Positions 1 to 64,000 of a stretch of 64,000 nucleotides of DNA are shown here, in pieces. The translations under genes and the position numbers were made by a program. The DNA comes from Bacteroidia bacterium (GTDB lineage Bacteria; Bacteroidota; Bacteroidia; Cytophagales; Flammeovirgaceae), in NCBI GenBank assembly GCA_030425505.1, contig JAUIAB010000009.1:1-64000 (forward strand). The letters run 5' to 3'. The notes beneath the pieces are model-generated. The model was given only the letters and a program-made list of their open reading frames with translations. It ran no database searches and had not been told where the DNA came from. Position 1 is the first letter of the stretch. The number at the start of each line of letters is the position of its first letter.

Positions 1-1
1 A

Positions 2-136
2 GTCTTTGCTATTGGTGCTTACTTCCAAAAATCTAAAAACACTATAAAACTAAATGTAGCTCTACATAAAAAACGAAGAAAATGGTTTATGGGTATATGG
101 GATTACCCCCTAGGTTTAACCCTTCAAATCCCTAAT
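2..136 (+). CDS. C-terminal fragment of an unidentified protein cut by the window edge
   Basis: An open frame enters from the left edge and runs 44 codons to a TAA at 134-136. The visible part is strongly basic in its middle (ALHKKRRKWFMGIWDYP) and begins with a hydrophobic stretch (VFAIGAY), so it could be the cytoplasmic tail of a membrane protein. I do not recognise the family. Its stop overlaps by a few bases the end of a decayed gene on the minus strand, a normal tail-to-tail arrangement. The open frame could be chance, since 44 codons is not very long. Confidence 0.35.
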
Positions 137-340
137 GCGTAATTTGGGTTAAAAGCAAATCCTGAACCACCTTTGTCCCAATAACCATACAAAGTGAATT
201 TTCCAGTTTTTACGTCCCACTTCAGCACATGAATATATCCATGTAGATCTTTGAATGATACCATTTTTGGTTGTGCGAATAAGCTGGTTATACTAAATAA
301 AAAATAGACTAACGATTAATAAAACTCTTATTTTTTTTAT
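125..340 (-). pseudogene. Small secreted protein, start codon lost and frameshifted
   Basis: Read on the minus strand, this gives a signal-peptide-like N-terminus (KKIRVLLIVSLFFI), then in another frame FSITSLFAQPKM and an exported-looking domain with VLKWDVKTGKFTLYGYWD, ending at a TGA at 125-127. Two lesions are visible. The expected ATG is ATA at 338-340, and the two halves of the signal peptide sit in different frames around position 300 next to a run of six T. The single-base shift could also be a sequencing or assembly error, but the missing start argues for decay. No family is recognised. Confidence 0.45.
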
Positions 341-458
341 TTTACAATTAGAATAATAATTAAAAGTAACAAAACAAACTATAAATTTCAATAAAGAGTA
401 TTAACATCTAGATATACCTTCTTAAATTTGATTTTAAAAAAAGCTATAAACATCAATA

Positions 459-650
459 GTGAATAAAATTTCGATTATTGGATCTAGAACTATGGATAAT
501 GGTGTTGCTCATGTATTTGCGCAAAGTGGTTTTCGTGTAACCTTAATTGATATAGCAAAAGATGCTTTAGAAAGGGATCTTGCTACTATATAAAAAAATC
601 TGGATAGGCAAAAAAAAAAGATTATTACACATAAGGAGAAAGAAGAAATA
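459..650 (+). pseudogene. N-terminal remnant of 3-hydroxyacyl-CoA (3-hydroxybutyryl-CoA) dehydrogenase
   Basis: From a GTG at 459 the frame reads VNKISIIGSRTMDNGVAHVF, then a stretch close to AQSGFRVTLIDIAKDALE, an in-frame TAA at 591-593, and KNLDRQ followed by a lysine-rich stretch. This is the Rossmann N-terminus of the family, normally GSGTMGNGIAHVFAQ followed by a conserved KNLDRQ. The dinucleotide-binding glycines are damaged (GSGTMG has become GSRTMD), a stop interrupts the frame, and the rest of the roughly 280-residue enzyme is missing. Downstream of KNLDRQ the same frame runs into the N-terminus of the FAD/Fe-S oxidoreductase, with the junction near 640-660. Recognition is by family motifs; the deletion that joined the two genes is inferred. 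Confidence 0.75.
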
Positions 651-683
651 GTAAAAAGTACCCTTCAGAAGTTTTCAAGAGAA

Positions 684-3569
684 TTGGATGGGGAAGTTTA
701 TACTGACTTTAAAACCAGGCTTATTTATGCTACCGATGCATCTGTTTATAGAGAAATTCCAATAGCTGTAGCTACTCCTAAAAACGGAGCAGATATAAAA
801 AAACTAGTTCATTTTGCTTTAGAAAACGACACATCACTTATCCCTAGAACTGCAGGAACATCACTTGCAGGACAGGTAGTTGGTAAAGGAATAATTGTTG
901 ATATTTCTAAGCATTTGAATAAAATAATAGAGATAAATACAAAAGAAAAATGGGTAAAAGTTGAGCCAGGAATCGTAAGAGATAACTTGAATCACTATTT
1001 GAAGAAGTACAATTTGTTTTTTGCTCCTGAAACATCAACTTCTAACCGGGCTATGATTGGAGGCATGATTGGAAACAATTCTTGTGGAGCGAACTCTATT
1101 CGATATGGTTCTACTAGGGAACATTTATTGGAACTAAAAACGGTTCTTAGCAATGGAGACGAAGCCTATTTTGGTTCAATAACAGATTCTGAATTTTTAG
1201 ATAAAATAAAAAGGAACTCTTCTTTCGAAGAGAAAATCTATCAACAGATTAATACACTGCTTTCTGATTCGAATAATCGCAAAGAAATATATGCTAGATA
1301 TCCCAAAAGCTCAATCAAAAGGAGAAATACAGGTTACGCATTGGACTATCTTATAAATCTATCTCCTTTCAAAGAAAGTGGTGATAAATTTAACTTTTGT
1401 CAACTTCTTGCTGGCTCAGAAGGGACTTTGTCTTTTGTGACAGAGGCTAAATTGAATTTAGAGGTTTTAGAAAATGAGCATAAAGCACTTCTATGCCCTC
1501 ATTTCTCTTCTATGCAACACGCTTTAGAAGCTAATATAATAGCAATGACGTATAGCCCTTCCAGATGCGAGCTTATCGATCATCATATTTTAGAAAGGAC
1601 TAAGGACAATATTTTACAAAAAGAGAATCGCTTTTTTGTACAAGGAGATCCCCAAGCAATGCTATTGATTGAGTTTTCAGAAAACTCTAAAGAGGAATTA
1701 GATGAAAAGATTCATCAATTAACAAGAGAGCTAGAAAAGAGTAAATTAGCAGATGCGCTTTCCATAGTAGCAGGTGATGACATTCAAAAAGTTTGGTCTT
1801 TGCGAAAAGCTGGCTTAGGGCTTCTTTTTAATACGAATAGTGAAGAAAAGCCAGTAGCTGTAATAGAAGATACCGCTGTTGACATCCAAGATTTACCTGC
1901 TTTTATTGATCAATTCAATAAATTATTGAAAGACAACAACCTGTTTTGCGTACATTACGGACATGCTGGCGCTGGGGAATTACATTTAAGACCGTTTATT
2001 AATTTAAAGACAGAAGAAGGAAATAAGAAGTTTCGAAAGATAGCAGAAGAAGTAGCAGAGCTTATCAAAAAATATGAAGGGTCGATAAGCGGTGAACATG
2101 GAGATGGAAGATTGAGAGGAGAGTTTATACCACAACTGATTGGGGAGAAAAATTATAAACTTTTGAGAGAAGTAAAGAAAATATGGGATCCAAACTCTGT
2201 TTTTAACCCTGCTAAAATAGTGGATACCCCCATGATGGATACCTACTTGAGGTATTCCCCTACACAAAAAGAAAAGAAAAAAACTCAGCACTTTAACTGG
2301 GAAAAAGAAAAAGGGTTTTTACAAGCAACGGAAAAATGCAATGGTTCTGGCGACTGTAGGAAGCTAAGCATAAGTGGAGGGACGATGTGCCCAAGCTTTA
2401 TGGCTTCAAAAAATGAGAGAGATACTACGAGAGCCAGAGCAAATATTTTGAGAGAATTTTTGACCTCAAGTGAAACCACAAATGTAAGCTTTAAAGAGGC
2501 AAAAGATGTCTTAGACCTATGCCTGTCTTGTAAAGCTTGTAAATCGGAGTGCCCTTCGAGTGTAGACATGGCAAAGATGAAAGCAGAATTCCTTCAGCTT
2601 TACCATGACAAGGAAGGCATTGATTTAAACGCAAGGTTAATAGGGAATTTTACTCAGTTAGTAGGTTTAGGAAGCATGATGCCCAAAGCTTTTAATTTTT
2701 TTGCTTCCAATAAGCTAATGAGTAGCTTAATTAAGTCAACTTTAGGATTTAGCCAAAAAAGAGAATTGCCTAAACTGCAAAAAAAAACTCTTAGAAACTG
2801 GTATCGGTCAAGAGAAATACAAAAGGCTAATCCAATAAAAAAAGTATACTTTTTTTGTGATGAGTTTACCAATTACACTGATAGCCTTATAGGAATTAAA
2901 GCAATAAATCTTTTGGAAGATCTTGGTTATCAGGTAGGTATTCTATCACATGCAGAAAGTGGCAGAACTTTTTTCTCTAAGGGGATGCTTAAAAAAGCGA
3001 AAGAAGTAGCAGTAAAAAATGTTGAGCTATTAAAAGATACAATAAGTAGTGAAACACCTTTAATCGGTCTTGAACCATCTGCCATACTTTCTTTCAGGGA
3101 TGAGTATTTGGACTTGCTACCTCCTATTATGAAAAAAGATGCCCAAAAGATAGCTGACAATTCTTTTCTTATCGATGAGTTTATTGAAATGGAGTATGCT
3201 GCAGGTAATATTCGTTCAGATAGCTTTACAGAAGACAGTAAAAATGTATTTCTTCATGTCCATTGTCACCAAAAAGCATTTAACCTTCAAAATACAAGCA
3301 AGAATATTTTATCAATACCAAAAAATTATAATGTGGAATTGATGAAGACTGGATGCTGTGGAATGGCAGGTTCATTTGGGTATGAAAAAGAGCATTATGA
3401 TTTATCTATGCAAATTGGAGAGTTAGTTTTATTCCCTAAGCTGAGATCTTTAGAAGAAAGTGATATTATTGCAGCAACTGGAACTAGCTGTAGAGAGCAA
3501 ATAAAAGATGGAGTAGAAAAACGAGCGTATCATCCAGTAGAAATACTTTATAATTCTTTAAAAAAGTAA
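684..3569 (+). CDS. FAD-binding and [4Fe-4S]-binding oxidoreductase (D-2-hydroxyacid dehydrogenase type)
   Basis: A 961-residue fusion of a glycolate-oxidase/D-lactate-dehydrogenase type flavoprotein with a GlpC-like iron-sulfur half, expected to oxidise a D-2-hydroxyacid and pass electrons to the respiratory chain. The FAD domain covers about residues 20-210 (PRTAGTSLAGQ, IGNNSCGANSIRYGSTREHL). The FAD-oxidase C domain follows (HYGHAGAGELHLRP near 422, GEHGDGRLRGE near 470). Two cysteine clusters lie near 552 (CNGSGDC) and 613 (CLSCKACKSECP), and a CCG domain has HCHQKAF near 860 and TGCCGMAGSFG near 889. Length is normal for the family. The start is uncertain: there is no ATG upstream, TTG at 684 is the first usable codon, and the preceding codons continue family-like sequence (KFSREL) into a dehydrogenase remnant. 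SurE follows after 3 bp. The substrate cannot be read from the sequence. Confidence 0.9.
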   Translation: MDGEVYTDFKTRLIYATDASVYREIPIAVATPKNGADIKKLVHFALENDTSLIPRTAGTSLAGQVVGKGIIVDISKHLNKIIEINTKEKWVKVEPGIVRDNLNHYLKKYNLFFAPETSTSNRAMIGGMIGNNSCGANSIRYGSTREHLLELKTVLSNGDEAYFGSITDSEFLDKIKRNSSFEEKIYQQINTLLSDSNNRKEIYARYPKSSIKRRNTGYALDYLINLSPFKESGDKFNFCQLLAGSEGTLSFVTEAKLNLEVLENEHKALLCPHFSSMQHALEANIIAMTYSPSRCELIDHHILERTKDNILQKENRFFVQGDPQAMLLIEFSENSKEELDEKIHQLTRELEKSKLADALSIVAGDDIQKVWSLRKAGLGLLFNTNSEEKPVAVIEDTAVDIQDLPAFIDQFNKLLKDNNLFCVHYGHAGAGELHLRPFINLKTEEGNKKFRKIAEEVAELIKKYEGSISGEHGDGRLRGEFIPQLIGEKNYKLLREVKKIWDPNSVFNPAKIVDTPMMDTYLRYSPTQKEKKKTQHFNWEKEKGFLQATEKCNGSGDCRKLSISGGTMCPSFMASKNERDTTRARANILREFLTSSETTNVSFKEAKDVLDLCLSCKACKSECPSSVDMAKMKAEFLQLYHDKEGIDLNARLIGNFTQLVGLGSMMPKAFNFFASNKLMSSLIKSTLGFSQKRELPKLQKKTLRNWYRSREIQKANPIKKVYFFCDEFTNYTDSLIGIKAINLLEDLGYQVGILSHAESGRTFFSKGMLKKAKEVAVKNVELLKDTISSETPLIGLEPSAILSFRDEYLDLLPPIMKKDAQKIADNSFLIDEFIEMEYAAGNIRSDSFTEDSKNVFLHVHCHQKAFNLQNTSKNILSIPKNYNVELMKTGCCGMAGSFGYEKEHYDLSMQIGELVLFPKLRSLEESDIIAATGTSCREQIKDGVEKRAYHPVEILYNSLKK

Positions 3570-3572
3570 ATT

Positions 3573-4346
3573 ATGCCAAAAAAACCTTTAATACTTGTTT
3601 CAAATGATGATGGGATTACTTCTAAAGGAATTAATCATTTAGTAGAGATTATGAAGCAAATAGGAGAAGTGGTAGTTGTTGCACCTAACAGTCCGCAATC
3701 AGGAATGGGACACGCCATAACTATTCATGATCCTTTAAAACTATATAAGTCAGAAATTTTTGATTCTGTAGTAGCCTATGAGTGTTCTGGTACTCCTGCT
3801 GACTGTGTGAAGTTAGCCAAGCACCATATTTTAAAAGGCAGAAAAATTGACTTAGTAGTAAGTGGAATAAATCATGGCAGCAATGTTTCTGTTAGTGTAT
3901 TGTACTCTGGAACAATGTCTGCTGCTGTGGAATCAGCAATAGAAAGCGTTCCTTCTATTGGCTTTTCTTTATGTGACTACGATCATGATGCTGAGTTTTC
4001 TCATACGTCTTCCTTTATCCTAGACATTACAAAACAGGCTCTTAAAAATGGCATCCCTAAAGGGATAGCACTAAATGTAAACATCCCTAAAAAAAGCAAA
4101 GAAGACATTAAAGGAGTGAAAATTTGTAGGCAGGCAAAAGCAAAATGGCAGGAAATATTTGATGAGAGAACCGACCCATATGGTAGAAAATATTTATGGC
4201 TTGCAGGGGATTTTGTGAATTATGATAAAGGAGAAGATACAGATGTTTGGGCTATAGAAAATAACTACATCTCTATAGTTCCTGTAGATTATGATATGAC
4301 AGGACATTATGCTATTTCTACTTTAAATGATGAATGGGAGATTTAA
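3573..4346 (+). CDS. surE: 5'/3'-nucleotidase SurE
   Basis: A 257-residue SurE-family metal-dependent phosphatase that removes phosphate from nucleoside 5'- and 3'-monophosphates. The metal-binding N-terminal signature is intact (ILVSNDDGITSKG, with Asp12 and Asp13). So are Ser43 in APNSPQSGMGHA, the SGTPADCVKLA loop near 72-82 and the SGINHGSN loop near 97-104. Length matches the family (about 250). It begins 3 bp after the oxidoreductase stop and is followed within 16 bp by manC, so the three genes probably share a transcript. Cytoplasmic. Identification is secure. Confidence 0.96.
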   Translation: MPKKPLILVSNDDGITSKGINHLVEIMKQIGEVVVVAPNSPQSGMGHAITIHDPLKLYKSEIFDSVVAYECSGTPADCVKLAKHHILKGRKIDLVVSGINHGSNVSVSVLYSGTMSAAVESAIESVPSIGFSLCDYDHDAEFSHTSSFILDITKQALKNGIPKGIALNVNIPKKSKEDIKGVKICRQAKAKWQEIFDERTDPYGRKYLWLAGDFVNYDKGEDTDVWAIENNYISIVPVDYDMTGHYAISTLNDEWEI

Positions 4347-4361
4347 ATAATCATATTAATT

Positions 4362-5441
4362 ATGAAAAACAATAATGATTATGCCATTATAATGGCAGGA
4401 GGGGTAGGAAAAAGGTTTTGGCCATTGAGTAAAAAGAAAAAACCCAAGCAATTTTTGGACATTCTGGGTATTGGAAAAACATTAATTCAACAAACTTTTG
4501 AAAGGTTACAAAGAGTTTTTAATACAGAAAATATATATGTGATAACTCACCAAAGCTATTATACTCTAGTTAAAGAGCAGTTGCCTCTTTTGTCTGATGA
4601 ACAGATACTTCTTGAGCCTCTAGGAAAAAATACTGCTCCTTGTATCACTTATTCTGCAATGTTGATCCATTCTAAAAACCCTAAAGCAAATTTGCTGTAT
4701 GCTCCCGCAGACCATTTAATTCTTAAAGAAGAGGAATTTACAAGTATAACCACGGAGATACTTGAAGCGACTAGAAAAGATGATATGTTAGCTACTATTG
4801 GCATTAAGCCGACAAGACCAGCTACAGGATATGGGTACATACAACTGCTCGAAAATCAGAATAAAAGTGGCTTATTTAAAGTAAAAACGTTTACCGAAAA
4901 ACCTAATTTAGAGATAGCCAAGCAGTTTTTAGATAGTGGAGATTTTCTATGGAATTCTGGAATATTTATTTGGAGGGCTAAAGTATTATTGGATAACATT
5001 AGAATACATATTCCTGATCTTCATCAACTATTCAAAAAGTTAGTTGATAAGAAAAAAAGCACAGAGGAAGACTTAAAAGATACCTATTATCAGTGTACTA
5101 ATATCTCAATAGATTATGGGTTACTTGAAAAAGCAGATAATGTTTATGTCAAACCAGGAGATTTAGACTGGACGGATCTTGGTACTTGGAAGTCTGTGTA
5201 TGAGACAATGGATAAAGACGAAAATGAAAATATCATTAAAGGAAGAGTTTTGTGCTATGATACGAATAAGTCCTTGATTATTTCTGATGACCCTGATAAG
5301 CTTATTGTAGTACAAGGTTTGGAAAATCATATTTTAGTAGATAAGGATGATACTTTACTGCTTTGCAAAAAAGAGGAAGAGCAAAAAGTGAAGGAGTTCT
5401 TAGAAGATACTAAAGCTTTTAAGGATAAGGAATTTGATTAA
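4362..5441 (+). CDS. manC: Mannose-1-phosphate guanylyltransferase
   Basis: A 359-residue nucleotidyltransferase expected to make GDP-mannose from GTP and mannose-1-phosphate for polysaccharide or glycan synthesis. The nucleotide-binding signature is near the N-terminus (MAGGVGKRFWPLS followed by KPKQF). The LEPLGKNTAPC segment, the FTEKP motif near 176 and WNSGIFIW near 196 are all typical. It is the short monofunctional form without a C-terminal isomerase domain. It follows surE by 15 bp and faces a minus-strand gene whose stop lies 5 bp away, with no room for a large terminator. Confidence 0.94.
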   Translation: MKNNNDYAIIMAGGVGKRFWPLSKKKKPKQFLDILGIGKTLIQQTFERLQRVFNTENIYVITHQSYYTLVKEQLPLLSDEQILLEPLGKNTAPCITYSAMLIHSKNPKANLLYAPADHLILKEEEFTSITTEILEATRKDDMLATIGIKPTRPATGYGYIQLLENQNKSGLFKVKTFTEKPNLEIAKQFLDSGDFLWNSGIFIWRAKVLLDNIRIHIPDLHQLFKKLVDKKKSTEEDLKDTYYQCTNISIDYGLLEKADNVYVKPGDLDWTDLGTWKSVYETMDKDENENIIKGRVLCYDTNKSLIISDDPDKLIVVQGLENHILVDKDDTLLLCKKEEEQKVKEFLEDTKAFKDKEFD

Positions 5442-5446
5442 AGTAA

Positions 5447-6661
5447 TTATGCTTTGATAATTTTTTGCTGGTAAGCATTACCATTCACTACAGCTTTTAA
5501 AATATATACACCATTCTCAAGTCCATCAAGACTTAAACTTGTATTGTTTTCAAGTTGACTTTGAAGAACTAAGTTTCCCCTTGCATCCAATAAACTAACG
5601 TTAGAGTCTTTTGCATCTAAGGAAGTAAACTTAATCTTTACATCGCTTTTGGCTGGATTAGGGAATACATTGAAAATAGCTGGCTGTGCTAGCCTAGTTG
5701 TTACATCGATGATAGGTGAAAACTCATACTTACCATCAAAATCAATTTGCTTAAGCCTGTAGTAGTTAACTCCTGGTTGAGGATCGTTATCGTCAAAAGA
5801 GTAGTTTTTTGTAGTAGAAGTGGAACCAAACCCTTCCTCAAAGCCTATTGTATCCCAGTTTTCACCGTCTCTACTTTTTTGAACTTCAAAGCCTTCATTA
5901 TTTATCTCTTGAGCAGTATTCCAAACTAATTCAATACCGTGGTCTCCTTTTTTGCCATAAAAGTTTACTAACTCTACAGGAAGTACTCCTACGTTACCAG
6001 GCTCTTGTGCTTGCATGTTATCGCTAATTTTTACAGAGTAAATTTCTAAAGCATTACCAGAGTTTACATTATCAGGAGCAAACTGACCAATACGAATTTT
6101 TTTGTCACCACTTTTTGGCAAAGCAAACCAGTCAATAAAGCCTATTAACTCATTATCAATCCATACTTCAACAGAGAGTTCTGACTTTCTGAGTGTCCAG
6201 GTATGTGTGAGAGATAAATCTGGAGATTTTTCAAAAACCCCAATAACCGTATTGGTAATTCCTTCAATAACAGTCAAGTCGTCTGCAAAACCTACTCTAG
6301 CCTTTACGCTTCCATCAGCAATTTCTACTCCTGCATAAAGTTCGCCTGGGTTAGCAACGCCACTAACTCCATGGGTGTTAATTTCTACCTGTACTTCAAA
6401 TTCAGTATTACTATTGAATGGAATAAGGCTCTTTTCAATTACTATAGCTCTTTCCTCACTTCCTCCATATTGTATTTTATGCGTGATATTACCTGAAGAA
6501 TGACCTCCATTTAAAAGCGAAAACCCAGCTGGTTGACTTGTCCAATCTCCGTTTTCGCTTTGAGACCAGTCAATATCCCACGTCTGACAGTAAAGCTGGG
6601 CATATGACAATGTTAGTAGGAAAAGTTTAAAAGTAAGCGTGATGACAATCTTGGTTCTCAT
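5447..6661 (-). CDS. Secreted T9SS type A sorting-domain protein
   Basis: A 404-residue exported protein. The N-terminus is a signal peptide (LFLLTLSYAQ) with cleavage expected near residue 22-26. The central part looks like a beta-sandwich of LamG or family-16 type with no catalytic motif I can name. About 227-320 is Ig/FN-like (LPVELVNFYGKK, then a segment with VQKSRDG and NYYRLKQIDFDG), a module common before T9SS tails. The last 80 residues form a type A sorting domain (FNVFPNPAKSDVKIKF through GVYILKAV and a lysine-rich end), so the protein should cross the outer membrane by T9SS and be attached or released. It is transcribed convergently with manC. Function beyond secretion is unknown. 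Confidence 0.88.
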   Translation of the reverse strand: MRTKIVITLTFKLFLLTLSYAQLYCQTWDIDWSQSENGDWTSQPAGFSLLNGGHSSGNITHKIQYGGSEERAIVIEKSLIPFNSNTEFEVQVEINTHGVSGVANPGELYAGVEIADGSVKARVGFADDLTVIEGITNTVIGVFEKSPDLSLTHTWTLRKSELSVEVWIDNELIGFIDWFALPKSGDKKIRIGQFAPDNVNSGNALEIYSVKISDNMQAQEPGNVGVLPVELVNFYGKKGDHGIELVWNTAQEINNEGFEVQKSRDGENWDTIGFEEGFGSTSTTKNYSFDDNDPQPGVNYYRLKQIDFDGKYEFSPIIDVTTRLAQPAIFNVFPNPAKSDVKIKFTSLDAKDSNVSLLDARGNLVLQSQLENNTSLSLDGLENGVYILKAVVNGNAYQQKIIKA

Positions 6662-6813
6662 GTTGGTTCTGTGTTTTTAGTTACACTGTAATTGTATCAA
6701 AGACAGTGCGGCAGAATACAGTATATTAATGCAATTGAATGTGTTAGTAGTACTGATGTAAGAAAGTCCATTATGAGCGAGAGAAAAATGATAAGAAAAA
6801 GCGCAATCTTTAT

Positions 6814-6849
6814 TAAAAGTTAAATTTTCTTAAAAAAATTTAACTTTTA
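6814..6849. repeat. Perfect 15-bp inverted repeat with 6-nt loop
   Basis: TAAAAGTTAAATTTT (6814-6828) is the exact reverse complement of AAAATTTAACTTTTA (6835-6849), leaving a 6-base loop. The stem is almost all A-T. It could be a transcript-end structure or a protein-binding palindrome. It lies upstream of the T9SS gene and downstream of nothing transcribed toward it, so a terminator role is not obvious. Confidence 0.7.
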
Positions 6850-6918
6850 GCTGTGCAATGATTTGGCAAGAAGTATAATTTTTTCTTATATATTATATAT
6901 TTGAAAGACTGGGTATAT

Positions 6919-7035
6919 ACATTGTAAGCAAATCTTTAAGAGTTATAGAATTGTATAAAAAAGACTTGAAAATGAAAAAAAAGCTCAATAAAACGACTTA
7001 ATATATTTTAAAAACTAGAAAAAAGCTTACAATGT
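6919..7035. repeat. 11-bp inverted repeat pair about 95 bp apart
   Basis: ACATTGTAAGC at 6919-6929 is matched exactly by its reverse complement GCTTACAATGT at 7025-7035. Just inside and outside these are similar AAATCTTT and AAAGATTTTT runs, which extend the symmetry imperfectly. The 95 bases between carry no gene. The arrangement resembles the ends of a very small mobile element or a paired operator, but I see no target duplication that would settle it. Confidence 0.5.
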
Positions 7036-7053
7036 AAAAGATTTTTGTCCCAA

Positions 7054-7083
7054 TTTGGGAATACAGTTCCACTTTGGGAATAC
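7054..7083. promoter_or_regulatory. Short direct repeat TTTGGGAATAC, possible operator
   Basis: The 11-mer TTTGGGAATAC occurs at 7054-7064 and again at 7073-7083, 19 bp apart start to start, roughly two helical turns. It lies just downstream of the LON-domain gene's stop codon. A role as a paired protein-binding site is only a guess. Confidence 0.25.
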
Positions 7084-7116
7084 CTACTCTAAAGTCGAAA
7101 AAATATAGAATTGATA

Positions 7117-7740
7117 CTAAAAATCTAAGGGAGCGATATTTTTAAAATGCCCATTAAGCTTTGCATATCTTTTCACTCTTTCTACCTCTTTTACTACTGG
7201 GATAGTTCGAGATAAGTGATCATTGAGAAAAGCTATTCGTTGGTGCTCATTTTCTAAACTAAGAAGGTGATATTCTTGAGCTAAGGAAAGCCCAACGGAA
7301 TGAGCTATTCCGTAAGAAATAAGCATATTATCTGGCGATAGGTTTGACTTCAAGTCCACCAGCTCAAATAGTTTTTTTACATTTTCTACAAGTAAAAGGC
7401 GCTCTGAATACTCAGAGTTATCAATATTTGGAATGTGGTAAATTGAAGCACCCGAATATAGCTTTCCTTCCATTGGATTTTGTAGTTTTTCTATTTTAAA
7501 AACTTCTTTCCCAATAGTAACTATATCCATTCTACCATCTTCATAGGTATTGACAACTTCAACGATTTCTATCAGAGTACCATACTCTTTTACTTTATCT
7601 TCCAAATAGGTGGGAATGCCAAAAAGCTGCTTTGTTTCCAGATGGTCCTTAACGAGTTGCTTATACCTTGGCTCAAAAATATGCAAGTTCAATGTCTCAT
7701 TAGGGTATACTACCAGGTTGAGGGGAAACATTCCTACCAT
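7117..7740 (-). CDS. LON peptidase substrate-binding domain protein
   Basis: A 207-residue protein consisting of the N-terminal substrate-binding domain of Lon proteases without the AAA+ or protease parts. The hallmark segment is present at the N-terminus (MFPLNLVVYPNETLNLHIFE followed by PRYKQLV). The remainder is the helical part of the domain. Standalone LON-domain proteins of about 190-220 residues are common in bacteria and have no defined enzymatic role. The start at 7740 lies 35 bp downstream of the malQ stop, so it is probably cotranscribed with malQ. Confidence 0.9.
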   Translation of the reverse strand: MVGMFPLNLVVYPNETLNLHIFEPRYKQLVKDHLETKQLFGIPTYLEDKVKEYGTLIEIVEVVNTYEDGRMDIVTIGKEVFKIEKLQNPMEGKLYSGASIYHIPNIDNSEYSERLLLVENVKKLFELVDLKSNLSPDNMLISYGIAHSVGLSLAQEYHLLSLENEHQRIAFLNDHLSRTIPVVKEVERVKRYAKLNGHFKNIAPLDF

Positions 7741-7775
7741 AAATCACTTTAGCTTTTTATTTTTTATTAAGTCCT

Positions 7776-10502
7776 CTATCTCCTAGATTGTTTTATCATT
7801 TCTTTCAAGTAGTTGTTAAACTTCTCTTGCTTCATCAAATCTTCCAGATTGATATGGAATCGATACTTCCAGTAATGATTGGGATTGCTTGGCTCATTAA
7901 TTCTTTCTTCTTGCGTTTCTACTCTTCGCAGCTCCCCGTCCATAGCAAGCAGATCTTGTATAGGAAAAATAGCCCACATACTATTTCCATACAAATGTTG
8001 CTTCACTACTTGTTCGCAAATCCATGGTTCGCAGAAATAAGGCGCGCCACCATCAAGTCCTAAAATATGATTGTAGTACCTCTGCGTTCTTTCAATGTCT
8101 TCTTCCCACCAACCTCTTACAGTAGACATATCATGGCAGGATGGGCTGGATACAGATAAATAAGGAGCATCATTAGGATGACTAAACTCTCTCTCACCTT
8201 TAGGCATCCGCTGAATCTCTAAGCTAAGAAGACCTAGCTCCATCATTACGCCTGGCACACAAGCTGGCACCATTCCTAAGTCTTCCCCACAAACAAGCAT
8301 ATTGGTTGCTTCTTTTAGTGCTGGTAGCTTGATCATTGCTTGATCTTTCCAAAAATTTTCCTGCCTATTATAAAAATAGTCTGTATAAAGTTCGTTGATT
8401 TTGCTTTTGGTATACTCATCAAGTTCTTGGTATGATTTGGTAAAGTGGAGTGAATTTCTAGGATGAAAGGCTACTCCTCCAGATCCTTCCTCTTCAAAAA
8501 AGATGACTTCAGATAATAAACCAAAAAGCCCATCACGCATTCTTTGATTTATTACTTTTTCATCCATAGACATACCATCTCTTTCTGCGAACAAAACACT
8601 AACTTTTCGCTGTGTATTTATTTCTTCTTTAAGGTGGTAGCAGCCAGGATGGTATTCTTCCAGAAATTGTCTTTTCACCTGTTCTTTAAGATCACCAAAA
8701 AAATCATAAAGCATATGCTCTCTTATATAAGGCTTGCAAAACCTATCGTAATCCAACCAAACTCCTTTTTGCTCAATTTCATCTTTGTAGATAGGTATTG
8801 CAGGGTTAAACCTTCCCATAATTCCTTCTACCTGACTATAAGGCATTTGCCAAATTCTAAAAAAACCAAGAATATGATCAATACGGTAGGCATCGAAGTA
8901 CTGAGCCATTTGTTTAAGCCTATTTTGCCACCATTGGTATCCATCTTTTGCCATTTCTTCCCAATTATAGGTAGGGAATCCCCAGTTTTGTCCTTTTATT
9001 GCATAGTCATCAGGTGGAGCTCCTGCTTGAGCATTCATATTAAATAATTTTGGATAAACCCAGGCATCGACGCTATGCCTGTAAATACCAATAGGTATAT
9101 CTCCTTTGAGTACTACCCCCTTAGATCTAGCATAGTTAGTAGCACTTTTTAATTGTTTGTAGAGATGGTACTGGACAAAGTAGTGAATAGCTACCTCGTC
9201 AAAATGTGGTTGATTTTCTTTGGACAGAGTGTTAATAACAGAAGGAGTTATTTTTTCATATTTATCCCATTTTGAAAAGTTAACCGTACCAAATAGATCT
9301 CTTAGGTAACAGAAGACGGCATAAGGCTTTAGCCAACTTTCATTTTCTTTAAAGAATTGTATAAACTCTTTTTCCTTAAGAAAACCCACTTTTTTCTCTG
9401 TATATATTTCTCGGATGTACTTCCACTTCAAATGGAGCACTTCTGCATAACTGACAGATTTTTTATTATTCAGATCAACCCTTTGTTGCTCTAAGGCTTC
9501 TCTGATAATAGGGTTAGATACTGTACCAATCAAAGATGGGTTTATATATATTGGGTGCAGTGCAAAAACAGAAATTGCAGCATAAGGATAGGAGTCTTTC
9601 CATGTTTTAGTGGCTGTAGTATCATTGATTGGCAAAATTTGTATAAGCTTAAGACCCACACTTTCTGCCCAATCAGCCATCAGTTCCAGATCAGAAAACT
9701 GCCCTATACCATAACCCTGTTCACTTCGCAATGAAAATACAGGAATTGCGACTCCAGCTCCTTTCCACCAGTCTTTTTCACTTCTAAAGTGCTGGTCATT
9801 TTTAACTAGAAGCGCGCTTTTAGAAAGCTCACTTTTATGAATGTTTCTATTTGCTCCAACTTCCCAAGAGATAATCTTCTTTTTTTTGGGGTCATAAACA
9901 CCATATTTATACTCTATTGTTGAAGCGAGTGATTTTTTAATTTCTATTTCTTGTTCCCAATCTGTTTCTCTAAAATTTTCAAGAATAACAGCTTTGTTTT
10001 CATCCCAATTTCCCAGTTCTGGAATATTACCACTTAAGCACATTTTCATCCCTTGTTCTAAAAAGGGGACATCTATCTTAAACCGTATTGCAGTGTTATT
10101 TGATTCTTTGGAAATTGATGGTGTTGATTTTCTCTTTTTGTTGCTTAAAGGAAGTAGCGTATTTTTAAATGCATCCGTTCTAAATGCATTTTCAATATCT
10201 CTTCTTGACCTCCACTGATCGTACACATGTGTTGTATTAGCAAAAGAGCCTTTAAGGTAAAGCTCTCTCAAATGACCTGCTTCATCTTCTACTTCATGCG
10301 TGCTTTCATTAAGTAATGCATATTTGTATAATACTTTATCTGTCTTTTCTGGTAAACTAATTTCTAATGTCCAATGCCCATCTCCTTCGTACTTTAATTT
10401 TTTTCCTTTTTTAGGTCTGTTATTACCTGATAAGCCTTCTTCAAGTAAAAGTACCTGTTGACCCCAATGTGTATGAAAATGTATAGAAAACCTTACTTTC
10501 AT
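7776..10502 (-). CDS. malQ: 4-alpha-glucanotransferase with two N-terminal starch-binding domains
   Basis: A 908-residue GH77 disproportionating enzyme of the large DPE2-like type, which transfers glucan segments between maltose, maltodextrin and branched glucans. Two CBM20-like modules come first (about 1-110, and 140-245 with CLSGNIPELGNWDENKAVIL). GH77 follows, with DSYPYAAISVFALHPIYI, the nucleophile region YRIDHILGFFRIW near 540, the acid/base region CGEDLGMVP near 735 and SPSCHDMSTVRGWWEED near 785-800. The catalytic segments are intact, and the length fits DPE2 relatives rather than the roughly 500-residue bacterial form. The start codon is immediately preceded by one copy of the dispersed leader repeat. 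The protein lacks a signal peptide and is cytoplasmic. Confidence 0.94.
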   Translation of the reverse strand: MKVRFSIHFHTHWGQQVLLLEEGLSGNNRPKKGKKLKYEGDGHWTLEISLPEKTDKVLYKYALLNESTHEVEDEAGHLRELYLKGSFANTTHVYDQWRSRRDIENAFRTDAFKNTLLPLSNKKRKSTPSISKESNNTAIRFKIDVPFLEQGMKMCLSGNIPELGNWDENKAVILENFRETDWEQEIEIKKSLASTIEYKYGVYDPKKKKIISWEVGANRNIHKSELSKSALLVKNDQHFRSEKDWWKGAGVAIPVFSLRSEQGYGIGQFSDLELMADWAESVGLKLIQILPINDTTATKTWKDSYPYAAISVFALHPIYINPSLIGTVSNPIIREALEQQRVDLNNKKSVSYAEVLHLKWKYIREIYTEKKVGFLKEKEFIQFFKENESWLKPYAVFCYLRDLFGTVNFSKWDKYEKITPSVINTLSKENQPHFDEVAIHYFVQYHLYKQLKSATNYARSKGVVLKGDIPIGIYRHSVDAWVYPKLFNMNAQAGAPPDDYAIKGQNWGFPTYNWEEMAKDGYQWWQNRLKQMAQYFDAYRIDHILGFFRIWQMPYSQVEGIMGRFNPAIPIYKDEIEQKGVWLDYDRFCKPYIREHMLYDFFGDLKEQVKRQFLEEYHPGCYHLKEEINTQRKVSVLFAERDGMSMDEKVINQRMRDGLFGLLSEVIFFEEEGSGGVAFHPRNSLHFTKSYQELDEYTKSKINELYTDYFYNRQENFWKDQAMIKLPALKEATNMLVCGEDLGMVPACVPGVMMELGLLSLEIQRMPKGEREFSHPNDAPYLSVSSPSCHDMSTVRGWWEEDIERTQRYYNHILGLDGGAPYFCEPWICEQVVKQHLYGNSMWAIFPIQDLLAMDGELRRVETQEERINEPSNPNHYWKYRFHINLEDLMKQEKFNNYLKEMIKQSRR

Positions 10503-10599
10503 CTATTTAAAATTTGTTACCTGCCTAGTTTGTTTGGTACACATCTTAATCATTGCTTCGTCTGTGCCTCAATTTTAAATCAGACATGGTCTGTTTCAT
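10503..10599 (-). repeat. Dispersed leader repeat, copy A (upstream of malQ)
   Basis: On the minus strand this begins ATGAAACAGACCATGTCTG and ends ACAAATTTTAAATAG directly before the malQ ATG. It contains the tiny ORF MSDLKLRHRRSND (10587 down to a TAA at 10546-10548). A second, overlapping ORF, MIKMCTKQTRQVTNFK, ends with a TAG that abuts the malQ start (TAGATG). The CAGAC/GTCTG hairpin is intact; the second hairpin is weakened by mismatches. Other copies are near 29599, 40838, 45631, 58534 and 62393. Confidence 0.9.
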
Positions 10600-10749
10600 A
10601 AAACTAGATTTAAATGCAAAAATTGAGAATTAAAAAGGCAAATGCTAGGTTCAAATGATATTAGTGAGCTCCTTTTTTAGACGCAATAAATAAGGTTCTG
10701 ATAATCAGTTTTTTAATACAAAAACCAATCTCCTCATGGATAATATAGA

Positions 10750-11205
10750 TTAATAATGAATTAGATTTATGCTAATAGACATATTCTTGTCTAAGAAAAA
10801 TGCGGCATCTTTAAATGTTGGTTTTTTTAAGGTTTTCTTTTGAACGCCTGATATGCCAAATGGTTCTTTTGGAATGCCAAAAAGATTTTTGTCCATTTTT
10901 CCATTATCGTTAAAGTCTTGCAGTACTGCAATGGCATATTCTTTATTTGCTTGAAGTTTTATTGTGCTTTTACAGGATGTTGTTTTAGGAGTAATAGCTA
11001 TATCTTTAAATGATTTTCTGGAAAGAAAAGATTCAGCATTTTCGTAAACAGAAACTAAAACATTCCCTTTTACCTTTTTTATATTGGTAATAGAGATTTT
11101 TAGAGTAACCTGTTTAGTACTCTTATGAGCTCTTGGTGGATTAGATAAAAGCCATAATAAGGAAGTAACAATAAAAAAAAAGTTTATCATAAAGATTAAA
11201 CTCAT
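10750..11205 (-). CDS. DUF2141 exported protein
   Basis: A 151-residue protein with an N-terminal hydrophobic segment (residues 3-20, FMINFFFIVTSLLWLLS) that serves as a signal peptide or anchor. The DUF2141 beta-sandwich covers about 32-148. The family hallmark FNDNGKMDKNLFGIPKEPFG is clear near residues 96-117. The family is widespread in Bacteroidota, envelope-located and of unknown function. It stands alone, with about 150 bp to the leader repeat of malQ and a divergent lipB upstream. Confidence 0.85.
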   Translation of the reverse strand: MSLIFMINFFFIVTSLLWLLSNPPRAHKSTKQVTLKISITNIKKVKGNVLVSVYENAESFLSRKSFKDIAITPKTTSCKSTIKLQANKEYAIAVLQDFNDNGKMDKNLFGIPKEPFGISGVQKKTLKKPTFKDAAFFLDKNMSISINLIHY

Positions 11206-11262
11206 AAAAGCAGGTGAAGTTTAGATTTTTTATTTATAATATCTCATTTAAGCAGTTATACA

Positions 11263-12018
11263 ATGTCACTTACACTTAAGTCTGATCCATTGAAAAGCGA
11301 TATAAGAAATAGTGAAGTTATTTTTAAAGACTTAGGCTTAATTTCTTTTAAAAAAGCCTGGGATTATCAGACAGAACTCTTTGAAAGTATCATTTCCACA
11401 AAACTTGAAAATAGAGATCGTGAAAAGAAAGGACTTACTCCAGAAAAAACTAAAAACTACCTTCTTTTTTGTGAGCACCCTCATACCTATACACTAGGTA
11501 AAAGTGGAAAAGAAACTAACCTTCTTGCATCTCAGAAAAACTTAGAAAGCCAGGGAATTGATTACTACAAAATTAACAGAGGGGGAGATATTACCTACCA
11601 TGGTCCAGGACAGTTGGTGTGTTACCCAATACTTGATCTGGAAAACTTCTTTACAGACATTGGTAAATACATGAGGCTTTTAGAAGAGGTAGTAATACAG
11701 ACTTTGAAAAAGTATGATATAAACGGTTATAGAATATCAAAACAGACGGGCGTTTGGGTAGACTCTAAACAAGATAAGAAACCAATGAAAATATGTGCTA
11801 TGGGAGTAAAAACAGGTAGGTGGGTTACTATGCACGGCATAGCCTTAAATGTTTTTACTGATTTAAATTATTTTAAAAATATTGTCCCATGTGGTATTTC
11901 TGACAAAGGAGTTACTTCCATGAAAGAAGAGATAAACCAGAAAATTATAAAACCTGAACTTGATACGGAAATAAAAAAGCAGTTCTCTAAGTTGTTTGGT
12001 ATAAAATTGATTGAATAA
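11263..12018 (+). CDS. lipB: Octanoyl-[ACP]:protein N-octanoyltransferase LipB
   Basis: A 251-residue LipB that moves octanoyl from acyl carrier protein to lipoyl domains, the first step of lipoate assembly. The lipoyl domain of the E2 subunit encoded at 52103-53401 is a likely client. The signature INRGGDITYHGPGQLVCYP lies near 103-122, the KICAMGVKTGRWVTMHGIAL segment with the conserved lysine near 173-192, and the catalytic cysteine in IVPCGISDKGVTS near 209. All key residues are present. It is divergent from the DUF2141 gene and followed by the pseudo-ATPase gene. Confidence 0.96.
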   Translation: MSLTLKSDPLKSDIRNSEVIFKDLGLISFKKAWDYQTELFESIISTKLENRDREKKGLTPEKTKNYLLFCEHPHTYTLGKSGKETNLLASQKNLESQGIDYYKINRGGDITYHGPGQLVCYPILDLENFFTDIGKYMRLLEEVVIQTLKKYDINGYRISKQTGVWVDSKQDKKPMKICAMGVKTGRWVTMHGIALNVFTDLNYFKNIVPCGISDKGVTSMKEEINQKIIKPELDTEIKKQFSKLFGIKLIE

Positions 12019-12086
12019 CATTCTTTTTATGTGAAAAATAATTGTAATGAAATTAAATTATTCATACATTGCGCAAAAATCAATGT

Positions 12087-13208
12087 ATGTTCACGCCATT
12101 TCATTTAATCGACTTTAATTCAAAAGGACTCTATACTAGCAAAAATAGTCAGTTAAATAGAGTCATTGACTTAATTGAAAAAGGTTCAGTCGCTTGGCTC
12201 ATTTCTCCTAGAAACTATAGTAAAAAGGTAATAATAAATGAATCTATAGCAATTTTAAGAAAAAAGCAACCCGAGATAACTGTTTTTTATATTGATTTTT
12301 TCCCTGCTCGAAGTGAAACTGATTTTTATAGACTCTTTGTTAAGGGAATACTAGAAACAGCTGTTGAAGCTATTCCTGGGTTTTTACTAAATGGTAAAAA
12401 TTTTTTCAAAAAGATAAGACCTAAAATTTCTATAACAATTAGTAATAAAAATAATGTCTCCGTTCATTTAGAAGAGTCTGATTGGTCAAAATATAAGTGG
12501 GAAATAGTAAACCTGCCACAAAAAATAGCCGCATACTATAACACTCAGCTTGTTGTTTGCTTACAGGAATTGCAAATACTTTTAAACAACAAGTTTCTTA
12601 CAAACATTTTTAAAGAAATAGTAGCACTTTGGGAAAACCATACAAATGTCTCTTATTTTCTCTGTACTACACAAGAGAGTTTGATCAAAAACCTGAACAA
12701 CTCTATCTACAGAAAAGACAATACCGTTCTACTTCAGAAAATACCAATTGTAGAATTAGAGCAATACATTTTAAAGAAAACAAAGAAGTCTGGTCGTTTT
12801 ATAAAGAAAGATACAGCCTCTAAGCTCTTAGAACTAATGAAAGGATATCCTCTCTATGTTAATCTGGTTCTTGAATTTGCTTTCTTGATAGGACAAAAAG
12901 AAATTAATGATGAGTATTTAGATATAACAATAAAAGAACTAATATCTATAATGCAAGACTTCTTCAAACGAGAAGTCGAGCAAATGAGTAAAACACAGTC
13001 AAATCTTTTAATAGCAATTGCGAAAGAGAAAAACCCAAGGCTAACGTCAACTGCTATGATGGAAAAATATCACTTAGGAACCCCTAGGAACGTAATAAAA
13101 AACAAGTCTAAGCTTATAGATGAAGGGGTATTATCTACAATCAACGGAAGCACTGAACTGGCAAACCCATTATTTGAAATGTGGCTTAAGCAAACCTTTG
13201 ATTTTTAA
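12087..13208 (+). CDS. ATPase_2-type (STAND-like) protein with degenerate P-loop
   Basis: A 373-residue protein, choosing ATG 12087, which gives the family-like start MFTPFHLIDFNSKGLYTSK; a TTG six codons earlier is also in frame. The architecture matches the archaeal-type ATPase_2 family: a short N-terminal strand, P-loop region, VFYIDFFPARSETDFY, a helical middle and a C-terminal winged helix (near 300-373, LTSTAMMEKYHLGTPRNVI and LIDEGVLS). The nucleotide-binding motifs are damaged. The expected SPRRYGKTSL is SPRNYSKKVI near 40-49, and the Walker B region near 155-165 reads VVCLQELQIL with no acidic pair like the usual DEFQ. It is unlikely to hydrolyse ATP normally. The frame is intact, so it may be retained as a non-catalytic regulator. 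No partner gene is adjacent. Confidence 0.75.
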   Translation: MFTPFHLIDFNSKGLYTSKNSQLNRVIDLIEKGSVAWLISPRNYSKKVIINESIAILRKKQPEITVFYIDFFPARSETDFYRLFVKGILETAVEAIPGFLLNGKNFFKKIRPKISITISNKNNVSVHLEESDWSKYKWEIVNLPQKIAAYYNTQLVVCLQELQILLNNKFLTNIFKEIVALWENHTNVSYFLCTTQESLIKNLNNSIYRKDNTVLLQKIPIVELEQYILKKTKKSGRFIKKDTASKLLELMKGYPLYVNLVLEFAFLIGQKEINDEYLDITIKELISIMQDFFKREVEQMSKTQSNLLIAIAKEKNPRLTSTAMMEKYHLGTPRNVIKNKSKLIDEGVLSTINGSTELANPLFEMWLKQTFDF

Positions 13209-13288
13209 TATAAAATTCCATTATGCATTTAGTTGCTTATAGCCAGGTGCTTACTCATACTTCTCTCATAGCTTCATATGCCTTACTC

Positions 13289-16276
13289 TTAAAGCTGAAT
13301 AGAAGCTAAAACAAACTCCAGAGATATTTTCTTGTCCCCAAATAGATGACTGTCCAGTAAATAATTTACTCTTAAACCAGGACTAATTTCAATTAACCGC
13401 ATAGCCCGTATGTCAAAAAAAACTTCTGCGCCAAAAGATCTCATATCGCTATCTTGATCAATTTTACCTCTCCCAAAGTCAGAGGAAGAAGACTCATTGT
13501 CTAAGTCTTCAAAATTTATTTCTCTAAACCTCGCTTTTGAGTAATCAAAAAACAGGTTAGCTCTAATTCTTTTAACAAAGGCAATGGACCCTAGAGCTAA
13601 ATCAGGATATAGGAGTGGCAAAGCATAATTAAAGCTAGCTCTTGATATTTCGTCATTAATGGGAACGCTATATCCTCTGGCATTGAAAAAGTTATTTACA
13701 AACGTATATGTATTTAAAACATCTTCTTTCCTATGGTCAAATTCAATTTGTAAACTGTGGTTAAGAAATAGACCAGGAAAATAAAGACTAGATCTTAGGT
13801 GAAGAAAGTTACCATCAAAATCATCATCGTTAACTACAGTACTATACTCTAAGAATAGGGATTGTCCCCATCTGGGGTTAATATTTTGGTGCGCTCTCTG
13901 TTGCAGCCTGCTGAAACGAAACTTCCCACTTATTGAAGAAAAGCTTTCACTCGAAGAAAATTGTTCATCATTACTTTTGATAGACCGCAAGCTGTGATAA
14001 CTTGGCTTTACAGATATAAGCAGTGATGTCAAGTGATAGCCTCTTGTTAAGTTTAGAGGAATAGCGATACTGCTAGAAAAAATATTCTCTCTCCATTCTA
14101 GTTCTTTAGAAAAAGAAATTCCAGCTACAGTATCCTGTTCTACTTCTCTAACTCTGTCTATAATTACAGGAAAGCTTTTACTCCTATTTAAATTAGTAGT
14201 AGCTTGAAGGGTTATTTGAGGATACCAACCGCCATATGTTAGTGCCCCATAAAACCCTCCAAATTTTTCATTTAAGTTATAAAAATACCCTAAAGATCCT
14301 TGTAGAGTACTAAATTTATTGGCAAATATTACTTCTGCTCTTTTAGCTGCCCCTAGCGGGTTAATCAATAAACTATGAGGGTTAATCAGACCAGATGTTT
14401 TTTTGAACTTTTTTACTTCAAAGCTTCTATCAGGGAGCTTTTCTAAAAAGTCACCTTCTTCATCAGATACCAACGTTTCAATATAGTTAACCTGATTTAC
14501 GATACTTCTATAATCTACTTCTGTCCACCTTTCTGGATACAACTTTTCTCTTCTTAATTTATAGCCAGTTGAAGAAAACTCACTGTAAGCTATTTCTTCA
14601 CTATTGGCAGATATTGCTGGTTGGAAAGCACCTAAAGTACTATTTGTGACTAAGAAAACTTTTCTACTAGTAAGGTTAACTGCATAGATCTGATTAGTGC
14701 CGCTAATTGCACTCGAAAAAAACACATGGTCTTTAGAGGGAAATGGGTTTGTTATCAGTCCACTCGAAAAAGGGACAATTTCACTAACGGCTTTGCTATT
14801 AATATCCAATAATACTAACCCATTTTCACTGTTCTTTTGAGCAACAACTACTATCTGATTATCTGAAGGTAGAAACTTCGGAAAAGAGTAGAAATGACTT
14901 TCCGTATTATCAAAAGCCATTAATTCTCTACCTGTTTTAGCGTCAATAACCTTAATGGTAGAAAGCATATTTTCTTTGATATCAACAACCACAATTTTAC
15001 TAGCATCACTGGATAGAGAAGGAGAGAAGTACTTCGTCTTTTCTGTTAGGTTTATCTTTTTGTTTTTTTCTAAGTCAAATAGCCTTACAACAGAGTAATT
15101 CTTATTATACCAGCGTTTGTCAAATGTCAACTCAGACCATGTCAATAAGCCTTTAGAATAAGATAGAGAGGTATTAGACGAAACTTGTATACCTGGAGTT
15201 AGTAGTTTGGTCTCTTTTTCTGAAGAATCTACTTTGTAAAAACTACGAATCTTTTTAAAACTACTCTTTTCAAATATTAGTTTATTGTTTTCTGCAAATA
15301 CAGGATTTGTGTAGCTTGTAAAGCCTCTAACTTTCTTTGCTTCTTGATTGTTAGTAGTTCTTTTGCTCCAGGTACTATCTAACTCATGCATAGTAGCTTT
15401 GTACAAATGCTTTGTTCTAAGACCTGTATGCTTTTTAAGGTTTCTACTGAAAGGATAAAAAATCCCTTCGTACTTACCAGCATCAATTAAAACCTCTTTC
15501 CATACATTTTTACCAAACTTTTTTCTGGCATAAGTAGTCATATAATACCCTAGATTATAGTGGTTGGGTACAAAGTCCTTATAAGAACCCGCTGCTGCTT
15601 TTTCGTAATTATAAATTTTATTATCGAAAATCAGACTTCTATATTCCATATCAAAAGTGGCCAGCCTACCTCTACCTGATTTAGAGTAGGCAGTTTCCGC
15701 ATACACTGCATCCCCCTCCATAAACCATCGTGGTATTGCTCTATGATGCAAAGCGCTCCAGGCAAACCTTCCAAGCAGCGTTGCAGCCAGGTTAGTAACA
15801 CCTCTGCGAGCATTTACCAATTGCTGAACATGCCTATATTCATGAATAGTTAATATATCAAGCCAGCTTGAAGTCCCTAAAAAACTAGCCTGGGGAGGAG
15901 TTAAATAGAACTCTGATCGGAATGGTATAAGACTGACAAAGCCATTAGAAATAGTGGTTTGATTGTGAAGAATTACTGAAACTTTCTTTTTTTTATTGCC
16001 TAGGTCATTATCATTTTTAAATAGTGAATGAACGATATTTGAGGCTCTTTGCGCCTGTACAGTCATTCCAGCTGGGAAAATGATCTGGGCAGTATCATCA
16101 TTTATTTGCTGCCACTTAACTTTTGATGGGTTAAGACCTAGTTGAGCAAAAGCATGTTGGGTAAAGAGTAATAAAAAAGATACGATAACTTTCTTCACTT
16201 TATTTTTTTGAATTGAGTTCCAAAATGGAATTATAAAGTTATCTGAAAGATAAAAATGAATTTTTTTTAATTTCAT
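13289..16276 (-). CDS. Outer-membrane protein with gluzincin peptidase, TolB-like propeller and beta-barrel
   Basis: A 995-residue envelope protein. A signal peptide occupies about 28-45 (KKVIVSFLLLFTQHAFAQ); translation may begin at the ATG at 16276 or at a later GTG near 16198. Residues about 60-200 look like a gluzincin domain: HEYRH at 145-149 fits HExxH, and Glu187 in WFMEGDAVYAET fits the third zinc ligand. About 310-600 is a TolB/WD40-type propeller (LLTPGIQVSSNTSLSYSKG, then repeated blades with SxDxS-like turns). The last 350 or so residues have alternating beta-strand character typical of an outer-membrane barrel (SLFLEYSTVV, RANLFFDYSKARFREIN). The combination suggests a surface or periplasmic protease anchored in the outer membrane. 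Catalytic activity is inferred from motifs only. Confidence 0.78.
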   Translation of the reverse strand: MKLKKIHFYLSDNFIIPFWNSIQKNKVKKVIVSFLLLFTQHAFAQLGLNPSKVKWQQINDDTAQIIFPAGMTVQAQRASNIVHSLFKNDNDLGNKKKKVSVILHNQTTISNGFVSLIPFRSEFYLTPPQASFLGTSSWLDILTIHEYRHVQQLVNARRGVTNLAATLLGRFAWSALHHRAIPRWFMEGDAVYAETAYSKSGRGRLATFDMEYRSLIFDNKIYNYEKAAAGSYKDFVPNHYNLGYYMTTYARKKFGKNVWKEVLIDAGKYEGIFYPFSRNLKKHTGLRTKHLYKATMHELDSTWSKRTTNNQEAKKVRGFTSYTNPVFAENNKLIFEKSSFKKIRSFYKVDSSEKETKLLTPGIQVSSNTSLSYSKGLLTWSELTFDKRWYNKNYSVVRLFDLEKNKKINLTEKTKYFSPSLSSDASKIVVVDIKENMLSTIKVIDAKTGRELMAFDNTESHFYSFPKFLPSDNQIVVVAQKNSENGLVLLDINSKAVSEIVPFSSGLITNPFPSKDHVFFSSAISGTNQIYAVNLTSRKVFLVTNSTLGAFQPAISANSEEIAYSEFSSTGYKLRREKLYPERWTEVDYRSIVNQVNYIETLVSDEEGDFLEKLPDRSFEVKKFKKTSGLINPHSLLINPLGAAKRAEVIFANKFSTLQGSLGYFYNLNEKFGGFYGALTYGGWYPQITLQATTNLNRSKSFPVIIDRVREVEQDTVAGISFSKELEWRENIFSSSIAIPLNLTRGYHLTSLLISVKPSYHSLRSIKSNDEQFSSSESFSSISGKFRFSRLQQRAHQNINPRWGQSLFLEYSTVVNDDDFDGNFLHLRSSLYFPGLFLNHSLQIEFDHRKEDVLNTYTFVNNFFNARGYSVPINDEISRASFNYALPLLYPDLALGSIAFVKRIRANLFFDYSKARFREINFEDLDNESSSSDFGRGKIDQDSDMRSFGAEVFFDIRAMRLIEISPGLRVNYLLDSHLFGDKKISLEFVLASIQL

Positions 16277-16502
16277 TTATTTCAATAATAAAGCACTCTT
16301 TATATAAACATAGCACACCTTTTTTCAAGACGAAAAAACCTCACCTTCACATTAAAAACTTAATAAAAATACTTCCGTATATGGTTTAAAGTTACATATG
16401 TATGGTATTGTTAATTTATTCAATAAATATATTTTTTATTAAATAAATAAGTGTCATTCAACATTTACTACTTGTCTAATATTTAAAAAAAGCTATGAAA
16501 TA

Positions 16503-19500
16503 ATGAAATTTACAAGAAAAATTACATTTTATCTCCTTGCATTTTTATTTTGTTTTTCATTTTTTTCCTGTAACAATAAAGGAAAAAAAGTTTCTTCACT
16601 TAGGGAAAACGAATATAGTGAGATGCCTTCAGGTTTATTTAACCCTGAGCTAAATGAAAAGTATTATCTAAAGCAACGCGAGATTGTTGAACAAATACCT
16701 GCTGCTAACAATGATAATGAGTCAAGTCATCTACAAAAAAGAGGCCCATATAATGTTGGAGGAAGAGTGAGGGGAGTAGATATTGATATAAATGATGAAC
16801 AACACATTATCGCATCAAGTCCCTCTGGAGAGTTATGGCAAACATTTGATGGTGGCAATACATGGGAAGTTATTTCTAATATTGATAACAGTTTATATGG
16901 GTTCAATGTAATTGTTCAAGATAAAAGACCCCAGTTTAGCAACCGGTGGTACTGTGGGGTAAGTAAAGGAGGTCAGCAAATGTCTGCAAGAAATATAAGT
17001 ACATTAGTTTACAAATCTGATAATAATGGTACGAGTTGGACACCATTTCTTCAGTTAAATGATCTACCTAGAAATTTACGATGCTCATATATAAATGAGA
17101 TGGTTGTTAGTTTAATTGATGGAAGTTTAGTGGTAGCAAGTAGTAATGATGTTTTTGAGTTAGTAAGAAACGGTAACGAAGCAGAAGTTCGATACATTGA
17201 TGGTATAAATTATCGATTAGACTTTCCCGATGCAGATATAGCAAGTTTTGATACCGGCGAATGCGTTTTTGCAGGCCCAAGGGGTAGAAGTTCTTATTTT
17301 TTCTATAAAAGTATGGAAGGTCAATGGAGTAACATAATGCACAGATCAAGTTTTGGCTGGAATTATAGAGTGGAAATAGCACTTTCTAATATTGTTAGAA
17401 ATGATAATAGTAGAGATATATATGTTTTTGCCACTCGAGATTCGACACGCAATTACCCTAACGAATATAGGCTTTTTCACGGTTCTTTAATTGTAGAAAA
17501 CGGAAGAGTTGATTTTAGTTTACATGATAGAAGTAGAAATCTAGAGCCAGCATCTAATTATTTAGGTCAAAAAGACCATAATCAATGCATTGCCGTTCAC
17601 CCGAATAATCCCGATTTAGTATACATTGGAAGCAAAGGCTTTTTTTGCTCTACAGATGGGTTTAGAACAGATAATAATGTAAAGAGAATAGGTGGTGGGT
17701 TGCATGCTGATAACCACAAAATATTATTTTTCCCCTCAAACCCAAACCATATGCTTGTTGCTAATGATGGAGGTTTGTATAAAACTACAAATTGTTTTGT
17801 TAGTCACGCAGAAAGAAGAGATAGGTTAAGCTTTAATTGGCGATATCTTAAAAATAGCATAGTTAACACCCAAGCTTACAGCGTAGCTATATCGCCAACA
17901 GGGAAAAGGACAGCTATTGCAACAGGACTTCAGGATCAGGGTTCCTGGTTATCATTTAATAAAGTTAGAGATGTTAGGTATGTCAAGCCATCAAGTAGCG
18001 ATGGAATGTTCTGCCAGTTTTCAAATGATGGAAGACATTTGTATACTACAAACCAATATGGCAACATACCAAGAATAAGTGTTGATTATGAGAATAATAC
18101 TTATGAAAGACAAGAAGATGAAATATGGTCTGAAACAGACTGGTCAGGTAGGCCGTTTTTTGTACTAGATCAAAACCAAGATGGGTTGGCGTATGTAATT
18201 CATGAGAGTGAGTATATAAATAGATATAGAAACTTCAATGAAAATTTTAATATAGATGCTAGAATAGACTTTCCCTTAGTGGAAGATGATCAGCTTTCTA
18301 CTTTAGCCTTGAGCAAAGAGCCTGCAAATATACTTTATGTCTCTACTAAGTTTGGTCATTTATACAGAGTAGAAAATGCCGATGGAGCAAACCCAAGAAT
18401 AGTAGAAATTGGTAGAGAAAGTTTTATACGAGAAGAAGAAGAGGAGAGTGAAGAAGAAGAAAGTGAAAGGTTAAGGTTTGTGAGGGACAATAATAGGATT
18501 AATTGTATTGCAGTAGATCCATGGGACGGTAGAAAAGTTTTTGTAACGTTTTCTGGCTCTAATGTTCAAAGTATTTTTTATTCTGAAAACAGTGGAAATA
18601 GTTGGACAAATGTTGATGGAAATCTCACTGGTAGATTTGCGCCTTCTATTTATTTTCTTTCGGTATCAAGGTTAGAAAAAAATATTGACTTTTCTAAAGT
18701 TTATATAGGTACTAATGTTGGTCTTTTCTCTACATCTAGTCTAGGTGAATTAGATGGCATAAATACATTGTGGAGAAGAGAGTTTCCTGAAATGCTAGGT
18801 GTCACATCTGTTACACAAATTCAATCTAGAACAAGTGATGGCTTGATTGCTTTATCAACGTATGGAAAAGGGTTGTATACATTTTATACTCACTCTAAAG
18901 AAATAGGTGCTATTACCGTATCTGTTGATGAGCAAAAGACCTTAAACTTAGGAGCGTACAACTTTAATCTCCGAGAGAGCATAAGGGTTATAGGTGATGA
19001 TAATCAGGAACGGATACCTAATGATATAGAACTTGAGTATGAAATAGTAAATAGCTCGGACCCATCTTTGGCAAGGTATAATATTGATGGTGAAAACCTG
19101 ATTATCCAAGGAAATCAAGAAGGAGTTGATTTTTTAATAATTGAAGCAAGGTATTCTGATAAAATATCTAGGAGAAAATTAAGAGTTGATGTTCAATCAG
19201 AAGAAATAAATGTACTATATGATCAAAGCTTTCCTGAAAATGATCATTATGCAAGTTTTATTAAAAAGGATTTTGATAGAAATATTGAAAGGTCAAGAAT
19301 AGAAATGTCAGATGATTTTGAGGTACGTAACTCATGGTTGGTAGAGGAAATCCATGTTGACGGTCAGTTAAGGCAACCATTGGGAGATAACCAAAGACCT
19401 GTTTTAGTTCAACTAAAGATCTATAAAGAAGAAGGCGAAAATAAAAGAAGAGTGTTAATGCGAAACTATAATCTGGAAAGAGATAGCAGAATAACTGTGT

Positions 19501-20996
19501 TATCAAACGAAAGAAATAATAGATATGGTTTTAAAATGCATTTGGGTGAACAGACTCTTTTAACTGAGGGGAAATATTGGGTAGAAGTCATGCCAGTATT
19601 TAGAAATGCTGATAATGTGTATCCTTGGTTGTGGAGAGGCTCTATGGAAGGAGGTAATGCAATAGAGCATAGGGTAGATGCTCAACATGGTGTTGATAGA
19701 GTAAATAACACAAGTAGGAAGTTATGGTTTAGAGTAATAGGAGAGCTTGAAAATGCCTGGCAATATGGAGCTCCGAGGAATGTAGTTGCTGAGGAATACA
19801 ATAATGGTAACTCAGTGCATCTAAGCTGGGAGTTAGTTAGAGCAAATGAAATTAATAGACCTCAAAGTATATTAATTGAACGAAAAGCAGAAGGTCACAA
19901 TTATGTTCCATTAGCAACAATAGCTTATGGAGCAACTAACTACAGAGATGAGCATAATATAAGTGATGGTTTGTACCAATATAGATTAAAAATACTACAA
20001 GCAGGAAGAAGAGAATCTAATTTTGCAGAATCCAATGAATTAATTTTAGGTTCAAGAATTAAAGCCCCCAAAGATTTTAGAATCTTAACTATGGCTAATG
20101 GATCTGCAACACTAATATGGGAAGCAGATTTTGTAGATAACCCAGAATACAGAAGAGCAAATGAGTTGGTACTTGAAAGAAGGCATACTCTTAGTAGAAT
20201 TAATGCAAGCTATACCTCAGATTTTGAAGAAGTTGCAGTTTTAGATAGAAGCTTGTGGGTTTACATGGATCAACTTCCTTTTAGTGGAGTTAGTTACGAA
20301 TACAGATTAACAGCAAGAAATAGATTGGGCTCAGCTAGTTCTATCTCTGATCAAAGCTACGCTTCTTTTGAAGTTCGTCCTATAAACTTAAGAGCCGTAT
20401 TAAAAAAAGAGAATAATGTAGAAATCAGTTGGAATATAAAAGCATACGATGTGCTACTATATGCTTTGTGGAGAAAAACAGGTGATAACGAGCCTATTAG
20501 GGTTAATTCTCTGGATTATTTTCAAGAAATAGCTATTGATAGCTTCTTGTTTGGTGAAAAGTTAATCTTGAATGATAGCATACAACCACTATTTGGTGCA
20601 AATAATGTACAGTATGCTATTGAGACAGTTACACTATCTGGAGAAAGAATAATGAGTGATTGGGTATCTATAAATGAGAACATAATAGATATACAGGGAA
20701 ATAGAGGAGTCTTTTTGTTTAGGGAAAGTGAACTTCAAGAATACGAAGAGATTAAAGTATATCCAAATCCTTTCTCTGGAAAAGCTCTTAATATTCAATT
20801 GCCAGCAAAGATAAACTCAAAATGTACTGTTTCAGTTTTTAGCTTCTTAGGCAAAGAAGTTTACTCTGGAGAACTTGATAGGGTAAGAAATAAACTATCC
20901 ATCAGTTTGCCATCAGGTTTAGAAAGCGGTTTATATTTATTCATTGTGAAAACTGAAGATGGAAAAAACTTTAAATATAGAGCTATAAAAAAATAA
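16503..20996 (+). CDS. Large sortilin/BNR-repeat surface protein with FnIII modules and T9SS sorting domain
   Basis: A 1497-residue exported protein. The N-terminus is a lipoprotein-type signal (FLFCFSFFSCNN, candidate lipid-bearing Cys23). Roughly 75-800 is a VPS10/BNR-type propeller region with Asp-box-like turns (TFDGGNTWEV, KSDNNGTSWTP, SENSGNSWTN). A run of acidic residues lies near 643-657. Three FnIII-like modules occupy about 1088-1390. The final 80 residues form a type A T9SS domain (IKVYPNPFSGKALNIQLP through GLYLFIVKTEDGKNF). A lipobox and a T9SS tail in one protein is unusual. A strong terminator follows at 21004. Ligand or substrate is unknown. Confidence 0.85.
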   Translation: MKFTRKITFYLLAFLFCFSFFSCNNKGKKVSSLRENEYSEMPSGLFNPELNEKYYLKQREIVEQIPAANNDNESSHLQKRGPYNVGGRVRGVDIDINDEQHIIASSPSGELWQTFDGGNTWEVISNIDNSLYGFNVIVQDKRPQFSNRWYCGVSKGGQQMSARNISTLVYKSDNNGTSWTPFLQLNDLPRNLRCSYINEMVVSLIDGSLVVASSNDVFELVRNGNEAEVRYIDGINYRLDFPDADIASFDTGECVFAGPRGRSSYFFYKSMEGQWSNIMHRSSFGWNYRVEIALSNIVRNDNSRDIYVFATRDSTRNYPNEYRLFHGSLIVENGRVDFSLHDRSRNLEPASNYLGQKDHNQCIAVHPNNPDLVYIGSKGFFCSTDGFRTDNNVKRIGGGLHADNHKILFFPSNPNHMLVANDGGLYKTTNCFVSHAERRDRLSFNWRYLKNSIVNTQAYSVAISPTGKRTAIATGLQDQGSWLSFNKVRDVRYVKPSSSDGMFCQFSNDGRHLYTTNQYGNIPRISVDYENNTYERQEDEIWSETDWSGRPFFVLDQNQDGLAYVIHESEYINRYRNFNENFNIDARIDFPLVEDDQLSTLALSKEPANILYVSTKFGHLYRVENADGANPRIVEIGRESFIREEEEESEEEESERLRFVRDNNRINCIAVDPWDGRKVFVTFSGSNVQSIFYSENSGNSWTNVDGNLTGRFAPSIYFLSVSRLEKNIDFSKVYIGTNVGLFSTSSLGELDGINTLWRREFPEMLGVTSVTQIQSRTSDGLIALSTYGKGLYTFYTHSKEIGAITVSVDEQKTLNLGAYNFNLRESIRVIGDDNQERIPNDIELEYEIVNSSDPSLARYNIDGENLIIQGNQEGVDFLIIEARYSDKISRRKLRVDVQSEEINVLYDQSFPENDHYASFIKKDFDRNIERSRIEMSDDFEVRNSWLVEEIHVDGQLRQPLGDNQRPVLVQLKIYKEEGENKRRVLMRNYNLERDSRITVLSNERNNRYGFKMHLGEQTLLTEGKYWVEVMPVFRNADNVYPWLWRGSMEGGNAIEHRVDAQHGVDRVNNTSRKLWFRVIGELENAWQYGAPRNVVAEEYNNGNSVHLSWELVRANEINRPQSILIERKAEGHNYVPLATIAYGATNYRDEHNISDGLYQYRLKILQAGRRESNFAESNELILGSRIKAPKDFRILTMANGSATLIWEADFVDNPEYRRANELVLERRHTLSRINASYTSDFEEVAVLDRSLWVYMDQLPFSGVSYEYRLTARNRLGSASSISDQSYASFEVRPINLRAVLKKENNVEISWNIKAYDVLLYALWRKTGDNEPIRVNSLDYFQEIAIDSFLFGEKLILNDSIQPLFGANNVQYAIETVTLSGERIMSDWVSINENIIDIQGNRGVFLFRESELQEYEEIKVYPNPFSGKALNIQLPAKINSKCTVSVFSFLGKEVYSGELDRVRNKLSISLPSGLESGLYLFIVKTEDGKNFKYRAIKK

Positions 20997-21003
20997 ATAT
21001 CAC

Positions 21004-21041
21004 GACAGAGAGAGTTTAATCTACAGACCTCTCTGTCTTTT
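21004..21041 (+). terminator. Rho-independent terminator
   Basis: GACAGAGAG (21004-21012) pairs perfectly with CTCTCTGTC (21029-21037) and is followed by TTTT. It lies 8 bases after the stop of the sortilin-like gene. From 21042 to 21307 the intergenic region is AT-rich with no gene or repeat that I can support; it should contain the promoter of the double-AAA+ gene. Confidence 0.75.
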
Positions 21042-21307
21042 AATTAGAATACTAAATACACCCACATTAAAAGACTACCCTATTTTATTACTATTTTTGT
21101 AAAAAAGAAGCTGAAGTAGTTAGATGTAATTAACTGCTGAATTTTACACAAACCATAAATTATTTTTTTATCGTTAGATAATTATAAGGTTATTCAAATT
21201 TTGTAAATTGTATTATGCAACTTTTATGATTACTAATAAGTATTTATTTATACTTAGTTAAAAGAAGAATATCTTCCAACCAGGTTTGTGGATTTAAATG
21301 TTGAAGG

Positions 21308-23941
21308 ATGGTTTTTAAAAGTAAAAAAATTTTAGAAAAAAAATATAAGTACAAAGATCTCAAGATTTACGCCTCTACAGAGTGGCTTGCTGACGGAAAA
21401 AAGAAGTACAGAAAGGTTTTTGAAAGCCTAGAGACGACATATTTATATGCAGAGCTTTCTTTTTATAACAAGCTCTTTGATGAAGGCGAAGAGTGGGATG
21501 TAAAAGTTAACTTAAAATGCTTTAAGCTTTTTGGAGAAAAAAAAGAATCGGTTTGTGATTTGCACTTGGAGCAGCACATCTCTTCCGAAGATAATATTGT
21601 TTTTGTAAGAGAGGGTTGGGGAAATGAAAGTCTTGCTACCTATTGGAAAAGAGGTACTTATGTATGGGAAGCATATATAGATGAAGAATTGGTAGGTTCA
21701 CAAACATTTTATGTTGAAAATAACGGTCTAGTCTCTCCAAGTTTTAATCCATATTTTGATATCTCGCATATTAAGCTTTTTGAAGGATCATATGATGGGG
21801 CTCCTGTTGATAAGAGAAAGTATCTGAAAAGTTTCAATGCTAATGAAACAAGATACATTTGGGTAGAGCTAGCCTTTGAAAATGATGTAGAAGATGACTG
21901 GTACTGCGAGTTGATTTTTAATTTTTACAATGATTCTGGTCAGCTTAAAGGTCAAACCACTGAACTAAAACTAATCTCTGCTACAGAAGATGATGTTGTG
22001 GTTTCAACCGGATGGGGGTCAGATAATAAAGGCACTTGGTTTAATGACAAGTATAAAGTTGAGGTCATTTTTATGGATCAACTGATCGCCGTTATTCCTT
22101 TTGAGTGTGGGGATAAGTTTGTTGAGGGGAATGTGCAGGCTTTAATTGGGGAAGCAGCAGAACTAAGGACTCTTGATGACTATATTGATGATTCTCCTAA
22201 TGAAACATTAGAAGATATTATTAAACGACTCGATAGCCTTGTGGGTCTTGAAGGTGTTAAAAGAAAAGTAAAGGATTATGTTGACTATCTGGAATTTTTG
22301 AAAATCAGGAAAGAAAAAGGCTTTGAGGATGATCAAAAATTTAATTTACATAGCCTTTTTAAAGGTAACCCCGGTACTGGCAAAACTACTGTAGCAAAGC
22401 TAGTTGCTAAAATTTATCATAAAATGGGTTTCCTTACGAGAGGGCACATTACTGAAGTAGGCAGAGCTGAGTTAATTGGGCAGTACATAGGTCAAACAGC
22501 GCCTAAAGTTAAAGAAGTAATTGAGAGTGCCAGAGGCGGGGTCTTATTTATCGACGAAGCCTACGGGCTGGCAAGAACGGAAAATGATGATAAGGACTAT
22601 GGTCATGAGGCTATAGAAGTACTGGTGAAAGAAATGTCAGATGGTCCTGGAAATATTGCAATTTTTCTTGCAGGATATCCTAAAGAGATGGAGGTGTTGT
22701 TAAAATCTAACCCTGGGCTGAAGTCGAGGGTAAAGATGGGGTATGAGTTTAATGACTACACCCCTAAAGAATTGATGGAAATTTCAAATATGGCTTGCAA
22801 GCAAAAAGCTGTAGTGATGACCAAGGATGCCAAAAGCTTGCTTTACAGAAAGTTGACTGAACTATACAGAAATAGAGATAAGTCTTTTGGGAATGCACGG
22901 CTGGTTTTAGATCTTATCGAAGATGCTAAAATGAATCTAGGACTTAGGCTGATACGAAGTAAAAAGGCAGACCTTGAAAGTGAACGAAAACTCCAAACTA
23001 TCCGACTTGTAGACATGGAATCTTCTTTTAGGCAAGAGCAAAAAAGAAGAGTACAAATAGATATTGACTACACTTTATTAAAAGAGTCTTTGGCAGAAAT
23101 TAATAAGCTTAAAGGTTTAGGTAATGTCAAAACAGAAATTAATGAACTTGTAGATTTAGTAACGTTTTATGTGGAGTCAGGCAAAAGTGTTTTAGGTAAC
23201 TTTTCTCTACATACCATTTTCAAAGGTAATCCTGGTACGGGTAAAACTACAGTAGCAAGGCTTCTCTCAAAAATTTACAAAGCTCTTGGCATTATAGAAA
23301 GAGGACATTTGATTGAGTGTGACAGACAAGGTTTAGTGGCTGGATTTATTGGTCAAACAGCTGCTAAAACTAAAAGTATGGTTGATAAAGCCCTAGGAGG
23401 AGTTCTGTTCATTGATGAAGCATATGCTCTAAGTGACAAAAGGTATGGGGGCGATTATGGACAGGAGGCAATTGAAGCTCTTTTGAAAGAAATGGAGGAT
23501 AATAGGGGTGATTTTATAGTGATAGTTGCCGGATACCCAGATCCAATGGACAGGTTTCTTGAAAGTAACCCGGGCTTTAAATCTAGGTTTGATCATTCAT
23601 TAAACTTTGAAGACTTTTCTGAAGAAGAACTTTTAGAAATTGCTACTTCTATGCTTCAAAACGAAAACTTGACACTAAATAAAGAAGCTGAGGGTCATCT
23701 GAAAAAGTACTTAACATTTATCTTCAGGCAAAGAGATAAATTTTTTGGAAACGGTAGAACTGTTCGTAAGGTAATTAATACTGTTGTGCGAAAGCAACAC
23801 CTTAGAATGGCTGGTATTGGTAAAGAGAAAAGAACAATGAAAGCTTTGTCTTCTGTAATATTGGCGGATGTTTCTCATTTAACTCCTGATAAAGATATCT
23901 TTGAAGAGTCTAAAAAGAAGATTGGCTTTAGTATTTATTAA
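21308..23941 (+). CDS. Tandem AAA+ ATPase (CbxX/SpoVK type) with duplicated N-terminal beta domains
   Basis: An 877-residue cytoplasmic protein. Residues about 1-135 and 150-272 are two related beta-rich domains with matching ends: EGWGNESLATYWKRGTYVWE then a strand in the first, TGWGSDNKGTWFNDKYKVEV then a strand in the second. Two CbxX/CfqX-type AAA+ modules follow. Walker A is FKGNPGTGKTTVAK near 351 and FKGNPGTGKTTVAR near 637; Walker B is GVLFIDEAYGLA near 411 and GVLFIDEAYALS near 698. Both modules keep their arginine-rich sensor regions (GLKSRVKMGYEFNDYTP, GFKSRFDHSLNFEDF). Both ATP sites look active. Family members are remodelling ATPases such as CbbX or the EccA type, but no Rubisco or type VII genes are nearby, so the client is unknown. 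Convergent with the GH3 fusion gene. Confidence 0.88.
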   Translation: MVFKSKKILEKKYKYKDLKIYASTEWLADGKKKYRKVFESLETTYLYAELSFYNKLFDEGEEWDVKVNLKCFKLFGEKKESVCDLHLEQHISSEDNIVFVREGWGNESLATYWKRGTYVWEAYIDEELVGSQTFYVENNGLVSPSFNPYFDISHIKLFEGSYDGAPVDKRKYLKSFNANETRYIWVELAFENDVEDDWYCELIFNFYNDSGQLKGQTTELKLISATEDDVVVSTGWGSDNKGTWFNDKYKVEVIFMDQLIAVIPFECGDKFVEGNVQALIGEAAELRTLDDYIDDSPNETLEDIIKRLDSLVGLEGVKRKVKDYVDYLEFLKIRKEKGFEDDQKFNLHSLFKGNPGTGKTTVAKLVAKIYHKMGFLTRGHITEVGRAELIGQYIGQTAPKVKEVIESARGGVLFIDEAYGLARTENDDKDYGHEAIEVLVKEMSDGPGNIAIFLAGYPKEMEVLLKSNPGLKSRVKMGYEFNDYTPKELMEISNMACKQKAVVMTKDAKSLLYRKLTELYRNRDKSFGNARLVLDLIEDAKMNLGLRLIRSKKADLESERKLQTIRLVDMESSFRQEQKRRVQIDIDYTLLKESLAEINKLKGLGNVKTEINELVDLVTFYVESGKSVLGNFSLHTIFKGNPGTGKTTVARLLSKIYKALGIIERGHLIECDRQGLVAGFIGQTAAKTKSMVDKALGGVLFIDEAYALSDKRYGGDYGQEAIEALLKEMEDNRGDFIVIVAGYPDPMDRFLESNPGFKSRFDHSLNFEDFSEEELLEIATSMLQNENLTLNKEAEGHLKKYLTFIFRQRDKFFGNGRTVRKVINTVVRKQHLRMAGIGKEKRTMKALSSVILADVSHLTPDKDIFEESKKKIGFSIY

Positions 23942-23980
23942 AGAAGAACATTTTCTTTGATAATTTTTTTCGCAAATACT

Positions 23981-26900
23981 CTACTCAACGATAACCCTAT
24001 ATGGTTTTTGATACACACCAATAGAGTTATAGATTACTGTTTGAATACGTGATCTAATATTCTGCTCCATCAGTTTCCTATTGTATGACGTAGGATAAAC
24101 TCTATTGGATAAAAACACATAGATCAAGTTGTAATCTGGGTCTACCCATGCACATGTTCCAGTGAAACCAAGGTGTCCAAATGCATTAGAAGAGCAAAGA
24201 AGAGATGTTGGTCCATCAAAGTCAGTTAAGTCGGGTTTATCCCATCCAAGTCCCCTTCTGCTGTTATCATTCTGCTTTTCAATAAAGTAGGAAACAGTTT
24301 CCTTGTTTAAGAAATTTTTACCTGCATAGTTTCCCTTTTGTAAGTTCATAGAAAGTAGCGTTCCTATATCTAAGGCATTACCAAATAAACCGGCATGCCC
24401 AGAAACCCCCCCAATTAATGCCGCATTTGGGTCATGGACATAACCTCTCAATAACGACTTTCGGAAGGAGACATCCATTTCAGTAGGAGGTATTTTTTCT
24501 CTTTTGTGTTTCTCTAAGGGGCGAAACACCACATTCCGTAAACCCATAGGCTGGTAAAACAGGCTATCTGCTAGCTCATCTAAAGTATTAGAAGTTATCC
24601 TTTCCACTACTTTTTGAAGGATCATAAACCCTAAATCACTATATCGATACGAGTAAGTGCCATCTTTTCTCTTTTTCTTTCTTAAATCCGTTTGTAGAAC
24701 CCAATTCCAAACAGAATCTTGCAGTTGCTTTGTAGTATACAAGTCTTCCGCTATTTGTATAGAAAAAGTGGAGTCTTGCCTATCAGATAAATAGCCTGGT
24801 AAGGGCTCTCCATCTTCTGATGTTTTAACCCAAAAAGGATAGAAAGAAATCAAGCCAGCCTCATGCATTAGAATATCTTTGATCAGCAGGTTTCCCTTAT
24901 TAGTTGAGTCTGTTTCGGATAGATATTTACGCAAAGGATCTTCCAAGTTTAGCTTTTTTTCTTCGTAGAGCTTCATTACAACTTGAAGCGTACTTAAAAC
25001 TTTGGTCAAGGAAGCTAGATCGTAGATTGTGTTTTTGGTAACTTCTTTTTCTTTTTCGTAGGTATAGTAACCATACCCCTTGTTCCATATCACTCTTCCA
25101 TCTTTTATGACTAGCACCTGACATCCTGGGGTTGCTTCATTTTCTATAGCTTCTTCAGCAATAAGATCAATCATTGATAGTACATCAGATGAAGCACTCA
25201 CTTGCTCTGGAAAGGCAAAACCAACTCTATTGATTGATTCTAAGAAAATACCATGACCTTGTTGGAGAGTAGATGAAGCGCTTATAGGCAAATTTCCTTG
25301 TATACTATTTGCTCCAAATACAGCTTGAACAACCGCTTTTTGCATTAGTGAGTCATGTTCGTAGGCACATATTAAGTTGCTACTAAAATCAAGCCTTTGA
25401 AGTGAATATGGGGACCCAAAAACAATATTTATCAGTTTGTTTTCTTTTTGATCAATACTTTTCAGCAAGGAGACTATTGAGTTAGAAATGCCGTAGTCTT
25501 TATTCTTTCCAGCAGCATTTAGATTAGAGAAAAGAGTAGTTATGACATAGTCAAAAGTGTCTAGTTTATTTTTTATAAAATCTAACTGGGTTCGATTAGG
25601 GTATTTTGGTAGTTGAAAAGCTGAAAATGGAGTATAATAGCTAAGGTATTGGATAAAAGTACTATCGTTTTTTGCACCAATGGATAAATAAGCTACTTTT
25701 TTATTAGACAAGTTTTTGATAGGCAAAGAAGTGCTATCAGTTTTTACAAGTGTTAATGCTTGCTCATACAGCTCAGCTTTTAGCGACTTTGATCTATTAT
25801 TAACTAATTTCTTAACTACATCTTTCTCAGAAACGAACCCTTGATTGAAGAGACCTAAGCTTCTTTTTTTTATCAATATTTTCCTTAGCCTTAAATCAAG
25901 CTCTTGATCTTTAAAAACTCCTTTTTTTAGAGCTTCAACGATTGCTTTGATCCCCGCCTGAAGATTGGTTGGCTGAATTAACAGGTCATTTCCTGCTAGA
26001 AAAGCAGCTAACTCAACTTTTCCCTGCGTATAAGCTTGAGCCGATGCATTCATTTGTAGTGCATCTGTAAAAACCAACCCTTTGAACTGAAGTTTATCTT
26101 TTAAAAGATCAGTAACAACAGATCTTGATAGTGAAGTAGGTATATTTTCTTCATCAATTTGCTGCAAAGAAGGAACGTGCAAATGTGCTACCATCACCCC
26201 ACCTATTCCATACTGGAAAAACTTTTTAAAAGGATAAAGCTCCGTTTCATATAGCCTTTTTTTGTCATGTTTAATAACTGGCAAAGACAGGTGAGAATCT
26301 ACATTAGTATCCCCATGACCAGGAAAGTGTTTGGCAACAGCCATTACTTTATTCTTTTCCATTCCAAGAGCCAGAGCTAATGCTTTGTTTGTAACGTTAT
26401 GTTTATTTTCTCCAAAGGATCTTTTCCCTATTACAGGATTTGCAGGGTTATTGTTTATATCTACAACTGGAGCAAAATTGACATTAACACCTATTACTTT
26501 ACATTGCCTTGCTATTTCTGCACCAAGAGCATATAAGTACAAGTCACTTTTTATTGCCCCTAAAGTCATTGCTTTCGGATAAGATATTGTACTGTCTAGC
26601 CGCATTCCTAATCCCCATTCAGAGTCTTGAGCTATCCATAAAGGCAACCGAGAAGCAAGCTGAAACTTATTGGTTAGTTTTACTTGTTGCGTTGGGCTTC
26701 CTTGGAAAAAAAGTATTCCGCCTACATGATGATCTTTAATTAGTTTTAAAACTCTCTCAGTTTCATTTTCTCTTTTTTTAGACGCATACGCAGATACAAT
26801 AAAAAGCTGTCCCACTTTTTCTTCAACTGTCATGGTAGAAATCAGACTATCTGCCCACCTTTCTATCATTTGGGTATTGCTTACGTCACTAATAGCAGGA

Positions 26901-27016
26901 GTTTTATTTAAATTTTCTTTAATTAACAGCTTTTCAGGTTGAGATAAACCCAATAAAAGTAAAACAGAAGCTATTGATGAAAAAAAAGCTATATTTATGA
27001 GAAGTTTTTTGTTCAA
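23981..27016 (-). CDS. Fusion of GH3 beta-N-acetylhexosaminidase and class C beta-lactamase-like serine hydrolase
   Basis: A 1011-residue envelope protein. An N-terminal signal or anchor spans 4-24. About 50-400 is a NagZ-like GH3 domain (KHFPGHGDTNVDSHLSLP near 230, nucleophile region GLVFTDALQMNA near 312). A GH3 C-terminal-like segment runs to about 600. About 615-1000 is a serine hydrolase of the beta-lactamase/DD-peptidase fold, with SxxK in YDLASLTKV near 668, a YSD in place of the usual YxN near 793, and HLGFTGT near 950. It probably acts on peptidoglycan fragments: the GH3 part removes N-acetylglucosamine, while the second part is a peptidase or esterase. This fusion recurs in Bacteroidota. 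Only 27 bp separate its start from a divergent small gene. Confidence 0.9.
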   Translation of the reverse strand: MNKKLLINIAFFSSIASVLLLLGLSQPEKLLIKENLNKTPAISDVSNTQMIERWADSLISTMTVEEKVGQLFIVSAYASKKRENETERVLKLIKDHHVGGILFFQGSPTQQVKLTNKFQLASRLPLWIAQDSEWGLGMRLDSTISYPKAMTLGAIKSDLYLYALGAEIARQCKVIGVNVNFAPVVDINNNPANPVIGKRSFGENKHNVTNKALALALGMEKNKVMAVAKHFPGHGDTNVDSHLSLPVIKHDKKRLYETELYPFKKFFQYGIGGVMVAHLHVPSLQQIDEENIPTSLSRSVVTDLLKDKLQFKGLVFTDALQMNASAQAYTQGKVELAAFLAGNDLLIQPTNLQAGIKAIVEALKKGVFKDQELDLRLRKILIKKRSLGLFNQGFVSEKDVVKKLVNNRSKSLKAELYEQALTLVKTDSTSLPIKNLSNKKVAYLSIGAKNDSTFIQYLSYYTPFSAFQLPKYPNRTQLDFIKNKLDTFDYVITTLFSNLNAAGKNKDYGISNSIVSLLKSIDQKENKLINIVFGSPYSLQRLDFSSNLICAYEHDSLMQKAVVQAVFGANSIQGNLPISASSTLQQGHGIFLESINRVGFAFPEQVSASSDVLSMIDLIAEEAIENEATPGCQVLVIKDGRVIWNKGYGYYTYEKEKEVTKNTIYDLASLTKVLSTLQVVMKLYEEKKLNLEDPLRKYLSETDSTNKGNLLIKDILMHEAGLISFYPFWVKTSEDGEPLPGYLSDRQDSTFSIQIAEDLYTTKQLQDSVWNWVLQTDLRKKKRKDGTYSYRYSDLGFMILQKVVERITSNTLDELADSLFYQPMGLRNVVFRPLEKHKREKIPPTEMDVSFRKSLLRGYVHDPNAALIGGVSGHAGLFGNALDIGTLLSMNLQKGNYAGKNFLNKETVSYFIEKQNDNSRRGLGWDKPDLTDFDGPTSLLCSSNAFGHLGFTGTCAWVDPDYNLIYVFLSNRVYPTSYNRKLMEQNIRSRIQTVIYNSIGVYQKPYRVIVE

Positions 27017-27043
27017 TTTTTAATTTTTTTCTATTGTTTCCCA

Positions 27044-27328
27044 GTGAAAAAGTTTCCTTCTATATTTAAAATTCCAAGTTATAAAACATTCTTTTATGAG
27101 CCTAGATACTATGACCCAATAAAAGAAGATATTAAGAAAAGAGAGCAAAAAATTAAACTGGAATTAAAAAGAAAAATATCTGACAGTTCATTATCTGGCG
27201 ATGCTTTTCAGTATAAAATGAGTAGTTACTGGGCAAAGCATAGGCAAAGAGAACATAAGTCCATTGGTATTCGGCTTGTTTTAGTTGTAATTATTACTTT
27301 CCTTATTTTCTTGTTTTTTAGTTATTGA
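27044..27328 (+). CDS. Conserved small single-pass membrane protein, function unknown
   Basis: A 94-residue protein starting at a GTG (27044). The N-terminal half is basic and aromatic (FKIPSYKTFFYEPRYYDPIK), followed by a charged helix with coiled-coil character. The C-terminus is one membrane span (IRLVLVVIITFLIFLFF). Small proteins with the phrase Y.PR.YDP near the N-terminus are a recurrent uncharacterised family in Bacteroidota, sometimes misnamed riboflavin synthase subunit. It is divergent from the GH3 fusion and followed by a terminator at 27408. Confidence 0.7.
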   Translation: MKKFPSIFKIPSYKTFFYEPRYYDPIKEDIKKREQKIKLELKRKISDSSLSGDAFQYKMSSYWAKHRQREHKSIGIRLVLVVIITFLIFLFFSY

Positions 27329-27407
27329 AACTATGATAAAACTTATTAATCACCTTGCAAAGGTAGTAGGTCCTGCTTAGGAACAACCTAACAGCAATGG
27401 AATTGAT

Positions 27408-27439
27408 GCATATACTGCTTGCAGCATATGCCTTTTTTT
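27408..27439 (+). terminator. Rho-independent terminator
   Basis: GCATAT (27408-27413) pairs with ATATGC (27426-27431). An inner CTG/CAG stem closes on a four-base loop, and seven T follow (27433-27439). It lies about 80 bases after the small membrane protein gene. The bases from 27440 to 27540 contain nothing I can support. Confidence 0.65.
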
Positions 27440-27540
27440 ATATTACATCATTAAGCTTGGTGTGTCTAAAAAAAACCACTAACCATAACTGTTAAATCCC
27501 CCAAACTATATTATATAGCTATAATTTGAGGGAAGTATTT

Positions 27541-29595
27541 TTAATATGCTTTTCTCAGGTAATTACCATTCTTATCTACTACTATCCATTCGTTTTCATA
27601 TTGAACAGTAATTTCCCCGTGTTTGAAATAGTCTCTTCTGAAAGAAGTGTACTTTGGAGGAACAATTATTTTCCCAGTACTGTCTAAAAACCCTATTTTT
27701 CCATATTGAGCAAATAAAGCCCTGTCTTCCTTCAACTCTTTAATTTCTTCATAAATGATAGGGAGAATCTCGTTTCCTTGTGTATCAATTATACCGTATT
27801 TTCTAAACTTACTAGCCATAAAATTTCCTTTCCCAAACCGGTTCATGACAGTGTATTGACCAGGGATTATTTCCTTTCCAGTTATATCTAAAGCTCCAAA
27901 CTTGCCTGCTACTCTAAACCTAAAAACACCTGCTTCTTCTACATACTCTATTTCATCGTATTTAAAAGGAGTAACTTTTTTACCATTGGTATCAAAAAGT
28001 GCAAACTTAATAGCACTTTGTACAGTAAACCCTCTTAATCTTCCTTTGCTAAACATGATGGAGAATCCATCGTAGTACATTGCCGAAATTTCTTTCCCAT
28101 TCGTATTTACAAAGCCATATTTACCATCTCTTTTGGCTACAGAAATACCGTTGACGGGTTTAGTTATTTCCTGATACTTCATAGGTATGACTTCTGATCC
28201 AAATCGATCAATTATCCCATAAAATTCCCCTAGTTTAACTTTTGAAAAACCGTTTTCAAAATCAGTAGCATCATCATATCTAGGAGGAATTGCAATGTGT
28301 CCTCTATCGTCAATAAACCCATTCTTTTTATTAACCGTAATCTTTGCCATTCCCTCTTCAAAATCAGAAATATAGCTATACTGAAATGGAAGTACGGTTT
28401 GCCCTTGCGGGTTAATGATTCCATACATCCCATTTTTCTTAGCTACAGCTAGGTTAGGTGCTGATTTTCTATCAAATGAATAGAGCCTCTCAAACTCTAA
28501 AGGAATAACTACATTTCCTTGCATATCAATAGCCCCATATTTTCCATATTTTTCAACAATGGCGATATGATGATGATTAAAGTTTCTAGCAGTTCCATAT
28601 TGAAAAGGGATAACTACGTTTCCTGATTTATTGATATATCCATAAAGGTTGTTTTGCTTAACATGAGCTAAGCCTTCACTAAAAAACATGGCATCATCAT
28701 ATATTGGTGGAATGACAATCACCCCATCTTCGTTCATGAAGCCAAATTTCATATTATAGTTTTCGAGGGCTGTGATTAATGACATGCCTTCTTTTGGCTC
28801 ATCAATATCATCATATTTAGGTGTAATTACTACTTTACCACTATGATCAATAACCCCCCAGTTTTCTCCTTCTTTTACACCAATAAGTTTCTCACCAATA
28901 AGTTTATATTTATCGTATCTGTAAGGGATTACCAAGTTCCCTTGTGTATTAGCAAAACCAATCTTTCCAGCATTATCTTCAACAGCATGTAGCTTTTGAT
29001 ATGTATTTGTAGCACGTGTATTATTTGTTACAGTGCTGCTATTTACCTGGTCCGAACCGGGCGATTGGATTTTTTCCATCTTCTCATTGAAAACTAAAGA
29101 CATTGGAATTCCAGATTGCGTTTCGTATGTCAAGTACACTTTTCTGTCTTTAACATCGCAATCCACATTTTTTGCTCCAGTAATCTCGTATTCTCCCTGA
29201 AAAATCATTCTTCTATTGAATGTGCCTATATAATCTCTATCCCACTTATTGGTATACCAAACTGCAGTTAGTCCATCGTCAACCAAATAGCCTTTTACTT
29301 TCAGGTCTTTAAAAATATATTCCCCAATAAAATGCAGGTTTTTATCCCAGGTTCCTATGTAGTGAATACCGCTTTCATCTTTGTATCGTATAGCGGTTTC
29401 CTCTCCTTCTCCTCTATGAGAAACATATTTGAGTTTTTCTGGAAGCTTATACTGACCAGTAGCGACACCATTAACTCTTGTCTCTAAAATATTTTTTTCT
29501 TTAAAAAAGAAATACTTTACAACTCCATTTTGTGCGCTAACTGTTTGAAATACAGTTACAATAACTATCAAAAATGTACTAATTAAATTTTTCAT
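27541..29595 (-). CDS. Secreted WG-repeat protein
   Basis: A 684-residue protein with a signal peptide (LISTFLIVIVTVFQTVSAQ). After about 200 residues of beta-rich sequence come some 13 WG repeats of 35-45 residues and a partial 14th. Each has the pattern [WYF]G[FIV]I[DN]..G..VIP..Y, for example WGVIDHSGKVVITPKYDD and YGIIDTQGNEILPIIYEE. Such repeats form a beta-propeller or solenoid-like surface. The function of secreted WG proteins is not established. The ATG at 29595 is preceded within a few bases by copy B of the leader repeat. Confidence 0.9.
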   Translation of the reverse strand: MKNLISTFLIVIVTVFQTVSAQNGVVKYFFFKEKNILETRVNGVATGQYKLPEKLKYVSHRGEGEETAIRYKDESGIHYIGTWDKNLHFIGEYIFKDLKVKGYLVDDGLTAVWYTNKWDRDYIGTFNRRMIFQGEYEITGAKNVDCDVKDRKVYLTYETQSGIPMSLVFNEKMEKIQSPGSDQVNSSTVTNNTRATNTYQKLHAVEDNAGKIGFANTQGNLVIPYRYDKYKLIGEKLIGVKEGENWGVIDHSGKVVITPKYDDIDEPKEGMSLITALENYNMKFGFMNEDGVIVIPPIYDDAMFFSEGLAHVKQNNLYGYINKSGNVVIPFQYGTARNFNHHHIAIVEKYGKYGAIDMQGNVVIPLEFERLYSFDRKSAPNLAVAKKNGMYGIINPQGQTVLPFQYSYISDFEEGMAKITVNKKNGFIDDRGHIAIPPRYDDATDFENGFSKVKLGEFYGIIDRFGSEVIPMKYQEITKPVNGISVAKRDGKYGFVNTNGKEISAMYYDGFSIMFSKGRLRGFTVQSAIKFALFDTNGKKVTPFKYDEIEYVEEAGVFRFRVAGKFGALDITGKEIIPGQYTVMNRFGKGNFMASKFRKYGIIDTQGNEILPIIYEEIKELKEDRALFAQYGKIGFLDSTGKIIVPPKYTSFRRDYFKHGEITVQYENEWIVVDKNGNYLRKAY

Positions 29596-29598
29596 GTG

Positions 29599-29692
29599 TT
29601 TAAAATTTGTGACCTGTTTAGTTTGTTAGGCACACATTTTAAGCATTGCTTCTTGTGTTCCTCAATTTTAAACCAGACATGGTCTGTTTCAT
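29599..29692 (-). repeat. Dispersed leader repeat, copy B (upstream of the WG-repeat gene)
   Basis: Read on the minus strand, the copy keeps the tiny ORF MSGLKLRNTRSNA (29680 to a TAA at 29639-29641) and the CAGACCATGTCTG hairpin. The second overlapping frame starts MLKMCA and stops after six codons; without that stop it would continue QTKQVTNFKH into the gene. The copy ends ACAAATTTTAAACAC immediately before the ATG of the WG-repeat gene. Confidence 0.9.
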
Positions 29693-29726
29693 TCTTTTTA
29701 GTTTTAATGTTTTTCAGGATTTAATT

Positions 29727-31004
29727 TTATTGTTTTATCACCTCTACCGATCCAATCTCATTGTCCCAGTCAAAAAGTTGCTCTTGAGAGGTAATATATT
29801 CTTTCATCTGACCGTCAAAATAGTTTCCTCTATAAACGCGGAGTTTGTATCCTTTTCCTATTCGTATGGAGCTAATATTATGGTTGAAAATACTTAGCTT
29901 ACTAGCATTAAACTTTCCTTCTGTTAAGCTTTTTCTTCCACCATCATAATTCTTTTTAAAATATACTATTGCTCCTTCTATGTAAAAGTTGTCATTCACT
30001 GTAGATGAAGAAGAACCAGAACCACTAGGGTTATAATTTGCTGTCGTGCTTATCACTTCAAGAGAAGATATGTGGTTATCCCATTCTGAGCCTAAGTCAT
30101 CTACTGATGAAGTAAACTCAGCTGTTTTGCCTAAAAAGTTAGCATCTCTATATACAACAACTTTGTAGCCTAATGGTATTCGTATAGAACTAATCTTATT
30201 ATCACCTAGAGTAATCTGATAGTTGTTGTATTTTCCTGTTGAAACCACCTGATCTAATCCTCTGTATCCTGTAAATTGATAAAGAATCACTTTACCGTCT
30301 GACTCAGCAAAACCTGTATTGTTACTGTTGTTATTATTATCAGTAGAAGATGAACTATTGCTATTATCACTTCCCCCACCAGGGTAGTTTATATTAGAAT
30401 TATTATTATCTGTGTTTACAACTATTGGAGTAGAGCCGGGTACTATTACTTCTATAGAAGATATTTTGTCATTCCATGCTTCTCCTACATCTTGCGTTGA
30501 TTTTGTTAGCTCTTTGGATTCACCAGAGAAAGACCCTCCTTCATATATTTTTATTTTCACTCCTTCAGGAATTTCTATAGAGCTTATTTTATTATCAAAA
30601 ACGCCAAGCCTAGAAGAGTTATATGTCCCTGGACCAATTGCCTGCCTTCTTCCTTTAAAAAAATGGTGCTCATATATTGTAACAATTTCTTTGTCTTTCC
30701 AACCATCTCTGTACTCTCCTATCTTCCATTTTTTACTTTTTGATAGTTCATAGGCTGGAGAAAATTGAGAAAAGGTTTTTTCGCTTCCATTAGCCATTTT
30801 CACCTTTTTTATATAGCTCTTATTAAGGGTAAACTGTTGTGTTTGATATGGGTACGTGTAGTAAACGTTTTGATTATCTTCGTTTGTAACATGTACACCA
30901 ATAGTTTCCCCTGACCATTTTTCAATAACATCTACACTGCTTTGAGCATTTCCACATAAAAAAGAAATAAAAACAGCAATAACGGCTAGTATTTGTGTTC
31001 TCAT
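29727..31004 (-). CDS. Secreted protein with three beta/gamma-crystallin-like modules
   Basis: A 425-residue protein with signal peptide (ILAVIAVFISFLCGNAQ). Three modules of about 80 residues lie near 108-190, 236-320 and 343-425. Each has the paired pattern of aromatic/glycine turns (YEHHFFKGRRQAIGPGTY then NKISSIEIP; YQFTGYRGLDQVVSTGKY; FKKNYDGGRKSLTEGKF) typical of beta/gamma-crystallin or I36-inhibitor folds. A low-complexity Asn/Ser/Gly linker lies near 195-230. Crystallin modules often bind calcium and stabilise extracellular proteins. No T9SS tail is evident. It is upstream of the WG-repeat gene on the same strand, separated by copy B of the repeat, so cotranscription is possible. Confidence 0.82.
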   Translation of the reverse strand: MRTQILAVIAVFISFLCGNAQSSVDVIEKWSGETIGVHVTNEDNQNVYYTYPYQTQQFTLNKSYIKKVKMANGSEKTFSQFSPAYELSKSKKWKIGEYRDGWKDKEIVTIYEHHFFKGRRQAIGPGTYNSSRLGVFDNKISSIEIPEGVKIKIYEGGSFSGESKELTKSTQDVGEAWNDKISSIEVIVPGSTPIVVNTDNNNSNINYPGGGSDNSNSSSSTDNNNNSNNTGFAESDGKVILYQFTGYRGLDQVVSTGKYNNYQITLGDNKISSIRIPLGYKVVVYRDANFLGKTAEFTSSVDDLGSEWDNHISSLEVISTTANYNPSGSGSSSSTVNDNFYIEGAIVYFKKNYDGGRKSLTEGKFNASKLSIFNHNISSIRIGKGYKLRVYRGNYFDGQMKEYITSQEQLFDWDNEIGSVEVIKQ

Positions 31005-31094
31005 AATTAGTAATTTATAATCGCTTTTAAACTTTAAAAGGTTTTGTTTTTAACGAAAAAACATAGAGTAAATTGTGTTTGTTAGTTTATTGAA

Positions 31095-32279
31095 TTACAC
31101 TTTTACTTTCAATGACTTCACTTGTGATACGTTTTTTAAACGTAAAAGGTACAAAAAAGCCATAAAGCAAAACAGACAACTCACTAAAAATGTAAATTTA
31201 AAGTTTTCTGGGTTGTTTTTGTACAGCCAACCAGAAGAAAGAGATCCTATTCCTACGCCTAGCTCCAGTGCAATAAATAAGCTTGCTAGACCTCTTCCTT
31301 TATACTTTGGATTACTTAAATCTACAGCCCAGGCAAAAATAGTAGGGGCATTAATCCCAATTCCTAATCCAAGAATGCTAGCGGATATAAAGAGCATAGT
31401 AGCAGATTGGCTAAAGGCTATGCCCAGCAAACCACATAAAGCTAAAAATACTGCTATTCTTAGCATGATTACCCTTCCGTATTTATCTGCTGCATTTCCT
31501 GCCAATAACCTAGAAATCAAAGAGCTTACTGTCATATACACAAAAAAGAGACCTTTGTTTTCAATACCTAAGTACTCGCTAAAATCAGGAATAAGAATCA
31601 GAATTGTTCCAAAAGCATAAAGAGTTAAAATCATAACAATACAGGGATTTGTAACTCGCGGCTCAAAAAGATCTTCGGTTGAAATTTTTAATAGTGAAAA
31701 CCTAAATTTTTCTCTTTCTTGTAGCGATTCTTTCATTCCTATAAAAATGGCTACCGATAGTATAGATAACACCGAAGCTGTCTGAAACATAGCTTCTATA
31801 TTGAATTGCATAGCTATTTCACTACCAACTGCTGGGCCTATTGCCATCCCAGAACTTCCAAAAAAACCTAGCAAACCTAAACCTTCCCCTCTTCTTTCAG
31901 CAGGAATTATATCTGCTAAAAAGGCGGTTGATGCTGTTGGCTTGAAACCATTTGCAAAGCCATGAACAAACCGAATTGACAAAAAAACAAGAGGTGACCC
32001 TGCCAAAGGATAAATAAAACAACATGCGGCACCTATTAATGATCCTATTATCATTATTGGAAGTCTTCCTACTGTATCGGAGAGCTTACCGCTAAAAGGT
32101 CTCGATAATGCTGCCGAAAGAGTAAATAAGGCTATAATTAATCCTAGGTACTTACTTCCACCTAAGTCTTTTAAATGTTTTGGGAGCTCAGGTATGATCA
32201 TATTAAAGCTCATAAAGAACATTAACGAGCTTATGCACAGTAACCAGAATTGTTTGTTATATCCTCTAAAGGAAAGCAT
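31095..32279 (-). CDS. MFS transporter
   Basis: A 394-residue integral membrane protein with about 12 hydrophobic spans. The cytoplasmic loop 2-3 has the MFS motif A-like signature (SRPFSGKLSDTVGRLP), and a similar loop lies in the second half (SRLLAGNAADKYGRV). The overall pattern fits the drug:proton antiporter/efflux type (multidrug or metabolite efflux), but no substrate can be assigned. The gene stands alone between the crystallin-like gene and the divergent tatA. Confidence 0.9.
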   Translation of the reverse strand: MLSFRGYNKQFWLLCISSLMFFMSFNMIIPELPKHLKDLGGSKYLGLIIALFTLSAALSRPFSGKLSDTVGRLPIMIIGSLIGAACCFIYPLAGSPLVFLSIRFVHGFANGFKPTASTAFLADIIPAERRGEGLGLLGFFGSSGMAIGPAVGSEIAMQFNIEAMFQTASVLSILSVAIFIGMKESLQEREKFRFSLLKISTEDLFEPRVTNPCIVMILTLYAFGTILILIPDFSEYLGIENKGLFFVYMTVSSLISRLLAGNAADKYGRVIMLRIAVFLALCGLLGIAFSQSATMLFISASILGLGIGINAPTIFAWAVDLSNPKYKGRGLASLFIALELGVGIGSLSSGWLYKNNPENFKFTFLVSCLFCFMAFLYLLRLKNVSQVKSLKVKV

Positions 32280-32479
32280 TTCTTAAATATCTAGTAGGCA
32301 GCTTTATTGCTAAGTTAGGTTAAATAAAGATAGCCTTATCCAAAAACTGTATCTAACCTATATTTCAAGTAAAAATAGACGTTAATTAATGGTAAAGCGC
32401 TTTTAATATTTCACTAAAACTATTTACCCCTCAAAAAGTGTTCGTATCTTAGTATATAATTTTAAAAACTGTAGGACTT

Positions 32480-32695
32480 ATGTCTTTTTTATCAATTTTA
32501 CTTTTTGGAATGCCAGGTGGATGGGAGTGGGTTATTATTGTTTTGGTTGTGCTTTTACTTTTTGGAGCAAAGAAAATTCCTGAGCTTGCTAGAGGTTTGG
32601 GAAGAGGAATTAGAGAATTTAAGGATGCTACTAAAGAAGTAAAAAAAGAAGTTAGTGAAGCTGGAAAGGATATTAAAGATGTTGAAACTCACTAA
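32480..32695 (+). CDS. tatA: Sec-independent protein translocase TatA
   Basis: A 71-residue TatA/E-family protein. It has a short periplasmic N-terminus, one membrane span ([14 protein letters not shown]), the [20 protein letters not shown] hinge and amphipathic helix, and a charged lysine/glutamate tail. It forms the pore component of twin-arginine export of folded proteins. The tatC partner is not in this window. gatA begins 38 bp downstream. Confidence 0.93.
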
Positions 32696-32733
32696 TTGCT
32701 TGTTTTTAAACTTTATTTAATTTTTTTTACAGC

Positions 32734-34170
32734 TTGTTTGAGTCATTAAGCAAAATTCAATCAGCACTCAAAGAAAAATCTATATCGTGCTGTGAGCTGG
32801 TAGAGTACCATCTTCAGAGAGCAGGAGAGCATCAAAATATTAATGCATTCTTGGAAGTATATGCTGAAGAAGCTATTGCTTCTGCTAAGCGAATAGATAA
32901 AAAAATCTCAAAAAATGAAGTAGGTAAACTTGCAGGGCTTGGACTAGGAGTTAAGGATAATATTTGTTACAAAGACCACAGAATGCAGGCTGGAAGTAAA
33001 ATTTTAGATGGTTTTATTTCGCAGATTTCTGCAACAACAATAGCCAGGGTTTTAGAAGAGGATGCTATTATTATTGGAAGACAAAATTGCGATGAGTTTG
33101 CAATGGGCTCTTCTAGCGAAAACCCTCATTTTGGACATGTCAAAAACTTTCATGACCTAGAACGAGTTGCTGGTGGGTCTTCAGGAGGGTCAGCAAGTGC
33201 AGTTGCTGCGGATATGTGCTTAGCTTCTTTTGGGTCAGACACAGGAGGTTCTGTTCGCCAACCTGCTGCTTTTTGTGGAGTTGTAGGGCTAAAACCAACA
33301 TACTCGAGAGTATCGAGGTATGGTTTAGTTGCTTATGGCTCTTCTTTTGATACTATTGGACCTATTACTAAATGCGTGGAAGACGCAGCCCTTCTCTTAG
33401 AAGTAATGGCAGGTCAGGATAAAAATGATGCTACTTCTTCTTCTAGAAGTGTTCCTTCTTTTTCTAAGTCTTTAAACAACTTCAATACTAATTGGAAAAT
33501 TGGTTTTGTATCCGATACTTTGAACCACTCTTTAATTTCTCCAGAGGTTAAAAATGCGGTCTTTGGTGTATTAAAATGGTTAGAGGGTAATAGTTTTGCT
33601 GTTAGTGAGGCTTTTTTTCCACTATTAGAATATATTCCTCCTACTTATTATATTTTATCAGCAGCTGAAGCTTCTACTAACTTGGCTAGATACGATGGTA
33701 TACGATACGGGCTTAGAACAGAGAATCCTGAAAACCTGGAAGCGCTTTATAAAAAAACTAGGGCTGAAGGTTTTGGTGATAAGGTAAAAAGGAGAATTAT
33801 GCTTGGGAACTTTGTTCTATCTTCTAGCTATTATGATACTTATTTTACTAAGGCACAAAAAGTAAGAAGGCTTATTAAAGGAGAAACAGAAAAGCTTCTC
33901 TCTCAGTATGACTTTTTAGTATTACCTACGACACCTACTACTGCTTTTAAAGCAGATAAGTTTGATGAGAATAATGTTGTCGAAGCGTATTTAGCTGATC
34001 TTTTTACTGTTCAGGCTTCGGTATCTGGAGTTCCTGCAATTTCTATTCCTGTAGGGAAAGACAGCAATGGTTTACCAATTGGTTTACAAATTATGTCTAA
34101 GCATTTTGAAGAAGAAAAGCTTCTTTCGTTTGCATATTTTATTGAGCAGAATTTTACTAAGAAGGCGTAA
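32734..34170 (+). CDS. gatA: Asp-tRNA(Asn)/Glu-tRNA(Gln) amidotransferase subunit A
   Basis: A 478-residue amidase-signature enzyme, the glutaminase subunit of GatCAB, which converts mischarged Glu-tRNA(Gln) or Asp-tRNA(Asn). The catalytic Lys is Lys74 (LGVKDNI), the serine region is GGSSGGSASAVAADM near 147-161, and the cis-serine lies in SDTGGSVRQPA near 173. Length matches the family. Translation starts at a TTG (32734); no ATG precedes it in frame, and MFESLSK is a plausible N-terminus. GatB and GatC are not in the window. Confidence 0.95.
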   Translation: MFESLSKIQSALKEKSISCCELVEYHLQRAGEHQNINAFLEVYAEEAIASAKRIDKKISKNEVGKLAGLGLGVKDNICYKDHRMQAGSKILDGFISQISATTIARVLEEDAIIIGRQNCDEFAMGSSSENPHFGHVKNFHDLERVAGGSSGGSASAVAADMCLASFGSDTGGSVRQPAAFCGVVGLKPTYSRVSRYGLVAYGSSFDTIGPITKCVEDAALLLEVMAGQDKNDATSSSRSVPSFSKSLNNFNTNWKIGFVSDTLNHSLISPEVKNAVFGVLKWLEGNSFAVSEAFFPLLEYIPPTYYILSAAEASTNLARYDGIRYGLRTENPENLEALYKKTRAEGFGDKVKRRIMLGNFVLSSSYYDTYFTKAQKVRRLIKGETEKLLSQYDFLVLPTTPTTAFKADKFDENNVVEAYLADLFTVQASVSGVPAISIPVGKDSNGLPIGLQIMSKHFEEEKLLSFAYFIEQNFTKKA

Positions 34171-34224
34171 GTCTTTTTTCATTAAGCTTGAGTTGATATT
34201 TTTAACAGATTAATTAAACTTTTT

Positions 34225-35178
34225 ATGAAATACTCTTTTTCAGAAAAGAAAGATACTAGGTCTGGGTTTGGAGATGGTCTTTTAGAGGTTGCAAAAAAAA
34301 ATGATCGTGTTGTTGGACTTTGTGCCGACCTAACGGGGTCTTTAAAGATGGGTGATTTTAAAAAAGCTTTTCCAGATCGGTTTTTTCAGGTTGGCATTGC
34401 AGAGGCTAATATGATAGGTATTGCTGCAGGGATGACTATTGGAGGCATGATTCCTTATACCGGGACGTTTGCTAACTTTTCGACGGGGAGAGTTTATGAT
34501 CAGATCAGGCAGTCTATCGCATATTCTAAAAAGAATGTAAAGATTTGTGCATCCCATGCTGGTTTAACTTTAGGTGAAGATGGTGCTACACACCAAATCC
34601 TGGAAGATATTGGTCTAATGAAGATGTTACCTCATATGACAGTTATTAATACTTGTGATTATAACCAAACAAAGGCAGCTACTATTGCTATAGCAGATTT
34701 GGAGGGGCCTGTTTACCTAAGATTTGGAAGACCTAAAGTACCTGTTTTTACTCCTGACAATGACTCTTTTGAAGTAGGAAAAGCAGTTCAGCTATGTGAA
34801 GGAAGCGATGTGACAATAATAGCTACTGGTCATTTGGTATGGGAAGCTTTATTAGCGGAAGAAATTTTAAGTAATAAAGGTTTGTCTGTTGACGTTATCA
34901 ATATTCATACGATTAAACCTTTGGACGAAAAAGCAATTATCGATTCTGTAAGAGAAACAAAATGTGTGGTTACTGCCGAAGAACACCAGATTTTTGGCGG
35001 TTTAGGAGAATCTGTGGCAGGTGTTTTAGCAAGATCCTTTCCTGCACCTATAGAAATGGTTGGAGTTAAGGACTGCTTCGGGGAAAGTGGAGAACCTGAT
35101 GAGTTGATGGTTAAGTACGGTTTAACCAAAAATGAGATAGTAGATGCAGCAATGAAGGTGATAGCTAGAAAGGCTTAA
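34225..35178 (+). CDS. Transketolase C-terminal subunit (split transketolase)
   Basis: A 317-residue protein with the pyrimidine-binding and C-terminal domains of transketolase (RDGFGDGL-like start SRSGFGDGLLEVAKK is replaced by TRSGFGDGLLEVA; QVGIAEANMIGIAAGMTIGG near 52-71; GLTLGEDGATHQ near 113; C-domain from about 190). In many Bacteroidota transketolase is split, with the thiamine-pyrophosphate-binding N-terminal half encoded just upstream. Here gatA is upstream and no N-terminal half is visible in the window, so the partner must be elsewhere. Membership in the dehydrogenase E1-beta/DXS superfamily is certain, and the transketolase assignment is likely. Confidence 0.88.
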   Translation: MKYSFSEKKDTRSGFGDGLLEVAKKNDRVVGLCADLTGSLKMGDFKKAFPDRFFQVGIAEANMIGIAAGMTIGGMIPYTGTFANFSTGRVYDQIRQSIAYSKKNVKICASHAGLTLGEDGATHQILEDIGLMKMLPHMTVINTCDYNQTKAATIAIADLEGPVYLRFGRPKVPVFTPDNDSFEVGKAVQLCEGSDVTIIATGHLVWEALLAEEILSNKGLSVDVINIHTIKPLDEKAIIDSVRETKCVVTAEEHQIFGGLGESVAGVLARSFPAPIEMVGVKDCFGESGEPDELMVKYGLTKNEIVDAAMKVIARKA

Positions 35179-35258
35179 AATATTTCATAAAAAACGTTAA
35201 GTTTGATAGCTTTAAGCAAGTTCTTTGTAGTTTTCTTATAGGTTTTATTAAAAATATT

Positions 35259-35927
35259 ATGGCTTGTAAACAATTTAAGTTTTCTTATTTCGCTGTTTTT
35301 TTCCTAAGTGTCATTGTTCTTTTTTCTTTAGACGGTTGTAAAAGCCAGAAAAAGTTAGCCGCTGAAAGAGAAGCTGCGGCAAAAGCAAGACAAATTAGTA
35401 AAGCTAAAAACGATTTGAAATCTCTTTTAGCTGATAACACCTCTACCCCAGAAGAAAAAGAGAGGGTTTTAAACAGAATTAAGTCTATGAACCTTGAAGA
35501 TAGTGAAGTTCAAAGGCTAATCAATGAAGTAGAACTTATGGTTGCCGAGGAAAAGGAAGCTGCTCTTGCTGAGAAAGAACGAAAATTAAGAGAAGAGGAA
35601 AGAAGGAGAAAAGAGCAGGAGGATATGCTAAGAAAAGACTCCAAAGCACCAACCGTTTATGACTTCTTTGATCAAATAGTAGGAGCAGGAAATAATGACT
35701 CTGCTAATGACTTAATTGACAATGCTCTAGACTTATTTTCATCCAATGATACCCCTGTCCTAATCATTGTTAGTGAAGGTGATGGTTATACAGATTACGA
35801 TAAACCTACCACTATCCAGAAATATTTGAACTATTTGAAAGATCAAAAGAAAGATCTGAATGAGATAAAAAATATTAAGTTCAATGATTACGGAAAGATT
35901 ATTGAACTGGAGTTGAAAAGAAAATAA
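35259..35927 (+). CDS. Coiled-coil lipoprotein, unknown function
   Basis: A 222-residue predicted lipoprotein with a hydrophobic signal and lipid-attachment Cys27 (LFSLDGCKSQ). A long charged helix rich in Glu, Lys and Arg follows (about 30-135), very likely a coiled coil. A small C-terminal domain (about 150-222) contains SANDLIDNALDLFSSNDTPVL and KPTTIQKYLNYLKD. That last domain is related to the one in the next gene, which has a similar NRVIERALELFSEGSQIGVS and a following KYFEHL, so the two genes look like paralogues. Function is unknown, and the envelope location is inferred from the lipobox. Confidence 0.75.
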   Translation: MACKQFKFSYFAVFFLSVIVLFSLDGCKSQKKLAAEREAAAKARQISKAKNDLKSLLADNTSTPEEKERVLNRIKSMNLEDSEVQRLINEVELMVAEEKEAALAEKERKLREEERRRKEQEDMLRKDSKAPTVYDFFDQIVGAGNNDSANDLIDNALDLFSSNDTPVLIIVSEGDGYTDYDKPTTIQKYLNYLKDQKKDLNEIKNIKFNDYGKIIELELKRK

Positions 35928-35973
35928 CTCTAAAAGATTACACCATAATACAAATTTGCATAAAAACTTGAAT

Positions 35974-36540
35974 ATGAGATATTTAATTTCACTTCTTTTT
36001 GTTTTAGGTATTTCTACCATTGCTTACTCTCAATCGGACATAAGCCCTGAAAGAAAACAAGCGGTCGACTCACTAGCTTTAGAAAAAGTAAGAGATCTAA
36101 GTAAATACATAAGCATTATTGGTGATAAGGAGACCCCATTTTCTGAGGCCAATAGAGTTATTGAAAGAGCCTTGGAACTTTTTTCGGAAGGTAGCCAAAT
36201 TGGTGTTTCCTCTCTTAGCAATAAAGAGATTAAGTACTATGGCGTAAGAAAGTATTTCGAACACCTTATGGCTCTTAATTATGATAAAGTGAAGATTGAT
36301 TGGTTTAAAATTGAATATATAAGTGATTTAGAGCGTCAACCAGATGGTAAATACGTTGGTGTAATTACCATTTATCAGCGTTTTGAGGGGTATTCTAAAG
36401 ATAAACTAAAATATGTAGATACTACCAAAAAGGATATTACGGTATATGTCGAAAGAAAGGAAACACAGATAGGAGGTAGAATGATTGGTTTCTGGGATGT
36501 TTTACTGGGTGATATTAGAGTGAGTCAAACATATAGATAG
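35974..36540 (+). CDS. Exported protein related to the preceding lipoprotein
   Basis: A 188-residue secreted protein, starting at ATG 35974 because MRYLISLLFVLGISTIAYSQ is a clean signal peptide; a TTG six codons earlier is also in frame. The mature part has an N-terminal helix, the shared NRVIERALELFSEG and YYGVRKYFEHLMAL segments, and beta-strands (YVGVITIYQRFEGY, KDITVYVERKETQIGG). It probably forms an operon with the coiled-coil lipoprotein (46 bp gap). No function is known to me. It ends 10 bp before the convergent feoB stop. Confidence 0.72.
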   Translation: MRYLISLLFVLGISTIAYSQSDISPERKQAVDSLALEKVRDLSKYISIIGDKETPFSEANRVIERALELFSEGSQIGVSSLSNKEIKYYGVRKYFEHLMALNYDKVKIDWFKIEYISDLERQPDGKYVGVITIYQRFEGYSKDKLKYVDTTKKDITVYVERKETQIGGRMIGFWDVLLGDIRVSQTYR

Positions 36541-36550
36541 CTATTTGTTT

Positions 36551-38665
36551 TCAAGATAGAAAATTATAAACGCCCATTGCTGAGAAATACGCTACCACAG
36601 TCATAGTAACTAGCTGAACTATCGGCCACTTCCAGGTATTTGTTTCTCTTTTTACTATTGCTAAGGTACTCATGCATTGCATCGCAAAAGCAAAAAATAT
36701 CAATAGTGAACAAGAAACAGGAAGCGTAAATGCAGACATTCCTGTGTTTTCATTCTGAGCTTTTGACAAATTCTGTATAATAGAAGTATCATCATCCTGG
36801 TTTTCTATTGCATATAATGTAGACATTGTACCCACAAATACTTCCCTTGCTGCAAAAGAGGTAAGAATCCCAACCGTGATTTTCCAGTCATAACCTAATG
36901 GTTTAAAAGCAGGCTCTATCAGCTTTCCTAATTTTCCAATATAAGACGCTTCTAGTTTTTTAGATGCAATAATATATTCAGCCTTTTCTGTACTAAGGTT
37001 TTGCTGTTCAATATTAGAAAGCGCTTTTGCTTCAGCCTCTTGCATATCATTATCAAAACCATAGTTAGCTAGAAACCAAAGTGCTATAGATATGATGAGG
37101 ATGATTTTGCCTGCTTCAAGTGTAAATATTTTTACTTTTTCAAGTACTGTTAAGAATATTTTTTTCCAATGAGGGTTTCTATACTCTGGCAACTCTATTA
37201 GGAAAACATCTTCTTCTTTAAGTTTAAGTACTTTCTTTAATATATAAGCAAATACCAATGCTACTACTACCCCTAGAAGATATAGAGATATCATTACAAT
37301 ACCCTGAAGGTTAAATACTTTCCAGATGTATATGTTTGGTATGGCTAAAGCAATAAGAATAGTATACACAGGCAACCTTGCAGCACAACTCATAAACGGA
37401 GTAATAAGAATGGTAGCCAGTTTTTCCTTACGGTTTGTTATTGTTCTGGCAGAAAGTATAGCAGGGATTGCACATGCAAACCCTGATACCATAGCTACCA
37501 CACTTCTACCATTTAGTCCGAACTTTCTTAATAGCCTATCAAATATAAAGGTTACTCTGGTCATGTAACCAGTGTCTTCCAGTACTCCTATGAACAGAAA
37601 AAGGAATGCTATCTGTGGGATAAATATTATTATTCCTCCTACCCCAGCCATCATTCCATCTGTAATTAGGTTTGTTACCCAATGCTCTGGCAATAGCTTT
37701 TTTATTCCTTCTACGCCCCATGAAGTTAAGGTATCTATAGCATCCATAGGATAAGATGCCCATGTAAAGACAGACTGAAATACAACTCCAAGTATTATAA
37801 AAAAAACAATTGGCCCCCAAATATGATGTACTAATACCTTATCTAACTTTTCTGTAAATCTCTTCTCCTGTTCTTTTTTTTCTTTTACTACTTTGTGTAA
37901 TATCTGTTTTACTTTATTGCTTCTTGAAATTATTTCAGAAACCTGCAAAGCAACTGGTTGAATGTTTTCTTCTTTTTCCCACTCGTTTATTGCCTGAACT
38001 TCTTCTTTGGATAGAGATGAGATGTGCTTTTTGTTATTAATTATTGCAAGCTTTTCATACTCTGTTTTATTTTCAAATATCTTAAGGCCTGGAGTAACAG
38101 GATAGCTACCCAAATTGATAAAATCAGGTTGTTGCTGGGCGTCATTTTTATCAGCTATTTTCTCGATTGCTTCACAAATCAGACCTTTTTCTTTTCCTGT
38201 TCTTCCATTTATTTCAACACATGGTACGTTTAGCTCTTTCTCAATTGCTTCAACATCTATTTCAGTACCCTTATCCCGAGAAATATCTGTCATACTTATT
38301 GCCAACACTAGTGGTATATGCAAATCTCTAAGTTGAGAAAATAAAACCAGTTGCCTTTCTAATTGAGTAGCATCCGCTACAAAAATTATTGCATCAGGCT
38401 TTGTTTCATTATTCAGAATTAGGTTGACAGTTACAATTTCATCTTCAGAGCTAGGATATAAGTTGTATAAGCCGGGTGTATCAATAATAGTGATGGAAGA
38501 TAAATTTCCTGCAGTTAGTTTACCCTCTTTTAACTCAACGGTTATTCCTGGGTAATTAGCTGTTTTTTGGTTTAAACCTGTGAGATGATTAAATATAGAT
38601 GTTTTTCCGCTATTGGGATTTCCTGTAAGGGCTACTCTAAACTCCTTCTTTTCAACTTCTTTCAC
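36551..38665 (-). CDS. feoB: Ferrous iron transporter FeoB
   Basis: A 704-residue Fe(II) transporter of the inner membrane. The N-terminal G domain has G1 GNPNSGKTSIFNHLTG, the switch TANYPGITVE, G3 DTPGLYNLYP and a GDI-like helical segment. After about residue 270 come the membrane segments with two Gate domains (GGIIIFIPQIAFLFLFIG, SGFACAIPAILSARTI). Cys in the gate regions and the C-terminal spans (SCSLLIFFAFAMQCMSTLAI) are typical. It is downstream of feoA by 7 bp, and both are probably iron-regulated. Confidence 0.96.
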   Translation of the reverse strand: MKEVEKKEFRVALTGNPNSGKTSIFNHLTGLNQKTANYPGITVELKEGKLTAGNLSSITIIDTPGLYNLYPSSEDEIVTVNLILNNETKPDAIIFVADATQLERQLVLFSQLRDLHIPLVLAISMTDISRDKGTEIDVEAIEKELNVPCVEINGRTGKEKGLICEAIEKIADKNDAQQQPDFINLGSYPVTPGLKIFENKTEYEKLAIINNKKHISSLSKEEVQAINEWEKEENIQPVALQVSEIISRSNKVKQILHKVVKEKKEQEKRFTEKLDKVLVHHIWGPIVFFIILGVVFQSVFTWASYPMDAIDTLTSWGVEGIKKLLPEHWVTNLITDGMMAGVGGIIIFIPQIAFLFLFIGVLEDTGYMTRVTFIFDRLLRKFGLNGRSVVAMVSGFACAIPAILSARTITNRKEKLATILITPFMSCAARLPVYTILIALAIPNIYIWKVFNLQGIVMISLYLLGVVVALVFAYILKKVLKLKEEDVFLIELPEYRNPHWKKIFLTVLEKVKIFTLEAGKIILIISIALWFLANYGFDNDMQEAEAKALSNIEQQNLSTEKAEYIIASKKLEASYIGKLGKLIEPAFKPLGYDWKITVGILTSFAAREVFVGTMSTLYAIENQDDDTSIIQNLSKAQNENTGMSAFTLPVSCSLLIFFAFAMQCMSTLAIVKRETNTWKWPIVQLVTMTVVAYFSAMGVYNFLS

Positions 38666-38672
38666 TGAGCAG

Positions 38673-38897
38673 TTAAACGTTTATTTCTATCAAATCTGCT
38701 TCTCTTTTTCTTAAAACAACTCTACACTTATTCGTATAAATGTACATGGGACAACCCCAAAAAGATTTTTTAAATACAGAAACTTCTTCTCCTGGTATAA
38801 TGCCTAAAGAAGCCAATGTTTTCATCACATTTTGGCTTTTAATTATATCTATCTTTCCTTTTTGACCTTCTTTTAACTCAGAAAGAAGCTTTTTCAT
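38673..38897 (-). CDS. feoA: Ferrous iron transport protein A (FeoA)
   Basis: A 74-residue SH3-like small protein that accompanies FeoB in Fe(II) uptake. Typical features are the N-terminal LSELKEGQKGKI, the LASLGIIPGEEVSVFKKS core and a basic C-terminal strand. It is the first gene of a feoAB operon. Cytoplasmic. Confidence 0.92.
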   Translation of the reverse strand: MKKLLSELKEGQKGKIDIIKSQNVMKTLASLGIIPGEEVSVFKKSFWGCPMYIYTNKCRVVLRKREADLIEINV

Positions 38898-38920
38898 TTC
38901 TTATTTAGAATTATTATAAA

Positions 38921-38928
38921 CAAATCTA
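38921..38928 (-). promoter_or_regulatory. Candidate -7 element TAGATTTG for feoAB
   Basis: On the minus strand TAGATTTG matches the Bacteroidota primary sigma factor -7 consensus TAnnTTTG and sits 23 bases upstream of the feoA start. I cannot find a convincing -33 TTTG at the right spacing, so this is only a candidate. Confidence 0.25.
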
Positions 38929-39115
38929 CTAAATGAATTGCTAAAACTGATATTCTATCAATGTTTTATCTTTTCTTTGTGAAGGTCTATCAATTTTTTT
39001 GAAAACTTACAGACTTTTAATTTTTGCTGCAACGCTTTTAAAGGTTAACTCGTATTGTCTAAGCTTTTCTACCAAATTCAATTTAAAGCATTATTAATTT
39101 AGCCATTTCATTTAC

Positions 39116-40621
39116 TTGAGGTGGCTTTTTTTATTTATTCTATTCTATTACTTTTCAGGTAAAAAAACTGTATTGCTAAAACCTGTATATACTTTCCTCT
39201 TTTTAGCTCTTATAGGGCTATTATTTGTTTTTATTTTATTGTTTTCTGTTGAAAAGCTCCCAATCACTAATGGTTTTGTAATTAAAGTTCCAACATGGGC
39301 TAGTATTTTTCAGTCACCTAATAAAAACCTAAAGCAAACAGATAGTCTTCTTGACGTTGCTCAGAAATTAGATAGCATTCACTCTTTTTCCATTCAAGAA
39401 AAAAAAGACGAAAGCATAATTTCTCGTATCAAGAAGTTTGGTGTAAATAAATCTATTCAAAGTATTGAGTATGATGGACATTCTGCCAAAAAAGAGCTGG
39501 TTTCATTTTTCCAATCTTTAGACGCTTTATCTAATAATGAAGATAGCTTGTTTAGGGTGCTTCATTACGGAGACTCTCAGTTAGATGGAGATAGAATTAC
39601 AGAGTACCTAAGAAGCCGGCTTCAAAGCTTTTTTGGAGGCTGCGGAGTTGGTTATTTGCCTATCTCAACGATAGAAAACATACGGCTAACTTTAAAACAG
39701 TCTTCTACTCCCAATTGGATAAAGTATAGTAATTATTCTGAAAATGAATACAAGCCCAGACATTCAGGGTATAGTATTTTGGGGAGTTTTTTTTCTTTAA
39801 AAGAAGACTCTCTCTCTTATGGTTCAGTACGATACTACCCCTCTAAGTATGGAAACAAATTGGGGAATCATTACGAAAAACTAACTACATATTTCTGGGC
39901 TAGGGATAATAGTTTTCGAGTTGACTATGACATACCAAGCTTGGGTTTGCAAAAAGGGTTTATTATGAAAAGATCAACATCACCCTCTAGCTTTACTTTA
40001 AAAAAAGAAGGTGATCTGGGTGTGGTTCGACTCTCTTTTTCTAATGTTCGAAACGCTACCATTTATGGGGCTTCTTTTGACTGCAACAACGGCATAGCCG
40101 TAGATAATATTCCTATGAGAGGGAGTGCTTTTAGTTTTTTTTCTAAAATAAATGCTAACATTTTAAAATCTCAGTTACACGATCTAAATGCTCGTCTTAT
40201 AATTCTTCAATTTGGTATAAATGTGGTTTCAGAAGAGATAAAAAATTATGGATACTACGAAAAAATGATTTCTAGTGAGTTGAACTACATAAAAAAACTT
40301 TACCCAAATCTGAGTATTGTATTGATTGGAGTTTCGGATATGGCTCGGAAAGATCAGCTAAGCATTAATACCTATCCTAATATTCCTTTAATCATAGAAG
40401 CGCAAAGAAATGCTGCTTTCAAAAATGGTTGTGCTTTTTGGAATCTTTACGAAGCAATGGGGGGAGAAAATACTATTGTCGCCTGGGTAAATTCAAAACC
40501 TGCTCTGGCACAAAAAGATTATACTCACTTTACAAGAAGTGGGGCGAAAATAGTCGGAGAAATGATCTTTAATGCTTTGATGAAAGAGTATTTAGTTTAT
40601 TTGGAGGAAAAAAGTAGTTAA
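39116..40621 (+). CDS. SGNH/GDSL-type hydrolase with N-terminal membrane anchor
   Basis: A protein of up to 501 residues. A membrane span near residues 23-45 (TFLFLALIGLLFVFILLF) anchors a periplasmic SGNH hydrolase: the GDS-type nucleophile block HYGDSQLDGDRI near 150, a conserved LQFGINVV near 365-375 in place of the GxND block, and DYTHFTRSGAKIVGEMI near 468-485 carrying the catalytic Asp/His pair. It resembles acyl-esterases or acetyltransferases associated with cell-surface glycans. The start is uncertain: TTG 39116 gives the long form, while TTG 39173 gives MLKPVYTF, closer to the usual start of such proteins. No MBOAT partner is adjacent. Confidence 0.78.
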   Translation: MRWLFLFILFYYFSGKKTVLLKPVYTFLFLALIGLLFVFILLFSVEKLPITNGFVIKVPTWASIFQSPNKNLKQTDSLLDVAQKLDSIHSFSIQEKKDESIISRIKKFGVNKSIQSIEYDGHSAKKELVSFFQSLDALSNNEDSLFRVLHYGDSQLDGDRITEYLRSRLQSFFGGCGVGYLPISTIENIRLTLKQSSTPNWIKYSNYSENEYKPRHSGYSILGSFFSLKEDSLSYGSVRYYPSKYGNKLGNHYEKLTTYFWARDNSFRVDYDIPSLGLQKGFIMKRSTSPSSFTLKKEGDLGVVRLSFSNVRNATIYGASFDCNNGIAVDNIPMRGSAFSFFSKINANILKSQLHDLNARLIILQFGINVVSEEIKNYGYYEKMISSELNYIKKLYPNLSIVLIGVSDMARKDQLSINTYPNIPLIIEAQRNAAFKNGCAFWNLYEAMGGENTIVAWVNSKPALAQKDYTHFTRSGAKIVGEMIFNALMKEYLVYLEEKSS

Positions 40622-40639
40622 AGTTTTTTTTATCTCATC

Positions 40640-40690
40640 GAAAGTATTTCTTGCCTTGCATAGAATCTATGAGATGATTTCACAAAATGC
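40640..40690. repeat. Palindrome-centred short repeat (CATAGAATCTATG), copy 1
   Basis: AAAGTATTTCTT followed by CATAGAATCTATG (40659-40671) and an AT-rich tail. A second copy with the same layout is at 45726-45770, and a weaker variant centres on GTAGAATCTAC at 53450. The core is a perfect palindrome around an A/T centre. This copy lies between the SGNH hydrolase gene and the leader repeat of the M28 peptidase. The rest of 40691-40837 holds nothing I can support. Confidence 0.5.
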
Positions 40691-40837
40691 GGCAGTTATT
40701 ATTTAGTTATCCAATAGTACATTGTATACTTTATCAAAAAGATAAATAGACTTGGTGTGATATAAATTTTCTCACGAAAATTAGTTAATTTAATAGGCTA
40801 TTTTGTTTAGCTAATAATCATATTTCAATTTAAAATA

Positions 40838-40938
40838 ATGAAACAGCCCTTGTCTGATTTAAAATTGAGCTACACAGAGGGATGATTAAGCTGTGTGCCA
40901 AACAAAAAGGCAGGTTACAAATTTTAAATTTTAAAACA
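40838..40938 (+). repeat. Dispersed leader repeat, copy C (upstream of M28 peptidase)
   Basis: This copy begins ATGAAACAGCCCTTGTCTG and ends just before the peptidase ATG at 40939. The tiny ORF would start with TTG (40850) and read MSDLKLSYTEG before a TGA at 40883-40885, because two bases are missing relative to other copies. Its stop overlaps an ATG at 40882 (ATGA) that opens the second frame, MIKLCAKQKGR onward, which stays open into the peptidase gene. Confidence 0.88.
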
Positions 40939-42507
40939 ATGAAAAAGTGTCAAGTATGTTTTCTTTTAATCTTCTTTTGGTGGAATGCATTTGGTCAAGC
41001 TACTAATGAAGATGTTTCTATAAAGTATCAAAAAGAGATAACTGAAAAAGATCTATTACAACATTTAGGCATCCTTGCCTCTGATGAGTTTGAGGGAAGA
41101 GAAACAGGAGAAAAGGGGCAAAAGAAAGCTGCCGAATATATTTCTAATCATTTTAAAGCAATAGGTTTGAAAGGGATAACTAAAAATCAAGAAAACCCTT
41201 ACTATCAAACTTTCCAATTGCAGAAATCTTATTACAGCGCATACTCTTTGGTAAATAAAAAAGATACAGCTCTTCTTTTTAGAGACTTTGTTCCTTTCGG
41301 AAGCTTTGAGTCTGCAAAGAAAGAGTTAGATGTTGTTTTTGCTGGTTATGGAATAGATACTAAAACGTACTCTGACTATAACGGCTTAGAGGTAAAAGAT
41401 AAAGCAGTAGTTATATTCTCTGGCGAGCCAGTAGATAAGGAAGGTACGTTTTTGCTTTCAGGAACAGATGAGCCTTCAACATATTCTTCTACTGGAGAGA
41501 AGCTAAAAGTGGCAGCGGAAAATGGAGCTTCTTTTGTCATTATCGTTTATGAAAGTAAGAGTGAGTTTGATAAAAAGATCGCACTGTATGCTAATTATCT
41601 TAAGAAACCAAAATATGAATTTGAAACAGGAAACCAGTCTGGCGGCTTTGGGTTGATTTACACGTACCCTGAAGTTGCAGCTAAACTTTTAGGTACAAAG
41701 AAGAAAAAATTACAAAAAGCTATTGCTAAAATAAATGTAGGAAAAACCTCCTCATCGTTTGGCAGTAAAGTAGAGCTAAATGCTGAGTTTAAAAAAGAAA
41801 AAATAAATACAGAAAATGTGATGGGACTCCTAGAAGGTGTTTCTTCTGATGAAACATTAGTAGTTACTTCCCATTATGATCATGTAGGCATAATAGATGG
41901 TAAAATACATAATGGTGCTGATGATGATGGTTCTGGAACTACAGGGCTTTTGGAGATAGCAGAATCCTTTGCTTTAGCAGCTAAAGATGGGTATAAGCCT
42001 AAGCGAAACATACTGTTTATGACTTTTACTGGAGAAGAAAAAGGGCTTTTAGGGTCAAAGTATTATACGGACAACCCAATTATTCCACTACAAAATACTA
42101 TAGCAGATCTTAATATCGATATGATAGGAAGGGTAGATGATGAGCATAAAGAGGATCAAAACTATGTCTATTTGATAGGGTCAGATAAACTATCTTCTGA
42201 ACTACATGAGATGAGTGAAAAGACCTCCAAAGAATATTTTCCTGAAATAAAACTAGATTATAAGTATAACGATGAAAATGACCCAAATAGATTTTATTAT
42301 CGATCCGATCATTACAACTTTGCTAAGAATAATATACCTGTAATTTTTTATTTCAATGGAACTCATAAAGATTACCATCAGCCTACTGATACGGTTGAAA
42401 AAATCAATTTTGAGATGCTAAAAAAAAGAAGTCAGCTAATCTTTTTAACTGCTTGGGAGCTTGCCAATAGAAAAGAAAAGCCTCTAGTTGACAAGTCGGT
42501 TGATTAG
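40939..42507 (+). CDS. Secreted M28-family zinc aminopeptidase with PA domain
   Basis: A 522-residue exported peptidase. The start at 40939 is chosen because it gives a clean signal peptide (KKCQVCFLLIFFWWNAFGQ); an in-frame ATG at 40882 would add 19 residues derived from the leader repeat. A protease-associated insert lies around 110-270. Zinc ligands are visible as His in TSHYDHVGI near 311, Asp in NGADDDGSGTTG near 328, Glu in TGEEKGLLGS near 365, Asp in NIDMIGRVD near 393 and His in the C-terminal THKDYHQPTDT. All key residues are present. Most relatives are bacterial leucyl- or glutaminyl-type aminopeptidases. Confidence 0.92.
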   Translation: MKKCQVCFLLIFFWWNAFGQATNEDVSIKYQKEITEKDLLQHLGILASDEFEGRETGEKGQKKAAEYISNHFKAIGLKGITKNQENPYYQTFQLQKSYYSAYSLVNKKDTALLFRDFVPFGSFESAKKELDVVFAGYGIDTKTYSDYNGLEVKDKAVVIFSGEPVDKEGTFLLSGTDEPSTYSSTGEKLKVAAENGASFVIIVYESKSEFDKKIALYANYLKKPKYEFETGNQSGGFGLIYTYPEVAAKLLGTKKKKLQKAIAKINVGKTSSSFGSKVELNAEFKKEKINTENVMGLLEGVSSDETLVVTSHYDHVGIIDGKIHNGADDDGSGTTGLLEIAESFALAAKDGYKPKRNILFMTFTGEEKGLLGSKYYTDNPIIPLQNTIADLNIDMIGRVDDEHKEDQNYVYLIGSDKLSSELHEMSEKTSKEYFPEIKLDYKYNDENDPNRFYYRSDHYNFAKNNIPVIFYFNGTHKDYHQPTDTVEKINFEMLKKRSQLIFLTAWELANRKEKPLVDKSVD

Positions 42508-42533
42508 ACTTAATTTTATCAAAAAAAAGAAAA

Positions 42534-43688
42534 ATGGGATGTAGTAGCTGTGGAACTAATAAGGATGGAAAGCCAGCTGGTTGTAAAAGTAATGGTAACT
42601 GTGGAAGTGGAGGTTGTGGAATAAAGAATAGTTACAACTGGTTGCTTGACATAGATCAACCTGGTGAGAGTAAATATGATATAGTAGAAGTAAAGTTTAA
42701 AGGTGGAAGAAAAGAGTTTTTTAGAAATACCAAAAAACTAGAGCTGGTTACGGGAGATTGGGTAGTAGTGGCATCACAGCCAGGCTTTCATATTGGGCAG
42801 CTTTCTTTGCAGGGAGAGCTTGTTAAGCTACAAATGAGAAAGAAAAAGGTTTCTGAAAGCCAGGAGATAGCTAAAATATTAAGAAAGCCCACCCAAAAAG
42901 ATTTTGAGAAATTTCAAGAGTACCAAAATAGAGAAGTATCTGTTTTGTACCGAACAAAAGTTATAGCTGAAGGCTTAAAACTAAAAATGAAACTCTCTGA
43001 TGTGGAGTTTCAGGCAGATGGCGCTAAGGCAACATTCTATTATTCAGCTGATGAACGCGTGGATTTTAGGGAGCTAATAAAAGTGTTAGCTAAAGAGTTT
43101 AAGACAAGGGTGGATATGCGTCAAATCAGCTTGAGACATGAAGCTGGAAGATTAGGAGGAATTGGTTCTTGTGGAAGGACTCTCTGCTGTTCTACTTGGT
43201 TATCAGACTTTAAGCCAGTTACTACTGATTCAGCCAGATATCAAAACTTATCGCTTAACCCTTTAAAACTATCTGGGCAGTGTGGCAGGCTTAAGTGCTG
43301 CTTAAACTATGAATTGGACACTTATCTAGACGCTTTAATAGATATCCCTACCGTAAAAAGACCCTTATTAACAGAGAAAGGAGAGGCTAAACTTTTCAAA
43401 GTAGATATTTTCAAAAAAATACTTTGGTTTAGTTATCCTGGCGAAGCAAAAATTTATCAGGTAAGTGCTAAAAGAGTAAATGAAATACTCGACCTGAATA
43501 AAAAGGGGAAAAAACCTTTCTCATTAGAAGAAAACAGAGAGGAGGCGATAAAAAAGGAGAATGTGTTGCTTGAGGGCTTTGAACATAAAAACAAAAAAAA
43601 GAGAAACAATAGCTCAAACTCGAAAAAGCAAAGAAATAAAAGAAGTAAAAATCAAAACCAAAAAGATAGAAGAAAACCTAAGTCGTAA
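42534..43688 (+). CDS. ricT: PSP1-domain regulatory iron-sulfur protein RicT
   Basis: A 384-residue YaaT/RicT homologue. The N-terminus is Cys-rich (CSSCGTNKDGKPAGC, CGSGGC). The PSP1 domain covers about 60-290, with GRLGGIGSCGRTLCCSTWL near 204-222 and LSGQCGRLKCCLNYE near 240-254, the cysteines thought to bind iron-sulfur clusters in the Ric complex. The C-terminal 60 residues are a basic, low-complexity Lys/Asn tail. In Bacteroidota this gene commonly precedes gldH, as it does here. Confidence 0.92.
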   Translation: MGCSSCGTNKDGKPAGCKSNGNCGSGGCGIKNSYNWLLDIDQPGESKYDIVEVKFKGGRKEFFRNTKKLELVTGDWVVVASQPGFHIGQLSLQGELVKLQMRKKKVSESQEIAKILRKPTQKDFEKFQEYQNREVSVLYRTKVIAEGLKLKMKLSDVEFQADGAKATFYYSADERVDFRELIKVLAKEFKTRVDMRQISLRHEAGRLGGIGSCGRTLCCSTWLSDFKPVTTDSARYQNLSLNPLKLSGQCGRLKCCLNYELDTYLDALIDIPTVKRPLLTEKGEAKLFKVDIFKKILWFSYPGEAKIYQVSAKRVNEILDLNKKGKKPFSLEENREEAIKKENVLLEGFEHKNKKKRNNSSNSKKQRNKRSKNQNQKDRRKPKS

Positions 43689-43709
43689 ATAATTAACTAT
43701 AGCTGAAAA

Positions 43710-44231
43710 TTGAAATTTAACTTTATCCTAAAAATAAGTCTATTTCTAGTTGCGCCATTGCTCTTATTTAGTGCCTGTAACTCAAGAACTATTTATGAGT
43801 CTTATCAAGATTTTGATAGAGGCTATTGGATAAAAAATAAGCCAAGCTCTTTTCACTTTGATATTAAAGACACTTCTTCTCTCTATACTATTTTTGCTCA
43901 GCTACGAAATGATATTGACTACCCTTACTACAATATTTATTTAAAGTATTCCTTAGAGGAAAAAGCTATGGACTCTATTAGTTATATGCTAAGAGAGTTT
44001 GTACTGATGGATCCTAAAACAGGAAAACCGTTTGGCGAAAAAGATACTAGTAGTGAAATAGATGGCTTTGTGTACACTCACAAAGTGCCACTATTCACAA
44101 AAAAGAAATTTGAGAAAGTAGGATCGTATAAAGTCAACTTGAAGCAATATATGAGACCTGATACGTTAGAACATGTTTGGAGCATTGGGCTTCTTATAGA
44201 AAAGACTGAAAGTAACAAAAACCAGCTTTAG
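43710..44231 (+). CDS. gldH: Gliding motility lipoprotein GldH
   Basis: A 173-residue lipoprotein: hydrophobic signal and lipobox with Cys23 (LLLFSACNSR), then the GldH core (YESYQDFDRGYW, then FAQLRNDIDYPYYNIYL, MDPKTGKPFGE, SIGLLIEK). GldH is required for gliding in Flavobacterium and tracks with the T9SS/gliding apparatus. It starts at a TTG (43710), giving MKFNFILKISLF, with no ATG alternative nearby. Its position 21 bp after ricT is a conserved pairing. It supports the view that this organism glides and runs a type IX secretion system. Confidence 0.93.
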   Translation: MKFNFILKISLFLVAPLLLFSACNSRTIYESYQDFDRGYWIKNKPSSFHFDIKDTSSLYTIFAQLRNDIDYPYYNIYLKYSLEEKAMDSISYMLREFVLMDPKTGKPFGEKDTSSEIDGFVYTHKVPLFTKKKFEKVGSYKVNLKQYMRPDTLEHVWSIGLLIEKTESNKNQL

Positions 44232-44420
44232 CAATTACATGAAGCCATGAGGTAACTGCTAAATTAATATACATTGGTAGTTCTACTCTAAAGAATAAGC
44301 ATGTGCTTTTAAACCAACTCTTTTCTTAGAATAGATAGCAAAAGTATGGAATTGGCTTGAGTAATTATGCATTAGTAACTTAAACCTCAATGTGTTGGCA
44401 AATAATATAAATTTGTTTGG

Positions 44421-45626
44421 TTAAGGCTCAACTTTTACTACAAGCATATCACCATTGCTATTTTTAGCTGATTTTGTAAAGCCAGCAATTACAATCTTGT
44501 GATCTTTAGTTTCACAAAGATCATACCCTCTCTGTTCGTTAGGTCCGCCTAGATTCCTTTTCCAAAACAGTTTACCCTTAGAGTCAAACTTGACTAATAG
44601 AATATCTAAGCCTTCCGTACTAATGTTTTGACCTTCTTCATTCGATTGCCAAACATCTACATACCCAGTAAGAAGGAAGTTTTGATCTTCTGTTTGAATG
44701 ATACTAAAAGCTTCATCGGTACTTAAGTCTCCATATACCCTGAACCATTCTTGGAACCCTTTATTATTGGTTTTTACCACCCATGCATCTAAACTTCCCT
44801 CTGCAAAGGTGTATGAATACCCACCGATAATGTATTCATCGTCTTTTGTTTTAACAATAGCATTTACCATTTCATTATCTCCTCCGCCAAGGGTGTTTTC
44901 CCAGAGCTTATTGCCCTTTACATCTACAGATAAAAGCCAAACATCCCACTTTCCTCTTCCAAAAGACTCTGTATTGGCAGCAATGGTATAGCCTTGCTCG
45001 GTTTTAACTAAGTCCTTACCCTCTTCGTTACTATTGCCTCCATAAACTTTTTCCCAAAGTTTATTCCCCTCACTATCAATTTCTAAAAGAATAACATTAC
45101 TAATTGGATTTTCTGACTCTAAATCTAGTACATTACCGACAATGGTATATCCCTTAGAGTGAGATTCAACAATTGCATTAGCTTTTTCTATCTTAAGCTC
45201 ATCCCCATAGGTTTTACTCCACTCCTCCACTCCTTTTTTATTTAGTTTTAAGATCCACATGTCATGCATCTCTGGAGATCTATCAAACGAATCAGAATTT
45301 CCCGCAATAATAAACCCCCCGTCTTTGGTTTGGATAATATCTTGAACCTCTTCCGTTCCATCACCTCCTATTTTTTGTTCCCAAATTAATGTTCCATCAC
45401 TAGAAAGCTTTAGAATATGTAAATCAGTATTTCCAACTTCCCCTGAAGAAGATCTACCAAGGACTAAAATAGAATTATCTTGTAGTGCTAGTACTTTTTT
45501 TGCCTCATCAAAACGACTACCGCCAAATACCTTTCTAAATAAGATTTTTTGATTGCCTTGCGCTTGTAATTCAGGACAACTAGAATAGAGTAGCAATGCA
45601 AGTATTATATAAATTGATTTTCTCAT
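44421..45626 (-). CDS. Exported seven-bladed beta-propeller protein (SBBP/PQQ-like repeats)
   Basis: A 401-residue exported protein. Its N-terminus can be read as a lipoprotein signal (ALLLYSSCPE, Cys17) or as an ordinary one cleaved after QAQ. Seven repeats of about 50 residues follow, each with the pattern [YF]GG...[DE]E...I..T.DGG[FY]..AG[YN], for example KIGGDGTEEVQDIIQTKDGG and TLGGGDNEMVNAIVKTKDDE. This predicts one complete seven-bladed propeller. No sorting tail is present. The start codon lies just after leader repeat copy D. Confidence 0.85.
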   Translation of the reverse strand: MRKSIYIILALLLYSSCPELQAQGNQKILFRKVFGGSRFDEAKKVLALQDNSILVLGRSSSGEVGNTDLHILKLSSDGTLIWEQKIGGDGTEEVQDIIQTKDGGFIIAGNSDSFDRSPEMHDMWILKLNKKGVEEWSKTYGDELKIEKANAIVESHSKGYTIVGNVLDLESENPISNVILLEIDSEGNKLWEKVYGGNSNEEGKDLVKTEQGYTIAANTESFGRGKWDVWLLSVDVKGNKLWENTLGGGDNEMVNAIVKTKDDEYIIGGYSYTFAEGSLDAWVVKTNNKGFQEWFRVYGDLSTDEAFSIIQTEDQNFLLTGYVDVWQSNEEGQNISTEGLDILLVKFDSKGKLFWKRNLGGPNEQRGYDLCETKDHKIVIAGFTKSAKNSNGDMLVVKVEP

Positions 45627-45630
45627 CCGT

Positions 45631-45721
45631 TTAAAAATTATGACATGCCTAATTTGTTTGGCACACAGTTAATCATTGCTTTGTGTGTGTCTCCATTTTA
45701 AATCAGACATGGTCTGTTCAT
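45631..45721 (-). repeat. Dispersed leader repeat, copy D (upstream of the propeller gene)
   Basis: The minus-strand reading keeps the tiny ORF MSDLKWRHTQSND (45710 to a TAA at 45669-45671) and the CAGACCATGTCTG hairpin. In this copy one base is missing after ATGATTAA, so the second frame is lost (MINCVPNKLGMS then stop). The 3' end TTTTTAAACGG abuts the propeller gene's ATG. Confidence 0.88.
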
Positions 45722-46145
45722 CCAAAAAGTATTTCTTCTACAACTGCTTACATAGAATCTATGAAATAATTCTATAAAAAATAAGGGTAAGTATCTGGTA
45801 ATCAGAGGAAAAATGCACCCTTTTATAAAATTAGCTAACAGATTCTACATAAATGATAAATAAATGTTTTAGTTTCTACAAGCCTAACAAAATTAAAACG
45901 GAAAAGATGTTTTAATATTTAATTTCAGAAAATAATATTTATGACCATTCTCATTAAACGCATTAAAGGTTATATATTAAATGTAAAAAGTAATATTTAT
46001 GTTTTTAAACATTACTTTGGTATTAACTTGAAGAAAAATACAGAGTCTCTATAAAAAATACAGTGGGATGAATAGTTCAGCTAAATAATAGTAAGTGTTT
46101 TGAAAGAGGCTGATTAATAAGAACTAAAGGTCTTTGAATAAGAAT
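45722..46145. other. Intergenic region with palindromic repeat and a hairpin
   Basis: This stretch lies between the divergent propeller and NSS transporter genes. It contains the second copy of the CATAGAATCTATG repeat (45751-45763, with its AAAGTATTTCTT flank from 45726). It also has a hairpin AAAGTAAT (45987-45994) / ATTACTTT (46011-46018), with inner ATGTTT/AAACAT pairing. No coding frame is convincing. It should include promoters for both neighbours. Confidence 0.5.
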
Positions 46146-47636
46146 ATGACTAAAGATAAATTTAGTGGAAGGTGGGGGTTTGTGTTTGCTACCTTGGGTA
46201 TGGCAATCGGGGCAGGAAACCTTTGGAGATTCCCAAGGCTTGCAGGACAGTATGGTGGTAGTTTTATATTACTTTGGCTTCTTTTCTTACTTATTTGGTC
46301 TATCCCAATTCTTTTATGTGAGTTTGCTATAGGTAAAAGGTTTAGAAAAAGTGTAATTAGCTCTTTTGGTCTTTTTGCAGGCAAAAAATACGTATGGATG
46401 GGTGTTTTTATTACACTTTGTACCTTAGGAATCACCTTTTATTATTCTACAGTAACCGCTTGGGGGTTAAGGTATATAGGCTTCTTCTTTACAACTATCT
46501 TTCAGGATAGCCAAGGTGTTTGGGAATCCGGTTTTTTTGAAAACTATTGGAAAGGTGTTTCTAACTATAGCTTGGCAACCATACTTGCTCAAGTCGTATC
46601 TATAGTTTTAGCTTGCTTTATTCTCTACAGAGGAATTCAGAAAGGTCTTGAAAAAGCAAACCGAATACTCATTCCTTTTCTTTTTATAATGCTTATTATT
46701 ATTGCTATTTCTTCTTTAACCAGAGAGAATGGTATGGAAGGATTGAAATATATGTTTGCTGTAGATTTATCTCATTTTCAAAACCCAAAAGTTTGGATAG
46801 AAGCATTATCTCAGTCGGCCTGGTCAACAGGAGCAGGCTGGGGTTTGATGATTACCCTGTCTTCATATACTAGGAAAAACGAAGACGTGACACTTAACAC
46901 TTTCATTGGTGGATTTGGAAATAATTTTGCTTCTATTTTGGCAGGAGTTGCCATTTTACCCTCTGTTTTTGCATTGTCAGAAAACTCTTCAATGGCGATT
47001 GAATACCTTGGAAAGGGAAACCAGGGACTTACATTTAATATCATCCCGATGCTTTTTTTAAGTATCAAAGGAGGGTCTTTTTTAGGGTTAACTTTCTTCC
47101 TTGCTTTTTTTGTAGCTGCTTTTAGCTCTCTTTTGGCTTTAACCGAGTTGATGCTTAAAACGCTTATGGATTTAGGCTTTAACCGTCATAGAGCTGCACT
47201 AACTACAGCCGGAGCATGTATCCTTTTTGGATTTCCTTCAGCTTATAGCTTAGATTTCTTTTCCAACCAAGATTGGGTATGGGGAATAGGCCTGGTCGTT
47301 TCAGGGTTATTTATTGTTTTTGCAGTAGTAAAGGAGGGTGCTATCTCCTTTAAAATGAAGTGGATAGACCCAGGATCTGATTTTAAATTAAATAACCTTT
47401 TCTTTAAGATCGCCTTATTGCTAAATATTCCATCTGCTATTATACTGATTTACTGGTGGTTGTCAAGAGGATATTCTCAACACCCTTGGTTTGATAGGAA
47501 TAATAACTGGAACTTATTTGATGTTTATAGTAATGCTACGGTAATTACCCAATGGGGCATTTTAATTTTAGCTGGATTACTACTAAATAATGTTATTTAT
47601 AGAGTCTTTGTATCCAATAAATATAGTGATAGCTAG
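46146..47636 (+). CDS. Sodium-dependent transporter of the neurotransmitter:sodium symporter (NSS) family
   Basis: A 496-residue LeuT-fold transporter with about 12 spans. The start at ATG 46146 is preferred over a TTG four codons upstream. The first span is diagnostic (FVFATLGMAIGAGNLWRFPR, with GNLWRFP binding substrate and sodium). The TM6-8 regions include SSYTRKNEDVTLNTFIGGF and VAAFSSLLALTE. It imports amino acids or related solutes using sodium; the substrate cannot be fixed. No same-strand small subunit follows, but a 29-residue membrane ORF overlaps its stop on the opposite strand. Confidence 0.93.
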   Translation: MTKDKFSGRWGFVFATLGMAIGAGNLWRFPRLAGQYGGSFILLWLLFLLIWSIPILLCEFAIGKRFRKSVISSFGLFAGKKYVWMGVFITLCTLGITFYYSTVTAWGLRYIGFFFTTIFQDSQGVWESGFFENYWKGVSNYSLATILAQVVSIVLACFILYRGIQKGLEKANRILIPFLFIMLIIIAISSLTRENGMEGLKYMFAVDLSHFQNPKVWIEALSQSAWSTGAGWGLMITLSSYTRKNEDVTLNTFIGGFGNNFASILAGVAILPSVFALSENSSMAIEYLGKGNQGLTFNIIPMLFLSIKGGSFLGLTFFLAFFVAAFSSLLALTELMLKTLMDLGFNRHRAALTTAGACILFGFPSAYSLDFFSNQDWVWGIGLVVSGLFIVFAVVKEGAISFKMKWIDPGSDFKLNNLFFKIALLLNIPSAIILIYWWLSRGYSQHPWFDRNNNWNLFDVYSNATVITQWGILILAGLLLNNVIYRVFVSNKYSDS

Positions 47637-47722
47637 CGCTTTTCTTTTCTTTCAAGAAAGAAACCTACAGCTGCAGAGCCTACTAATAAAATAACGAAAA
47701 ATGCTATTGCTATTATACCCAT
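47633..47722 (-). CDS. Candidate 29-residue membrane miniprotein
   Basis: On the minus strand, ATG 47722 opens a frame of 29 codons, MGIIAIAFFVILLVGSAAVG followed by FFLERKEKR, then TAG. It predicts a single membrane span with a charged C-terminus, the usual shape of a small accessory subunit. Its stop overlaps the stop region of the NSS transporter by 4 bp, tail to tail. Known NSS small subunits are encoded on the same strand as the transporter, so this is not simply that. It may be genuine or a chance ORF. Confidence 0.4.
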   Translation of the reverse strand: MGIIAIAFFVILLVGSAAVGFFLERKEKR

Positions 47723-47801
47723 GTTCTATTGATCTAAGTTTATATGCAAAGAAGAAAATTTGCTTTTGAAATTGCAAGTACACTCAATAGATATAGAAAG
47801 T

Positions 47802-47975
47802 TTATTTAAGGTAATTTTTTTGAATATTCATAATACTTTTTTCTTCTAATTGATAAAGGTATATATTGGGTTTTTTGAGATCTTGATAGGGAAGGTTGTA
47901 CTTTTGTAAAAGCTTTACCATTTGAGAGTAAATCTTTTCGTCATTCCGATCAACTCTTTTAAAAGTTTCTGACAT
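47802..47975 (-). CDS. Hypothetical small protein
   Basis: A 57-codon frame starting at ATG 47975, MSETFKRVDRNDEKIYSQ through QKNYLK. An in-frame extension upstream to 48074 looks less protein-like. Composition is normal for this genome, hydrophilic with probable helices. I see no family match. It sits beside decayed genes, so it could itself be a remnant. Confidence 0.3.
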   Translation of the reverse strand: MSETFKRVDRNDEKIYSQMVKLLQKYNLPYQDLKKPNIYLYQLEEKSIMNIQKNYLK

Positions 47976-48164
47976 TTTGAAATTTATAGCAAGTGTTATG
48001 CAAATTGTGGTGACAAACACTCCCTGTTCTTTAACCCTATAAATGGGTCCCTTATTTTTTCCCAATCGAATCAATAAATTGCTCTGTTTTTAGATATTGC
48101 AAGTCCTTTTTCAATGTATGAATTTGAAAATGAGATATCTATTATTTATCCACAAATTATCTGT

Positions 48165-48284
48165 TTATATAGTGGAGTGGAAGCTGTTTTTGTAGACTTT
48201 ATTAGAATTCACCTCATATCTAACTGCAATGATTGCATCTAAATTGTAGAACGTAGTCTTATATGTTTTTCCAGTTTCAAGCTA
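48165..48284 (-). pseudogene. Second RhuM-family fragment
   Basis: The minus strand reads LETGKTYKTTFYNLDAIIAV, then RYEVNSNK and a short unrelated tail before TAA. This matches the conserved FYNLDAIIAVGYRVNS block of RhuM-family proteins, but nothing before or after it is preserved. It lies about 110 bases beyond the larger RhuM remnant in the same orientation and repeats the equivalent block, so it is either a second gene copy or a rearranged piece. Confidence 0.6.
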
Positions 48285-48396
48285 CGCATATACCGTTGGG
48301 AAAAACACTCTTCAAATGAAAGGGGCTTAATGCCCTCTAAGAATAAACCAGATTTTATATGCATTGACTGTTGCATTTGGCTTTTTATTAAGTTCA

Positions 48397-48748
48397 TTAT
48401 GAGTTTTTGGCTGTCCATTTTCTGAATTCTATACCGACAGGAGATTTTACATGGTAACCTACGGAGATGATCATATCAAGATTATACAAGGATGTTTTCC
48501 TTGTTACTTCTCTAATACCCTCAATTTGAACTTAGCGGACTTCTTGCCAAGTTGATTCCCTATCAAGTTCGCCTTCACCATAGATATTTTTGATGCGTTC
48601 TCCTAGCTTTTCCGAGCAAACTCATAATCTGCTGTTCAGTAGTCCAAACAGTGTCATGCTTACCATCAAGAATTACCTGAAAATCATCAGACCCATCTTT
48701 AGATCTAAAGACAATTAATTCATTGTTGGAAGTTTCAGGAAGATTCAT
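48397..48748 (-). pseudogene. RhuM-family (virulence RhuM) protein, frameshifted and truncated
   Basis: From ATG 48748 the frame reads MNLPETSNNELIVFRSKDGS, then DTVWTTEQQIMSLLGKA. It continues after a frameshift as ERIKNIYGEGELDRESTWQE, an in-frame TAA, VQIEGIREVTRKTSLYNLDM, IISVGYHVKSPVGIEFRKW and a stop at 48397-48399. This is the usual RhuM order (TVWLTQ-type helix, NI..EGEL, VQ.EG.REV, YNLDMIISVGYRV.S..G..FR.WA). The gene has at least one frameshift and one internal stop and lacks its C-terminal half. RhuM proteins are accessory and often found in genomic islands. Confidence 0.8.
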
Positions 48749-48779
48749 CTTTCAAATTTACAACTTGCAGAAATTAAGC

Positions 48780-48901
48780 ACAACGGTTTCAGCTATGAAA
48801 CGGTGGGGTTTAGAACTTCGTCACAGTCCGCCTACGGAATACTTAGAAAGTAGAAGCGAACCAACTTACCGAAAAACCCTATGTTTTATAGCCAGTGTTG
48901 T
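48780..48901 (-). repeat. attC-like imperfect palindrome at the end of a gene cassette
   Basis: Paired arms define a 122-bp imperfect palindrome: ACAAC (48780-48784) with GTTGT (48897-48901), AGCTAT (48791-48796) with ATAGC (48888-48892), and GGGTTT (48806-48811) with AAACCC (48874-48879), with a non-pairing centre. Length and nested short arms resemble the attC site that ends integron gene cassettes. It lies immediately downstream of the minus-strand DCL-family gene, and GTTGTAGCC recurs just upstream of that gene (minus strand, around 49576-49585). The core only loosely fits the attC consensus, and no integrase is in the window. Confidence 0.45.
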
Positions 48902-48907
48902 AGCTAG

Positions 48908-49558
48908 TTATTTTCTTCTATTTGCTTGAATAGTTGTTAATCTAAGCGTGGCGTGTTTTTTATGAAATGCGTAAAAATTATTTTTTATCGCCTCGTCAGT
49001 TAACTCATATTCTGTTTGATTGTCCCTTTGTTTTGGAAACATGTCTTCTTTAATGTCGATTTGGAATTCTTTCATAAATTTCTCCACGAGTTCTTTGAAC
49101 GTAGGAGAGTAGTGGTCGACATCACAATTATTAAAAGTTATTTTCTGATTGGAAACTTCACAAATCGAGACACTCTTATTTCTAAAACGGGCTGTTTTAA
49201 ATTCGATAATCTGGGGCTGAACAATCAACCTAAGAGCCGATGAAAATGCTCTTTTCAAATCTGGTTTTGAAATTCGATCAATATAGTATGATATGTCAGT
49301 AGTCGAATCGTCTTTTCTAAGAATCTGAAAAGCTCTATTTCTTTTATATTTTCTAGGTACTATTCTTTGAATCGCTTTGATTCCAATGCCTGATTTATAT
49401 GTCCATTCATGGTGAAAGAGTTTAAAATATTCAACCATAAACTCAAATTGTTCTTGATTTAAAAAAGAGTTTATGCTATTGTCGTAAAGAATTTCTTTCG
49501 CTTTTGCCTGTACATCTTTCTTGGAGCTGAAAGTGTTATCATTTATTTTATAAGTCAT
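48908..49558 (-). CDS. DCL-family (DUF3223) protein with HNH-like C-terminal segment
   Basis: A 216-residue cytoplasmic protein. Residues about 15-100 fit the DCL/DUF3223 domain: KEILYDNSINSFLNQEQFEF, then HHEWTYKSGIGIKAIQR, then NRAFQILRKDDSTTDISYY. The second part has an HNH-like pattern, ICEVSNQKITFNNCDVDHYS followed by PTFKELVEKF, similar to the C-terminal part of bacterial DUF3223 proteins. A nuclease role is inferred only. The gene is flanked by cassette-like repeats and sits beside decayed accessory genes, so it was probably acquired. It is intact. Confidence 0.65.
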   Translation of the reverse strand: MTYKINDNTFSSKKDVQAKAKEILYDNSINSFLNQEQFEFMVEYFKLFHHEWTYKSGIGIKAIQRIVPRKYKRNRAFQILRKDDSTTDISYYIDRISKPDLKRAFSSALRLIVQPQIIEFKTARFRNKSVSICEVSNQKITFNNCDVDHYSPTFKELVEKFMKEFQIDIKEDMFPKQRDNQTEYELTDEAIKNNFYAFHKKHATLRLTTIQANRRK

Positions 49559-49591
49559 AGGTGAGTATTTTGGCTTAATTGGCTACAACTA

Positions 49592-49619
49592 CTGGATAAA
49601 GAGAGTCTTCTTTATCCAG
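49592..49619. other. Perfect 10-bp hairpin
   Basis: CTGGATAAAG (49592-49601) pairs with CTTTATCCAG (49610-49619) around an 8-base loop. No T-tract follows on either strand, so it is not a standard terminator. It lies between the DCL-family gene and the metalloprotease gene at the presumed edge of the cassette. It may be a transcript-end structure for the metalloprotease operon. The rest of 49559-49777 holds nothing further. Confidence 0.55.
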
Positions 49620-49777
49620 CAAATACTAGTTAAAAGTAATATTTCCATTCGAAAAACATTAATCTAACTTCCTCCACCAACTACTAGTTTCATGTAACCA
49701 TTAGAAATCATATAAGACCTACAAGACACTTTTTAGTTTAGACCTATTAACCTAACCCCTCTATGACCCAAAAACCA

Positions 49778-50467
49778 TTAATCATCTATTCCGATGTAGG
49801 ATAATACGTAGTAGGCAAGCATTACTAGAGAACCAAGTGCAGCAACAAAATAGGTCATAGCAGCCCATTTGAGGGCATCTTTAGCCATCTTGTGCTCATC
49901 AGAGGTAACAATATTTCTTTCTGTAACCCAGGCTAAAGCACGTTTGCTGGCATCTAACTCTACAGGTAGAGTAACTATACTAAAAAGAGTAATAACGGAA
50001 TAACAAGCAATTATTACCAGCAAGACTATTTTGTAAGGCAATGCGAAAAAGAAAAGTCCTCCGAAAATACTTGCAATGAATATGAAGTTGATAATTTTAG
50101 CGCTGATGCTTTGAACAGGTACTAGAGTAGATCTAAACTCTAGCATACTATACGCTTTAGCATGCTGTACTGCGTGACCACATTCGTGAGCAGCAACGGC
50201 AACGGCAGCTGCGCTTCTTCCATGATACACTTCCTCGCTTAAGTTTACCGTTTTATTCCCAGGGTTGTAATGATCTGTCAATTTTCCTTGCACACAGGTT
50301 ATTTGCACATCATTAATTCCATTGTCTCTAAGCATCATTTGGGCAGCTTCAGCACCACTTATGCCAGACTGCAAACCAATTTTGGAGTACTTTCTAAACT
50401 TATTTTTTAGCCTGCTATTAACGATAAAACCTATAACAGCAAATACGACTATGATGAGTATTAACAT
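49778..50467 (-). CDS. Zinc metallopeptidase of the YugP family
   Basis: A 229-residue membrane metalloprotease (Zn_peptidase_2). There is an N-terminal span (2-17), the zinc motif AAHECGHAVQHAKAY near 112-126, two central spans (FIFIASIFGGLFFFALPY, and VLLVIIACYSVITLFSIV) followed by the conserved LPVELDASKRAL, and a C-terminal span. Family function is not established beyond the HExxH motif. It is the distal gene of a minus-strand group with the heptose adenylyltransferase 26 bp upstream. Confidence 0.88.
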   Translation of the reverse strand: MLILIIVVFAVIGFIVNSRLKNKFRKYSKIGLQSGISGAEAAQMMLRDNGINDVQITCVQGKLTDHYNPGNKTVNLSEEVYHGRSAAAVAVAAHECGHAVQHAKAYSMLEFRSTLVPVQSISAKIINFIFIASIFGGLFFFALPYKIVLLVIIACYSVITLFSIVTLPVELDASKRALAWVTERNIVTSDEHKMAKDALKWAAMTYFVAALGSLVMLAYYVLSYIGIDD

Positions 50468-50493
50468 AATTTTTAGCTTTTATTAATTTGACA

Positions 50494-50979
50494 CTAATTA
50501 CTTTTTATTTTCTCTATAACAGAAGAAGTAGAAAAACCCTCCACTAAGTCAATGGTTTTCACTTCCCCTCCAGAGCTAATAACAAAATCTGCACCAACTA
50601 TATTCTCTATTTTATAGTCACTTCCCTTTATTAAAACATCTGGTTTCACAAACTGGATGAGTGACTCCGGAGTATCCTCCTCAAACAATACTACAGCATC
50701 TACAAAACCTAAAGCAGCAATAACTCTGGCTCGAGCATACTCACTATTAATAGGGCGGTTTTCACCTTTTAGTCTTTTTATCGAAGCGTCTGTGTTTACC
50801 GCTACTATTAGCTTATCACCCTGATTACGAGATTTTTCTAAGTAGTCTATATGGCCTAAATGCAGGATATCAAAGCAGCCATTGGTAAAAACAACTTTAA
50901 GGTTTAGTCTTTTCCAAGCCTCTCTTTGCTCTAGTAAAGTGTCTTTCAATACTATTTTTGATTCTGTTTTAGAACTCAT
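50494..50979 (-). CDS. rfaE2: D-glycero-beta-D-manno-heptose 1-phosphate adenylyltransferase
   Basis: A 161-residue standalone nucleotidyltransferase that makes ADP-heptose for the LPS core. The HIGH-type motif is FTNGCFDILHLGHIDYLEKS near 32-51, with KGENRPIN near 75, and the ISSTK-like C-terminal motif appears as EGFSTSSVIEKI. The usual bifunctional HldE kinase half is absent, as in many Bacteroidota. Its start overlaps the stop of the upstream membrane protein gene by 4 bp, suggesting translational coupling. Confidence 0.9.
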   Translation of the reverse strand: MSSKTESKIVLKDTLLEQREAWKRLNLKVVFTNGCFDILHLGHIDYLEKSRNQGDKLIVAVNTDASIKRLKGENRPINSEYARARVIAALGFVDAVVLFEEDTPESLIQFVKPDVLIKGSDYKIENIVGADFVISSGGEVKTIDLVEGFSTSSVIEKIKSN

Positions 50980-52016
50980 GTAGAAGTAGGGAAAAATGTT
51001 GTTTTAATAAACCCATATACAAAAGCTAAGCCTCCAAAAAAAGCAATAGAGACAACATGGGATGCATGCATTATTAATGCAAAAACGGCAGCATTTTCCT
51101 GGTTAAGACTGTATGCGGACAAAGTGGCAGCAACAAAGAAATGAAAAGAACCAATCCCTCCAGGTGTGGGAATGGCAACGCCCAACCCTCCCATAATCAT
51201 TACGCTGAGAGCTGCTATTTTAGGTAGATTTTCTGCATCAGGGTAGCTGTAGAAAAGTACAAACGTCATTGCAAAATAAAACACCCATATAAGCGCAGTG
51301 TATAATAAATAGCGAAAGACCTCTCTTTTTTCTAGGGTCATTAGAGTAAAAACACCTTCTTTAAATCCAAGAAGTATACTTCTCAGTTTTTGAGTGGTAA
51401 CTTTCCTTTTTGCATATAAAAAGTATAAGAGAACAAAAAAAGCTACTATTATTAGAATAAAGAGTAGTGTATAAATACTTGTAAAAGAAAAGTTATTAAT
51501 CAGCTCACCGAAAAAAGTGCTTAGGTAAGTGATAGAATTTTGAACAAGCGGAAAGAGTTTATCCGCTTCTAAAAATATAACCATAGCGCTTACAAGAAAT
51601 AAGCAAATAGTGTCTATTACTCTTTCTGTTACTACTGTTCCAAATGCTTTTTGAACAGGGACACCGGAAAGCCTATTTAAAACGGTACATCTGGCAACCT
51701 CACCGACCCTAGGTAAGAATATATTTACAAAATAACCACTTAAGAGTGCTATGTAAGCATGGAATGTAGTCGTAGATGCGCCCAATGGTTTAATACTGAT
51801 AACCCATCGAAGGCTTCTAACCCAATGGCTTATCAACGCTATTAAAACGGATACTAGAACCCATGTAAAATCAACTTTTTTTAAGAGATTGAAAAAAGTG
51901 TCTTTGCCAATATTTCCATATACTTTATCTGATAAGAAAAAAGCAATAAGTATGAAAATAATGTAAAGAGAAGACCTTTTTAAAAATTGTAAAATATTGA
52001 ATTTTTTCTTGGTCAA
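50976..52016 (-). CDS. Flippase-like LPG_synthase_TM membrane protein (UPF0104)
   Basis: A 346-residue polytopic membrane protein of the lysylphosphatidylglycerol synthase TM family, with about 8-9 spans. Conserved features are HWVRSLRWVISIKPLG, GYFVNIFLPRVGEVARC near 93-109, VVTERVIDTICL, and GIGSFHFFVAATLSAYSL near 288. The soluble aminoacyl-transferase half is missing, so it is a lipid or glycolipid flippase-like protein rather than an LPG synthase. Coupled to rfaE2 by a 4-bp overlap, which suggests a role in envelope lipids. Confidence 0.86.
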   Translation of the reverse strand: MTKKKFNILQFLKRSSLYIIFILIAFFLSDKVYGNIGKDTFFNLLKKVDFTWVLVSVLIALISHWVRSLRWVISIKPLGASTTTFHAYIALLSGYFVNIFLPRVGEVARCTVLNRLSGVPVQKAFGTVVTERVIDTICLFLVSAMVIFLEADKLFPLVQNSITYLSTFFGELINNFSFTSIYTLLFILIIVAFFVLLYFLYAKRKVTTQKLRSILLGFKEGVFTLMTLEKREVFRYLLYTALIWVFYFAMTFVLFYSYPDAENLPKIAALSVMIMGGLGVAIPTPGGIGSFHFFVAATLSAYSLNQENAAVFALIMHASHVVSIAFFGGLAFVYGFIKTTFFPTST

Positions 52017-52102
52017 CTCTTAAATAGGGTGAGGTTTATTGTCTTTATCTGGAAAAACTAAATAAAACTTATAAGTGTCTTAACTCAATAATTTACTTAT
52101 GG

Positions 52103-53401
52103 TTATACGGTTTGCGCATCATCAAAGTCTTCTAAGTAATCTGCTACCCTTCTCACAAACATTCCTCCAAGAGCTCCATCTACTACTCTGTGGTCGTAGG
52201 AATGGGATAAAAACATAAACTGTCTAATGCCAATCATATCTCCTTGAGATGTTTCTATAACAGCTGGCTTTTTCTTTATTGCTCCAAAAGCCATTATGCC
52301 TACTTGCGGTTGCATTATGATTGGAGTTCCTAATACATTACCAAAAGTTCCGACATTAGAAATGGTATATGTTCCTCCAGATAGTTCATCTGGCTTTAGC
52401 TTATTTTCTCTTGCTCTACTAGCTAATTCATTCACTTTTATGGCTAACCCTGATAAGCTTAATAAGTCAGCATTGTGGATTACCGGGACTATCAAATTGC
52501 CACTTGGTAGAGCTACTGCCATACCTACATTTATGTTTTTCTTTTTTATAATCCTGTCTCCATCTACCGAAATGTTCATCATAGGGAAATCCTGAAGAGC
52601 TTTTACGATAGCATGAATGAATAATGGGGTAAAAGTAAAAGACTGCCCTTGCTTGCTTTTAAAGCCATTTTTGATCTTATTCCTCCAAGATACCAGCTTA
52701 GTTAAATCTGCTTCAACGAAAGAGGTAACATGCGGAGAGGTTCTCTTTGAGTCCACCATCCTTTGAGCAATCATCTTTCTCATCCGATCCATTTCGATCA
52801 CCTCATCCCCTCCAGATATAGAAACAGAAGGAAATTGGGTTGTAGCAGAGCCCATTGCGTTATTTTGGAAAGATCCTTTGCTTCTATTTGCAACGTAGCT
52901 GAGAATATCTTTTTTCGTTACTCGATTATCTTTTCCAGTGCCAGGTATTTGGTTTAATTCTTCAATAGAAATCCCTTCTTCTTTGGCAATGGTATTTACA
53001 AGAGGAGAAAAGAAACCGTTATTTGATCCTTTACCAAGGGTAAAGTCTTTACTATTATCTACTGTACTTTTAACCTCAGTAATTGGCTTTTTCTCTTCTT
53101 GCGAAGCAGCAATTTCTTGCTCTTTTTCAGGAAAGTCATTTGTTTCTTCAACTTCCTCACCCTCTATTTCAATTTTTGCTATAGGATTTCCGACAGGAAC
53201 GACATCTCCTTCTTTTACTAGTATTTCTTTGAGTACACCACCATGAGTTGCTGGTACTTCTGTGTCTACCTTATCTGTCGCTACCTCTAAAACAGATTCA
53301 TCTTGCTCAATCGTTTCACCTTCTTTTTTCAGCCAGCTAAGGACTGTCCCTTCCATCACACTCTCGCCCATTTTAGGCATTACCATTTCAACAATTGCCA
53401 T
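52103..53401 (-). CDS. 2-oxo acid dehydrogenase E2 (dihydrolipoamide acyltransferase)
   Basis: A 432-residue E2. The lipoyl domain (1-78) carries the lipoylated lysine in EVATDKVDTEVPA (Lys43). An acidic linker follows, then a peripheral-subunit-binding domain around 133-172 (SPLVNTIAKEEGISIEELNQ), then the catalytic domain with SHSYDHRVVDGALGG near 400 holding the active-site His and Asp. The substrate (pyruvate or branched-chain keto acids) cannot be decided; the ADFVK-like segments favour a branched-chain or generic type. The E1 beta fragment at the right edge may belong to the same complex, although it is 10 kb away. A client for LipB. Confidence 0.92.
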   Translation of the reverse strand: MAIVEMVMPKMGESVMEGTVLSWLKKEGETIEQDESVLEVATDKVDTEVPATHGGVLKEILVKEGDVVPVGNPIAKIEIEGEEVEETNDFPEKEQEIAASQEEKKPITEVKSTVDNSKDFTLGKGSNNGFFSPLVNTIAKEEGISIEELNQIPGTGKDNRVTKKDILSYVANRSKGSFQNNAMGSATTQFPSVSISGGDEVIEMDRMRKMIAQRMVDSKRTSPHVTSFVEADLTKLVSWRNKIKNGFKSKQGQSFTFTPLFIHAIVKALQDFPMMNISVDGDRIIKKKNINVGMAVALPSGNLIVPVIHNADLLSLSGLAIKVNELASRARENKLKPDELSGGTYTISNVGTFGNVLGTPIIMQPQVGIMAFGAIKKKPAVIETSQGDMIGIRQFMFLSHSYDHRVVDGALGGMFVRRVADYLEDFDDAQTV

Positions 53402-53448
53402 AAAAACCAGATTAAATTACTATTTATGGTTGCAAATCTAACAACTAA

Positions 53449-53470
53449 CGTAGAATCTACAGGATAATTT
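53449..53470. repeat. Variant palindrome GTAGAATCTAC, copy 3
   Basis: GTAGAATCTAC (53450-53460) followed by AGGATAATTT resembles the palindromic repeats near 40659 and 45751, whose core is TAGAATCTA followed by ATGA and an AT-rich tail. It lies in the divergent promoter region between the E2 gene and kdtA. With only three copies, a chance match or a transcription-factor site are both possible. Confidence 0.35.
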
Positions 53471-53582
53471 ATAAGTAATATCCACAATTATTGGATAATC
53501 AAAATACAGCTATATGCTATTTTGAAGTTAAGTTTTATACTTATATGACCTAATTTAGCAGAGTTTCTATCGGTTTGGCTAT

Positions 53583-54851
53583 ATGATTTTTTTCTCAAAA
53601 GGTTTATATAAAGTTTTTATTGAAATTTATTATTTAGGTGTTTGGGTTTCTGCCAAATGGTTAAAAAAGAAGAAGGCAATAGCTTTTTTAAACGGTAGAA
53701 AAGATGTTTTTAAAAGGTTAAAAACTGTATTTGAAAAAAATAAGAAACCAGTATTATGGTTTCACTGTGCTTCCCTTGGTGAGTTTGAGCAAGGACGACC
53801 TGTCATCGAAAGCCTTAGAAAAGAATATTCAGAAAGGTTTTTCTTTCTTACTTTTTTTTCGCCTAGCGGTTATGAAAAATGCAAAAATTATTCTCAGGTT
53901 GACTATGTAGAATATTTACCTAAAGACACCAGAGCTAATGCTTCTAATCTTGTTCAACTTATAAATCCGGCATTAGTCATTTTTGTAAAATATGAATTTT
54001 GGTATTTTTTGATAAAAGGTCTTAAAAAGAAGTCAATACCTATAATTTTAATTTCAGCAAAGTTTAACCAAAACCAAATCTTTTTTAAGTGGTATGGAGG
54101 GCTTTTTAGAGATATGCTTAAGGTATACTGGAAAGTTTTTGTGCAAGATGAGCTATCTAAAACCAATCTAGAAAAAATAAAGGTAGGTAATTCGCAAATA
54201 GCAGGAGATACTCGTTTCGATAGAGTTGTTGAGTTAGCTAACCAAGATTTTAGTGATGCGATTATTGAATCTTTTAAAGAGGATAGTTTGGTTTTACTAT
54301 GCGGCAGTACCTGGCAAGAAGATATTCGGGTCTTAAGTAAATCTAAAATTGACTTAAAGATTAAATTAATCATTGCTCCACATGAAATATCATCAAAAAA
54401 TATAGAAGAGATCTTTAACCACTTTCCTGCAAGAAGCATTAAAAAATATAGTGAAATAGATAGTGTAGATGAAGTAAAAACAATAAATCTACTCATTATT
54501 GATTCGATAGGAATGCTCTCCAAAATATACCGCTATTGCAATATTTCGTACGTAGGTGGAGCTTTTGGTGCGGGTTTGCATAATATATTAGAGCCAGCCA
54601 CTTATGGTAAGCCCATTATTTTTGGTCAGAAATTTGAAAGGTTTAAAGAAGCTAGGGATTTAGTTGATTTGGGCGGTGCTTTTTCTGTGAAAGATGAGGT
54701 ATTGCTTTTGGAGAAAATTGAAAAATTAACCGCTGATGTAAATTATTTGAAGAGTGTAGGAGCTATTTGCAGCGCTTATGTAAAAGACAATGTAGGCGCA
54801 ACTCAGAAAATTACAGATTATATAAAAGAAAACATGGAATTCATGGGATGA
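53583..54851 (+). CDS. kdtA: 3-deoxy-D-manno-octulosonic acid transferase (KdtA/WaaA)
   Basis: A 422-residue GT30 enzyme that adds Kdo to lipid A precursors at the inner membrane. It has an N-terminal anchor helix, the catalytic Glu in WFHCASLGEFEQGRPVIE near 60-77, a middle block (KYEFWYFLIKGLKKKSIP) near 138, and the CMP-Kdo binding half (YVGGAFGAGLHNILEPATYG near 322-341). Length is right. It heads a plus-strand run with rsgA. Confidence 0.94.
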   Translation: MIFFSKGLYKVFIEIYYLGVWVSAKWLKKKKAIAFLNGRKDVFKRLKTVFEKNKKPVLWFHCASLGEFEQGRPVIESLRKEYSERFFFLTFFSPSGYEKCKNYSQVDYVEYLPKDTRANASNLVQLINPALVIFVKYEFWYFLIKGLKKKSIPIILISAKFNQNQIFFKWYGGLFRDMLKVYWKVFVQDELSKTNLEKIKVGNSQIAGDTRFDRVVELANQDFSDAIIESFKEDSLVLLCGSTWQEDIRVLSKSKIDLKIKLIIAPHEISSKNIEEIFNHFPARSIKKYSEIDSVDEVKTINLLIIDSIGMLSKIYRYCNISYVGGAFGAGLHNILEPATYGKPIIFGQKFERFKEARDLVDLGGAFSVKDEVLLLEKIEKLTADVNYLKSVGAICSAYVKDNVGATQKITDYIKENMEFMG

Positions 54852-54939
54852 TTCCCTGGGAAATATTAGTAAGGATTTGATTATCAACAATAAACTATAT
54901 CCTTTTGTAAAACTTAATTAACAGAATTCTATATAAACT

Positions 54940-55866
54940 TTGAATACAGGATTAGTAATACGGTCTACCGGACTTTGGTATGATATATTAAACCTTGAAA
55001 ATCAGGCTATTTTAAAAGGGAGGTTACGAGGAAAGTTAAAACTGGATAAAGATAAGTTAACTAATCCAGTAGCTGTGGGAGATAAAGTAGCTTTCATTTT
55101 TGATGAAAAAAATGAAGAAGAGGTCATTATTGAACGTATTTTGCCTCGAAAAAATGAAGTAATTAGAAAATCGACAAGAAAAAAGTGGCACGGGCATGTA
55201 TTAGCTGCTAATATAGATTTGGCAGTTATCGTAGCTACCATATCTTTTCCTAGAACCTCTTTAGGTTTTATAGACCGCTTCATGGTGGCAACAGAATCCT
55301 TTGAAATACCTTCTGTTATTCTGTTTAATAAAGAAGATTTGCTTTCTGAAGAGGAGCAAGAAATTTTGGGCGAATATGTTAGTTTATATGAAGGGCTAGG
55401 GTATAAGTGTTTGGTAACAAATGCTTTAGAAGGGTCTATTGAAGAGGTGAAAGAAATTATAAAAAATAAAGTAGTATTACTAGCAGGCCACTCAGGAGTT
55501 GGCAAATCTACATTACTCAACAGGTTAATTCCAGAGGCAAACCAAGAGGTTGATGAAGTTTCTACATTTGCCAATAAAGGAAAACACACGACAACCTTCG
55601 CTGAAATGTTTATCGCAGATAATTCTACATTCATTATTGATACCCCAGGTATAAAAGAATTAGGTATTTACCACTTAGAGCCAAGTGAAATAGGACACCA
55701 CATGCCAGACTTAGAAAAACATGTAGAAAGCTGTAAATTTCATAACTGTAATCATATAGAAGAACCAGGGTGTGCCGTTATTAAAGCAGTAGAGGGTTAC
55801 AAAATTGCCCCTTCCAGGTATAAGAGTTATATAAGTATGTTTTTTGGCGATGACAACCGAAAATAG
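54940..55866 (+). CDS. rsgA: Ribosome small-subunit-dependent GTPase A
   Basis: A 308-residue circularly permuted GTPase that helps mature the 30S subunit. An OB-fold N-terminus is followed by GTPase motifs in permuted order: FNKED near 127, AGHSGVGKSTLLNRL near 184, the THTTT-type loop GKHTTTFAE near 213, and DTPGIKELG near 233. The zinc-binding segment reads CKFHNCNHIEEPGC near 268-281. It starts at a TTG (54940; MNTGLVIRSTGLWY), with no in-frame ATG nearby. Confidence 0.94.
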   Translation: MNTGLVIRSTGLWYDILNLENQAILKGRLRGKLKLDKDKLTNPVAVGDKVAFIFDEKNEEEVIIERILPRKNEVIRKSTRKKWHGHVLAANIDLAVIVATISFPRTSLGFIDRFMVATESFEIPSVILFNKEDLLSEEEQEILGEYVSLYEGLGYKCLVTNALEGSIEEVKEIIKNKVVLLAGHSGVGKSTLLNRLIPEANQEVDEVSTFANKGKHTTTFAEMFIADNSTFIIDTPGIKELGIYHLEPSEIGHHMPDLEKHVESCKFHNCNHIEEPGCAVIKAVEGYKIAPSRYKSYISMFFGDDNRK

Positions 55867-55950
55867 ATTAAAATCGTTTATATTAAGAAAAAAAACTAAA
55901 TTTGTCATAAAGCGATTTAGTGTAAACTTAAATCAGCAACATATAAAAGG

Positions 55951-56247
55951 ATGAAAAAAAGAGAAATTCTTAAAGAAAAAGTACTAGTCGAAGACTCTTC
56001 TTTGGTAGAATTCTTCGTGTACGATCATAATTTGTTGTTGCTGGAGGTTAAGTATATTAGAGGAAAGCATAAAGGAAAAGTTGTTAATTATAAAAATTTT
56101 CCAAGAGATGCGTTTGATTTTATTACTACAGCTGAGTCAAAAGGAAAAGCGCTTTTGAGCGTATTGAAAAAGAGAAAACAAGAGACTTCTTCTTTCTTTA
56201 GTTTTTTTAAGAACTTTTTTAACTATAGAAAAAAGTCTAAGTATTAG
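55951..56247 (+). CDS. Small KTSC-like protein, function unknown
   Basis: A 98-residue protein. The middle segment LLLLEVKYIRGKHKGKVVNY, with NFPRDAFDFITTAESKGKAL following, fits the KTSC fold (short beta-hairpin then a helix ending in SxGKxL). The C-terminal 25 residues are aromatic and basic (FFSFFKNFFNYRKKSKY), possibly a membrane-associated tail. Family role is not known. It follows rsgA in the same orientation. Confidence 0.6.
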   Translation: MKKREILKEKVLVEDSSLVEFFVYDHNLLLLEVKYIRGKHKGKVVNYKNFPRDAFDFITTAESKGKALLSVLKKRKQETSSFFSFFKNFFNYRKKSKY

Positions 56248-56396
56248 CTAACCCTCCTTTGATAGAAACTAAAACAAACTTACGGATAGTTCTCTTAGAG
56301 AATTAATGTTTGTAGTTTTGAGTTTTAATTGTTTGTGGAATATTCATCCATAAATATTATTGTATACTTTAAAATAGTTTGAGAGGTATTTGTATT

Positions 56397-56840
56397 ATGG
56401 TAAGAGTACTATTAGCCGTTTTAATTTTGATTTCTTCAAGCTTTTCGGCTCTAAATGATAATGATGAAAATGTTTGGACTATTCTTTCTCAAGTCAAATG
56501 GAAGGAATATTTTGATGAAGATCTAGGCTTTCAGGTATCTGAGCCCATTTTTAGTGAGGGGATAAAAAGCCTTAATGGTAAAGAGGTAGAGTTGAAAGGC
56601 TATGTCATGCCTGTAGAAGTAGATGGGGATTATTTTGTGCTATCTTCATTACCCTATTCCAGCTGTTTTTTTTGCGGTGGTGCTGGACCAGAGACAGTGA
56701 TGGAGGTTGATATTAAAAGAAATAAGAAGTGGATAAATAAGTTGGTAACAGTGAAAGGAAAACTTCACTTAAATTACGATGATTTTTATAGCCTAATTTA
56801 TCAGCTGGAGGAAGCTAAGGTTGTATCGGTTGAAGATTAA
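56397..56840 (+). CDS. DUF3299 exported protein
   Basis: A 147-residue exported protein, starting at ATG 56397 because MVRVLLAVLILISSSFSA is a clean signal peptide; a TTG six codons earlier is also in frame. The DUF3299 hallmark LSSLPYSSCFFCGGAGPETV lies near 82-101. The core has the LNGKEVELKGYVMPVEVDGD strand pair. Family members are small periplasmic proteins of unknown function, sometimes linked to copper or metal handling, which I cannot show here. It precedes sufS by 58 bp. Confidence 0.82.
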   Translation: MVRVLLAVLILISSSFSALNDNDENVWTILSQVKWKEYFDEDLGFQVSEPIFSEGIKSLNGKEVELKGYVMPVEVDGDYFVLSSLPYSSCFFCGGAGPETVMEVDIKRNKKWINKLVTVKGKLHLNYDDFYSLIYQLEEAKVVSVED

Positions 56841-56898
56841 ACGAGTTACTTTCTTCTTTTTCTTCTAACCTAAATGTAGATTCTTTAGTTAACTATTT

Positions 56899-58125
56899 AT
56901 GATTGATATTGCTCAGGTAAGACGAGATTTCAAGATTTTGAATGAAAAAATCAATGGGAAACCTCTAATATATTTTGATAATGCAGCAACATCTCAAAAA
57001 CCTCAGGTTGTTGTAGATGCTTTATTGAATTATTATCAACAAATCAACTCTAACGTACATAGAGGAGTTCATAGCCTTGCCGAAAAGGCAACTAATGCTT
57101 TTGAAAAAACCAGGGAAACTGTTAGAGGTTTTATCAATGCTAAGTTTACGGAAGAAATTATTTTTACGAAAGGGACTACCGAAGGGATAAATCTTGTTGC
57201 GCGGTCTTTATCTAAGATAAGTCTGGAAAAAGGCGATGAAGTAATCGTTTCAGCTATGGAGCATCATGCGAATATTGTTCCTTGGCAAATGGTTTGCGAT
57301 GAAGTGGGGGCAAAGCTTAAAGTTATTCCTATTACTCTAAAAGGTGAGTTGGATTTGGATTCTTTTGAAAGTTTGATAACTCCAAAAACAAAGATAGTAG
57401 CAGTAATACACGTATCAAATGTACTTGGTACAGTTAATGATATTAAGGGTATCACTAAAACTGCACATAAGCATAATGCTTTGGTGCTTGTAGATGGAGC
57501 TCAGGGTATTCCGCACCTTGATGTGGATGTACAAGATTTGGACTGTGATTTTTATGCGTTTTCCGCTCATAAGGTCTATGGGCCTACAGGTATTGGAGTT
57601 TTGTATGGGAAAAAAGAACTCTTAGAAAAAATGCCGCCTTTTCTGGGAGGTGGAGAGATGATTAGTGAAGTAACTTTTGAAAAGACGACCTACAACGAGC
57701 TTCCTTATAAGTTTGAGGCAGGTACACCAAATATCGGTGATGTGATTGCTTTTGATTCAGCAGTTAATTATTTAAAACAAAAGAAGGAAGAAAATATTGT
57801 AGCTCATGAAAACGAGCTACTTGAATATGCAACTAAGAAACTAAAGGAAATTGAGGGGATAAAAATTGTCGGTGAAAGTGATAATAAAATAAGTGTCATT
57901 TCTTTTATTGTGGAAGGAATTCATTCATTTGATTTGGGAATGATGTTGGATGCTCAAGGGATAGAAATACGTACTGGTCACCACTGTGCTCAACCACTGA
58001 TGAGAGCTTTAGGTATTGAAGGAACAGCAAGGGTGTCGTTTGCAATTTACAATACTAAGGAAGAAGTGGATATCTTCGTTGAGGAGCTAAAAAGAATTGT
58101 AGGAAAGTTTGCCAGAAAGAAATGA
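56899..58125 (+). CDS. sufS: Cysteine desulfurase SufS
   Basis: A 408-residue type II PLP enzyme that takes sulfur from cysteine for iron-sulfur cluster assembly. The PLP lysine is in FSAHKVYGPTGIGVLYG near 226. The substrate loop is HRGVHSLAEKATNAFEKTR near 54, and the catalytic cysteine is in EIRTGHHCAQPLMRALG near 362. All are intact. Its stop overlaps the sufE start by 4 bp (ATGA), so the pair is coupled. Confidence 0.96.
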   Translation: MIDIAQVRRDFKILNEKINGKPLIYFDNAATSQKPQVVVDALLNYYQQINSNVHRGVHSLAEKATNAFEKTRETVRGFINAKFTEEIIFTKGTTEGINLVARSLSKISLEKGDEVIVSAMEHHANIVPWQMVCDEVGAKLKVIPITLKGELDLDSFESLITPKTKIVAVIHVSNVLGTVNDIKGITKTAHKHNALVLVDGAQGIPHLDVDVQDLDCDFYAFSAHKVYGPTGIGVLYGKKELLEKMPPFLGGGEMISEVTFEKTTYNELPYKFEAGTPNIGDVIAFDSAVNYLKQKKEENIVAHENELLEYATKKLKEIEGIKIVGESDNKISVISFIVEGIHSFDLGMMLDAQGIEIRTGHHCAQPLMRALGIEGTARVSFAIYNTKEEVDIFVEELKRIVGKFARKK

Positions 58126-58589
58126 GTATTGATCAAAAACAAAAAGAAATAATAGAAGAGTTTCAGCTTTTTGAAGGAGATAAAGAGAGTACTATATTTC
58201 ATCTTATGGAGATAGGGGAGTCTTTATCACCATTGGAAGATGAATATAAAACTGATAAGTATATTATTAAAGGATGCCAGTCCAAGGTATGGTTGATTGC
58301 TGAGTGCAAAGATGGAAATGTGAATTTTAGAGCGGATAGCAATACTGCAATTACTAAAGGTATTATTAGCTTACTTATTCGAGTACTATCGGGTGAGAAA
58401 GCTAAGTCGATTGTAGATGCAGACCTGTACTTTATAAAAGAAATTGGTATGGGGAATATTATTGGAACTCAAAGATCTAATGGGCTGGTTGCTATGATAA
58501 AGCAAATGAAGCTTTTTGCTTTAGCTTTTCATAATAATGAACCAGCCATGTCTGATTTAAAATTGAGGCACACACGGAGCAATGATTAA
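58122..58589 (+). CDS. sufE: Cysteine desulfuration protein SufE, with a C-terminus supplied by the leader repeat
   Basis: A 155-residue SufE. The sulfur-accepting cysteine is in KYIIKGCQSKVWLIAE near 52. The core ends at about residue 137 (IKQMKLFALAFH), where most relatives stop. The last residues, MSDLKLRHTRSND after NNEPA, are exactly the tiny ORF of leader repeat copy E, read in frame and ending at its TAA. This looks like fusion through repeat insertion or read-through. The SufE fold should not be affected. It receives persulfide from SufS. Confidence 0.93.
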   Translation: MSIDQKQKEIIEEFQLFEGDKESTIFHLMEIGESLSPLEDEYKTDKYIIKGCQSKVWLIAECKDGNVNFRADSNTAITKGIISLLIRVLSGEKAKSIVDADLYFIKEIGMGNIIGTQRSNGLVAMIKQMKLFALAFHNNEPAMSDLKLRHTRSND

Positions 58590-58624
58590 GGTGTATGCCA
58601 AACAAAAAGGCAGGTCACAAATTT
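58534..58624 (+). repeat. Dispersed leader repeat, copy E (sufE 3' end, upstream of sufT)
   Basis: This copy overlaps the end of sufE. The tiny ORF MSDLKLRHTRSND (58548-58589) is in the SufE frame. The second frame reads MIKVYAKQKGRSQI then stops. The copy ends about 50 bases before the DUF59 gene start, farther than in the other five. The first hairpin is weakened (CAGCC for CAGAC), while GGCACACA/TGTATGCC is mostly kept. Confidence 0.88.
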
Positions 58625-58677
58625 AATATTGAATGCATCTTAAGGCTTAATTATTAAACTATTTTAAAGCTAAGTAA

Positions 58678-58992
58678 ATGGAGGAGCAAAGTTCTTTAAA
58701 GGAAAAAGTTAAAACAGCTATTCAAGAAGTATATGACCCTGAAATTCCAGTTAATATTTATGAGTTAGGGTTGATTTATGAGATAAGCATATATCCAGTC
58801 AATAATGTTTATGTTTTAATGACGCTAACTTCTCCTAACTGCCCTTCAGCAGAGGAAATACCATCAGAAGTTGAGGCAAAAATTAAAGAAATTAAGGAAG
58901 TAAATGAGGTAAAAATTGAGCTTACTTTTGACCCTCCATATTCTCAAGAAATGATGTCTGAAGCAGCTAAATTGGAATTGGGCTTTTTATAA
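58678..58992 (+). CDS. DUF59/MIP18 family iron-sulfur assembly protein (SufT-like)
   Basis: A 104-residue MIP18 domain protein: EVYDPEIPVNIYELGLIYE near 17-35 and TLTSPNCPSAEEIP near 55-68 (with the conserved Cys), and FDPPYSQEMMSE near 87. In Gram-positives and Bacteroidota this protein is part of the SUF cluster (SufT) and supports Fe-S maturation. It follows sufS-sufE in the same orientation, separated by leader repeat copy E. Confidence 0.9.
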   Translation: MEEQSSLKEKVKTAIQEVYDPEIPVNIYELGLIYEISIYPVNNVYVLMTLTSPNCPSAEEIPSEVEAKIKEIKEVNEVKIELTFDPPYSQEMMSEAAKLELGFL

Positions 58993-59026
58993 AAAAAAAC
59001 TATTCCTTTCTTTTTCGAGCTACGTT

Positions 59027-59617
59027 CTATTCAATTGATAAAGAGTTGTAAAGTGTTTTTTGAGAAAGCTCAATAACTTCTCCTGGTTGCATTTTATCAA
59101 GAGAGAGGTTTTCTATACTAACTCTAATAAGCCTCAATGTTGGGTAGCCTACTTTTGCAGTCATTTTTCTTACTTGCCTGTTTTTCCCTTCTACTAGAGA
59201 TATCTCTATCCAAAAAGTTGGTATGTTTTTTCTAAACCGTATTGGAGGGTTTCGAGGAGCAACTTCAATTTCGCTTTCTAATAATTTCGCTTTTGCTGGA
59301 AGCGTCTTGTGTTTTTTCTGCTTTAAAGAGATGGTGATTCCTTTCTCTAATTCTTTTAGCTTTTTCTCTTCGAATTTCCCTTCCGTTTGCACCCAGTATT
59401 TTCGTTCATGTTTATTTCCAGGGTTTAATAATTTAGCATTAAGCTTTTTATCATTGGTTAGAATTAGTAGACCTTCACTATCTTTATCTAGTCTACCAAT
59501 AGGGTATACATCTTTTGGAAAGGGAAAAAGGTGTTTTAAAGTTGGTGTATCACCCTCAGAGGTGAACTGATTTAATACACCGTATGGTTTATATAATATA
59601 AAGTAACGATATTTCAT
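59027..59617 (-). CDS. rluE: 23S rRNA pseudouridine synthase, RluE/RsuA type
   Basis: A 196-residue pseudouridine synthase without an S4 domain. The catalytic Asp is Asp44 in YPIGRLDKDSEGLLILTND. Other family blocks are FILYKPYGVLNQF near 6, KHERKYWV near 74 and EGKNRQVRKMTAKVGYPT near 148. Length and lack of S4 fit RluE, which modifies U2457 in domain V of 23S rRNA; the exact target is inferred. Convergent with the suf group. Confidence 0.9.
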   Translation of the reverse strand: MKYRYFILYKPYGVLNQFTSEGDTPTLKHLFPFPKDVYPIGRLDKDSEGLLILTNDKKLNAKLLNPGNKHERKYWVQTEGKFEEKKLKELEKGITISLKQKKHKTLPAKAKLLESEIEVAPRNPPIRFRKNIPTFWIEISLVEGKNRQVRKMTAKVGYPTLRLIRVSIENLSLDKMQPGEVIELSQKTLYNSLSIE

Positions 59618-59649
59618 TATACACTTAGCAGTATTTAAACAAAACTATC

Positions 59650-60138
59650 ATGTTAGATTGGATTACGGTAATTGGTTTAATTGCTTTAGGAATTATTTTC
59701 TTAGTAGCTGAGCTTATTTTTATTCCTGGTACTACTGTAGTTGGAGTAGCTGGTCTTGTGTGTATTGGAGTAGGAATATGGTTTGGGTACAGTAATTTTG
59801 GGAATGAAACTGGTACTTATATTTTATCTGGTACGGTAATAATTTCAGGAGTTACCTTATTTTATAGTTTGAAAAGTGGTGCTTGGAAAAAATTTTCTCT
59901 CAAAACTACTATAAATAGCAAAGTAAATGAAGGTCAAGATAGCCTTCTAATCGGAGATGTAGGAGAAACAAACTCCGCTCTTCGACCATATGGTTCTGTG
60001 ACTTTTGACAACAAAGTGTGGGAGGTGCAATCTTTAAGTGGCCTTATTGATGCTGGAAAACAAGTCAAAATTGTACAGATTAAAGGAAGAAAGATCCTTG
60101 TTACAGAAGTAGAAAACGAAACCGAGTTTGCGGCATAG
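59650..60138 (+). CDS. NfeD-family membrane protein
   Basis: A 162-residue protein with two to three N-terminal spans (WITVIGLIALGIIFLVAELI, TTVVGVAGLVCIGVGIWFGY, a third near 55-75) and a C-terminal OB-fold NfeD domain (about 90-155, LIGDVGETNSALRPYGSVTF). It is the short NfeD1b type that normally works with a stomatin/flotillin-type SPFH protein; that partner is not adjacent here. Divergent from rluE by about 30 bp. Confidence 0.87.
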   Translation: MLDWITVIGLIALGIIFLVAELIFIPGTTVVGVAGLVCIGVGIWFGYSNFGNETGTYILSGTVIISGVTLFYSLKSGAWKKFSLKTTINSKVNEGQDSLLIGDVGETNSALRPYGSVTFDNKVWEVQSLSGLIDAGKQVKIVQIKGRKILVTEVENETEFAA

Positions 60139-60176
60139 GAACAGCTTTTTTGAATAGACTTATTAAATTTTACAAT

Positions 60177-60671
60177 ATGATTAAAAAAAGGGTAATGTTT
60201 TTATTTTGGTTAGTCTTGGTAATCATGTTTTTTCAGCATTGTATGGCACAAAGTCGAGACGAATTACCTCAAGATATGCCAGAAGACTTTAAGGTAGATT
60301 TTTTTCATGATTCTGGGATGATGCGTCAATGTAGAAAAGCATTTATTTCTAAGGATAGCTGCTTTTTTAGCTTTAAGGTTGGAAAAAATGAAGAGAAATT
60401 CAACTTTGAAATCTCTGAAACTGAATTGGGGAATCTATACTCTGCTTTCAGAAAAAATAAATTTTCTCAAATAAAAGAAAATAGAGAGAGAGAGGTTTAT
60501 GACAGAGGAGGAACTATTATTAAAATTATGTGGAAGGATAAAGTGCTTACGAAAGATAACTCTGGAATGACTTTTATTAAAGAAAGCTGGAAAATAAATT
60601 TTTTTAATGTATATGAAGCAATCAAGAGTTTAGTTAAAAATAAACTTAAGGACAAAATTAACTGGGACTAA
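60177..60671 (+). CDS. Exported protein of unknown function
   Basis: A 164-residue exported protein starting at ATG 60177 (a second ATG at 60195 gives a shorter signal). The signal segment is VMFLFWLVLVIMFFQHCMAQ, with a possible lipobox-like Cys but an ordinary AQ cleavage site. The mature part has three Cys or Met-rich short strands (FHDSGMMRQCRKAFISKDSC) and ends with a long Lys-rich helix. Not recognised. Its stop overlaps by 4 bp the end of the convergent EamA gene. Confidence 0.65.
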   Translation: MIKKRVMFLFWLVLVIMFFQHCMAQSRDELPQDMPEDFKVDFFHDSGMMRQCRKAFISKDSCFFSFKVGKNEEKFNFEISETELGNLYSAFRKNKFSQIKENREREVYDRGGTIIKIMWKDKVLTKDNSGMTFIKESWKINFFNVYEAIKSLVKNKLKDKINWD

Positions 60672-61573
60672 GCTTTAAACCTTCTGCTTCTATTAATAAC
60701 AAAGATTCCAACTAGTATTATGATAATGAGTATATAGTGTGAAAAATAAAGTTTTTCTCCATCTACAACTCCCCAAAAAATAGCTACAATAGGTATCAAA
60801 TAAGTTACGGAACTTGCGAGAACAGGAGACGTTTTTTGGATTAACTTGTTAAAAAGAGACAATCCTATAGCTGTAGCAGCAGCTCCTAATATGCATATAT
60901 AACCAAAAGCAACCCATGCTCCTGGTAAATCAAATTTCGATAGAAAATCTGTTCCAAGAAATAAATAAATAAAGCAGACTGGACCATAAAAGCACATTGC
61001 ATAGCTTGTTACTAAAACAGCTGGCGCTTCTGATAAATGTGATTTTATAATATTTGTGCTTATCCCATAACATATAGTTGCTACTAAGACTAGTAGTGCA
61101 TAAAAATTAATCCCCCCAAAGTTTCCACTGCTGTTGATAAAACTTAAACCAATGGATCCAATAAAGCTTATTATTAAGCCAATCAATTGGGCTTTATTTA
61201 GAGGGGTAGAGAAAAATAAAATTCCAATGATCAGGGTAAACATTGGCGTAAGCGAATTTAAAACTCCTGTAATTGAGCTTTTCAAGTTTGTTATAGCCAA
61301 AGCAAAAAGAAAAGCAGGTATAAATGTGCCTACTAGTCCCATTAAGGCTATATACTTAAACTTTTTTCTAGGGATAGTAGCGTTTTTCCTAAAAAGGATA
61401 AACCCAACAAGAGAAAGAGAAGCTGTTACTATTCGAAGTGCAGCTACTTCCGTGTGGCTAAAAACTTCTAAGCCTTTTTTCATTAGAATAAAAGAGCTAC
61501 CCCAAATAATGGATAGTATTGCTAAAAGCGATATCGCAAAAAACCTATCATTTTTTTTTAAGCTCTTTATCAT
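60668..61573 (-). CDS. EamA/DMT-family transporter
   Basis: A 301-residue protein with ten membrane spans arranged as two EamA repeats. The first repeat begins ISLLAILSIIWGSSFILMKK, and the loop RIVTASLSLVGFILFRK is typical. The second repeat begins near 155. DMT proteins export metabolites or amino acids; substrate unknown. Confidence 0.88.
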   Translation of the reverse strand: MIKSLKKNDRFFAISLLAILSIIWGSSFILMKKGLEVFSHTEVAALRIVTASLSLVGFILFRKNATIPRKKFKYIALMGLVGTFIPAFLFALAITNLKSSITGVLNSLTPMFTLIIGILFFSTPLNKAQLIGLIISFIGSIGLSFINSSGNFGGINFYALLVLVATICYGISTNIIKSHLSEAPAVLVTSYAMCFYGPVCFIYLFLGTDFLSKFDLPGAWVAFGYICILGAAATAIGLSLFNKLIQKTSPVLASSVTYLIPIVAIFWGVVDGEKLYFSHYILIIIILVGIFVINRSRRFKA

Positions 61574-61679
61574 TTTGGTGTTTTAACAACTGAAGCAAAA
61601 GTAAAGAACTATGACATCCTTTGATAGCTATTATATTTACAGCTAAGGTTTTTGTTGTTTATATAGTTGATTCAATATC

Positions 61680-62390
61680 CTATCTTATTTCAAACCTTGC
61701 CTTAATATCATATTTGAGTTTTATTTTGTTGGTATTTTCTATTCCAGAGTCATTGGAAGAATCCATTATTACATTGCTAACTGCTGACGGAGCACTCCAT
61801 ATAGTACCATTGTTTTCCAACTCCACTATTGAAATTACATTTCCTAGCTCTTTGTCTATGCTTTCCAGAAGATATTCTGCTTTTTCTTTTGCTGCTTTTA
61901 AGGCATTGACCTTAACTTCTTTTCTAAATTTTGTAATCTTACTATGCTTAAGCTTGCCCATTCGCATGAAGTCAATACCTTTCATGTTTATTGTATTAAT
62001 TAGCTGATTGACTTTTTGCATATCATGCAAGCTAATTTCAAACTGCTTACTTATTAAAAAGTCTTTCCCTTGGTATCTCCAATAATTCCCTGCTTCATTT
62101 ATGATTAATTGATCTTTTTTAATTCCAAGACTTTCAAGCTTAGATAGTAGCTCTTTTTCGATCTTACTAATTGGAGTTTTTGTTTTATAATCTTTGAACT
62201 CCTTTTTTTTCTCAAACTCCTCTTTCCAATATTCTTTTATACCTATTAAAAACTGTATTTCGTCAGGTTCTATTTCCATTTCAGCACTACCGGAAACTTC
62301 TATGAACCTTCCTTGATTAACATTCCAACTCTGAGCGTCTATCATTTGATAAAAAAATAAAAATACTATTGAAAATATTACTTGCTTCAT
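61680..62390 (-). CDS. SIMPL (DUF541) domain exported protein
   Basis: A 236-residue exported protein. The start is set at ATG 62390 (MKQVIFSIVFLFFYQMIDAQ, a clean signal peptide). An in-frame GTG at 62441 would add 17 residues encoded by leader repeat copy F. The SIMPL core includes IEVSGSAEMEIEPDEIQFLI near 29 and the ...KAEYLLESIDKELGNVISI region near 170-190. Such periplasmic proteins are oligomeric and of unclear role. It sits in a minus-strand group with YiiX-like and DUF3127 genes. Confidence 0.87.
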   Translation of the reverse strand: MKQVIFSIVFLFFYQMIDAQSWNVNQGRFIEVSGSAEMEIEPDEIQFLIGIKEYWKEEFEKKKEFKDYKTKTPISKIEKELLSKLESLGIKKDQLIINEAGNYWRYQGKDFLISKQFEISLHDMQKVNQLINTINMKGIDFMRMGKLKHSKITKFRKEVKVNALKAAKEKAEYLLESIDKELGNVISIVELENNGTIWSAPSAVSNVIMDSSNDSGIENTNKIKLKYDIKARFEIR

Positions 62391-62392
62391 AG

Positions 62393-62484
62393 GTTTAAAA
62401 TTTGTGACCTTTCTAGTTTGCTTGGCACACAGCCTAATCACCCTTCTGTGTGTCTCAATTTTAAATCAGACATGTCTGTTTCAT
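62393..62484 (-). repeat. Dispersed leader repeat, copy F (upstream of SIMPL gene)
   Basis: The minus strand contains CAGACATGTCTG (a perfect 12-base palindrome), the tiny ORF MSDLKLRHTEG (62473 to a TGA at 62438-62440) and the overlapping GTG-initiated second frame MIRLCAKQTRKVTNFKP, which stays open into the SIMPL start (GTGA overlap). The ACACAG/CTGTGT stem is kept. It ends TTTAAACCT before the ATG. 62485-62535 holds nothing more. Confidence 0.9.
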
Positions 62485-62535
62485 GTGTGCATGTATAAGC
62501 TAGAAAAAAATATTCTAATAACTAAAATAATGTTA

Positions 62536-63225
62536 TTAATTACTAAAACCTGAAGGTCTGCCAAACATGTAAATAACATCAACGCTCTTTGATCTTGACA
62601 TCCCACCCGGGTTTAAGCCTAGTTTACCTTCTGGAATTCTTGCTTTTAGGCTTTCAAAATACTCAACCCATGCTGGAAAAAATGAATCGGTCTTAGGGTC
62701 TTTAAAGGTCATAGGGTTCTCTTTAAATATTTTTTTACCAGCATCTATAAAGCACTGATGAATGAGCTCCGAGCAGTAGTAGCGATCATTTTTGAGATTA
62801 AACACTGCATCGTAAGGTTTTCCAAGATAGTTTTGGCTTACATCAATGGCGCTAGAAATATATTTTCTTGCTTTTTTTCCAGGTCTTCCGACCATCACTT
62901 TTGGGTTTCCATCAGAATCTTTACTTCTTGACAGAAATTTGGGCAATAAAGAAACTTGGACTTCTTCTCCAATGGCTTCTATTATTTTGACTTCACCGTT
63001 TTTGATAGAAACTATCATTCCACAGTGGGAAAAGTTAGCTCCTCTATATCCTTTTGTTACTGTTTCTATGGCATTGCACAAATCTCCACAATCTAAATCT
63101 TGGAAAAGAATGTCTCCTGGTTTTAGGAGATCAGTCTGAGAAATAGTGATCAATTTGGGGCTGCTTTGAGCAAAAGAGCATGAAAAAGTATAAAAAAGGA
63201 GAAAAGAAAGTAGTGTTATTTTCAA
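62536..63225 (-). CDS. YiiX/YebB-like NlpC/P60-type cysteine hydrolase
   Basis: A 229-residue exported enzyme with signal peptide (LLSFLLFYTFSCSFAQ). The permuted papain-like fold of the YiiX (DUF830) family is indicated by LKPGDILFQDLDCGDLCNAI near 34, catalytic His67 in NFSHCGMIV, and catalytic Cys151 in RYYCSELIHQCF. Likely substrate is a cell-wall peptide or lipid-amide bond; that is inferred from the family. Signal and catalytic pair are intact. Confidence 0.88.
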   Translation of the reverse strand: MKITLLSFLLFYTFSCSFAQSSPKLITISQTDLLKPGDILFQDLDCGDLCNAIETVTKGYRGANFSHCGMIVSIKNGEVKIIEAIGEEVQVSLLPKFLSRSKDSDGNPKVMVGRPGKKARKYISSAIDVSQNYLGKPYDAVFNLKNDRYYCSELIHQCFIDAGKKIFKENPMTFKDPKTDSFFPAWVEYFESLKARIPEGKLGLNPGGMSRSKSVDVIYMFGRPSGFSN

Positions 63226-63237
63226 TGCCTAAAGTTT

Positions 63238-63612
63238 TTAAAAAGGCAACTCATCATCATCTGAAGCAGCAAAGCTACTTTCAGTCATTGTGTCGGATGG
63301 GATGCTTTCATTTTCTTGATTGCCTATAGCTTCATCCTCTTTTTGCACACGCCAAGCATCTAAATTGGTAAAGTAGATTTTCTTACCTTCTTTTTCGAAA
63401 GGTCTTCCTCTAAGATTAAACCACACATGTACCTGATCTCCTTCAGAAAACCCATCTATCAAATCGCATTTATCTTGTGTCAGTTGTAGTTTGATGTATT
63501 GATCATACATGCCATCAGATACTCTCACTACAAATTCTCTTTTTTGAAACTTCTCCGTGACAGATGTAGTATCTCCTATTTCTTCTAGTTTTCCTTTTAG
63601 TTCGTAAGCCAT
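63238..63612 (-). CDS. DUF3127 OB-like protein with SSB-type acidic tail
   Basis: A 124-residue cytoplasmic protein. The DUF3127 core covers 1-95 (KLEEIGDTTSVTEKFQKREF, QYIKLQLTQDKCDLID, GDQVHVWFNLRGRPFE). The last residues DDDELPF closely copy the C-terminal tip of single-stranded DNA-binding protein (DDDIPF), which docks repair and replication proteins. This supports a nucleic-acid role for DUF3127. It abuts the 2-oxoacid dehydrogenase E1 beta gene by 5 bp. Confidence 0.86.
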   Translation of the reverse strand: MAYELKGKLEEIGDTTSVTEKFQKREFVVRVSDGMYDQYIKLQLTQDKCDLIDGFSEGDQVHVWFNLRGRPFEKEGKKIYFTNLDAWRVQKEDEAIGNQENESIPSDTMTESSFAASDDDELPF

Positions 63613-63617
63613 AGTTT

Positions 63618-64000
63618 CTAGTTTCTGTATAGTACTTGATTCAGAGCTTCTACTGTCTTTTTTGTATTAGGTAGTGTTGCTTCTATTAGTGTTGGTGCAT
63701 AACCTAGAGGCACATCTTTATTTGTAACACGAATCACAGGAGCATCTAAGTAGTCAAATGCTTTTTTCTGAACATGGAAAGCAATTTCTGAAGAAATGGA
63801 AGCTAAAGGCCATGCTTCTTCTAGTACTACTAAACGATTTGTTTTTTTAACGGAGTTGATGATACTTGCATAATCGATAGGTCTAACCGATTGCAAGTCA
63901 ATTACTTCTACAGAAACTCCTTCTTTTTCCATATAATCTGCTGCTTCGTTAGCTACTTTCATCATTTTACCAAACGAAACTAGTGTTGCGTCATTTCCTT
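63618..64000 (-). CDS. 2-oxoacid dehydrogenase E1 component subunit beta, C-terminal part (5' end beyond the window)
   Basis: About 127 codons of a protein whose 5' part lies beyond the right edge. The frame is open to position 64000 (GNDATLVSFGKMMKVANEAA). It reads as the C-terminal swivelling domain of an E1 beta subunit: VEVIDLQSVRPIDYASIINS, RLVVLEEAWPLASISSEIAF, and APVIRVTNKDVPLGYAP. The pyruvate-type beta subunit is most likely. The E2 gene at 52103-53401 may encode its partner. Confidence 0.88.
   Translation of the reverse strand, partial: GNDATLVSFGKMMKVANEAADYMEKEGVSVEVIDLQSVRPIDYASIINSVKKTNRLVVLEEAWPLASISSEIAFHVQKKAFDYLDAPVIRVTNKDVPLGYAPTLIEATLPNTKKTVEALNQVLYRN

Follow-up and report, generated by a model that had tools for sequence, protein, structure and literature searches.

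Six copies of a short repeat in the window

The window, by which we mean the whole stretch of 64,000 nucleotides analysed here, contains six copies of a short repeat, and all six were confirmed at the positions reported in a first-pass annotation. On the reverse strand, copy A (10496-10599) ends at the ATG of a 4-alpha-glucanotransferase gene (7776-10502), copy B (29589-29692) at that of a WG-repeat gene (27541-29595), copy D (45620-45722) at that of the gene 44421-45626, and copy F (62384-62484), a member of a short subfamily, at that of a SIMPL gene (PF04402; 61680-62390, reverse strand, probable real start 62390). Copies C (40838-40938) and E (58537-58635) lie on the forward strand and have decayed right ends. 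Copy C precedes a peptidase M28 gene (PF04389; 40939-42507, forward strand, probable real start 40939), and copy E lies between the SufE gene (58122-58589, forward strand) and a PF01883 gene (58678-58992). The upstream SufE protein ends in ...EPAMSDLKLRHTRSND, followed by the stop, and its last residues are supplied by the repeat.

Copies C and F carry a tiny ORF, encoding MKQPLSDLKLSYTEG in copy C (40838-40885, forward strand), where its stop overlaps ATGA, and MSDLKLRHTEG in copy F (62438-62473, reverse strand), where its stop overlaps GTGA. A second frame was said to begin at this overlap and to fuse the repeat to the gene in these two copies. It is indeed open into the gene in both, from an ATG in copy C (40882-40938, forward strand, 19 codons in the reading frame of the M28 gene) and from a GTG in copy F (62391-62441, reverse strand, 17 codons in that of the SIMPL gene). 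Mechanical ORFs starting at 40882 and 62441 therefore have 541 and 253 amino acids, the inner ATGs at 40939 and 62390 giving 522 and 236. In the other copies, too, the frame is as described: it ends at a TAG touching the ATG in copy A, is stopped by TAA in copy B and is out of frame in copies D and E. The overlap of the tiny ORF with ATGA or GTGA holds in part, being present (4 nt) in C and F, whereas in A and B the tiny ORF runs to a TAA further on and overlaps by 8 nt.

The second frame evolves like non-coding DNA

The ORF listing extends both genes, and it might be possible that the second frame provides a true alternative start, extending the M28 and SIMPL proteins at the N-terminus. Such an extension would bury the signal peptide, however. 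The inner ATGs had been taken as the real starts, and we agree: judged by eye they begin typical signal peptides, and the family matches (M28 1.1e-39, SIMPL 4.2e-20) lie inside the shorter proteins. For a broader view we used 108 full-length copies from the source genome, i.e. the 114 copies found minus 6 low-scoring, truncated or variant ones. The start codon of the second frame is kept in 78 of them and the phase in 63 (30 and 45 copies having lost them), and start, phase and openness together are found in 28. In the 91 long-type copies, with nine highly variable sites excluded, the ratio of observed to expected substitutions (N/S) was 0.88 in the second frame and 0.9 and 1.0 in control frames, and 16 new stops were observed against 17.3 expected. 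The extension frame evolves like non-coding DNA, and its phase relation to the gene is not retained in sister families. Although the frame is open and in phase in C, F and the 28 copies, a translated extension is thus highly improbable.

The 28 open frames do exceed the 15.3 obtained by column shuffling. We rejected this excess as evidence of coding and preferred the N/S test, because the copies differ in age and young ones retain all features jointly. In the consensus repeat the second frame is already open and matches the phase of the gene start; every undamaged copy thus inherits it, and C and F are not special. The two subfamilies of the source genome, with 97 and 94 nt between the two ATGs, would by chance leave one internal ATG in the phase of the gene; since element length modulo 3 differs between related families, there is no maintained frame relation to the gene. 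The gene fusion in C and F is an accidental, unselected by-product of the element.

An element bounded by ATGA at gene starts

In the source genome (G000; 2.95 Mb, 41 contigs) a profile of 44 copies found at least 114 copies, a lower bound since 150 of 2017 candidates were scored; all matches were inspected with their flanks. The element is about 87-115 nt long, with ATGA(AA) at its left end and ...TAAACA-N at its right end, followed by a second ATGA that is the gene start. A gene that is hit thus has two start codons, separated by about 90-100 bases. Of the 108 full-length copies, 57 have ATGA at both ends, and most of the remainder have it at the right end. Nothing preceding ATGA is duplicated and the preceding base is variable; a longer target duplication was rejected because the base before the left ATGA does not depend on that before the right one (equal in 11 of 55 cases, 10.2 expected). 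C-to-T and G-to-A changes predominate among the substitutions in G000, the pattern of decaying repeats, and the left ATG decays as other sites do (G to A in 14 of 108). We also considered lone ends as traces of a larger parent element, but the search gave only truncated copies and a related second type. This second type (at C9:3580 and C21:346247 of G000) has the same left end and a different right half, and its copy at C21:346247 seems to break into the 3' end of a gene for an acidic protein. Two copies about 8.5 kb apart (C38:3083 and C38:11599) share their near flanks and downstream start and resemble a segmental duplication carrying the element. A search for the element on plasmids gave no match.

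In 76 of the 114 copies an ORF of 60 or more amino acids begins exactly at the right-end ATG. Several further copies, in which this ATG is lost, have a start no more than 15 nt away, and a minority of about 15-20 of the 114, counted by eye, are not close to any gene start. Among the decided elements of other families, 51 of 58 terminate exactly at such an ORF start; elements preceding another element or cut by the locus end were not counted. Among window sites that break no gene, start codons account for about 31% (ATGA) to 50% (ATGAAA), a rough null from one 64-kb window with a small sample and starts guessed from ORFs, and both counts exceed it. Selection against other sites may add to a target preference for start codons. 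Splicing or translational bypass of the repeat was rejected, because the copies precede genes instead of interrupting them, and nothing has to be removed for the gene to be intact.

Related elements in other Bacteroidota

Relatives with similar ends occur in Flexithrix, Splendidivirga, a Cytophagales MAG (MAG.91), a Salinivirgaceae MAG and a Cytophagales genus, g39. In the genome contig collection, a pattern that fixed the two ends and left the middle open matched 35 stretches: 30 in MAG.91, 3 in Splendidivirga corallicola and 1 each in the Salinivirgaceae MAG and Flexithrix dorotheae. The exact pattern matched G000 only among 395 genomes of the class, a model derived from G000 matched 2 of 117 genomes (G000 included), and a cross-genus model matched 20 of 390 genomes of the order, 14 of them belonging to g39 (family f19); these three kinds of search were unequal in sensitivity. 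MAG.91 contains at least 43 copies as well as a second type with a CCGG hairpin. Tandem and mixed arrays exist (in MAG.91 with two types), and every unit in them restarts at ATGA. The variable base before ATGA tends to match that of the neighbour in the MAG.91 arrays (19 of 29 junctions by hand count, loci L150-L183). Because the element of genome G004 has the sequence of that in Flexithrix dorotheae (L148, L179), we took G004 and its congener G009 as a Flexithrix group. Two genomes of this group share an element at trkA, a site without it in Splendidivirga and MAG.91. The Flexithrix-group copies are few, old and shared, so that a function at those sites is possible.

Orthologous gene starts with and without the element

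For eight gene starts we looked through 59 genomes of genus g39; the loci returned or fetched were inspected, and gene names were read by eye from the N-termini. The start of an aldolase gene is filled in 2 genomes (L236/L258, one place, and L264) and was scored empty in 19 others, although 2 of these 19 (L290, L291) hold a decayed element. When the site is empty the upstream sequence CCAAACCTAA... joins ATGAAATTTAAACC directly, and when it is filled it joins the left ATGAAA of the element. A dihydroorotase start is filled in 2 genomes (L254, L257) and empty in 6, with flanks alignable to the base (L254 and L295 up to the ATG). The gene at locus L253 is filled in one genome (G600) and empty in one (G683). 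MoaE is filled in G742 and empty in G809; here the filled leader has bases beyond the element, which we propose to explain by an earlier, partly deleted copy. The kdsB and exonuclease loci were found filled only, and the leaders of deoxyhypusine-synthase-like loci were too divergent for alignment. Orthologous gene starts in this genus hence occur both with and without the element, the boundary being precise to the base at ATGA. We consider it probable that we are dealing with a small mobile element of the non-autonomous kind, whose insertion site is ATGA and, most often, the start codon of a gene.

A covarying hairpin at the left end

Near the left end the sequences can form a hairpin CAGN/N'CTG (CAGN-C(C)ATG-N'CTG), in which 94.6% of cells are paired, compared with 79.5% after shuffling, with a covariation of 0.412 against 0.120. 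Its pair types are GC, UA, AU, UG and CG, and the compensatory changes follow the genomes: A/T in G000, G/C in MAG.91, C/G in Salinivirgaceae and T/A in Splendidivirga and Flexithrix. A second stem is found in genus g39, where the left end ATGAAATN pairs with N'ATTCCAT further right; position 8 of this stem is G-C in 12, A-T in 4 and C-G in 12 of 28 elements. The predicted folds of two consensus sequences exceeded shuffles in stability (z -2.65 and -3.56), while those of copies F and C did not (z -0.21 and -0.03). No hairpin was found near the right end; the last 20 nt or so before ATGA are unpaired in the predicted folds, inner stems lying further in. The elements at L264, L265, L164 and L220 contain additional internal hairpins, which look like secondary repeats inserted into their loops. 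A known riboswitch or leader was rejected as the prime explanation: Rfam gave no family at gathering score in the window, and RNAalifold of the G000 copies alone gave a consensus of 5 pairs only.

Discussion

In this study we describe a small repeat that precedes genes at their very start codon. An arrangement of this kind might also be a conserved regulatory leader, in which the tiny ORF and the ATGA overlap couple downstream translation by termination-reinitiation and which is selected at each gene. Termination-reinitiation at overlapping genes is real in bacteria, according to PMC6728339, and a tiny ORF with a start codon is present in a 17-codon form in 33 of the 108 copies and in a 7-codon form in 21. 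In 6 of the 28 genus g39 elements (among them L232, L245, L247, L248 and L279) its stop is the TGA contained in the ATGA with which the gene itself starts. In G000 the tiny-ORF frame has an N/S of 0.75 and 13 stops where 18.8 were expected (91 long-type copies), a mild signal and no proof of coding. However, orthologous genes in most relatives lack the element, the downstream genes are by eye functionally unrelated, and the mixed element lengths modulo 3 leave no conserved phase between the stop of the upstream ORF and the gene start. Moreover, the left ATG decays like its surroundings, and residue changes beside the hairpin track base-pairing rather than amino-acid similarity. The first-pass annotation had linked the ATGA overlaps to coupled reinitiation; as a selected device this does not hold up, the overlap being confined to the short subfamily, the second-frame start being lost in 30 of 108 copies, and related families having lengths of 0, 1 and 2 modulo 3. 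We therefore regard a selected leader as unlikely.

How could a gene tolerate a mobile element at this place? Bacteroidota have no Shine-Dalgarno sites. After insertion, the old leader would initiate the tiny ORF of the element, and the gene would be translated from the second ATG, for which the element would provide an A-rich initiation region. The right end, CAAATTTTAAACA-N followed by ATG, has A at -6, -12 and -13. Initiation in Flavobacterium johnsoniae is favoured by A at -3, -6, -12 and -13, as stated in PMC6847099. Positions -12 and -13 show zero substitutions in 108 copies (about 5 expected each), and at -3 a change of C to A is found in 9 copies (about 1.9 expected, n=108). Four of about a hundred sites are substitution-free, so chance has a share in this signal. 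As far as sequence goes, this is no more than a hint of a portable initiation region in the right end. If the element does bring its own translation start, the gene would survive the insertion.

As to the mover, transposition would use ATGA at both ends, a use comparable to that of the short fixed target next to a subterminal hairpin in IS200/IS605 elements. Our working guess, a tentative one, is that a Y1 (HUH) transposase moves the element in trans. Y1 genes are present in each of six element-bearing genomes examined and also in 5 of 14 control genomes. G000 has one solitary Y1 gene; it encodes an IS200-type protein with DHIH, WQ and YIKKQ motifs that resembles subclass 1.2 as defined in PMC6006769, and similar proteins are encoded at Splendidivirga and Salinivirgaceae loci. 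In the 20 Y1 loci fetched we found no right end and two loose left-end-like matches of the element. No copy of it flanks a Y1 gene, so mobilisation by an HUH enzyme is a working guess. The same mobile element may instead depend on another mover, a short-core recombinase, an IS110-like system or RNA-mediated copying, for which we see a real, if less than even, chance. The missing right end at the Y1 genes examined speaks for such a mover, as do the fetched Y1 loci of MAG.91 and G009, which gave no tblastn match to the G000 protein, and the variable base before ATGA, which no model considered here explains. The solitary IS200-like gene of G000 argues the other way, as does a combination of features that fits IS200/IS605 chemistry: a short fixed target by a subterminal hairpin, the lack of terminal inverted repeats, and exact gene restoration.

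IS200/IS605 elements and their non-autonomous derivatives are among the nearest in form: they insert 3' of a short fixed target (TTGAT in the case of ISDra2, as given in PMC2806898), have a left subterminal hairpin and no terminal inverted repeats, and can be restored exactly. Our element has the fixed short target at its left end and, by covariation, the left subterminal hairpin. It differs in its target ATGA, mostly at gene starts, in the lack of a transposase gene inside or beside it, in its length of about 87-115 nt and in that no right-end hairpin was found. We found no autonomous TnpA-encoding copy with shared ends, the end patterns in G000 being copies already found or truncated ones, and therefore do not file the element as a member of IS200/IS605. 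PMC6006769 describes a Y1 subclass 1.2 (Cyanobacteria, Bacteroidetes) generally without IS200-type end structures and a subclass 2.6 (Bacteroidetes) with atypical structures. REP sequences with their TnpA_REP (RAYT) proteins are likewise small hairpin repeats in many copies per genome and go with a solitary Y1 gene; however, our element has ATGA(AA) before the hairpin instead of a GT[AG]G tag, is longer, has asymmetric ends and does not lie beside the Y1 genes examined. Classical MITEs are also short, non-autonomous and high in copy number, with insertions flanked by short repeats; compared with such DDE elements ours lacks terminal inverted repeats, the consensus ends AACAGNC and TTTTAAACA-N not being inverted copies. 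The TAACTGA heptamer repeats of some Bacteroidetes are high-copy and stand directly upstream of start codons, but, as described in PMC4679880, they are tandem 7-mers with no predicted structure, no start-codon duplication and no sequence shared with our element.

We found no description of start-codon-targeted elements in the literature searched, whose coverage left subscription papers mostly outside. We would put it at not quite an even chance that the repeat represents an undescribed class of mobile elements that target the start codon, carry their own translation-start region, have spread over several Bacteroidota families and are possibly the substrate of target-less solitary Y1 transposases. 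The start codon is about the last place where one would expect a mobile element to be tolerated, yet this one precedes core genes, among them aldolase, dihydroorotase, CMP-KDO synthase-like and thiC-like genes (named by eye from the N-terminal sequence). In practical terms gene callers may add false N-terminal extensions, for which 28 of the 108 copies in the source genome could mislead them. The element is a candidate substrate for solitary HUH transposases. If it carries a portable initiation region, it would moreover be a natural test of start-codon choice in Bacteroidota.
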